IMG/VR virus record: IMGVR_UViG_3300042505_000155
Location: 1 to 29,264 of that record
Source of the DNA: a virus
Length of the DNA stretch: 29,264 nucleotides
Direction: 5' to 3' (one strand)
This document shows positions 1 through 29,264 of this stretch, one piece after another. The notes below the pieces were generated by a model. That model made no database searches, was not told the origin of the DNA, and saw only the letters and a list, made by a program, of their open reading frames with translations. The position numbers and the translations under genes were made by a program. The number at the start of each line of letters is the position of its first letter. Positions within the stretch are counted from its first letter, which is position 1.

Positions 1-1
1 A

Positions 2-58
2 CAAGAGCTTCAAGCTCGTATTGATGTATTGGAGCAGCAATCAATTCTATTTATCTAA
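2..58 (+). CDS. C-terminal end of an unidentified protein (partial)
   Basis: An open frame enters from the left edge and ends at TAA 56-58. It gives 18 residues (QELQARIDVLEQQSILFI) that look like the end of a helical, possibly coiled-coil protein. Its stop lies two bases into the leader motif of the next gene, so the two genes are close neighbours in one transcription unit. The product cannot be identified from this fragment, and the frame could be chance, though its position fits a gene end. Confidence 0.45.
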   Translation, partial: QELQARIDVLEQQSILFI

Positions 59-66
59 AACCAATC
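57..66 (+). promoter_or_regulatory. AAAACCAATC leader motif before SSB-like gene
   Basis: AAAACCAATC lies 6 nt before ATG 73. It is one of seven forward copies of this motif in the first 7.4 kb, most directly before a start codon. Because the host group does not rely on Shine-Dalgarno pairing, the motif may act in translation initiation or as an RNA- or protein-binding site. Its function is inferred from recurrence only. Confidence 0.6.
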
Positions 67-72
67 TATATT

Positions 73-504
73 ATGCCTAAAATTATTTCAATCACACCCA
101 CAGGCCAATGGCAAGATTTATTCAAGCTTGAGGTTCGCTTCGACAATGGAGACTTCGGTACTGCCTTTGCCAAATCACAGACCCCCCCTTACGCAGTAGG
201 CGAGGAGGTTGAGTACACCAAGAACGAAAAGGGTACGGTGAAAATCCAACGTGCTAATGCCTTTGGCGGTGGTGGAGGCTATAACCAATCAGCTCCATCT
301 GCGCCTAAAAATAACGATGAGCGCTCACTTTCAATTATCCGACAGGTAGCTCTAAAGGCTGCGGTCGAGTACGCTTGTGCTGCTCAGCACGATGTTAACA
401 CCATCCTTGCCAACGCAGAGACCTTTAACGCTTGGATGACAGGTGCAAGTTCAGCTCCTGCATCACACACCGAGCATTTCGCAAATCGCAACGACCCTTT
501 CTGA
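73..504 (+). CDS. SSB-like single-stranded DNA-binding protein
   Basis: The 143-residue product has a beta-rich N-terminal half (about residues 1-60) that could form an OB-like fold, a flexible Gly/Ser/Pro linker (about 64-80, with GGGGG), and a helical segment starting RQVALKAAVEYA (about 90-102). It ends in NRNDPF. A DxPF-type tip is the hallmark by which bacterial SSBs recruit partner proteins. I infer that it coats single-stranded phage DNA during replication or recombination, which fits the ATPase next door and the RecE-like exonuclease downstream. The start follows an AAAACCAATC motif by 6 nt, and a strong terminator follows the stop. It is not a canonical full SSB; another ssDNA-binding family with an SSB-like tail is possible. 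Confidence 0.6.
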   Translation: MPKIISITPTGQWQDLFKLEVRFDNGDFGTAFAKSQTPPYAVGEEVEYTKNEKGTVKIQRANAFGGGGGYNQSAPSAPKNNDERSLSIIRQVALKAAVEYACAAQHDVNTILANAETFNAWMTGASSAPASHTEHFANRNDPF

Positions 505-513
505 TTGGTTTTA
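501..513 (-). promoter_or_regulatory. Inverted copy of the TAAAACCAATCAG motif
   Basis: CTGATTGGTTTTA here is the exact reverse complement of TAAAACCAATCAG, the 13 bases before the ATG at 4502. It overlaps the stop codon of the SSB-like gene. In RNA it could pair with the AAAACCAATC in the same gene's leader (57-66) or with other leaders. It could also be an oppositely oriented binding site. No minus-strand gene is visible for it to serve. Confidence 0.4.
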
Positions 514-533
514 TATTAGGTCGTTGTGTGAAG

Positions 534-557
534 CCCCTCTACGGAGGGGTTTTTTTA
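534..557 (+). terminator. Rho-independent terminator after SSB-like gene
   Basis: CCCCTC (534-539) pairs with GGAGGGG (543-549) around a UACG loop (UNCG class), forming a six-pair GC-rich stem followed by a run of T (550-556). This is a textbook intrinsic terminator. It separates the SSB-like gene from the helicase-like operon, which has its own promoter box. Confidence 0.85.
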
Positions 558-572
558 TGTCAATTATTTTGT

Positions 573-580
573 TATATTTG
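573..580 (+). promoter_or_regulatory. Bacteroidota -7 promoter box (TATATTTG)
   Basis: TATATTTG matches the TAnnTTTG -7 element read by the Bacteroidota housekeeping sigma factor. It lies just after a terminator and 17 nt before the ATG of the ATPase gene. The -33 TTG is poor here (only a T-run at 550-556), so strength is uncertain. The transcript would begin close to the ACCAATCAG leader motif. Confidence 0.6.
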
Positions 581-583
581 CTC

Positions 584-592
584 ACCAATCAG
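584..592 (+). promoter_or_regulatory. ACCAATCAG leader motif before ATPase gene
   Basis: ACCAATCAG lies 5 nt before ATG 598 and just downstream of the TATATTTG box, so it should be at the very 5' end of the mRNA. It shares CCAATC with six other leaders. Confidence 0.55.
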
Positions 593-597
593 AATCA

Positions 598-1530
598 ATG
601 ATACACCCCGACTTACTATCTAACGAATCTTCGTTACCATACCTCCAACGCGCCCTCAAGGGCAAGTACTACGATACTGGCAAGCTTGGTGTCTATGAGA
701 TAGACCAATACCTTCGGCTTAAAGATGGTGAGTTCTGCGTAGTCGTAGGCCACGCTAACGTGGGCAAGACCCACACGCTGCTTTATCTGATGCTGCTTCA
801 GTCGTATAACTTCGGCAAGAAGTGGCTCATCTACTCCGCAGAGAACGAAGTGCCAAGTCTAAAGCGAAAGCTCATTGAGTTCCTTGTTTGCAAACCCATT
901 CAAGGGATTGATGAGGGGATGATGTTCCGCAAGTTGGACTTCATAAACGAGTACTTTCAATTTATTGACGGCAATCGGCTATTCACCGCCTTTGAACTTC
1001 TTGAGGTTATGAACTCCATCAAGAACGAGTGGAACTACACAGGTGCTTTGATTGACCCCTACAACTCCCTATCAACAGACCAAAAGAAATTAGGCAAGAC
1101 AGGGATGCACGAATACCACTACGAGGTAGCATCTGCGCTTCGGGTGTTTGCTCACACTAACAACGTCACGACAATCGTAAACGCTCACCCTGTAACCGAA
1201 GCAATGCGTAAGACATTCTACAAAGGCCACAAGTACGAAGGGATGGCGATGCCTCCCAACACATCAGACATTGAAGGTGGCGGTAAGTGGGGCAACAGGT
1301 CGGACTGTGTAATTGTGATTCACCGATTCGCTGCTCACGAAACCGATTGGATTTACACGCACATTCACGTTCGCAAGGTCAAGGAGATGGAATCGGGCGG
1401 TCGCATCACGCCCCTTGAAACTCCGCTTGTTTTGCAGAGCGTGTTAGGTAATGTTGGCTTTGTGATAAACGGGCGTAACTTGCTGCCAATAAAATTAGAT
1501 GAAACCCCTGCGAGCGATGTACCCTTCTGA
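598..1530 (+). CDS. RecA/DnaB-like replicative helicase ATPase
   Basis: The 310-residue protein has a P-loop GHANVGKT (residues 51-58) after a conserved GEFCVVV strand, and a Walker B-like ALIDPYNSL (D153). This order is typical of the RecA-fold core of DnaB-type and AAA_25 helicases. No DnaB N-terminal domain is present; the length fits a stand-alone RecA core. It probably unwinds phage DNA at the fork or loads there. The last residues, PASDVPF, resemble an SSB tip, like the neighbouring SSB-like protein. The start is set by the promoter box and motif immediately upstream. The next gene overlaps its 3' end. A recombination ATPase is the main alternative. Confidence 0.75.
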   Translation: MIHPDLLSNESSLPYLQRALKGKYYDTGKLGVYEIDQYLRLKDGEFCVVVGHANVGKTHTLLYLMLLQSYNFGKKWLIYSAENEVPSLKRKLIEFLVCKPIQGIDEGMMFRKLDFINEYFQFIDGNRLFTAFELLEVMNSIKNEWNYTGALIDPYNSLSTDQKKLGKTGMHEYHYEVASALRVFAHTNNVTTIVNAHPVTEAMRKTFYKGHKYEGMAMPPNTSDIEGGGKWGNRSDCVIVIHRFAAHETDWIYTHIHVRKVKEMESGGRITPLETPLVLQSVLGNVGFVINGRNLLPIKLDETPASDVPF

Positions 1531-1828
1531 TGACTCCCACGACCTTTACATAAGGGAGAAGCAGTTGATGCTTGCAGGTACTGCGATGTGGTTGGCGCAG
1601 CAAGCAGCAGACAAAGCAAAAGGCAGAGAGGTACAAGATGACATCCTGCACCACGTTATGAGCTGCCATTACGCAGACCTACTCCTTCAGCAGTTTATTG
1701 ACTACCGCCAGTTCACCGAAGGCAAGATGAACGAGATGTACCTTGCCAACGCCAAGCTGCGAGTTGATAGCGAGCAGATGCACTACGAGATACAACGATT
1801 GCAAGGGATAATAGAAGACAATCTATGA
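1499..1828 (+). CDS. Hypothetical helical protein
   Basis: This gene encodes 109 residues, overlaps the ATPase gene by 32 nt, and runs into the next gene through an ATGA overlap. A second in-frame ATG at 1517 would shorten the overlap to 14 nt and is equally plausible. The sequence is helical and rich in Gln, Ala and charged residues, with a likely coiled coil in the last 45 residues (LANAKLRVDSEQMHYEIQRL). No domain is recognised. Its place suggests an accessory replication or early function. Confidence 0.65.
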   Translation: MKPLRAMYPSDDSHDLYIREKQLMLAGTAMWLAQQAADKAKGREVQDDILHHVMSCHYADLLLQQFIDYRQFTEGKMNEMYLANAKLRVDSEQMHYEIQRLQGIIEDNL

Positions 1829-2052
1829 GGCAGATATTCTCCCCCTTTCAGAAGTACGAATGCTTTGCAGTAGATGGAACGGACTACCTCGTGTTGGACT
1901 ACACCATAATCCAAGACAAAGATGACAATTTAGTGGAATGGGCGAGTGAGATGAAGTTTAAGAGACTTTCAGACCACAAGCACTACACTATGCCGATGAC
2001 TAAAATAATAACCAATTACAACGAGGGCAGAGCGAAACGCTGCAAATGCTAA
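1825..2052 (+). CDS. Hypothetical small protein
   Basis: This gene encodes 75 residues and is coupled to its upstream neighbour by ATGA and to the next gene by TAATG. The middle is probably beta-rich (ECFAVDGTDYLVLDYTIIQD), and the tail is basic and Cys-containing (GRAKRCKC). No family is recognised. The tight overlaps on both sides support it as a real gene. Confidence 0.6.
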   Translation: MRQIFSPFQKYECFAVDGTDYLVLDYTIIQDKDDNLVEWASEMKFKRLSDHKHYTMPMTKIITNYNEGRAKRCKC

Positions 2053-2465
2053 TGAGACCATTTGAACTACGTCAACTAAAAGTATCTAAAGAGCAATACT
2101 TCGCCCGTCTGGGATTCCAAGACAATGGAAGCCGTGCGCATAAAGAATCTACTGCAAGAGCAGCATTCGTATCAGCATTCCGCAACCACGCAACCCTGCA
2201 CGAACTGGGTGAGGCCATTGAGAAAGACCATTCAAGCGTAGCCTATGCCGTAAGGATGCACAAAGACCGACTAATCTACGGGGACTATCAGCACTACTAC
2301 AAGGTAGCCTGCTGCGTTCTTGAGGAGAACCCGATGGCCTGCATTGATAAGCCCGACTTTCAATCATTAGAATTGGAACTAAATAAACTCAATGAAGTCG
2401 TTGCGGAGTTATCTAAATACAAGGAATTGTATCTAACTCTTAAACGCACATTTGATGAATTTTAA
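2052..2465 (+). CDS. DnaA domain IV-like DNA-binding protein
   Basis: Residues 35-72 (ARAAFVSAFRNHATLHELGE followed by AIEKDHSSVAYAVRMHK) resemble the C-terminal helix-turn-helix of DnaA. In that domain a K/R-DHSTV-like loop contacts the DnaA box. The AAA+ part of DnaA is absent and a helical tail follows. I infer an origin-binding or regulatory role beside the helicase-like ATPase. The start is taken at the TAATG overlap; an in-frame ATG lies 6 nt upstream at 2046. No clear DnaA boxes were found by eye. A generic HTH regulator is the alternative. Confidence 0.6.
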   Translation: MRPFELRQLKVSKEQYFARLGFQDNGSRAHKESTARAAFVSAFRNHATLHELGEAIEKDHSSVAYAVRMHKDRLIYGDYQHYYKVACCVLEENPMACIDKPDFQSLELELNKLNEVVAELSKYKELYLTLKRTFDEF

Positions 2466-2613
2466 CGTAGGACTTTACCCCATCTATGGGCTTGTAGTTG
2501 GGGCTAACTGGTCAAAGACCGATTACCTTGAAGAGGATATTGTGATGCACACCGTTCAATTTGCTCTGTTTGTTGTAATTGTAGAAATCACTTGGGACTC
2601 CTCGCAGTATTAG
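2455..2613 (+). CDS. Small membrane protein
   Basis: This is a 52-residue ORF starting 11 nt inside the previous gene and ending just inside the sigma-like gene. It has two hydrophobic stretches (VGLYPIYGLVVGANW, residues 5-19, and VMHTVQFALFVVIVEITW, about 31-47) separated by a charged loop (SKTDYLEED). It is probably a double-spanning membrane peptide. The otherwise empty 126-nt gap is filled exactly by this frame, which supports it. The function is unknown. Confidence 0.6.
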   Translation: MNFNVGLYPIYGLVVGANWSKTDYLEEDIVMHTVQFALFVVIVEITWDSSQY

Positions 2614-3128
2614 CAAAGCGGCAGACCGATTGGATTCGGATGTGCAAGAGTTTCGGAGCGAGTGATGACCTTGCCCAAGAGCTTGTGCAGGAGATGTACG
2701 TCAGATTGTACAAATACGTTGATGATGCCGAGAAGATAATGTACAACGAAACGGAGGTCAACACCTTCTTCGTGTACGTTACGCTCCGCAATATGTACGC
2801 CACCTTGATGCGCCAGAGAGCAAGATTTGAATTTGTAGATGTGGACATCCTTGAGGAGTTTATCTACGAGGAGGCCAACGAAGATGCAGAGGTGCAACTC
2901 ATACAACTCTACGACAGGGTGTGGTCAACCCAAACTGACTGGCATTGGTACGACAAAAAGATATTTGCCTTGTACCACAACACCGATATGTCTATTCGCA
3001 CGTTAGCGGATGAGACCAAGATTTCAGCAAGATCAATTTTCAACACACTAAAAAATGCAAGAGAGCGAATCCAAGAAGACTGCCAAGACACCTACCAAGC
3101 GTACAAAGAAGCCAAGCGGCTTGGGTGA
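2592..3128 (+). CDS. Sigma-70-family RNA polymerase sigma factor-like protein
   Basis: This 178-residue protein has a region 2-like helical pair (SDDLAQELVQEMYVRLYKYV, about residues 24-43, then FVYVTLRNMYATLMRQR). A C-terminal helix-turn-helix resembles region 4 (IRTLADETKISARSIFNTLK, about 135-154). The size and order match small ECF-like or phage sigma factors. It could redirect host RNA polymerase to phage middle or late promoters. The start is the only available TTG; ATG 2640 is the fallback but would remove part of the first helix. It overlaps genes at both ends. Confidence 0.7.
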   Translation: MGLLAVLAKRQTDWIRMCKSFGASDDLAQELVQEMYVRLYKYVDDAEKIMYNETEVNTFFVYVTLRNMYATLMRQRARFEFVDVDILEEFIYEEANEDAEVQLIQLYDRVWSTQTDWHWYDKKIFALYHNTDMSIRTLADETKISARSIFNTLKNARERIQEDCQDTYQAYKEAKRLG

Positions 3129-3453
3129 TACCATTGAGCAAATCACAACTGCCACAGGCATCAAGGCTGCGGTGGATTGGTTCAGCGAAGCAACTGGTGT
3201 TGACTGCGGATGCGATGCCCGTAAGGAGAAACTGAACAAGCTATTTAGGTACAGAAAGCCTGAATGCTTGACCAAAGAAGAATACGAGTTTGTTGGCAAG
3301 ATGCGAGGCAGGAACACCGTGACCGCCATTGAGCAGACGGAGGTGAATAGAATCTACAACCGAGTGTTCAAAGACTCCGTAAAGCCAACAAGCTGCGGCT
3401 CTTGCCTTCGTGGTAGGTTGCAGGAGCTTGAGACATTATACAACGCTTACTAA
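3055..3453 (+). CDS. Conserved phage hypothetical with Cys motifs
   Basis: This 132-residue protein overlaps the sigma-like gene by 74 nt and the next gene by TAATG. It has a basic N-terminus (KKTAKTPTKRTKKP), a GLGDTIEQITTATGIKAAVD segment, then CGCDARKEKLNKLF and a late CGSCLRG. The CxC and CxxC pairs could bind a metal. I know this layout as a recurring hypothetical protein in Bacteroidota phages, but its function is unknown. The long overlap is accepted because the GLGDTIEQI segment, encoded in the overlap, looks like part of the family. Confidence 0.7.
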   Translation: MQESESKKTAKTPTKRTKKPSGLGDTIEQITTATGIKAAVDWFSEATGVDCGCDARKEKLNKLFRYRKPECLTKEEYEFVGKMRGRNTVTAIEQTEVNRIYNRVFKDSVKPTSCGSCLRGRLQELETLYNAY

Positions 3454-3845
3454 TGAGCGAGCAGGAGTTGTTTGATTATCTCCAAAAAAATCACATACCA
3501 GATTTAGAGATGAGCGATGAGCCTATGTCGCATTGGGATTGTTATTCTGCAAAGTATCAATATGACATAGAGTTAAAATGCCGAAGAACGCACTACGATG
3601 ATTTGCTTATTGAGAAGATGAAGTATGATAATTTAATAAGTCGTGCTACAAAGTTTGGCACAACGCCAATCTACATCAACTCCACCCCAGTTGGCATCTA
3701 TGTTTTTAATTTGTCTGCGGTTGAAATAGATTGGCAGACCAAAAAAATGCCCGCAACAACCGACTTCGCAAGAAAAGAAAAGGTAGATAAGGTTGTTGGT
3801 TTCTTAAATCTAACAAAAGCAAAAAAGATATATGCCAATACCTAA
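3453..3845 (+). CDS. Possible PD-(D/E)XK nuclease-like protein
   Basis: The 130-residue product contains YQYDIELKCR (about residues 28-37), a D-x-E-x-K arrangement as in PD-(D/E)XK nucleases, and later a beta pair (TPIYINSTPVGIYVFNLS) as expected near such a core. A small nuclease or resolvase is possible, but the fold cannot be confirmed by eye. Base composition is clearly more AT-rich than the genes before it, which suggests separate origin. It starts at a TAATG overlap. Confidence 0.5.
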   Translation: MSEQELFDYLQKNHIPDLEMSDEPMSHWDCYSAKYQYDIELKCRRTHYDDLLIEKMKYDNLISRATKFGTTPIYINSTPVGIYVFNLSAVEIDWQTKKMPATTDFARKEKVDKVVGFLNLTKAKKIYANT

Positions 3846-3969
3846 AGTTAAAAGCGGAGAGAAGCAATCCGAATACATCCAACGCTGCTTGGAGGCTATC
3901 GGAAGCGAGTATCCAAATAAAGATCAAGCAGTAGCAGTTTGCTACACACAATATAGAGAGGGCAAGTAG
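3832..3969 (+). CDS. Small conserved phage protein (MPIPKVKSGE type)
   Basis: This is a 45-residue gene overlapping the previous one by 14 nt. It begins MPIPKVKSGEKQSEYIQRC and contains DQAVAVCYTQY. This pattern (MP-x-P, GE, a helix with Cys, then Q-A-x-A-V/I-C-Y) is familiar to me as a short module in phage head-associated proteins, and here it stands alone. Two Cys residues are conserved in the pattern. Its last codons form the 5' arm of a terminator. The function is unknown. Confidence 0.65.
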   Translation: MPIPKVKSGEKQSEYIQRCLEAIGSEYPNKDQAVAVCYTQYREGK

Positions 3970-3984
3970 TCCTCTTTTTTTTAT
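3957..3984 (+). terminator. Rho-independent terminator
   Basis: AGAGG (3957-3961) pairs with CCTCT (3971-3975), with an extra G-T pair inside, and a long T-run follows from 3975. The stop codon TAG 3967-3969 sits in the loop. It closes the operon that began near 573, and a new promoter follows at 4003. Confidence 0.75.
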
Positions 3985-4002
3985 TTATTTTTTATTGGAG
4001 TG

Positions 4003-4032
4003 TTGATAATCCGAAAAGTTGTATTATATTTG
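4003..4032 (+). promoter_or_regulatory. Bacteroidota-type promoter (TTG-N19-TATATTTG)
   Basis: TTG at 4003-4005 and TATATTTG at 4025-4032 are separated by 19 bases, matching the known -33/-7 arrangement of Bacteroidota promoters. Transcription should start near 4038-4040, about 15 nt before ATG 4055. This rules out the upstream TTG at 4019 as the translation start of the next gene. Confidence 0.8.
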
Positions 4033-4045
4033 GAGAACATTTAAT

Positions 4046-4054
4046 ACCAATCAG
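4046..4054 (+). promoter_or_regulatory. ACCAATCAG leader motif abutting ATG
   Basis: ACCAATCAG ends directly at ATG 4055 and lies in the short 5' leader made from the promoter at 4003-4032. The same bases precede the ATG at 4502. Confidence 0.65.
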
Positions 4055-4429
4055 ATGAGAACTAAAATTAAGAACTCCGTAGATTTTCACGGAATGAGCA
4101 TCAGAGTTGAGAGATTTCTTCAACTATGGGCAGAAGGCGCAGGTAGGGAATTAAAAGTGTTGCCATTTAAGAGAGATTTAACAACTTGGAATGACGGCCT
4201 AACAAGTATGCAGCCAAAACAAATGGTTGCTTGCTATCAATGGTCTAAACACGATGGGGATATCTGCGTAGGTGTGTATGAGATTTGGGAGCGTAAAGAC
4301 GGATTTGGCATTGACGTTTACAAGTTTGATACCCTTGAGCAATACAACGATTACAATCCCTCACAACAAAGCCCTGCCGCAATCCAAAGAGAGATTGGTT
4401 TGTGCGAAAATTATCATACAGGCATATAA
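4055..4429 (+). CDS. Hypothetical early protein
   Basis: This gene encodes 124 residues, starting MRTKIKNSVDFHGMSIRV. The start is fixed by the promoter and ACCAATCAG motif immediately upstream; a longer frame from TTG 4019 would run through the promoter. The protein is mixed alpha/beta with aromatic-rich strands (ACYQWSKHDGDICVGVYEIW) and no recognised motif. It is the first gene after a strong promoter, and its mRNA continues into a hammerhead ribozyme 5 nt after the stop. AT-rich composition suggests independent acquisition. Confidence 0.65.
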   Translation: MRTKIKNSVDFHGMSIRVERFLQLWAEGAGRELKVLPFKRDLTTWNDGLTSMQPKQMVACYQWSKHDGDICVGVYEIWERKDGFGIDVYKFDTLEQYNDYNPSQQSPAAIQREIGLCENYHTGI

Positions 4430-4434
4430 TTAAA

Positions 4435-4487
4435 GGTTAACCGATGAGGCTTATATTAGCCGAAACCTACTTCGGTAGGTCTTAACC
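4435..4487 (+). ncRNA. Candidate type I hammerhead ribozyme
   Basis: Stem I: GGTTAA (4435-4440) pairs with TTAACC (4482-4487). The core CCGATGA (4441-4447) matches consensus CUGANGA except at position 4 (C4442). Stem II: GGCT (4448-4451) with AGCC (4458-4461), loop TATATT, closed by the expected G10.1-C11.1 pair. GAA (4462-4464) matches G12-A13-A14. Stem III: ACCTAC (4465-4470) with GTAGGT (4475-4480), loop UUCG, beginning with the conserved A15.1-U16.1 pair. H17 is C4481, so cleavage is predicted between C4481 and T4482. Open stem I defines type I. It lies in the 72-nt gap between two genes. The U4C change could lower or abolish activity; loop-loop contacts cannot be judged. Confidence 0.75.
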
Positions 4488-4488
4488 A

Positions 4489-4501
4489 TAAAACCAATCA
4501 G
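4489..4501 (+). promoter_or_regulatory. TAAAACCAATCAG leader motif abutting ATG
   Basis: This is the longest form of the leader motif, ending directly at ATG 4502. It begins 8 nt after the predicted ribozyme cut, so the processed mRNA would have a 20-nt leader consisting mostly of this motif. Confidence 0.7.
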
Positions 4502-4606
4502 ATGTACCAATTCAAAGTTCTTATTGCAAAGACAGTTGCTTCATTAGCGATTATCTTTACCCTTATTGGCAGTCTTGCCCTTGTTGAATTTCTAATAAGC
4601 CTGTAA
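4502..4606 (+). CDS. 34-residue single-pass membrane peptide
   Basis: The short frame MYQFKVLIAKTVASLAIIF then TLIGSLALVEFLISL is almost entirely hydrophobic after a small positively charged N-terminus, so it is predicted to span the membrane once with its N-terminus inside. Its start has the full TAAAACCAATCAG-ATG signal and its stop is one base from the next start, so it is very likely translated. It follows the ribozyme. Roles such as superinfection exclusion or host membrane modulation are possible but not shown by the sequence. Confidence 0.7.
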   Translation: MYQFKVLIAKTVASLAIIFTLIGSLALVEFLISL

Positions 4607-4607
4607 G

Positions 4608-4934
4608 ATGATATTCACATACAACGACCTAAAGTTTTGGCTTGAAGATGCCGACCTACTACCGCAGTCTTATTGGGATGCCCTTGAGGACTACAACCCC
4701 GATGACAAGAACTCCGATGAGATTCTTGCCAAGTGGCTTGGCTTTGCCCACGTTGCTGACTTCTACGAGTACGAGATGCAAATCACATACATAGAGGAGT
4801 CATACAACGAGGATGGCTATACCAATACCACCGCATACCCTACCACATCCATTTACAGGGATATACCAAACCTTGCCGATGACATCTATACCAAGTGGAT
4901 GAATTGGGCAACTCAAGTAGCGTCAGAAGAATAA
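4608..4934 (+). CDS. Acidic hypothetical protein
   Basis: This gene encodes 108 residues, strongly acidic and rich in Tyr, Trp and Asn (for example WDALEDYNPDDKNSDEIL). It starts one base after the membrane peptide gene. No domain is recognised. Acidic, DNA-mimic-like small proteins are common in phage early regions, but composition alone does not establish that here. Confidence 0.6.
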   Translation: MIFTYNDLKFWLEDADLLPQSYWDALEDYNPDDKNSDEILAKWLGFAHVADFYEYEMQITYIEESYNEDGYTNTTAYPTTSIYRDIPNLADDIYTKWMNWATQVASEE

Positions 4935-4935
4935 T

Positions 4936-4946
4936 TAAAACCAATC
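4936..4946 (+). promoter_or_regulatory. TAAAACCAATC leader motif
   Basis: TAAAACCAATC followed by AA precedes ATG 4949, the same geometry as at 4489-4504. It decides the start of the following gene against an in-frame upstream start at 4895. Confidence 0.65.
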
Positions 4947-4948
4947 AA

Positions 4949-5122
4949 ATGAAATATCAAACTATATCCCAACTACTCCGAGAACTGAAGTCGGTAGACA
5001 TCTCCGAATCAATCCTCAAAGACATTGAAACCATTGAGAAGGTTACCTTGCGTATGGCCTACCACGATGCGTTAATTCGTGTTCCCTTTGAAGAATGGTA
5101 CGAAGCAACATTCCAAAAATGA
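4949..5122 (+). CDS. Small hypothetical protein
   Basis: This gene encodes 57 residues, beginning MKYQTISQLLRELKSVDISE; helical and amphipathic. The start is set by the leader motif two bases upstream, which makes the gene begin after the stop of its neighbour instead of overlapping it. It is coupled to the methyltransferase gene by an ATGA overlap. The function is unknown. Confidence 0.6.
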   Translation: MKYQTISQLLRELKSVDISESILKDIETIEKVTLRMAYHDALIRVPFEEWYEATFQK

Positions 5123-6402
5123 AGATTAACCACCTTGATTTGTTTAGTGGGATAGGTGGATTCCATTTAGGTTTTGAGAAAGCAGGATATGAAATAACAT
5201 CCTACTTCTCGGAGATAGACAAACACGCAATCGCAGTTTACAAACATCAATTCCCAACCTCAACCTATGTCGGTTCAGTTACCAATGTTCGAGGAGCAGA
5301 CCTTCCAAGAATCAACCTCATCACTTTTGGAAGTCCTTGCCAAGATTTCTCATTGGCAGGAAACCGAAAGGGGATGGAAGGACAAAGAAGTTCTCTTGTC
5401 CTCGAAGCAATCCGTCTTATTAGCGAATGCCGACCAAGTGTATTTGTCTGGGAAAATGTTAAAGGGACATTCTCCTCAAATGATGGCGCAGACTTTTGGG
5501 CGATTATCCAAGCCTTTACCGACATTGGGGGCTATAGACTTGAATGGCAACTGCTTAATACAAGTTGGTTTCTACCCCAAAATAGAGAGCGGATATACCT
5601 TGTCGGATATTCTACAACCACAGGAGGAGATTGGGGAGGAGTATTTCCTATCGCAACAAACAACCGAGAGGCTGATGAGTTACAGGGACAACACCTATCA
5701 GCCAATACCATTCTCCAACGATATACCGCCTGTGCAAACGGAACGTCTATCGGTGAACGTGAACTCGCTTCACAAGTAAAACAAATCGGAACTAAACTTG
5801 ATTCTAATGGTGGCACTCAACCCTACCAGCAAGACCGAGTGTCCGATGCTGATGGTATTGTTCCTGCTCTTAATCAAGGAAAGAGTGATCTTATTCTAAG
5901 AGTAAAATCAGCTACAAGTTTAGGGTATGAAGAAGCAACAAGCGGTGATACCATTTACACTTCTCGCACCCAAAGCGAAACTCGCAGAGGTCGTGTAGGA
6001 AAACAAAAAGCTCAAACACTTGAAACGAGTTGCAATCAAGCAGTAATTCAACCAAATTATACCTACGAGAAAGTCAACGAAACCATCAGACGGAATGACT
6101 TTAAGGAGGGAGAGGTTAAGGCAATGGACTTGTACAACAAAACCCTGCGTGATGAATCACCCACACTAACGCAACCCGAACACAACGGCATCAGCCTATT
6201 TGATGGCTACCGAATCCGTAGGCTAACACCTATTGAATGTGAACGCTTACAGGGCTTCCAAGATCAGCATACGGCTTATGGCAATTATGATGGAGAAGTA
6301 AAACCTATGAGCAACTCCCAACGCTACAAGCAATGCGGTAACGCAGTAACCGTTGACGTAGTTGCGGCAGTCGCTAAAAAATGCATACCTTTATTTAATT
6401 AA
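5119..6402 (+). CDS. dcm: C5 cytosine DNA methyltransferase (orphan)
   Basis: This 427-residue protein has the C5-methyltransferase motifs in order: I DLFSGIGGF (7-15), IV GSPCQDFS with catalytic Cys74, VI WENV (111-114), VIII PQNRERIYLVG (153-163), then a long variable region, and C-terminal IX RRLTPIECERLQGF and X QCGNAVTVDVVAA. It transfers a methyl group from SAM to C5 of cytosine in a specific site, set by the region between VIII and IX. No restriction endonuclease partner is visible, so protection of phage DNA from host restriction is the likely role. The ATGA overlap chooses ATG 5119 over an upstream in-frame GTG at 5095. Composition is more AT-rich than the replication genes. Confidence 0.93.
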   Translation: MKINHLDLFSGIGGFHLGFEKAGYEITSYFSEIDKHAIAVYKHQFPTSTYVGSVTNVRGADLPRINLITFGSPCQDFSLAGNRKGMEGQRSSLVLEAIRLISECRPSVFVWENVKGTFSSNDGADFWAIIQAFTDIGGYRLEWQLLNTSWFLPQNRERIYLVGYSTTTGGDWGGVFPIATNNREADELQGQHLSANTILQRYTACANGTSIGERELASQVKQIGTKLDSNGGTQPYQQDRVSDADGIVPALNQGKSDLILRVKSATSLGYEEATSGDTIYTSRTQSETRRGRVGKQKAQTLETSCNQAVIQPNYTYEKVNETIRRNDFKEGEVKAMDLYNKTLRDESPTLTQPEHNGISLFDGYRIRRLTPIECERLQGFQDQHTAYGNYDGEVKPMSNSQRYKQCGNAVTVDVVAAVAKKCIPLFN

Positions 6403-6404
6403 CA

Positions 6405-6414
6405 AAAACCAATC
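6405..6414 (+). promoter_or_regulatory. AAAACCAATC leader motif
   Basis: AAAACCAATC followed by TT lies directly before ATG 6417 of the exonuclease-like gene, in the 14-nt gap after the methyltransferase stop. Confidence 0.65.
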
Positions 6415-6416
6415 TT

Positions 6417-7187
6417 ATGAAAATAATAGAACTTTTAGACGGCAGCACTTGGGATATGGAGACAATCCTTGAGAAGATGCACGATGACCAATTTTACTAC
6501 GGAGTACTCGGCAAGAACGCCCTGTCCTCCTCTGCCTGTAAGCTGCTGCTTACTTCACCAAAGACGTACCATTACGTTACGAAGTACGGCAGCGAGGAGT
6601 CTGATGCGTTTGCAGTAGGCAGACTCGTTCACCTGATGGCTCTTGAGCCGCACAGAGTAGCGGACTACGAGGTGATAGAAGTACAGAGCAAGAACGCAAA
6701 GGCGTGGCAAGATGCAAAGGGCAAGCGTAACCTATGCACCCGTAAGGAGTACAACGAAGCGCAACGTATCTCTGATGCGCTCCTGCGCAACGAGAACGTG
6801 CTTGGCCTGCTAACTGGCTGCGAGTTTGAAGTACCAAAGATTGGTATGATTGGCGGCCTGCCCTTTAGGGCGAAGGCTGACATCTATGCTGATGGATTCT
6901 TGGCTGACTTGAAAACAACAACCGACCTACGAGCATTCCCTTATTCTGCAAAAAAGTACGGCTACGATGTGCAGGCGTTCATCTACACCCGATTGTTCGG
7001 AGTACCGATTGATAAGTTCTTCTTTGTCGCTATTGACAAGGCAAGCCTTGACATAGGCATCTACTCCGTGAGTCCCGAGTTCGTGGCAGAGGGAGAACGC
7101 AAGACCCTTGAGGCTATTGAAATGTACAAGCAGTTTTTCATCTTGGGTGAGGACTTGGACTCGTACACAGTTGTAGGCACGTTATGA
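6417..7187 (+). CDS. RecE-like PD-(D/E)XK exonuclease
   Basis: This 256-residue protein carries the PDDEXK exonuclease signature: GRLVHLMALEP with His72, FRAKADIYADG with Asp155, and LADLKTTTD with D164-x-K166. A motif with Q later (DVQAFIYTRLF) matches the QxxxY region of RecB/RecE-type nucleases. It would resect double-stranded ends to give 3' overhangs for recombination or replication-dependent repair, presumably with the SSB-like protein; no annealase is seen in this window. The length fits the stand-alone nuclease domain. The start follows the leader motif. Confidence 0.8.
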   Translation: MKIIELLDGSTWDMETILEKMHDDQFYYGVLGKNALSSSACKLLLTSPKTYHYVTKYGSEESDAFAVGRLVHLMALEPHRVADYEVIEVQSKNAKAWQDAKGKRNLCTRKEYNEAQRISDALLRNENVLGLLTGCEFEVPKIGMIGGLPFRAKADIYADGFLADLKTTTDLRAFPYSAKKYGYDVQAFIYTRLFGVPIDKFFFVAIDKASLDIGIYSVSPEFVAEGERKTLEAIEMYKQFFILGEDLDSYTVVGTL

Positions 7188-7336
7188 CCGACATCACCAA
7201 ATGCACAGGCGAAGGTTGCCCTCTAAAAGAAACCTGCTACCGCTTTACCGCCCCTACGGATATGTACCAATCGTTCTTTGTTGGCATACCTGTCAAGCAC
7301 GGCCAATGCGAATACTATTGGAACACCAAACTTTAA
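7184..7336 (+). CDS. Small four-cysteine protein (possible zinc finger)
   Basis: This 50-residue gene is coupled by ATGA to the exonuclease gene. Cysteines fall at residues 7, 12, 18 and 42 (KCTGEGCPLKETCYRF, then GQCEYYW), a layout suited to binding one zinc ion. I recognise the C-x4-C-x5-C start as a recurrent small protein in Bacteroidota phages. Its function is unknown; protein or nucleic acid contact is possible. Confidence 0.7.
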   Translation: MTDITKCTGEGCPLKETCYRFTAPTDMYQSFFVGIPVKHGQCEYYWNTKL

Positions 7337-7338
7337 CA

Positions 7339-7349
7339 TAAAACCAATC
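7339..7349 (+). promoter_or_regulatory. TAAAACCAATC motif without adjacent start
   Basis: TAAAACCAATC occurs here, but the next ATG is 55 nt downstream, unlike the other copies. Instead it is followed by a T-loop hairpin and a repeat pair. This argues that the motif may be an RNA or regulatory element and not only part of a ribosome-binding region. Confidence 0.5.
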
Positions 7350-7366
7350 GTTGCATTTTTTGCAAC
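7350..7366 (+). promoter_or_regulatory. Small hairpin GTTGCA-T5-TGCAAC
   Basis: A six-pair stem with a five-T loop lies between the TAAAACCAATC motif and the repeat pair. The stem is AT-rich with no T-run after it, so it is a weak terminator at best and may be a protein site. Confidence 0.4.
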
Positions 7367-7370
7367 ACCT

Positions 7371-7406
7371 CAAAGTGTAAAATAAAAAATAAACAAAGTG
7401 TAAAAT
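7371..7406 (+). repeat. Direct repeat pair CAAAGTGTAAAAT, 23-bp period
   Basis: CAAAGTGTAAAAT occurs at 7371-7383 and again at 7394-7406, exactly 23 bp apart. The second copy covers the first ATG of the next gene. A related pair with the same 23-bp period lies before the endolysin gene (28791 and 28814). The layout suggests an operator or activator site governing this cassette; the binding protein is unknown. Confidence 0.6.
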
Positions 7407-7560
7407 GCAAGATCAATTTATGAGGATTGCTATGGCGCAGCTCCGTAGCACATACCCCTTCAAGCCCCAACGCAGAGCAGTAGCTGCTCGGATGTGGGTA
7501 AAGTATTTAGACCGCAAAGCGATGGCGCAATGGTTCAAAGACCAAGAGGCGAGCGTATGA
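7405..7560 (+). CDS. Small basic hypothetical protein
   Basis: The 51-residue frame beginning MQDQFMRIAMAQLRSTYPF is basic (PQRRAVAARMWVKYLDRK) and helical, and it is coupled to the glycosyltransferase gene by ATGA. ATG 7405 lies inside the second operator-like repeat, so in-frame ATG 7420 or 7432 may be used instead. No family is recognised. It is the first gene of the modification cassette. Confidence 0.55.
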   Translation: MQDQFMRIAMAQLRSTYPFKPQRRAVAARMWVKYLDRKAMAQWFKDQEASV

Positions 7561-8495
7561 TTAGACCCTTTGTGCTTGCCTTCCACAAGCAGAACTCGGG
7601 TGTATCACACCACAGGACATTTGCCCCCTTGATATGCCACAAGGATGCCGATGTCTTTTTTATTGAGAAGATAACGGACATAGACCCCGAGATGTGGCCT
7701 AAAGTGACTCACATCTTTGCAAGCCGTGCATTTCCTGTTGAGCCGTTTGATGACTTTGTAAAGCTCTGCCGTAAGGAGGGCATCAAGCTAATCGTTGATA
7801 ACGATGATTGGTGGGTTCTGCCTCCTACGCATCCTTTGCAGGGATTGTACGTTGAGCGGATGAGAACTCGCATCGTGCGCTCTATGAAAGCAGCAGATGA
7901 GGTATGGGTGACAAACAAGCACCTTGCCTCAAAGGTCAAGAAGTACAATACCAACATCCGAATCATCCCCAATGCAATCAGCGTAGCAACGTGGCAGGTA
8001 GAGAGAAAGCCAAGCGAAGAAGTACGCTTCGGGTATATCGGAGGCAACCACCACGCAGCAGACGTAAAGGAATCCACAATCAACCTTGAGGGCTATCAAG
8101 GGTATGTGGCAGAGGTAGATGGTTACCCAGACATTATGAAGGCAAGCCATAGGCTGCCCACTATGCCACCAACACACTACCACAAGCTCTACGAGTTCTT
8201 TGATGTGAGCCTCGTGCCGCTTACGACATCCGAGTTTGCCAAGTGCAAGTCGCACCTAAAGATGCTTGAGGCAGGGTTCAGCAAGTGTGCTATGATAGTG
8301 AGCAACACGCAACCCTATTCACCTTATATCACAAAGAATAATTGCATTGCCATCAAGCACCCAAGCGAATGGGCAGGAGCAATCAAGAGGCTAAAAGAAA
8401 ACCCTAACCAAGTGGCTGACCTAACGGAATCGTTATACGAGTTTGTGCAAGACTTCACGATGGACAAAATAAACGAACTACGATGCTTTACATAG
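7557..8495 (+). CDS. GT-B glycosyltransferase (GT4-like)
   Basis: The 312-residue product resembles group 1/GT4 glycosyltransferases. It has an N-terminal half ending in VDNDDWW, a linker with RIIPNAI, then the donor-binding half with VRFGYIGGNHH and KMLEAGFSKCAMIVSN. Such enzymes transfer a sugar from a nucleotide-sugar to an acceptor, using a C-terminal Rossmann fold for the donor. The acceptor here, virion protein, DNA or host glycan, is unknown. ATG 7557 is preferred over 7494 because it gives an ATGA overlap with the small gene upstream. It overlaps the next glycosyltransferase by 13 nt. Confidence 0.75.
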   Translation: MIRPFVLAFHKQNSGVSHHRTFAPLICHKDADVFFIEKITDIDPEMWPKVTHIFASRAFPVEPFDDFVKLCRKEGIKLIVDNDDWWVLPPTHPLQGLYVERMRTRIVRSMKAADEVWVTNKHLASKVKKYNTNIRIIPNAISVATWQVERKPSEEVRFGYIGGNHHAADVKESTINLEGYQGYVAEVDGYPDIMKASHRLPTMPPTHYHKLYEFFDVSLVPLTTSEFAKCKSHLKMLEAGFSKCAMIVSNTQPYSPYITKNNCIAIKHPSEWAGAIKRLKENPNQVADLTESLYEFVQDFTMDKINELRCFT

Positions 8496-9010
8496 TCACG
8501 CCCTGCTCACGCCCTCACAACCTTGTAAGGCTAAAACAACACATCCCTGCGTACGCAACGTGGGTTGTGATGATGGATGCCTCTACCAACTACAAAGGAG
8601 CAACAAGCGCATCAGTCACCCACTACTCCACACGCACAGGTAACGCAGGCCACCCCCTCCGCAATGAGTTCCTTGAATTGTATGCTGATTCTTTTACCAA
8701 AGAAGATTGGGTGTACTTCTTGGATGATGACAACATCTTGCACCCAAAGTTCCTTGAGGAGTGGAGCAACTTGCATTCCCTTGATTGCTCTATCGTAACG
8801 TGGGGGCAAGTAGGTAGGCTCCGCCCTACCGACCAACCAAGAGTCGGCAACATAGATACCGCCTGCTATATGTTCAAGCCATACGACCTGCCCAACCTAC
8901 GCTTTGAGATGACCTATGAGGCAGATGGCACCTTTGCACAAGCAGCATCCGAGCAAGGCACACTTATCTGCGTAGAGCAGTACCTTTGTTATTACAACGC
9001 CCTAAAATGA
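8483..9010 (+). CDS. GT-A glycosyltransferase
   Basis: This 175-residue protein starts with the MLYIVTPCSRP strand typical of GT-A nucleotide-sugar binding and has WVYFLDDDNILHP (about residues 72-84), a DxD metal/donor motif. It is short and close to a minimal GT-A core. It probably acts on the same pathway as the GT-B enzyme it overlaps, adding a second sugar or working on the same acceptor. No membrane segment is present, so it is cytoplasmic. Confidence 0.75.
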   Translation: MLYIVTPCSRPHNLVRLKQHIPAYATWVVMMDASTNYKGATSASVTHYSTRTGNAGHPLRNEFLELYADSFTKEDWVYFLDDDNILHPKFLEEWSNLHSLDCSIVTWGQVGRLRPTDQPRVGNIDTACYMFKPYDLPNLRFEMTYEADGTFAQAASEQGTLICVEQYLCYYNALK

Positions 9011-9534
9011 AAACGAGCAAACAAATAGACGGGTGGTTCAACCACCAAGCAGCATACGACTACCTCCTTGCCAATATGCCCGAAGACGGCACATTCGTAG
9101 AACTGGGTGCGTGGCTCGGTAAGTCATCAGCCTACCTATGCGACAAAGCAACACACCAAAACATCACAATCATAGATTCCTTCAAAGGAACGGCAGAGTA
9201 CATAGACTCCTACTACAAGCTCGCCAAGACCAACGACATCTACGAGCTGTTCTTGGAGAATATGGGAACCCGTAATTACAATGTAATCAAAGGAACATCC
9301 AAAGTAGCTGCAAAAATGTTTCTGAACGAATCCCTTGACGTGGTATTCATAGACCTTGACCATTCCTATAAGGCGGTAAAGGAAGACATCAAGCTATGGC
9401 TACCCAAAGTAAAGAAGGGAGGCTTCATCGCAGGAGATGACTACCACGAACATTGGAAGGGAGTAATCCAAGCCGTTGATGAACTCCTGCCTCGTGCTAC
9501 GTTCATTGATGACTGTTGGATTTACCAAAGGTGA
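9007..9534 (+). CDS. Class I SAM-dependent methyltransferase
   Basis: This 175-residue protein has a Rossmann start FVELGAWLGKSSAYL (motif I, about residues 30-44), an acidic ITIIDSFKG (motif II) and LDVVFIDLDHSYKAVKEDI followed by GGFIAGDDYHE. The DLDHSY...GDDYH pattern is that of the Methyltransf_24 group, often found with glycan biosynthesis genes. I infer methylation of a sugar or small acceptor from the same cassette. The start is the ATGA overlap at 9007. Confidence 0.8.
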   Translation: MKTSKQIDGWFNHQAAYDYLLANMPEDGTFVELGAWLGKSSAYLCDKATHQNITIIDSFKGTAEYIDSYYKLAKTNDIYELFLENMGTRNYNVIKGTSKVAAKMFLNESLDVVFIDLDHSYKAVKEDIKLWLPKVKKGGFIAGDDYHEHWKGVIQAVDELLPRATFIDDCWIYQR

Positions 9535-10379
9535 AAACGCTAAACTCATTGTCGGGAGGCAAGACCTCCTCGTACATCGCAGCAAACTATCCTGCGGATT
9601 ATGACATCTTCTCTCTTGTAAGAATTGAGGACAAGAACTGTTTATTCCCCGATGCCAAAATACGCAAAGAGGTAGAAGACAGAATCCAAGCTCCATTCAT
9701 CGGAACGGCAGAAGATGATATGATTATCTACACTATGCTTGACCTTGAGCAGCACATCGGCAGACCTATCACTTGGGTGACGGGGAAGACCTTTGACCAA
9801 ATCACACAACGAAAGGAGAAGGTTTACTTGCCAAACAAGGTGCAACGATTCTGCACCATACAAATGAAGATTGAACCTATTTTCTATTGGATGGCAGAGA
9901 ACATTGGTGAGCCTGTTGAAACTCGCATAGGCTTTCGTGCTAACGAAACCAGTAGGGCAAAGAATATGATGGAGCGAGTGAACCAAGATGGCCTTACTAC
10001 ATTCAAAGCAACATTCGAGAAACACAAAGACGGCAGAAACAAATGGGTAGATGTTCCATATCAGAAGCCTCACTTCCCATTGATAGATGACAACATCTAC
10101 AAAGACCACATAGAAAAGTATTGGCTTGGCAAGCCTGTACGTTTTGCTTGGATGAACAACTGCGTAGGGTGCTTTCATAAAAGCCCTTTGCTACTTCGCA
10201 AGATGTTTGACAAGCATCCCAATAAGTTAGAATGGTTTGCCAAGCGAGAACGAGAGAGCATCAACAATGCACATTGGCGTTCAGAGATGACCTACGATGA
10301 CATCAAGAATTGGAACTCGCAGTTTGAATTGTTTGATGATGATTTTAACGAATGCGATACGGGATACTGCGGACTATGA
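9531..10379 (+). CDS. PP-loop ATPase, PAPS reductase-like
   Basis: The 282-residue protein begins MKTLNSLSGGKTSSYIA, an SGGKxS pyrophosphate (PP) loop near the N-terminus, as in PAPS reductases and related ATP-pyrophosphatases. Cys residues follow in VQRFCTIQMKIEP and in NNCVGCFHKSP, which resemble the CxxC iron-sulfur or redox cysteines of the family. Roles could be sulfur transfer or nucleotide/DNA modification. No DndBCDE set is seen, so phosphorothioation is not supported. The GTG start is taken from the GTGA overlap; TTG 9516 is the alternative. Confidence 0.7.
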   Translation: MKTLNSLSGGKTSSYIAANYPADYDIFSLVRIEDKNCLFPDAKIRKEVEDRIQAPFIGTAEDDMIIYTMLDLEQHIGRPITWVTGKTFDQITQRKEKVYLPNKVQRFCTIQMKIEPIFYWMAENIGEPVETRIGFRANETSRAKNMMERVNQDGLTTFKATFEKHKDGRNKWVDVPYQKPHFPLIDDNIYKDHIEKYWLGKPVRFAWMNNCVGCFHKSPLLLRKMFDKHPNKLEWFAKRERESINNAHWRSEMTYDDIKNWNSQFELFDDDFNECDTGYCGL

Positions 10380-10636
10380 AGAACCACACAAAGGTCTATC
10401 TAAAGGGGATGGGCTACTCCACAACTGACTTCATCCCCTGTGAGGTATGTCAAGGCCAAGCGCAAGACATTCACCACATAGAATCTCGTGGGATGGGTGG
10501 AAGCAAAATTGCTGATACCATAGAAAACCTGATGGCACTATGCCGACCTTGCCACGTTGCATACGGAGATATTAAAGAATGCAAGGAGCGACTTAAAGCA
10601 ACACACGATCACCACCTCGCAAAAAGGGTTATTTAG
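10376..10636 (+). CDS. HNH endonuclease
   Basis: This 86-residue protein has the zinc-ribbon HNH form: CEVCQ, then DIHHIESRGMGG, then NLMALCRPCHVAYG. The HH of the DIHHI strand and the final His in CRPCH are the expected metal/catalytic residues, with two CxxC pairs for zinc. HNH proteins encoded next to terminase are known to assist cleavage during DNA packaging, and this gene lies directly before the small subunit. ATGA overlap fixes the start. Confidence 0.85.
   Translation: MKNHTKVYLKGMGYSTTDFIPCEVCQGQAQDIHHIESRGMGGSKIADTIENLMALCRPCHVAYGDIKECKERLKATHDHHLAKRVI
10623..10635 (+). promoter_or_regulatory. Late-gene motif AAAGGGTTATTTA
   Basis: This is the first of four copies of an AAARRGTTATTTA-like sequence placed before structural genes. 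It overlaps the end of the HNH gene and precedes ATG 10668 by about 30 nt. Its function is unknown; it may be a late promoter element or mRNA leader signal. Confidence 0.4.
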
Positions 10637-10667
10637 ATACAACCGAAAATAACGGAATTGAACGGAT

Positions 10668-10967
10668 ATGAAAGATGACAAAGGCAGGTTCATAGCAGGC
10701 AACACAGGAAGGCCAAGCGGAACACCAAACAAGACCACCAATAAAATACGAGAGGCATTCCAAACCCTTATCGAAGCCAACCTTGAGAATATGACCCTAT
10801 GGCTCACCCAAGTTGCTGCTGATGACCCAAAGGGCGCACTTGACCTCTTGAACAAGATGGCAGAGTACACAACTCCCAAACTCGCAAGGGTGGAGAACTC
10901 ACACGAAGTGTCGGATGAGCTAACGAAAATCAAGGTAGAGATTGTCCGAACTAAACCTAAAGAGTAG
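10668..10967 (+). CDS. terS: Terminase small subunit-like protein
   Basis: This 99-residue protein has an N-terminal GRFIAGNTGRPSGTPNKTTN, the G-rich RP-x-GxxNK start seen in phage DNA-packaging DUF5681-type proteins, followed by a helical region. By position, between an HNH nuclease and the large terminase, it should recognise phage DNA and recruit the large subunit. No clear helix-turn-helix can be assigned by eye. It overlaps the large subunit gene by 26 nt. Confidence 0.65.
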   Translation: MKDDKGRFIAGNTGRPSGTPNKTTNKIREAFQTLIEANLENMTLWLTQVAADDPKGALDLLNKMAEYTTPKLARVENSHEVSDELTKIKVEIVRTKPKE

Positions 10968-12102
10968 CGAACTCTTTGAGAAGAACTACACCGCACCAAC
11001 TCGGATAGTAGTCAATCAAGGCGGTAGCCGTTCTGGTAAAACCTACTCGCTTTTGCAGATGCTCATCGTGATGGCGATGGAGGATAGAGGCAAGGTGTAC
11101 TCCATTGTCCGCAAGTCGCTGCCATCTCTGAAGATGACGGCCTATCGTGACTTCTTTGAAATACTAAATGCCAACGGTCTCTATGATGAGGCACGGCATA
11201 ACAAGAGCGACTACACCTACGAGTTGAATGGCAACCTCTTTGAGTTCATCAGCCTTGACCAACCGCAGAAGAAACGTGGAGCAAGACGTGACTACCTATT
11301 CTGCAACGAAGCCAACGAACTGACTTGGGAGGATTTCTTTCAGCTCTTGATTCGTACCACAGGTAAGATATGGGTTGACTACAACCCCTCTGATGCGTTC
11401 CATTGGATTTACGATAAGTTGCTGACCCGTGATGACGTTACATACATCCAGTCAACCTACCTTGATAACCCGTTCTTGGATGCCTCAATCGTTGAGGAGA
11501 TAGAGAGGCTGCAACATACGGACAATGACTATTGGAGAATCTATGGATTAGGAGAACGTGGTATGAGCCGAGCCACCATCTTCCAATACGGGCAGGCAGA
11601 GATACCAACGGAAGCCACACTCCTATGTCACGGGATGGACTTTGGGTACACCAATGACCCAACCGCACTTGTGGCGGTCTATAAGTCGGGTGACAATCTT
11701 TATGTGGATGAGCTGATATACCGCACGGGTATGACAAACCCCGACATCAGCAACGTACTTTCCTCACTTGGCCTTGACCGAAGGGCAGAGATATATGCTG
11801 ACTCTGCTGAACCCAAATCTATTGAGGAGCTGCATCGTATGGGATGGAACGTGAAACCCACGCAGAAGGGCGCAGATAGCGTCATAGTGGGTATTGACGT
11901 ACTGAAGCGGCACAAGCTATTTGTAACCCCACGAAGCAGCAACCTAATCAAGGAACTTCAGAACTACAAATGGGTAGAAGATAAGAACGGCAACCTGCTC
12001 AACAAACCCATAGACGCATTCAACCACGCCATAGATGCGCTGCGCTATGCAACGTATAACAAGTTGAGCCGCCCTAACTTTGGGAGGTATGCCATACGCT
12101 AA
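10942..12102 (+). CDS. terL: Terminase large subunit (PBSX-like)
   Basis: This 386-residue packaging motor has an ATPase Walker A GGSRSGKT (27-34), Walker B-like YLFCNEANE (118-126, with Glu123 or Glu126 as the likely catalytic acid), and a nuclease domain with GMDFGYTNDPTA (Asp233), IYADSAEP (Asp287) and DAFNHAIDALRYA. It translocates DNA into the capsid through the portal and cuts concatemers. The length and motifs match PBSX-type terminases. The start must lie before the P-loop, and TTG 10942 inside the small subunit gene is the only good option. Confidence 0.92.
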   Translation: MSELNLKSSELFEKNYTAPTRIVVNQGGSRSGKTYSLLQMLIVMAMEDRGKVYSIVRKSLPSLKMTAYRDFFEILNANGLYDEARHNKSDYTYELNGNLFEFISLDQPQKKRGARRDYLFCNEANELTWEDFFQLLIRTTGKIWVDYNPSDAFHWIYDKLLTRDDVTYIQSTYLDNPFLDASIVEEIERLQHTDNDYWRIYGLGERGMSRATIFQYGQAEIPTEATLLCHGMDFGYTNDPTALVAVYKSGDNLYVDELIYRTGMTNPDISNVLSSLGLDRRAEIYADSAEPKSIEELHRMGWNVKPTQKGADSVIVGIDVLKRHKLFVTPRSSNLIKELQNYKWVEDKNGNLLNKPIDAFNHAIDALRYATYNKLSRPNFGRYAIR

Positions 12103-12106
12103 AACT

Positions 12107-12120
12107 AAAAGGTTATTTTA
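12107..12120 (+). promoter_or_regulatory. Late-gene motif AAAAGGTTATTTTA
   Basis: This motif lies in the 21-nt gap between terminase and the tail chaperone gene, 3 nt before ATG 12124. It matches the copy at 22987-22999 in its first 12 bases. Confidence 0.5.
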
Positions 12121-12123
12121 ATA

Positions 12124-12816
12124 ATGGAACTAAAGGTAATTGTACCCACCTCCCTGTCGGAGATCACGCTTGACCAATACCAACGCTTTGCGAGGCTTGA
12201 GGGCGATGAGGAGTTCTTGACCCACAAGATGCTTGAGATATTCTGCGGAGTGCCTCTGGCAGAGTTGCCCAATGTAAAGTTCGCAAGCGTAGCCAATGTG
12301 ATGCGCCACATCAATACGATGTTCAGCGAGAAGCCAAACCTAAAGACAGAGTTCACGATGGGCGGTGAAACCTACGGGTTCATCCCTAACCTTGAGGACA
12401 TAACCTTCGGTGAGTATGTGGACTTGGATAATTATATGGGTGACATACAAGAGCTGCACAAAACGATGGCAGTCCTCTACCGACCCATCACCGAGCGCAT
12501 AGGCAAGCGGTACGCTATTGAGCCATACGAATCAGCATCCAAATACTCCGCATCAATGAAGGATGCGCCAATGGATGTTGTGATGGGAGCATCGGTTTTT
12601 TTTTGGCGTTTAGGAAACGAGTTACTTCTCGCTACCCTGACCTCTTTGGAGAAGGAGAAAACGAATACTCCGCAGAGTCCCAATTCGGTAGAAAGTGGGG
12701 ATGGTATTCTTCCTTCCATCAGCTTGCTCAAGGAGATGTTACAAGATTTGAACGAGTCGGAAGGCTTGGCGTTCACGAAGCCCTTACCTTTCTCGTTTTT
12801 GAAAAAGAGCGCATAG
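12124..12816 (+). CDS. Tail assembly chaperone, zero-frame product (gpG-like)
   Basis: The 230-residue zero-frame product begins MELKVIVPTSLSEITLDQYQ and is acidic and helical. I interpret it as the short form of a tail assembly chaperone like lambda gpG, which coats the tape measure before tube polymerisation. The frame contains a run of nine T (12596-12604) reading GTT TTT TTT TGG. The tail after this point (WRLGNELLLATLTSLEKEKT onward) is the alternative to a -1 extension. It begins 3 nt after a late-gene motif. Confidence 0.7.
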   Translation: MELKVIVPTSLSEITLDQYQRFARLEGDEEFLTHKMLEIFCGVPLAELPNVKFASVANVMRHINTMFSEKPNLKTEFTMGGETYGFIPNLEDITFGEYVDLDNYMGDIQELHKTMAVLYRPITERIGKRYAIEPYESASKYSASMKDAPMDVVMGASVFFWRLGNELLLATLTSLEKEKTNTPQSPNSVESGDGILPSISLLKEMLQDLNESEGLAFTKPLPFSFLKKSA

Positions 12817-12854
12817 ACGTTGAACGCAAACAATTAGATAAGATTAAAAAATGA
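12603..12854 (+). CDS. Tail assembly chaperone -1 frame extension (gpT-like)
   Basis: This frame lies -1 relative to the chaperone gene and codes FGRKWGWYSSFHQLAQGDVT then RFERVGRLGVHEALTFLVFE, a typical W-x-x-Y..LA-GD...V...L domain of long-form tail chaperones. A -1 slip on T TTT TTT (12597-12603) would join 160 zero-frame residues to these 83, giving about 243. The next gene starts by ATGA on this stop (12852-12854), not on the zero-frame stop at 12816, which supports expression of this frame. It is not an independent gene: it has no good start of its own. Confidence 0.75.
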   Translation: MAFRKRVTSRYPDLFGEGENEYSAESQFGRKWGWYSSFHQLAQGDVTRFERVGRLGVHEALTFLVFEKERIDVERKQLDKIKK

Positions 12855-13318
12855 GACAGTTCTACGACATCACCACCAAGCTAAAAGATACCCTTGAGGC
12901 CAATAGCCAAGTCAACGTGGTAACGACAGGCGATATCTTTGACATCGACCTAAACAAGCAGACCATCTTTCCTTTGTCGCACATCATAATCAACCAAGCA
13001 ACATTCGAGGGACAGATAGTCCGTATGAACGTGAGCATTGTTTGTATGGACTTGGTGGATGAGACCAAAGAGAATCCTCGCTTGCAGGCAGAGCCGTTCT
13101 ACGGCACGAGCAACGAGCAGAACATCTTGAACACGCAGCTCGCAGTAATCAACGATGTGGTGACAGAACTGCGCAGGGGTACGTTGTACACCGACCTTTA
13201 CCAGTTGGATGGTACTGCTTCTTGCGTTCCCTTTAGCGAGAGGTTTGAGAACCTGCTTGCAGGGTGGACTGCAACCTTTGATGTGCTGCTTGCTAACACC
13301 GAGATCAGCATCTGCTAA
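12851..13318 (+). CDS. Tail terminator/completion-like protein
   Basis: This 155-residue protein, starting MRQFYDITTKLKDTLEANSQ, has a helix followed by beta strands (TGDIFDIDLNKQTIFPLSHI) as in tail terminator-type proteins. It follows the chaperone by ATGA and precedes a gp10-like protein, a typical place for head-tail joining functions. The call rests on length, layout and context. The stop is 2 nt before the next ATG. Confidence 0.5.
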   Translation: MRQFYDITTKLKDTLEANSQVNVVTTGDIFDIDLNKQTIFPLSHIIINQATFEGQIVRMNVSIVCMDLVDETKENPRLQAEPFYGTSNEQNILNTQLAVINDVVTELRRGTLYTDLYQLDGTASCVPFSERFENLLAGWTATFDVLLANTEISIC

Positions 13319-13319
13319 A

Positions 13320-13865
13320 ATGGCACGGAAGGAATTGTTGGAAGCGGTGCTTACCAAGTTTGCAAAGTTTGTAATTCAGCAGGCGAAAACTAACCTCACC
13401 AAAGGGAAGCACAACTTTGACAAGACCCTTTACAATTCTTTGCAGTATAAACTATTTGTAGGCGAGAACTCGTTTACTTTGGGCATTGAGATGGAGGACT
13501 ATGGTGACTTCCAAGACAAGGGAGTAAAGGGCGCAGGAGGCACGAGAAAGTCCACAAGCCCATTCAACAAGCGAAACAACAAGGGCAAGATATGGAAGCA
13601 GAAAGCACCCGATAGCCCATACAGTTACAAGGAGGGCAAGAAGCCATCAGCAAAGCACTTCAAGCGGTGGGCAGAGAGCAAGGGGCTAAATCCTTTTGCG
13701 GTGCGTGAGTCCGTATATCGGCAGGGCATACCTGCAACGAAGTTCTTTAGCACTCCCTTTAGGCTTGGGTTTGCCAAGCTACCGCCAGAGCTTATTCAGT
13801 CGTTCCAATTAGGCAAAGATGACCTGCAAGCATTTACCCGTAAGGACTTAAATATAAAACTATGA
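13320..13865 (+). CDS. HK97 gp10-like tail completion protein
   Basis: The 181-residue product begins MARKELLEAVLTKFAKFVIQ. It contains GIEMEDYGDFQDKGVKGAGG, reminiscent of the Y-x-x-F/W-x-D-x-G loop of gp10-like tail completion proteins, then a Lys/Arg-rich middle. These small proteins sit at the head-tail joint. ATG 13320 is chosen because it is 2 nt after the previous stop. It overlaps the next gene by ATGA. Confidence 0.6.
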   Translation: MARKELLEAVLTKFAKFVIQQAKTNLTKGKHNFDKTLYNSLQYKLFVGENSFTLGIEMEDYGDFQDKGVKGAGGTRKSTSPFNKRNNKGKIWKQKAPDSPYSYKEGKKPSAKHFKRWAESKGLNPFAVRESVYRQGIPATKFFSTPFRLGFAKLPPELIQSFQLGKDDLQAFTRKDLNIKL

Positions 13866-15127
13866 GTACACCAGTATCAGTACTACCTGCAAGCATAGCG
13901 CAAGCTCGTAGCCCTTTATTTGTCACGGGCAAGAATAACACCCTGCCCAACGATGCGCTATATTCTTTTGATGTTGCAATATCAATCTACACAGGAGCGC
14001 AAACTCCCGTAACAGGACAAACGACCTACAACCTATCAAAGTCGTATGCAATAAACAATGTCATAAACTACGAGATTGCGGACTTGGTGCGTGAGCGTTT
14101 CTTGCACCCATTTGGTAAAGCTTTTATCACCGCACCCAGCGCATCAGAAACGGGTGAGGCGTTATGGGTACGCAGGACAGGCAGCTTCTCATACTCTAAC
14201 AACGGCAGCGCACCCGAAAGTGCAAGCGCAGGAACAAATTACTTCTTTGTTTTAGAGGGGTACAAGTCGTTGGGTGAGCAGCAGAATAGCGGAGTAACGC
14301 AGCCCAACCTATTCACCAACCGCCCAATGCAGGTGCTTGCAGGCAACTACCAATCGCTGCCAGTATCTTACAACACTACAAGCGGAGTCAATGGCTTTAG
14401 TATTGAAATCAACGGAGCAGAATACTGGTTCTCTTTGAAGGATGAATTGGGATGGGCAAACACTACGCTCACCTCTACGCAGATGGTTATCTACATCCCC
14501 TCTGGAGTTTCTAACGTAGCGGCATTTTTAGGAATCACACCAACAGACAATTACACAATCAACCTGCTTGTCAATAGCGAAGGCATTGCATACAATGACA
14601 GGGTGATTACTGATGGAGGCGTAGTAGAGGGACTTGACTGCCTATGCGAAGCACTTGAGGCATTGGGTGAGGTTGATGACAAGACCGCAGTAGACTTTGA
14701 AGTTATATGCGAACCCAAGTACGAGCCGTATCAAATTCAGTTCGTAAACAAGTTTGGGATGAGCGACTACATCACGTTCTTTAAGAAGTCAACGGAGCAG
14801 GGTAGCTTTACGCAAGACCAATATCAAAAGAGCATCTATGCTGATGGCTATACCGATGTCAACTACGCAACAGGCAAGTACCAGTCCTTTAACATCAATT
14901 CTCGCAATACGCTAACGCTAAACACAGGCTTTGTAGATGAATCCTATGGCGAGGTGGTAGAGGAGATTCTGATGAGCGAGAAGGTCGCTATCTACGAAGA
15001 TGGGCAATGGATAGCAGTAGTCCCCAATCGTGGCAGCGTGGACTACCAGAAGTCCATCAACGACAAGACCATCAACTACACGATGAGCTTCACCTATGCC
15101 TTTGACCAAAGGATGCTTGTACGATGA
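13862..15127 (+). CDS. Virion structural (tail) protein with DGG module
   Basis: This 421-residue beta-rich protein has Ser/Thr/Asn-rich repeats and no membrane segment. Residues 247-269 (RVITDGGVVEGLDCLCEALE and on) carry a short module also present in two other virion genes here; it precedes a change to a second domain (DFEVICEPKYEPYQIQFVNK). It lies between gp10-like and a large tail protein and shares an ATGA overlap with both. It is probably part of the tail tip or tube decoration; I cannot assign a specific role. Confidence 0.65.
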   Translation: MSTPVSVLPASIAQARSPLFVTGKNNTLPNDALYSFDVAISIYTGAQTPVTGQTTYNLSKSYAINNVINYEIADLVRERFLHPFGKAFITAPSASETGEALWVRRTGSFSYSNNGSAPESASAGTNYFFVLEGYKSLGEQQNSGVTQPNLFTNRPMQVLAGNYQSLPVSYNTTSGVNGFSIEINGAEYWFSLKDELGWANTTLTSTQMVIYIPSGVSNVAAFLGITPTDNYTINLLVNSEGIAYNDRVITDGGVVEGLDCLCEALEALGEVDDKTAVDFEVICEPKYEPYQIQFVNKFGMSDYITFFKKSTEQGSFTQDQYQKSIYADGYTDVNYATGKYQSFNINSRNTLTLNTGFVDESYGEVVEEILMSEKVAIYEDGQWIAVVPNRGSVDYQKSINDKTINYTMSFTYAFDQRMLVR

Positions 15128-17145
15128 ACAAGGTTGATATTTACATCAACAATCAACGTCTTGATATATTTCAAGATGAGGAGATAAGCATCAACCTATC
15201 GGTGCAGAACGTGCAGGACATCAGCAAGGTGTTCACGGACTTCACGCAGGGGTTCACCGTTCCTGCGAGTACAACAAACAATGCTATCTTCAGCCATTAC
15301 TACCGAACCGATATAACGGGTGGGTTTGATGGCAGGTTTAGGGTAGCAGCAAGAATTGAGATAAACTCCTTGCCATTCCGTACTGGTGTCGTAGAGATGG
15401 AGAATGTGCAGTTGAAAGGCACAGAGCCGTATGCGTACACGCTGACGTTCTATGGCGATGTGGTAACGCTTACTGACTTGTTTGGCGAGGACTATTTGTA
15501 CGACCTTGACTTCAGCGACTACGACCACGAGTACACCGATGATGCAGTATTTGATAGGCTTACTGAAGACACCTACAATCCGTTGTTTTATCCGCTATGC
15601 AGCCCTGTAAAGAATTGGTTTTATCAAAGCGCAAGTAACGCAGGTGCTGACAATGAGAACAACATTGCTCACAAATCGGGAGGCGTTGGAAGGCGTGGCA
15701 TCCGATACTATGAGTTAAAGCCTGCGCTGAAGGTATATGCTATTCTTGAGCAGATTCAAGCAAAATACGGAATTACGTTCACGGGCAGTTTCTTGGTTGG
15801 TAATCCATTCCAAGACCTATCCCTTTGGCTGCACAGGTTTGAAGGGTATCTATTTGCAGGAGGCAATGACATTGCTTATCAATTAATAAATATGAATCGC
15901 AATACGGGCAGCGGTTCGCAGTTTAGTCTCACAACCGATACTTGGACTGTTGTAGATAGCAAACAATATGATTTGCAGATTACAATGGCAAACGTCAGCG
16001 AGAACTACGAGCTTGCGGTTTTTCGCAATGGAGTGTTTGACTTTTCTGTATTAGTTCCTGCCCACGCTGCATCTTCCGTAACTACAACAATGGCTGCTTT
16101 GTCGTTTGCCGCAGGCGATACGGTGCAGTTGTTTATTAGACCGCAGAACCCTACGGCAATGACATACCAATGCACGGACTATTCGGGTATTGATAGTGAT
16201 ACGGCTTCTGTTAGTTTCTCGGTAGACCAAACCTTATCAGCAAGCTATTCCTTTCAAGTGGTGGTGCAAGACATAATGCCCGAGATTAAGGTAAAGGACT
16301 TTTTAGCAGGCATTCTCAAGATGTATAATATGGTGATTGTGCCTACTACATCCACAAGCTTCTTACTTCAGCCATTGGATGATTGGTACGCAGCAGGAAC
16401 CAACAAAGACTACCAAGAGTATTTGGACATAACGGAGTATGTAGTGAACCGCCCACCCCTATACAGGGAGATTGAATTTAAGTACCAAGCCACGCAGCAG
16501 ATACTCGGATTCCAATACCAACAGACAAACAACGTAGGCTTTGGGGATTTGAATAACACCTTTAGTTTTGATGGCGATGAGTTTCTTATTGAAGTGCCGT
16601 TTGAATGCCCTTTGTTTGAGAGGCTGACCGACCAACACCCACCTACGAGTCTAACGAACGTACTCGTTTACAAGAGCATCACAAGTGAGGCAAACGAAGA
16701 TGGTACATTCAACCCATACTTGGGTGCGCCTGTATTGTTTTATGGAGTTTTTGGAGATTACGATTTAACTGCAAATAAATTAACATTTGTAAATGCAGAC
16801 GGAACTCACAGAGAAGTAACTACTGCTTGGTATGCCAATGTCTCAAATAGCCCAACAAGTGCAGGAGCATCGCATTCTATTTGCTTTGGTGCAGACATAG
16901 ACCCATACCACCTGCAATCGGTCAACCGCAGTCTTTACAATACCGAGTGGGTGGATTACATTACCGACCTCTACTCCCAGCAACGCAGGTTGTACAATGT
17001 AGAAGCGGTGCTACCCATCGGTAAGATTATCACGCTGAACCTTCAGAATGCAATCATCTGGAACGGCACGAAGTACCTCGTGAACAACGTGAACCTTAAT
17101 ATGACCACAGGCAAAGCATCATTTGAACTCCTTAACGTAGTATGA
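15124..17145 (+). CDS. Large tail protein (distal tail/tip-like)
   Basis: The 673-residue protein begins MNKVDIYINNQRLDIFQDEE and has a conserved-looking ISKVFTDFTQGFTVPAST segment that I associate with a recurrent tail protein of Bacteroidota phages. It is beta-rich throughout and has a C-terminal WNGTKYLVNNVNLNMTTGKA. The location before the tape measure and size suggest a distal tail or hub component; in most siphophages this lies after the tape measure, so the order is reversed here. ATGA overlaps at both ends. Confidence 0.6.
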   Translation: MNKVDIYINNQRLDIFQDEEISINLSVQNVQDISKVFTDFTQGFTVPASTTNNAIFSHYYRTDITGGFDGRFRVAARIEINSLPFRTGVVEMENVQLKGTEPYAYTLTFYGDVVTLTDLFGEDYLYDLDFSDYDHEYTDDAVFDRLTEDTYNPLFYPLCSPVKNWFYQSASNAGADNENNIAHKSGGVGRRGIRYYELKPALKVYAILEQIQAKYGITFTGSFLVGNPFQDLSLWLHRFEGYLFAGGNDIAYQLINMNRNTGSGSQFSLTTDTWTVVDSKQYDLQITMANVSENYELAVFRNGVFDFSVLVPAHAASSVTTTMAALSFAAGDTVQLFIRPQNPTAMTYQCTDYSGIDSDTASVSFSVDQTLSASYSFQVVVQDIMPEIKVKDFLAGILKMYNMVIVPTTSTSFLLQPLDDWYAAGTNKDYQEYLDITEYVVNRPPLYREIEFKYQATQQILGFQYQQTNNVGFGDLNNTFSFDGDEFLIEVPFECPLFERLTDQHPPTSLTNVLVYKSITSEANEDGTFNPYLGAPVLFYGVFGDYDLTANKLTFVNADGTHREVTTAWYANVSNSPTSAGASHSICFGADIDPYHLQSVNRSLYNTEWVDYITDLYSQQRRLYNVEAVLPIGKIITLNLQNAIIWNGTKYLVNNVNLNMTTGKASFELLNVV

Positions 17146-17279
17146 AGCCCACCTATTTAAGTTATTTGATAGAACTGCTGCAAGCAAGTGACTATCGCAA
17201 CGTCTCCGAAACTATTGATATAGCAAAGGGCAAGAACGCAATACCACGAACTTGGAAGGAGTTTCTAAAACGTAGATAA
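17142..17279 (+). CDS. Small hypothetical protein before tape measure
   Basis: The 45-residue frame MKPTYLSYLIELLQASDYRN continues to end EFLKRR. It is joined to the upstream gene by ATGA and to the tape measure gene by TAATG, so it is almost certainly translated. It is helical with a basic end. The function is unknown; a helper of tail assembly is inferred from position only. Confidence 0.7.
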   Translation: MKPTYLSYLIELLQASDYRNVSETIDIAKGKNAIPRTWKEFLKRR

Positions 17280-19153
17280 TGGCAGTAGTAGAAGAAATTC
17301 GTATTGAAGGAGATACTTCTGGCTTTCAGAAGCAGATTGATGCGCTCAATAAAAAGATTGAGGAGCTTGAGAAGAATCTCGGTGGCGTACAGAAGGAAGC
17401 TGCTGACGTAGGCAAGGAAGCCAAGAAGACGGGCGGCATCATCAACAAGGCATTTGACGGCCTAAAGAAAGTCGTTACCGCACCCTTTGAGCTTGCAAAA
17501 AAAGCAGCAAGCGGATTAGGAAGCCTACTAAAAGGCGGTCTTGGGCTTGGGCTTCTTGTTGGCGTAGTAGACAAACTATCGGAGGCTTTTCAAAGCAACC
17601 AAAAGGTAGTAGATGCGGTCAACAAGGTGATGACTACCTTGAGCATTATCTTCAGTCAGATAACCGAAGCAATCTTTGGGGCAGTAGAGGAGCAGAGCAA
17701 ACTCAACGGAGGCTTTGATGCAACGAAGAAGGTACTGGGTGGATTGATTAGCGGAGTGCTTAATGTATTTGTAGGCATCATACAGGGCATCCAATTAGCG
17801 GTGCTTGAAACGCAGCTCGCTTGGGAGAAGTCATTCTTTGGAGATAAGGATGCAACACGCATCAAAGAGCTAAACAAGGAGATAGCCCTCACTCGTGAGG
17901 AGTTGACCAAGACGGGTGAGAACCTTTTGGAAAGTGGCAAGATGGTCATCAATAACCTTGCAGAAGCAGCAAGCGAGGTAGCAAAGACCGTTGTAGCAGT
18001 TGCAAAGAGCGTTACAAAGGCGGTGCAGGAGTTGGATGTAGACAAGGCCGTAAGCGATGCAGAGCGATTGGTAGCGTTACGCAAGCAAGCGGCACTTGCT
18101 GATGTAGAACGGCAGAAGATTCAGCTTCAGTTCCAAAACACCCAAGAGCAGCTTCGGCAGTTGCGTGATGATGAGCTTGTCTCACTTGCAGAACGCCAAT
18201 CGGCAAACGACAAACTACTTGCATCTCTTGAGGAGCAAGCGGAGCTTGAGAGGGTGCAGTTAAATATAAAGGTTGCGGCAGCGCAGGCAGAGTTAGGAAT
18301 TGTAAACTCCAACGAGAATCTTGTTGCGCTGAAGCAAGCGCAGTTGGAGTTGATTGATTTGGATGAGAGGCTGCAAGGTCAGAAGTCAGAGGCGTTGGCA
18401 AACCAAAACTCCCTTCTTCGTGAGCAGGCAGACATCACCAAGAGCATCGGTGAGACCGACCAAGAGATATTTGAGATTCAGCAGAACGCTCAACTTGAAC
18501 TCATAGATGATGCGGTAGCAAGAGCCGAGAAAGAAATAGAGATAGCGCAAAATGTCTTCAACCGCAAGAAGGCATTGCTTGAGCAAGAGGTAGCGGCTAC
18601 AAAGGCAGGAACCGCAGCTCGTGCAGAGGCGGAGAATGCTCTAAAGTTATTTGAAGCGGAGAACGCAGCAGGTCGTTTGGCTTTGGAGAAGAACTTGCAG
18701 CAGGCGAAGTTAGATGCTATCAAAGGCGCACTAAACGGAATCGCACAACTCGTGGGTGAGAATACGCTACTGGGCAAAGGTATAGCGTTAGCGCAGGTAG
18801 CCATTGACACTTATACAGGAGCTACAAAGGCTCTTGCACAAGGTGGTGTATTTGGTTACATAGGAGCCGCAGGAATTGTTGCAACAGGTATTGCAAACGC
18901 ACGAAAGATAACCGCTACGCAAGTGCCCACCGAATCAGGCGGTGGTGGTAGCAGCCCTGCCATAACAAACACGCTCTCGCAGCCCTCTACCCCTGCGCAG
19001 TTTAACATCGTAGGGCAGTCCAACCTTAATCAACTTGCACAAAGCATAGGTGGTCAGTTTCAGCAGCCCATCCGTGCTTATGTCGTAGGGCAGGATGTAA
19101 CGACCTCACAACAACTACAACGCCAAAGAGTAAGAACCGCAACATTCGGATGA
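17279..19153 (+). CDS. Tail tape measure protein
   Basis: The 624-residue protein has an N-terminal coiled coil (about 15-60), a Gly/Leu hydrophobic segment (LGSLLKGGLGLGLLVGVV, about 81-98), another hydrophobic helix near residue 160, then a long Gln/Glu/Ala coiled coil (about 250-460). A second hydrophobic stretch (GGVFGYIGAAGIVATGIANA) is followed by a flexible Gly/Ser/Pro tail ending RVRTATFG. This is the layout of tape measure proteins, which set tail length and aid DNA entry. It is short for the family, predicting a rather short tail. Confidence 0.8.
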   Translation: MAVVEEIRIEGDTSGFQKQIDALNKKIEELEKNLGGVQKEAADVGKEAKKTGGIINKAFDGLKKVVTAPFELAKKAASGLGSLLKGGLGLGLLVGVVDKLSEAFQSNQKVVDAVNKVMTTLSIIFSQITEAIFGAVEEQSKLNGGFDATKKVLGGLISGVLNVFVGIIQGIQLAVLETQLAWEKSFFGDKDATRIKELNKEIALTREELTKTGENLLESGKMVINNLAEAASEVAKTVVAVAKSVTKAVQELDVDKAVSDAERLVALRKQAALADVERQKIQLQFQNTQEQLRQLRDDELVSLAERQSANDKLLASLEEQAELERVQLNIKVAAAQAELGIVNSNENLVALKQAQLELIDLDERLQGQKSEALANQNSLLREQADITKSIGETDQEIFEIQQNAQLELIDDAVARAEKEIEIAQNVFNRKKALLEQEVAATKAGTAARAEAENALKLFEAENAAGRLALEKNLQQAKLDAIKGALNGIAQLVGENTLLGKGIALAQVAIDTYTGATKALAQGGVFGYIGAAGIVATGIANARKITATQVPTESGGGGSSPAITNTLSQPSTPAQFNIVGQSNLNQLAQSIGGQFQQPIRAYVVGQDVTTSQQLQRQRVRTATFG

Positions 19154-20085
19154 TGAAACTAATTGAACTTATACTTGATGAATCAATGCTGCTAACTGGC
19201 ATTGATGCAATCTCCCTTGTAGAATACCCTGCTATTGAGGAGGACTTCATTGCGCTCAACTCACAAAGGGTTGAGTTCGCTACGCAGAGCGATGAGAAGC
19301 GCATCCTTATGGGAGCAGCACTCGTACCCAACAAGCCCATCTACCGAGCCGAAGGCCAAGAGGAATTCTACGTTTACTTCAGCGAAGCCACCATCCGCAA
19401 AGCAAGCGAGATGTTCTTTCAGAAGTCCAAGCAGAACAACGCTACGCTTGAACACGAGGTAGGCATCAATGGCCTCACGGTTGTGGAGTCTTGGATTATC
19501 GAAGATGAGGTACACGACAAGAGCAAGAAGTACGGCTTTGATTTGCCAGTAGGTACTTGGATGGTATCTATGAAAGTCAACAACCCAGAGATTTGGACAA
19601 ACTTTGTCAAGACGGGAAAGGTCAAAGGCTTCTCTATTGAGGGGTACTTCGTGGACAAGCTAAACCTTGCCAAGCAAGAGATGGCGCACCTTGAGGAGCA
19701 GGAAGCAGCGTTGATGCTTGCACAGATTGTTGCTATCATAAAAAGAGATGGCCGTAAGAAGTCGGGAACACGCACCGAGATGGAATCGTTCTCTGACTAC
19801 CCCGATGCGGTGAAGAACAACGCCAAGCGAGGCATAGAACTCAACGAGAAGAACGGCAACAAGTGTGCAACGCCTGTCGGTAAGGTAAGGGCGCAGCAGT
19901 TAGCACAGGGCAAGCCTGTGAGTGTAGAGACCATCACACGGATGTACTCGTACCTATCAAGAGCCGAAGAATACTACGATGAGAACGACACGCAAGCCTG
20001 CGGCACAATATCGTTCCTGCTATGGGGCGGTCTTGCAGGTAAGCGTTGGGCAGAATCCAAACTAAAAGAACTTAACAATGTATAG
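19150..20085 (+). CDS. XkdF-like prohead protease with fused C-terminal domain
   Basis: This 311-residue protein has an N-terminal XkdF-like region: ALVPNKPIYRAE, then LEHEVGINGL with a candidate catalytic His and VKGFSIEGYF with a candidate Ser. These proteins are considered serine proteases that mature the capsid. From about residue 200 a Lys-rich linker leads to a second domain (FSDYPDAVKNNAKRGIELNE, then SYLSRAEEYYDENDTQACGT and SFLLWGG) that I know from several phage head proteins; its role is unknown. It is followed closely by scaffold and major capsid genes, as expected. Confidence 0.7.
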   Translation: MMKLIELILDESMLLTGIDAISLVEYPAIEEDFIALNSQRVEFATQSDEKRILMGAALVPNKPIYRAEGQEEFYVYFSEATIRKASEMFFQKSKQNNATLEHEVGINGLTVVESWIIEDEVHDKSKKYGFDLPVGTWMVSMKVNNPEIWTNFVKTGKVKGFSIEGYFVDKLNLAKQEMAHLEEQEAALMLAQIVAIIKRDGRKKSGTRTEMESFSDYPDAVKNNAKRGIELNEKNGNKCATPVGKVRAQQLAQGKPVSVETITRMYSYLSRAEEYYDENDTQACGTISFLLWGGLAGKRWAESKLKELNNV

Positions 20086-20239
20086 ACCACAAAAACTCCC
20101 AGTAGCGTCACCACGAGGTGGAAGGCGTGGATGCTTATGCCCCGACAATACCTACAAGTCCAACTGCTGCGATGGCTCTATCCAAGCGCAGGGTGTTGGC
20201 TCCCTTGTCGGACAAGGCACGGTAGTTATCAATCCTTAA
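20078..20239 (+). CDS. Small Cys-rich protein (CLC...CCDG)
   Basis: This 53-residue gene overlaps the protease gene by 8 nt. It has RRGCLCPDNTYKSNCCDGSI followed by a Gly-rich tail. The C-x-C and CC pairs are conserved in small proteins of Bacteroidota phages as I know them. It might bind metal or form a structural knot in the virion, but this is not shown. Its placement in the head module supports a structural role. Confidence 0.65.
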   Translation: MYRPQKLPVASPRGGRRGCLCPDNTYKSNCCDGSIQAQGVGSLVGQGTVVINP

Positions 20240-20279
20240 AAATGTTACAAATAATCAAAACCCCTTTAATTAGTTAGAT

Positions 20280-20852
20280 ATGAAAGCAAACAATATCCTA
20301 AACCGCATCCTTGCCGAGTTATCCTCCATCCGTGAGGTAAAGTTCGAGCAAATGACACTTGAGAACGGAGCCGTTCTTGAGGCAGAATCATTTGAAGCAG
20401 GCAACGAAGTCTTTGTCGTAAGTGGCGAAGACCGAGTTGCTGCTCCAGTTGGCGAACACCTCCTTGAAGATGGTCGTGTACTCGTTATCACCGAAGAAGG
20501 CGTAATCGCTGAAATCAAAGAAGCCGCTGCTGAAGCAGAGGTAGAAGTTGAGGTTGAGGCCGCAGCATCTACCGAACTTGCAGAGGAAGTAGAAGAAGCC
20601 CCTGCGGTTGTTGCAGTCATCGAGAAAGTTCTCGAGGAGATTGCAATGATGCGTGAGGAGATGAAAGGAATGCGTGAGGAGATGGGCGGTTACGCCAAGA
20701 AGGAGGAGATGGCTGCGGTTAAAGCAGAACTATCTGCCGCACCTGCTGCGAAAGCCATCAAGCACAACCCCGAAACAAAGCAAGTCCAAAAGATGAGTGC
20801 CAACCGCCCCGAAAGAGCGATTGACCGAGTCCTTGCACGAATCAACAGTTAA
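20280..20852 (+). CDS. Capsid scaffold-like protein
   Basis: This 190-residue acidic protein has a beta-rich N-terminal part (ENGAVLEAESFEAGNEVFVV, then APVGEHLLEDGRVLVITEEG), an Ala/Glu/Val-rich stretch (EVEVEVEAAASTELAEEVEE), a coiled coil (MMREEMKGMREEM), and a basic C-terminus. Acidic coiled-coil proteins immediately before the major capsid gene are usually scaffolds that template the procapsid and are then lost. A 40-nt A/T-rich leader precedes it. Confidence 0.65.
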   Translation: MKANNILNRILAELSSIREVKFEQMTLENGAVLEAESFEAGNEVFVVSGEDRVAAPVGEHLLEDGRVLVITEEGVIAEIKEAAAEAEVEVEVEAAASTELAEEVEEAPAVVAVIEKVLEEIAMMREEMKGMREEMGGYAKKEEMAAVKAELSAAPAAKAIKHNPETKQVQKMSANRPERAIDRVLARINS

Positions 20853-20874
20853 TAAATAAAAAAAAGAAAATCAA

Positions 20875-21801
20875 ATGGCTACGACTACATCGATAACCAC
20901 TTCGTATGCGGGGCAGTTCGCCTCCAAGTACATCTCTGCTGCTCTTTTGAGCGCAAACACTTTGGACAAAGGTCTCATCGAGATTCTTCCAAACGTAAAC
21001 TACCGCACCACCCTTCAGAAGGTGAACACTAACGACATCGTAAAAGATGCCACTTGTGATTTTGATGCAACTTCTACTTTGACTTTGACCGACCGCATCC
21101 TTGAGGTTGAGCCATTCCAAGTAAACTTGCAACTTTGCAAGAAGGACTACTACGATTCTTGGATTGGTGGTCAGATGGGTTTCTCTGCTTACGATAGCAT
21201 CCCTGCTTCTTTCGCTGACTTCCTTATCGCCCACGTTGCTGCAAAGACTTCACAGAAGATTGAGCAGAACATTTGGAACGGAGCTGCTGCTTCAGCAGGT
21301 GAGTTCTCTGGATTCCTTTCTTTGATGACTGCTGACTCTGACGTTATTGACGTAACTGCTACCACCGTGACTGCTGCGAACGTAATCGCAGAGCTTGGTA
21401 AAGTCGTAGATGCAATCCCTTCTGCCCTTTATGGCAAGGAAGACCTTCAAATCTTTGTCCCACAAAACGTAGCAAAGGCTTATGTCCGTGCGCTTGGTGG
21501 ATTCGGAACTTCAGGTCTTGGAGCGAATGGTGTTGACAACAAAGGCACTACTTGGTATGGTAACGGAGACTTGTTCTTTGACGGCATCAAGGTTGTAATG
21601 TGTAACGGTCTTCCTTCTAACAAGATGGTCGCTGCTCAAGCAAGCAATATGTTCTTTGGAACAGGTCTTTTGAACGAGCGCAACGAAGTCCGTGTACTTG
21701 ATATGGCTGACCTTGACGGTTCAGACAACATCCGAGTAATCCTACGCTTCTTCGCAGGAGTTCAGTACGGAATCGGAGCTGACGTAGTCCTTTACTCTTA
21801 A
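20875..21801 (+). CDS. Major capsid protein
   Basis: The 308-residue product starts MATTTSITTSYAGQFASKYI and has the composition and order of HK97-fold capsid proteins: an N-terminal helix, strands with EVEPFQVNLQLCKKDYYDSW, a Gly/Ala-rich middle and an ILRFFAGVQYGIGADVVLYS end. It lies after the scaffold and is followed by a strong terminator, as expected for a highly expressed gene. The leader is a strongly A-rich run (20856-20868), the usual strong start in this host group. Codon use is biased to a few codons, consistent with high expression. Confidence 0.85.
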   Translation: MATTTSITTSYAGQFASKYISAALLSANTLDKGLIEILPNVNYRTTLQKVNTNDIVKDATCDFDATSTLTLTDRILEVEPFQVNLQLCKKDYYDSWIGGQMGFSAYDSIPASFADFLIAHVAAKTSQKIEQNIWNGAAASAGEFSGFLSLMTADSDVIDVTATTVTAANVIAELGKVVDAIPSALYGKEDLQIFVPQNVAKAYVRALGGFGTSGLGANGVDNKGTTWYGNGDLFFDGIKVVMCNGLPSNKMVAAQASNMFFGTGLLNERNEVRVLDMADLDGSDNIRVILRFFAGVQYGIGADVVLYS

Positions 21802-21820
21802 TCCGAGTTAATGTAAATCA

Positions 21821-21857
21821 AGAGGGGGCTTGGGCTATGTCCTCGCCCTCTTTTTTA
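21821..21857 (+). terminator. Rho-independent terminator after major capsid gene
   Basis: AGAGG plus GGGC pair with GCCC plus CTCT (21845-21851), with two G bulged, and six T follow (21851-21856). It isolates the capsid gene transcript from the tail tube-like gene. Confidence 0.75.
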
Positions 21858-21879
21858 ATTCTAATAAAACAAAGAAACA

Positions 21880-22428
21880 ATGGCTTGTGATTTAACAAAA
21901 GGCAGGGCGGTACCCTGTAAAGACGTAGTAGGTGGCATTTATGCCGTGTACTTTGTAGACTTCGGTGACTTGGGTACCGTTACCCTCACCAACGATGAGA
22001 TTACCAACATTAGTGGTACTTTCTCTGCTTACCAATATCTTGTAAAAGGCAACTCATCTTTTGAGCAGACCTTTAACTCAAGCCGTGAGAATGGTACTAC
22101 CTTCTTCACGCAGACTTTGAATCTTACGTTGACCAAACTGACAAAGGAGGACAACAAAGAATTGAAGCTGCTTGCCTATGGTCGGCCTTATGTTGTGGTG
22201 CAAGACTACAACGGCAATGCCTTTATGATGGGTCTGAACTACGGAGCCGAAGTAACAGGTGGAACAATTGTAACTGGTGCCGCTATGGGTGACCTATCGG
22301 GCTATACCTTGACAATGGAGGGACAGGAGCAACTTCCTGCTAACTTCATTGCAGGTGCTACTACTGCCAATCCATTCGCAGGACTTGCAGGTGCAGTTGA
22401 AACGATTGTAGTGGGTTCTAACTCGTAA
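21880..22428 (+). CDS. Probable major tail tube protein
   Basis: This 182-residue beta-rich protein begins MACDLTKGRAVPCKDVVGGI and shows the tube-like pattern of strands (SFEQTFNSSRENGTTFFTQT, then VVVQDYNGNAFMMGLNYG) ending in a variable segment. Tube proteins polymerise around the tape measure. It stands alone between terminator-like hairpins, suggesting its own strong transcription. The order MCP-tube-portal is unusual. It could also be a minor capsid or decoration protein. Confidence 0.55.
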   Translation: MACDLTKGRAVPCKDVVGGIYAVYFVDFGDLGTVTLTNDEITNISGTFSAYQYLVKGNSSFEQTFNSSRENGTTFFTQTLNLTLTKLTKEDNKELKLLAYGRPYVVVQDYNGNAFMMGLNYGAEVTGGTIVTGAAMGDLSGYTLTMEGQEQLPANFIAGATTANPFAGLAGAVETIVVGSNS

Positions 22429-22433
22429 ATGAA

Positions 22434-22470
22434 TTAGGGGGGCGCAAGCCCCCTTATATTTACAAATAAA
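22434..22470 (+). repeat. Hairpin repeat copy 1 (GGGGGC-GCAA-GCCCCC)
   Basis: A six-pair GC stem with a GCAA (GNRA) loop is followed by an AT-rich tail (TTATATTTACAAATAAA) that ends at ATG 22471. The T-run is poor, so termination is uncertain; the same element recurs at 22941-22978 after the gene. Confidence 0.7.
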
Positions 22471-22902
22471 ATGAGCAAGCAAATATTTTCTAAAATCGCC
22501 AAGATTGGTGAGGAGATACGTTCAGCAGAAGTTATCAAGGTTGAATTAAATACTGATGCCCTAAAGTCACGCCTTCCAATTATGGAGAAAACGGTTGCTG
22601 ATGCAAGCCGAACCATTATGGTGGCAATGGCGGAAGGAAATCAATTTCAAGACCAACTGCGCAAATACAATGATGCAATCAATGAAGCTGACGTTACATT
22701 CCGATACCTTAATGGTTCGGACATCTACTTGAAGCAAATTCAAACGATTCGTGCAGACATCTCCAAAGCAGAAAAAAACTTGGGTGTTAAAATACCCGAA
22801 CCTTTCAATCTTAATAAAGCCGAGCAGACCATTAAAGAAGCAATTGATGCTGCTGCAAAGCTTAAAGGTATCTTGAGTCGTTTTAAGCCGATTAAGATTT
22901 AA
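22471..22902 (+). CDS. Hypothetical helical protein in repeat-flanked cassette
   Basis: This 143-residue, mostly helical protein begins MSKQIFSKIAKIGEEIRSAE; coiled-coil segments are likely (for example IRADISKAEKNLGVKIPEPF). No domain is recognised. It stands alone between two near-identical hairpin repeats, and its codons are more AT-rich than the flanking structural genes, so it looks like an inserted accessory gene. Confidence 0.6.
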   Translation: MSKQIFSKIAKIGEEIRSAEVIKVELNTDALKSRLPIMEKTVADASRTIMVAMAEGNQFQDQLRKYNDAINEADVTFRYLNGSDIYLKQIQTIRADISKAEKNLGVKIPEPFNLNKAEQTIKEAIDAAAKLKGILSRFKPIKI

Positions 22903-22940
22903 CATATTTGCTTTAGCAATTCGTAAGAGTGATAAAACAG

Positions 22941-22978
22941 TTAAGGGGGCGTAAGCCCCTTTTCTATTTTCAAACAAA
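22941..22978 (+). terminator. Hairpin repeat copy 2, probable terminator
   Basis: GGGGC (22946-22950) pairs with GCCCC (22955-22959) around GTAA, with A-T pairs outside and TTTTCTATTTTC after it. It is a better terminator than copy 1 and very similar to it in stem, loop and tail. Confidence 0.7.
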
Positions 22979-22986
22979 TCGGAATT

Positions 22987-22999
22987 AAAAGGTTATTTA
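22987..22999 (+). promoter_or_regulatory. Late-gene motif AAAAGGTTATTTA
   Basis: This copy lies after a terminator and 6 nt before ATG 23006, a place where a new transcript or leader must start. It is nearly identical to the copy before the tail chaperone gene. Confidence 0.5.
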
Positions 23000-23005
23000 C
23001 TTAAG

Positions 23006-23440
23006 ATGCATATCCTTCAAGTATCAGCTTCACCTCAAACCATTACGGTCATCCCTCGTGAGTTCGTTTACTCATCAGAGGACTTGGACTTATACTTCGA
23101 GCGTGTGTTGTTTGATGGTGGCACTTTAGAGGCCACAGGATGCGTTACAAGCGCAGTTAACGACCTTGATGGTGTTACGCTATATTTGATTGATGAAAGC
23201 ACCAACACAGAGCAAGAAATCAATCCTACAATAACAGAGGGTAATGGCTTTATGGAACTGACGGCAGTCTATACATTAGTCAACAACCGATTCTACGGCC
23301 TCAAATTAATATACGATGGTGACCTTATCTACCGAGATAGGGTATTCGTAACTTCGCAAACAGATTTCGACAAATTTACGGTGAACCAAAACGTCTACAC
23401 CGAAGAACAAAGCTACAATAATGAGTACATCATCATCTAA
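23006..23440 (+). CDS. Virion protein with DGG module, before portal
   Basis: The 144-residue protein begins MHILQVSASPQTITVIPREF and ends NVYTEEQSYNNEYIII. The outer parts (LYLIDESTN, GFMELTAVYTLVNNRFYGLK, IYRDRVFVTSQ) form a beta-rich domain I know from Bacteroidota phages just before portal. Residues 33-56 (RVLFDGGTLEATGCVTSAVN and on) are the DGG module, here apparently inserted between two strands. It is likely a minor virion component. It overlaps the portal gene by 20 nt. Confidence 0.65.
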   Translation: MHILQVSASPQTITVIPREFVYSSEDLDLYFERVLFDGGTLEATGCVTSAVNDLDGVTLYLIDESTNTEQEINPTITEGNGFMELTAVYTLVNNRFYGLKLIYDGDLIYRDRVFVTSQTDFDKFTVNQNVYTEEQSYNNEYIII

Positions 23441-25190
23441 AGTCCACGTTGTGAACTTCAGTTCCTACACCACACCTGTTGTTAAAGAGGTGCAGGGTAA
23501 GGACTACGTTGAATACGGAGATAACAACGACTACTTCGGCTACCTAATTGACCGCTACAACGGCTCACCCACCAACAACGCTATCCTCAACTCTTTGATG
23601 GATATGACCTTTGGCAAGGGACTGGATGCATCGGACTCTGCCAAGAAGCCGAGCGAGTACGCAGCGATGCGTGGCTTGTTTACGAAAGCCTGCTTGCAGA
23701 AGGTTGTTGCTGACTATGTGATGATGGGGCAATGCTCTTTTCAGGTTGTGTACTCCCAAGACCACAACACCATTGTAGAGGTGCAGCACATCCCCGTAGA
23801 GACGTTGAGAGCTGCAAGGTGCAACGAAGACGGAGAGATTGAGGCGTACTACTACGCAAAGGATTGGACAGACGTAAAAGGCAGAAAAGAAACTGCGGTA
23901 CGCATCCCTGCATTTGGCACGAGTAAGGAAGGATTAGAGATTCTATACATCAAGCCCTACCGAGCAGGATTCTACTACTACTCCCCAGTAGACTATCAAG
24001 GTGGCCTTCCCTATGCGGAACTTGAGGAGGAGATTGCCAACTACCACATCAACAACATCCAGAACGGCCTTTCGCCTTCTATGCTGATTAACTTCAACAA
24101 CGGAGTACCGAGCGAGGAGGAGCGCAGAAGCATAGAGCAGCAGATTGCCACGAAGTTTAGCGGCAGTTCAAACTCTGGCAAGTTCATCCTTGCGTTCAAC
24201 GATAACAAAGACCTCGCTGCAACGGTTGATCCTGTGCAGCTATCGGATGCTGCCGAGCAGTATCAATTCTTGAGTGCTGAAGCCACGCAGAAGATAATGG
24301 TTTCGCATCGTATCGTAAGCCCTATGCTTTTAGGTATCAAGGACAATTCAGGACTCGGCAACAACGCAGAGGAGCTGAAGACCGCTTCTACGCTTTTGGA
24401 TAACCTTGTCATCCGACCCAAGCAGGAGATTATCATTGACGGCATAGATATGATTCTTGCGTACAACGACATCAGCCTAAACTTGTACTTCAAGACCCTT
24501 CAGCCTTTAGAGTTTACCGAAGACGTAGTTACGCCTATGGATTTAGAGACTCGTGAGGAGGAGACAGGCGTGAAACTTGCCAAGCAAGACAATCGCCCCT
24601 TCCTGCGTGATGAGCTTGCAGCAGAGTTGCTGCTAAACATTGAGAGTCTTGGCGAAAGCGAGGAGGAGTTGATGCAGGACTTTGACCTAATCACGGCTGA
24701 CATCGTTGAGGATGAGGGAGCAGAATACGATGTAGAGGCATACCTCAACTCACGCACCGACCTTGCAGCGCAACAGGAGAGCGAGCAAGACACGGAGCGT
24801 TACAAGGTGCGCTACTTCTATGCGGTAGGAACTAAAAAAGACCCAAAGGGTGAAAGCCGTTTGCTATGCCGCACGTTGATAGGTGCCAAAAGGGTTTACC
24901 GCAAAGAGGATGTTGAGGCATTGAGTTCAAAAGGCGGAGCAGAAGCACAGGGTGAAAGGTATAGCGTATGGCTTTACAAGGGCGGTGCTAACTGCCACCA
25001 TCGTTGGGAGCGTAGAATCTACCGCAAGAAGCTAACTAAAGAGGGCAAGATTTACGGAGGTGGCTCTTTGAACGGCACGGATATTATCAACGTAAACCAA
25101 GCCATTCGTATGGGATTCCGACCTGAGAAGAATGACCCGATGGTCGCTATCGCCCCTATTGAAACAGAGACAAGAGGATATAAAAACTAA
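23421..25190 (+). CDS. Portal protein with C-terminal Cys-His domain
   Basis: The 589-residue protein has a portal core: YVEYGDNNDYFGYLIDRYNG near residue 29, the YRAGFYYYSPVDYQGG loop, a helix-rich stem, and SHRIVSPMLLGIKDNSGLGN. Twelve copies form the DNA channel at one capsid vertex. From about residue 455 a separate domain follows (YKVRYFYAVGTKKDPKGESR, later YSVWLYKGGANCHHRWERRI) with Cys and two His that could bind zinc. I know this tail as a domain on head proteins of Bacteroidota phages; its role is unknown. Confidence 0.8.
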   Translation: MSTSSSKVHVVNFSSYTTPVVKEVQGKDYVEYGDNNDYFGYLIDRYNGSPTNNAILNSLMDMTFGKGLDASDSAKKPSEYAAMRGLFTKACLQKVVADYVMMGQCSFQVVYSQDHNTIVEVQHIPVETLRAARCNEDGEIEAYYYAKDWTDVKGRKETAVRIPAFGTSKEGLEILYIKPYRAGFYYYSPVDYQGGLPYAELEEEIANYHINNIQNGLSPSMLINFNNGVPSEEERRSIEQQIATKFSGSSNSGKFILAFNDNKDLAATVDPVQLSDAAEQYQFLSAEATQKIMVSHRIVSPMLLGIKDNSGLGNNAEELKTASTLLDNLVIRPKQEIIIDGIDMILAYNDISLNLYFKTLQPLEFTEDVVTPMDLETREEETGVKLAKQDNRPFLRDELAAELLLNIESLGESEEELMQDFDLITADIVEDEGAEYDVEAYLNSRTDLAAQQESEQDTERYKVRYFYAVGTKKDPKGESRLLCRTLIGAKRVYRKEDVEALSSKGGAEAQGERYSVWLYKGGANCHHRWERRIYRKKLTKEGKIYGGGSLNGTDIINVNQAIRMGFRPEKNDPMVAIAPIETETRGYKN

Positions 25191-25193
25191 GAA

Positions 25194-25694
25194 ATGGCAA
25201 CGGCATTATTCATCAAAAGAGAGGACTTGGTTCGCAACACCGCAATAGGCGGTAACGTGGACACGGACAAGTTTATCCAGTTCATCAAAATTGCACAGGA
25301 GATACACATCCAAAACTATACAGGAACGAAGCTCTACAACAAGATAAGCGATGACATCATCGCCAATACTCTTGCCAATCCCTACCTCGCTCTTGTAAAC
25401 GACTACCTTCAGCCGATGCTTATCCATTGGGCGATGGTGGAGTACTTGCCTTTTGCTGCTTATACCATCGGCAACGGTGGGGTATTCAAGCACAACTCCG
25501 AGAATAGCACTACCGCAGAGAAGATTGAGGTTGACTACCTTGTAGGCAAGGCTCGTGATTTAGCGCAGTACTACACCGATAGGTTCATCACATATATGAG
25601 CTACAACCAAGCAACATTCCCTCAATACAATTCAAACAACAATGCAGATGTCTACCCCGACACCGATGCGAACTTCGCCTCGTGGGTTCTCTAA
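25194..25694 (+). CDS. Head-tail connector-like protein (DUF6712-like)
   Basis: This 166-residue helical protein begins MATALFIKREDLVRNTAIGG and has FIQFIKIAQEIHIQNYTGTK. That pattern of helices followed by a YTGT loop is what I know from the DUF6712 family, which acts as a head-tail adaptor. Its position after portal supports this. It begins 3 nt after the portal stop. Confidence 0.65.
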   Translation: MATALFIKREDLVRNTAIGGNVDTDKFIQFIKIAQEIHIQNYTGTKLYNKISDDIIANTLANPYLALVNDYLQPMLIHWAMVEYLPFAAYTIGNGGVFKHNSENSTTAEKIEVDYLVGKARDLAQYYTDRFITYMSYNQATFPQYNSNNNADVYPDTDANFASWVL

Positions 25695-25764
25695 AAAGAC
25701 CTACGAACCAAAGAAGAGCAATGTCATCAAGTTAAAGAGTTATTTAAAAGACAATGGCAAATAG
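25642..25764 (+). CDS. Possible small basic protein, overlapping frame
   Basis: A 40-codon frame overlaps the connector gene by 53 nt and the next gene by 11 nt. It ends SNVIKLKSYLKDNGK and is strongly basic. A start at 25666 would cut the overlap to 29 nt. The frame carries the gap between the two genes in open reading, but with no clear leader it may be chance. Confidence 0.4.
   Translation: MQMSTPTPMRTSPRGFSKKTYEPKKSNVIKLKSYLKDNGK
25734..25747 (+). promoter_or_regulatory. Late-gene motif AAAGAGTTATTTAA
   Basis: This is the fourth copy of the AAARRGTTATTTA-like motif, 6 nt before ATG 25754. It lies inside the possible small basic gene, so its match could be partly coding coincidence. Confidence 0.4.
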
Positions 25765-26074
25765 TATTTCTTGGGGCATCATTTACTGCTCTACTTGGTT
25801 TGGCCAAGTGGACGAGACTACTTTGTCTATCCAGAATCAGTCAGCCCCTCCGTGCTTTGCTCCTGCTAATGAGATAGTGGAGCAGTTTGAGACTCGGGTG
25901 CTGAATGACGGAGGCACGTTTGAGGGCTATGATTGTTTGACTGCTGCTTTGCAGGACTTAGGTGAGGACACCTACTATGATATTTTTGATACGTATATTC
26001 AGCGTATGACCGATGACGGAGCAACATTGGAGGGAGAGGACTGCTTAATTGACCAACTATTTATTTTGAATTGA
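25754..26074 (+). CDS. Small virion protein with two DGG modules
   Basis: The 106-residue protein begins MANSISWGIIYCSTWFGQVD, with a hydrophobic start that is not a clear signal peptide. Its second half is two tandem DGG modules: RVLNDGGTFEGYDCLTAALQ (48-67) and RMTDDGATLEGEDCLIDQLF (84-103). It is the simplest carrier of the module, almost nothing else being present. It lies directly before the fibre gene, which suggests a role at the tail tip or fibre attachment. Confidence 0.65.
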   Translation: MANSISWGIIYCSTWFGQVDETTLSIQNQSAPPCFAPANEIVEQFETRVLNDGGTFEGYDCLTAALQDLGEDTYYDIFDTYIQRMTDDGATLEGEDCLIDQLFILN

Positions 26075-26075
26075 T

Positions 26076-27884
26076 ATGAGTTTTTTTGATGACGCAAGTC
26101 TGGTAATGATTCCTTCGGGATACAAAGACCAAAAGGTTTACTCGGTTAAGCCAACCGATGGTACTGGCGACCTCACCTTCAGCCGTGCCTCAAGCGCAAC
26201 CCGTGTGCAAAGTGACGGCCTAATTGAAAAGGTGCGTACGAATCTTGCTTTGTATAGCGAAGATTTAACGAATGGAGCGTATGTTGTTCAAAATGCAACC
26301 TTAACTGGTAATACTACTACTGCTCCTGACGGAACTACTACTGCCGACACTTACAACGAAGGCACTCTAACAACGGCACATCGCTTTTACCAGCAGTTTA
26401 CCATAACGGCAAACCAAGATTATGGATTTAGTTTTTATGCTAAAAAGAATACGCTTGATATTATTCGTTTAGTTGTTAATGACTTGTATGAAAACTTCCG
26501 ATGGTTTGGTGCGCAATTTGATTTAACCAATGGAACAATCACCGCAACTGCTACTGGTTCTACTGGTGGTGCAACCTACATTGGTGGTTCTATTACAAAC
26601 GTAGGTAATGGTTGGTATCGTTGTTCAGTTAACGGAACAATAAACACTACGACTGCTGCGTGTTTTGTTCATTCAAGCACTTCTACCGCAATCACATCCT
26701 CAGATGACAGAGGCGGCATTTCATATACTGGCACAAGCAGAACGTACTTTGGATGGGGATTTCAATTTGAGACTGGTGTTACTACCGCATACATCGCCAC
26801 CACCACCGCAGCGGTATCAGTTGGCCCCGTTAGCGGTTTACCCCGTTTGGATTATTTGGGGTCTACTTGCCCTCGCTTGTTGCTGGAGCCGCAGCGGACT
26901 AATCTCGTGACGTACTCGGAGCAGTTTGATAATGCGGCTTGGATTAAGACAGAGGTAACCGTTACGGCAAATAACACAACAAGTCCAGATGGCTACGTCA
27001 ATGCCGATAAAGTAATACCAACCGCTACAAATAGTACCCACTATGTAGATAGAACTGGTATTGCGGTCAGTAGTAATGGACTTGCTTCCGTTTTTGTCAA
27101 AAAAGGAGAATATCAAAGATTTGGAATACGTTCATATTTTAGTGGTGGGTTTGCTATTTTTGATGTTAATACTGGAGTTATTATTAACGCAACTTCAGTA
27201 ACTGCTAAAATTGAAAACTACGGAAACGGCTGGTACCGATGCTCAGTAAATGATACCGTTAATGCAAATTATGGTTATCAAATTTATGTACTGCAAAATA
27301 CAAGCACGGGTTTAGACACATTTGCAGGCAATGGAACAGATGGTATTTTTGTCTACGGAGCGCAAGTTGAAGTCGGAGCCTACGCCACCTCGTACATCCC
27401 CACGCTTGGGGCATCAGTTACAAGGGTTGCGGAGTCAGCGGTAAAAGCTTCGGTTACATCTTTAATAGGCCAAACTGAGGGAACTATTTTTATGGATGCA
27501 GTAATTGATGCGTTCCCTACGGATAATTCATTTTTTGGAGTAGAAAAAACAGCCTCAAGTTTTGTAATTCGCTTTGGTTCTGGTGGCTCAAATGTCTACG
27601 CTCAAGTATATAACGGGACAACAAACTTATTTTTTGAGCCGACCGCTTACACGCTTGGTACAAGAGTTAAGCTTGCGTTTGCTTACAAGGCTGGGTCTTA
27701 TGCATTCTACAAAAACGGAACTTTGGTTGCTACGGGGACTACCGCCACAACAATTCCCGCTTGTGATTCAATTATGACCAATAGCCTTTGGGGAAATACT
27801 GGAAATGGCAAGCACGGAATTTCTCAAGCCCTACTATTTACGACCCGTTTAACCAACGCCCAACTTGCCGAACTAACCGCATAA
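26076..27884 (+). CDS. Modular tail fibre with two CBM-like repeats and LamG-like end
   Basis: The 602-residue protein has an N-terminal adaptor (about 1-53), then two related modules of about 200 residues each (54-250 and 274-455). They share TNL-x-x-YSE at the start, TAPDG/TSPDG, a DL/DV-x-x-G strand, and GNGWYRCSVN at 177-186 and 383-392. A concanavalin-A-like (LamG) region follows (about 462-602, with YAFYKNGTLVATGTT). Such fibres bind host surface glycans. T- and A-rich codon use differs from neighbours and suggests exchange with other phages. Confidence 0.75.
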   Translation: MSFFDDASLVMIPSGYKDQKVYSVKPTDGTGDLTFSRASSATRVQSDGLIEKVRTNLALYSEDLTNGAYVVQNATLTGNTTTAPDGTTTADTYNEGTLTTAHRFYQQFTITANQDYGFSFYAKKNTLDIIRLVVNDLYENFRWFGAQFDLTNGTITATATGSTGGATYIGGSITNVGNGWYRCSVNGTINTTTAACFVHSSTSTAITSSDDRGGISYTGTSRTYFGWGFQFETGVTTAYIATTTAAVSVGPVSGLPRLDYLGSTCPRLLLEPQRTNLVTYSEQFDNAAWIKTEVTVTANNTTSPDGYVNADKVIPTATNSTHYVDRTGIAVSSNGLASVFVKKGEYQRFGIRSYFSGGFAIFDVNTGVIINATSVTAKIENYGNGWYRCSVNDTVNANYGYQIYVLQNTSTGLDTFAGNGTDGIFVYGAQVEVGAYATSYIPTLGASVTRVAESAVKASVTSLIGQTEGTIFMDAVIDAFPTDNSFFGVEKTASSFVIRFGSGGSNVYAQVYNGTTNLFFEPTAYTLGTRVKLAFAYKAGSYAFYKNGTLVATGTTATTIPACDSIMTNSLWGNTGNGKHGISQALLFTTRLTNAQLAELTA

Positions 27885-27895
27885 TTCAAGACACG

Positions 27896-28282
27896 ATGAA
27901 ATTCTTAAAATACGAGTTCACGCCTACCCAATGGGCAACGGCTAAAGCAAAGATTGAGTTGACGGGCACCGACCCCGAAACCTACACCTATTGGAACCCC
28001 GAATTAGTTACTGCGGTAGTAGAACTCGGGCATCTTTGCACCCAATGGGGAACGGATGCCGAAGGCAACCAAGTGTGTGAGGTAACGTCACCAAAGTACG
28101 CAGTTGACATCCTATGGACTGCGGAGCCTCTGGTTACGTCTTTTGCTGCTTATGTGGTATGGCCCGCCCCTTGCGGAGTTCATATCTTCGCAGGATGGGA
28201 ATCAGCATACGAGTCAGAGTACTGCGTTGCTAACCCCGATGCAGCATACTGCCAGCCTCCAGTTCCTCCAGTAATTGAGTAA
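27896..28282 (+). CDS. Hypothetical protein after fibre gene
   Basis: This 128-residue protein begins MKFLKYEFTPTQWATAKAKI, with conserved-looking VTAVVELGHLCTQWGTDAEG, AVDILWTAEPL and CGVHIF segments and Cys near the end (YCVANPDAAYCQPPVPP). I know this type as a frequent neighbour of tail fibre genes in Bacteroidota phages; a fibre chaperone or small tail part is inferred. ATG 27896 is chosen because it follows the fibre stop by 11 nt. Confidence 0.65.
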   Translation: MKFLKYEFTPTQWATAKAKIELTGTDPETYTYWNPELVTAVVELGHLCTQWGTDAEGNQVCEVTSPKYAVDILWTAEPLVTSFAAYVVWPAPCGVHIFAGWESAYESEYCVANPDAAYCQPPVPPVIE

Positions 28283-28284
28283 CG

Positions 28285-28458
28285 ATGACAAAGGAGAGTG
28301 CTGATAGCGTTATCACGTCTTGGTCTTTAACGGGAGCAGGACTTTTAGTAAGCTACGCCCATCAAGCGTTAGGTCTTTTGGTTCTGATAACCTCACTTGC
28401 GTACACTCTTTGGAAGTGGCGAAGGGACTATCTCAAACTAAAGAGCGATGCTAATTGA
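28285..28458 (+). CDS. Small membrane protein, holin-like
   Basis: This 57-residue frame has a hydrophobic stretch LTGAGLLVSYAHQALGLLVL continuing to ITSLAYTLW (about 15-43), long enough for one or two membrane helices, and a basic tail KWRRDYLKLK. Short N-terminus, hydrophobic core and basic C-terminus are features of holins, and the endolysin gene is nearby. It overlaps the next small membrane gene by 11 nt. Confidence 0.6.
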   Translation: MTKESADSVITSWSLTGAGLLVSYAHQALGLLVLITSLAYTLWKWRRDYLKLKSDAN

Positions 28459-28648
28459 GCGTATCTTCAAGAACCCCAAGACCACCATCTTGGGGCTTCT
28501 TATTATAGCACTATGCTTCACACTCGTTTGGGGAGGCCGTGCGACTTTAACGGAGGTCTCGACTTTTATGGTCGGGGCTTTCGCACTTATGTTTTTCAAA
28601 GACCCTCAAGATGGCAAAGACACAGGCGGTAAGCCAAAGGATCAGTAA
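28448..28648 (+). CDS. Small two-helix membrane protein, holin-like
   Basis: The 66-residue product has two hydrophobic helices: TILGLLIIALCFTLVWGG (13-30) and EVSTFMVGAFALMFF (36-50). A polar charged tail DPQDGKDTGGKPKDQ follows. This is the form of small class II-like holins. With the previous gene it could make a holin/antiholin pair that times lysis; which is the holin cannot be decided from sequence. Confidence 0.6.
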   Translation: MLIERIFKNPKTTILGLLIIALCFTLVWGGRATLTEVSTFMVGAFALMFFKDPQDGKDTGGKPKDQ

Positions 28649-28739
28649 GAGCAAAAAGCGAGGCAAGCATTCCAAGAGTGCAAGCACGAACAAAGCGAGT
28701 AAGAACTACTCAAAGCCCTACAAGTCACAGGGTCGGTAG
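28611..28739 (+). CDS. Small Lys/Ser-rich basic protein
   Basis: This 42-residue frame overlaps the membrane protein gene by 38 nt. It is almost all Lys, Ser, Arg and Gly, containing RISKSKKRGKHSKSASTNKA and ending KPYKSQGR. This is a recurrent small gene near the lysis genes in Bacteroidota phages as I know them. It may bind nucleic acid, but the function is unknown. Confidence 0.6.
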   Translation: MAKTQAVSQRISKSKKRGKHSKSASTNKASKNYSKPYKSQGR

Positions 28740-28769
28740 TTCTGAAGTTGCCCTTTAGGGAAACACCAA

Positions 28770-28823
28770 GCATTATGCAAAAAGTGCAAAGTGTAAACTC
28801 AAATGAGCATAATGTGTAAAATG
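28770..28823 (+). promoter_or_regulatory. Operator-like region before endolysin gene
   Basis: CAAAGTGTAAA (28787-28797) and ATGTGTAAAATG (28812-28823) put GTGTAAA at 28791 and 28814, 23 bp apart, the same period as the pair at 7371-7406. An inverted repeat, CATTATGC (28771-28778) and GCATAATG (28807-28814), encloses the first copy. It lies in the 106-nt gap between the basic gene and the endolysin, whose GTG start is 22 nt further on. No TAnnTTTG box is visible in this gap. Confidence 0.5.
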
Positions 28824-28845
28824 TCCAGTTTAATCTATTAAAAAC

Positions 28846-29264
28846 GTGACCAAGAACTTCACCCTCGCAGAACTGACTGCTACCAAAACAGGGCTTCCTA
28901 ACGCTTTACCCAAGCACTTGGAACCCAACCTCCGTGCGCTTGCAGAAAACGTCTTACAACCCACGAGAGATGCCTTAGGTGCGGTGAAAGTGACGAGTGC
29001 ATACCGCAGCCCTGCGGTGAATAGCAAAGTGGGAGGGGCAAAGACCTCGCAGCACGTACAGGCTCAAGCAGCCGACCTAAAGTTTGATGGTGGCAACGAT
29101 GTCTTGTTCCATTGGATTAAGGATAATTTAGACTTTGACCAACTCATTTGGGAATTTGGCAATGATACTGCGCCATCGTGGGTTCACGTTAGTTACTCAA
29201 GTAGCAAGAACCGAAAACAAATCCTAAAAGCAGTAAAGCACAATGGCAAAACCAAGTACCTCAC
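28846..29264 (+). CDS. M15 peptidase endolysin (partial, runs off window)
   Basis: At least 139 residues are present. The zinc-peptidase motifs of Peptidase_M15_3 are visible: SAYRSPAVNSKVGGAKTSQH (51-70, His70), QAQAADL with Asp77, and PSWVHVSYS with His114, giving a likely H-D-H zinc site. The Gly common in SxHxxGxAxD is replaced by Gln72-Ala73. The enzyme should cut peptidoglycan stem peptides (D-Ala-D-Ala or cross-links) during lysis. The start is GTG 28846, since upstream ATG 28821 meets a stop. No signal peptide is seen, so holin-dependent release fits. Confidence 0.85.
   Translation, partial: MTKNFTLAELTATKTGLPNALPKHLEPNLRALAENVLQPTRDALGAVKVTSAYRSPAVNSKVGGAKTSQHVQAQAADLKFDGGNDVLFHWIKDNLDFDQLIWEFGNDTAPSWVHVSYSSSKNRKQILKAVKHNGKTKYL

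Follow-up and report, generated by a model that had tools for sequence, protein, structure and literature searches.

We find that the gene directly downstream of the large terminase subunit gene in this phage is divided between two overlapping reading frames, and that its second part can be reached only by a −1 shift on a run of nine thymines (T9). The same arrangement is present in hundreds of relatives. This conservation gives strong support to a programmed −1 fusion, in which a minority of the molecules would acquire an additional C-terminal domain. The pattern of run lengths points to the probable agent as RNA polymerase, slipping during transcription, rather than the ribosome.

The window, i.e., the whole stretch of DNA analyzed, is a virus record of 29,264 bases. 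The features that concern us are as follows.

10942–12102, + strand: terminase large subunit (Terminase_3, E = 5e-26), directly upstream of the 230-aa ORF
12124–12816, + strand: 0-frame ORF of 230 aa, comprising the N part and the 0-frame tail (phrog_32199, E = 2.8e-21); predicted short, gpG-like product
12124–12603, + strand: N part, the portion of the 230-aa 0-frame ORF upstream of the shift
12596–12604, + strand: T9 slip run, with the in-phase heptamer T_TTT_TTT at 12597–12603
12603–12854, + strand: C part in the −1 frame, 83 codons plus TGA (12852–12854); predicted long, gpGT-like product of 243 aa
12611–12613, + strand: TAG in the +1 frame, just past the run; it would stop transcripts lacking one U
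12851–13318, + strand: next gene (phrog_30964, unknown function), its ATG at 12851 overlapping the −1 stop as ATGA
17279–19153, + strand: tape-measure-like ORF of 624 aa (phrog_21537, virion structural protein, a weak match with E = 7e-8), 4.4 kb downstream

The 0 frame passes through the run as ...TCG GTT TTT TTT TGG CGT... (codon 158 onward), and continues some 70 codons past the N part. The −1 frame is already open before the run and stays so as far as its TGA, giving a predicted fusion of 160 + 83 = 243 aa. An earlier sequence-only reading had described the run, the 0-frame ORF, the open −1 frame and the ATGA overlap, and all of its coordinates and sizes agree with what we read from the window. 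It had also noted that the next gene is coupled to the −1 stop, as the positions of its ATG (12851) and of the TGA (12852–12854) confirm.

Conservation of the −1 junction

Searches of IMG/VR returned 190 relatives with the 0-frame product as query and 202 with the −1 product. Every one of the first retrieved loci that span the junction has T9, with the C part in the −1 frame. Wider searches reached proteins at 25–30% identity. In the pooled set of distinct junctions with both parts readable, 408 out of 408 link two overlapping ORFs through a conserved −1 shift located toward the end of the first ORF. The run is T9 in 376 of these, T10 in 28 and T11 in 4, and is never shorter than nine. The programmed −1 frameshift fusion proposed in the sequence-only reading is therefore strongly supported, with the slippery run and both frames conserved in every readable junction of the homologue alignment that it had suggested as a check. 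That reading would have been overturned by homologues carrying both parts in a single frame with a corrected number of thymines; there are none among the 408, and only distant relatives are single-frame. Two loci lie outside this set. One (L500) has T9 but no detected C part. In the other (L637, on contig IMGVR_UViG_3300039047_000050) the N part is followed by T6 and no recognizable C part; it is possibly a broken, rearranged or recombinant copy.

Because the patterns used in some scans overlapped the run, these were repeated using N-part-only profiles that are blind to it. The outcome was T9 in 77 and T10 in 1 of 78 junctions, and in 78 more distant junctions T9 in 73, T10 in 3 and T11 in 2. 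All nine positions of the run have zero entropy in 105 sequence clusters (defined at 80% amino acid identity). Phenylalanine codons elsewhere in the N part are TTT and TTC in the ratio 657:259, and, taking the clusters as independent, the chance of finding TTT TTT in all 105 is ∼5e-31. Amino acid constraints in both frames explain a part of the T9 conservation.

The site is also found in bacterial genomes and in isolated phages. Among genomes of one host family 4 of 399 matched, one being a weak single-frame relative, and phylum-wide 4 of 395 matched, comprising one already known, two relatives (L525 and L527) and one weak match (L526). A prophage copy (L443) sits inside a 3.9-Mb flavobacterial contig with the same site. 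The Nonlabens phages P12024L and P12024S (Inhavirus), which have been isolated and completely sequenced, encode homologous N and C parts (gp40-41 and gp38-39, respectively) at about 29% identity; they share the T9, the −1 relation and the position beside terL. They differ in that the two parts are annotated as two hypothetical proteins, and in a 0-frame tail of 28 codons from the slip codon.

Homopolymers are prone to sequencing error and are used for phase variation, and it might be supposed that the true gene is a single ORF, or one that flips at the DNA level. We regard this as extremely improbable. The same site occurs in two isolated, sequenced phages, in an integrated prophage and in hundreds of independent contigs; no junction of the 408 has the parts in one frame, and the T10 and T11 forms remain in the −1 relation. 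Sequencing error and phase variation are both excluded by the isolates, the prophage and the lack of in-frame variants, and error in particular because single-frame fusion is absent from all close relatives.

More distant relatives do encode both parts in one chain. The prophage proteins L525 (245 aa) and L445 (247 aa) have the whole fusion in one frame, and align with it across the junction (211 columns, E = 4e-8); several single-chain viral proteins are likewise matched by the models of both parts. It follows that the two parts form one protein. The annotators of the Nonlabens phages had assumed instead that the −1 ORF is a separate overlapping gene with its own start; these phages carry a separate CDS there, and TTG at 12603 is a possible start in the window. 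Yet the codon there is TTA or TTC in relatives, the −1 conservation starts at the run itself (FFLxFR), and both parts lie in one continuous ORF in the distant relatives. An independent start is thus ruled out by the TTA and TTC codons together with the fused relatives, and a separate gene has next to no probability.

Run length, codon phase and flanking signals

The run can begin at any position within a codon. In phase 2 (beginning at the second base of a Val, Leu or Ile codon) there are 368 sequences, with T9 in 365 and T10 in 3. In phase 3 (at the third base of a Gly, Asn, Asp, Ser or Ala codon) there are 37, with T9 in 9, T10 in 24 and T11 in 4, and in phase 1 (at the first base) just 3, with T9 in 2 and T10 in 1. 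On a tree of the N part (149 rows) the phase has changed at least eight times by parsimony, at least four of these being forced by well-supported branches. For an in-phase T_TTT_TTT, 7 Ts suffice in phase 3 and 8 in phase 2, whereas phase 1 takes 9; yet no phase has a run below 9, and runs of 7 or 8 are never seen in the main family. Loss of T at the 5′ side can be offset by gain at the 3′ side, as in one locus (L444) that reads GGT TTT TTT TTG vs NTT TTT TTT TGG elsewhere. Selection is thus seen to act on the length of the run and not on its codon phase, with the proviso that departures from T9 in phase 2 number just 43 of 408 and were found chiefly on contigs of unknown host. Conservation in the main family is not limited to the heptamer.

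The sequence 3′ of the run, TTTAGG, is nearly invariant in the 105 clusters. The 0 frame conserves L-G-x-[E/D]-L (LGN[E/D]L) after the run, constraining the wobble positions of the −1 frame for about five codons, beyond which the 0 frame relaxes. Since this motif is retained at the expense of −1 codon freedom, the short form is also under selection, and the 0-frame product matters at least as far as those five or so codons. In all 105 clusters TAG or TAA occupies the +1 frame at the position of 12611–12613, and 95% of junctions have a +1 stop within three codons, compared with 31% at control positions; this stop is partly forced by the codons of the two overlapping frames.

The sequence-only reading had suggested seeking a stimulatory RNA structure 3′ of the run. 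None was found, the mean z being 0.02 over 105 relatives, with 0 consensus pairs from RNAalifold. In the window, the inverted repeat CGTTT-AGG-AAACG could form a stem-loop after the run, but this is not retained by relatives. The same is true of an upstream GGGAG that might have served as a Shine-Dalgarno-like stimulator, and no conserved upstream element of this kind is visible in the column counts of the 105 clusters. Separately, in some loci the chaperone gene is closely preceded by short G+C-rich hairpins with T9 behind them, a terminator-like element between it and terL. These lie about 515–540 bases before the run in L211, L276, L311, L347 and L329, and about 765 bases before it in L326.

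Slippage by polymerase or ribosome

RNA polymerases of bacteria can slip once a T run reaches seven, and that of E. coli has a strong poly(T) bias, T runs being its preferred site (PMC6260861). Runs of at least eight identical bases count as slippage sites, and the chaperone genes tested frameshift at 6–7% (PMC3711429). The junction carries a conserved A/T homopolymer of the length expected of a slippage site, about 8–9 or more (PMC3711429, PMC1088944). Under transcriptional slippage, normal expression would give the 230-aa short form, consisting of the N part and the 0-frame tail. In a minority of mRNAs RNA polymerase would slip on the T9, converting U9 into U10, and these messengers would be read directly into the −1 frame to yield the 243-aa fusion of N and C parts. 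Both the slipping agent and the ratio of the two products are inferred.

The same 243-aa protein arises whether one U is inserted or the ribosome moves back by one nucleotide. Classical −1 ribosomal frameshifting, by tandem slip of tRNA-Phe on T_TTT_TTT (12597–12603), is established for the chaperone class (PMC5009743). The ribosome could act at all main-family sites because every run of nine necessarily holds an in-phase heptamer of the X_XXY_YYZ type, as in the window. However, the main family lacks the runs of 7 and 8 that would suffice in phases 3 and 2, respectively, and there is neither a conserved 3′ structure nor an upstream Shine-Dalgarno-like element, such stimulators being frequent but not obligatory. 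The ribosomal mechanism is less well supported because what relatives keep is not the heptamer but a stretch of nine or more Ts, whichever the codon phase.

A different pattern is seen in a sister family, to which a weak match (L527) led, and which occurs in 48 of the 251 genomes sampled from another Bacteroidota host family. Profile comparison with the main family aligned 224 columns including the junction (E = 3.5e-9). The junction is present at 28 of 30 sister loci, where it always reads [CTG]NT TTT TTT with the C part in the −1 frame. The run is T7 in 21 of these, T8 in 2 and T9 in 5, and the codon after the heptamer is free (ACC, ACT, ATG, ATT, TCC, TAC or TTG). Conservation is here limited to the heptamer, which is the sequence signature of ribosomal frameshifting. 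Since the sister family keeps only the in-phase heptamer, shorter sites are evidently viable for this protein where the heptamer is what matters. It too has no 3′ RNA structure, so the lack of one does not discriminate between the mechanisms. Judged from these alignments, the fusion is encoded in no fewer than three ways, the shift being one of them. The sister loci (L690–L719) come from a host family in which about a fifth of the sampled genomes (the same 48 of 251) carry them, and related prophages or tail-like elements would appear to be very common in those hosts.

Avoidance of 9A and 9T is a published sign of slippage (PMC1088944). On the same reasoning as Baranov et al. 2005 (PMC1088944), runs in coding sequence were counted and compared with synonymous-codon shuffles. 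We used G217, a flavobacterial genome with a prophage copy (1.3 Mb coding). Its genes contain runs of 6–7 at 1.24–1.28 times expectation and runs of 8 near expectation, but runs of nine are avoided: A9 and T9 are both at 0.28 of expectation, falling to 0.03 (A) and 0.09 (T) for ten or more. In-phase T_TTT_TTT within runs of 7–8 is not avoided in G217 (225 vs 184.5 expected). In two genomes of sister hosts, by contrast, the in-phase heptamer is specifically avoided (36 vs 71.0 expected, with 44 vs 48.9 out of phase), and runs of at least nine are depleted too. The tolerance in G217 was not reproduced in a second flavobacterium, G003 (0.17 Mb), which has 17 vs 27.0 in phase and 13 vs 19.1 out of phase. 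The host contrast, resting on two genomes per side, is only suggestive of slippage among the flavobacteria and of ribosomal shifting among sister-family hosts, because of this modest deficit of both kinds of run in G003. The other genes of main-family phage loci also under-use T runs, from six upward (T6 165 vs 228, T7 33 vs 64, T8 3 vs 13, T9 and longer 0 vs 5), a broader effect than in the flavobacterial host G217.

Transcriptional slippage by insertion of one U is thus moderately favored, because at least nine Ts are kept in all phases, the sister family has the bare heptamer, and A/T runs are depleted at nine. The sister family tells on both sides, since a homologous protein retaining exactly T_TTT_TTT, most commonly as T7, in hosts that avoid it in phase, has the look of a ribosomal-type site; we consider ribosomal slippage in the main family possible but rather unlikely. 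Of the mechanisms named in the sequence-only reading, the lambda-type ribosomal slip retains its heptamer but has lost ground to what was there the alternative, slippage during transcription on T9. Polymerase and ribosome might both slip at the same T9, each giving part of the fusion. A T9 meets the requirements of both at once, T7 already being sufficient for bacterial RNA polymerase (PMC6260861), but nothing in the data demands two sources, and such a superfluous arrangement seems most improbable.

The products and their counterparts

The 230-aa and 243-aa products likely constitute a tail assembly chaperone, because of the two-product architecture, the virion-gene neighborhood and the lack of a better candidate. 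AlphaFold gave a pLDDT of 91 for the N part and 91 for the C part, the latter all helical. Searches of Pfam, NCBIfam and PDB sequences gave no match, phrog_32199 is of 'unknown function', and a PDB fold search with the N part found nothing. In a viral structure library the N part weakly matches the BFVD entry A0A8S5V8Z8, 'Tail assembly chaperone protein' (E = 0.04, prob = 0.95), and nearly all other relatives there are uncharacterized. The assignment as a tail chaperone in the sequence-only reading is thus plausible on indirect grounds, namely the architecture and one weak fold match, and finds no counterpart in Pfam, NCBIfam or PDB.

The gene follows terL, rather than sitting in the interval flanked by the major tail protein and tape measure genes. 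Between 10942 and 25190 the order is terminase, chaperone, two small genes, two large virion-type genes and the tape-measure-like gene, then a protease-like gene, a capsid-like gene (20875–21801), a probable tail tube (21880–22428) and the portal (23421–25190). The ORF at 17279–19153 is taken as tape-measure-like from its long helical sequence. This virion gene order is unusual and is not that of lambda. Further upstream, 9516–10379 holds a gene of the phosphoadenosine phosphosulfate reductase family (phrog_424, E = 5e-25).

The roles of lambda gpG and gpGT and their 30:1 ratio (PMC5009743) offer the closest analogy. Here, too, a short 0-frame product and a −1 fusion with a C-terminal domain are encoded among virion genes. 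By analogy, we would expect short-form molecules to coat the tape-measure protein and the few long ones to recruit the tail-tube subunit through their C part. The geometry of lambda assigned by the sequence-only reading holds for the two products but fails for gene position, with terL upstream and the tape-measure-like gene 4.4 kb on. The slip site also differs, with an invariant stretch of nine or more Ts in place of a mixed heptamer; the 0-frame tail continues for about 70 codons, and neither sequence nor solved structure gave a match to lambda-type chaperones.

In Shigella mxiE, two reading frames are joined when slippage occurs on a U run (PMC1088944). The gene resembles ours in its long T run, its overlapping ORFs and a longer product requiring one inserted nucleotide, but it is a regulator gene outside phages, and slippage has been shown there by experiment where we infer it here. 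The dnaX gene is a precedent for two levels of readout (PMC1088944). The same product pair is made by ribosomal frameshifting in E. coli and by transcriptional slippage in Thermus thermophilus, and the sister family (T7 heptamer) and main family (run of at least nine) would form a parallel. In dnaX, however, the extra product is the shorter one, and its mechanisms are proven rather than deduced. In the literature searched, with most subscription journals outside it, no prior report of a slip site such as that described here was found.

Tail-chaperone frameshifting is the textbook ribosomal case, and finder tools look for ribosomal heptamers. The main family appears to act one step earlier, at transcription. 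We tentatively suggest that one probable chaperone family of Bacteroidota phages and prophages may be expressed at three levels, with matching avoidance in the hosts: by the polymerase on at least nine Ts in the main family (this phage and hundreds of relatives), by the ribosome on T_TTT_TTT in the sister prophages, and as a fused ORF in distant prophages. The switch between levels would be directly comparable, because close counterparts use a ribosomal-type site and others no shift at all. Hundreds of Bacteroidota phage genomes, in which the two parts are now unnamed or called two unrelated genes, may thereby be annotated correctly.
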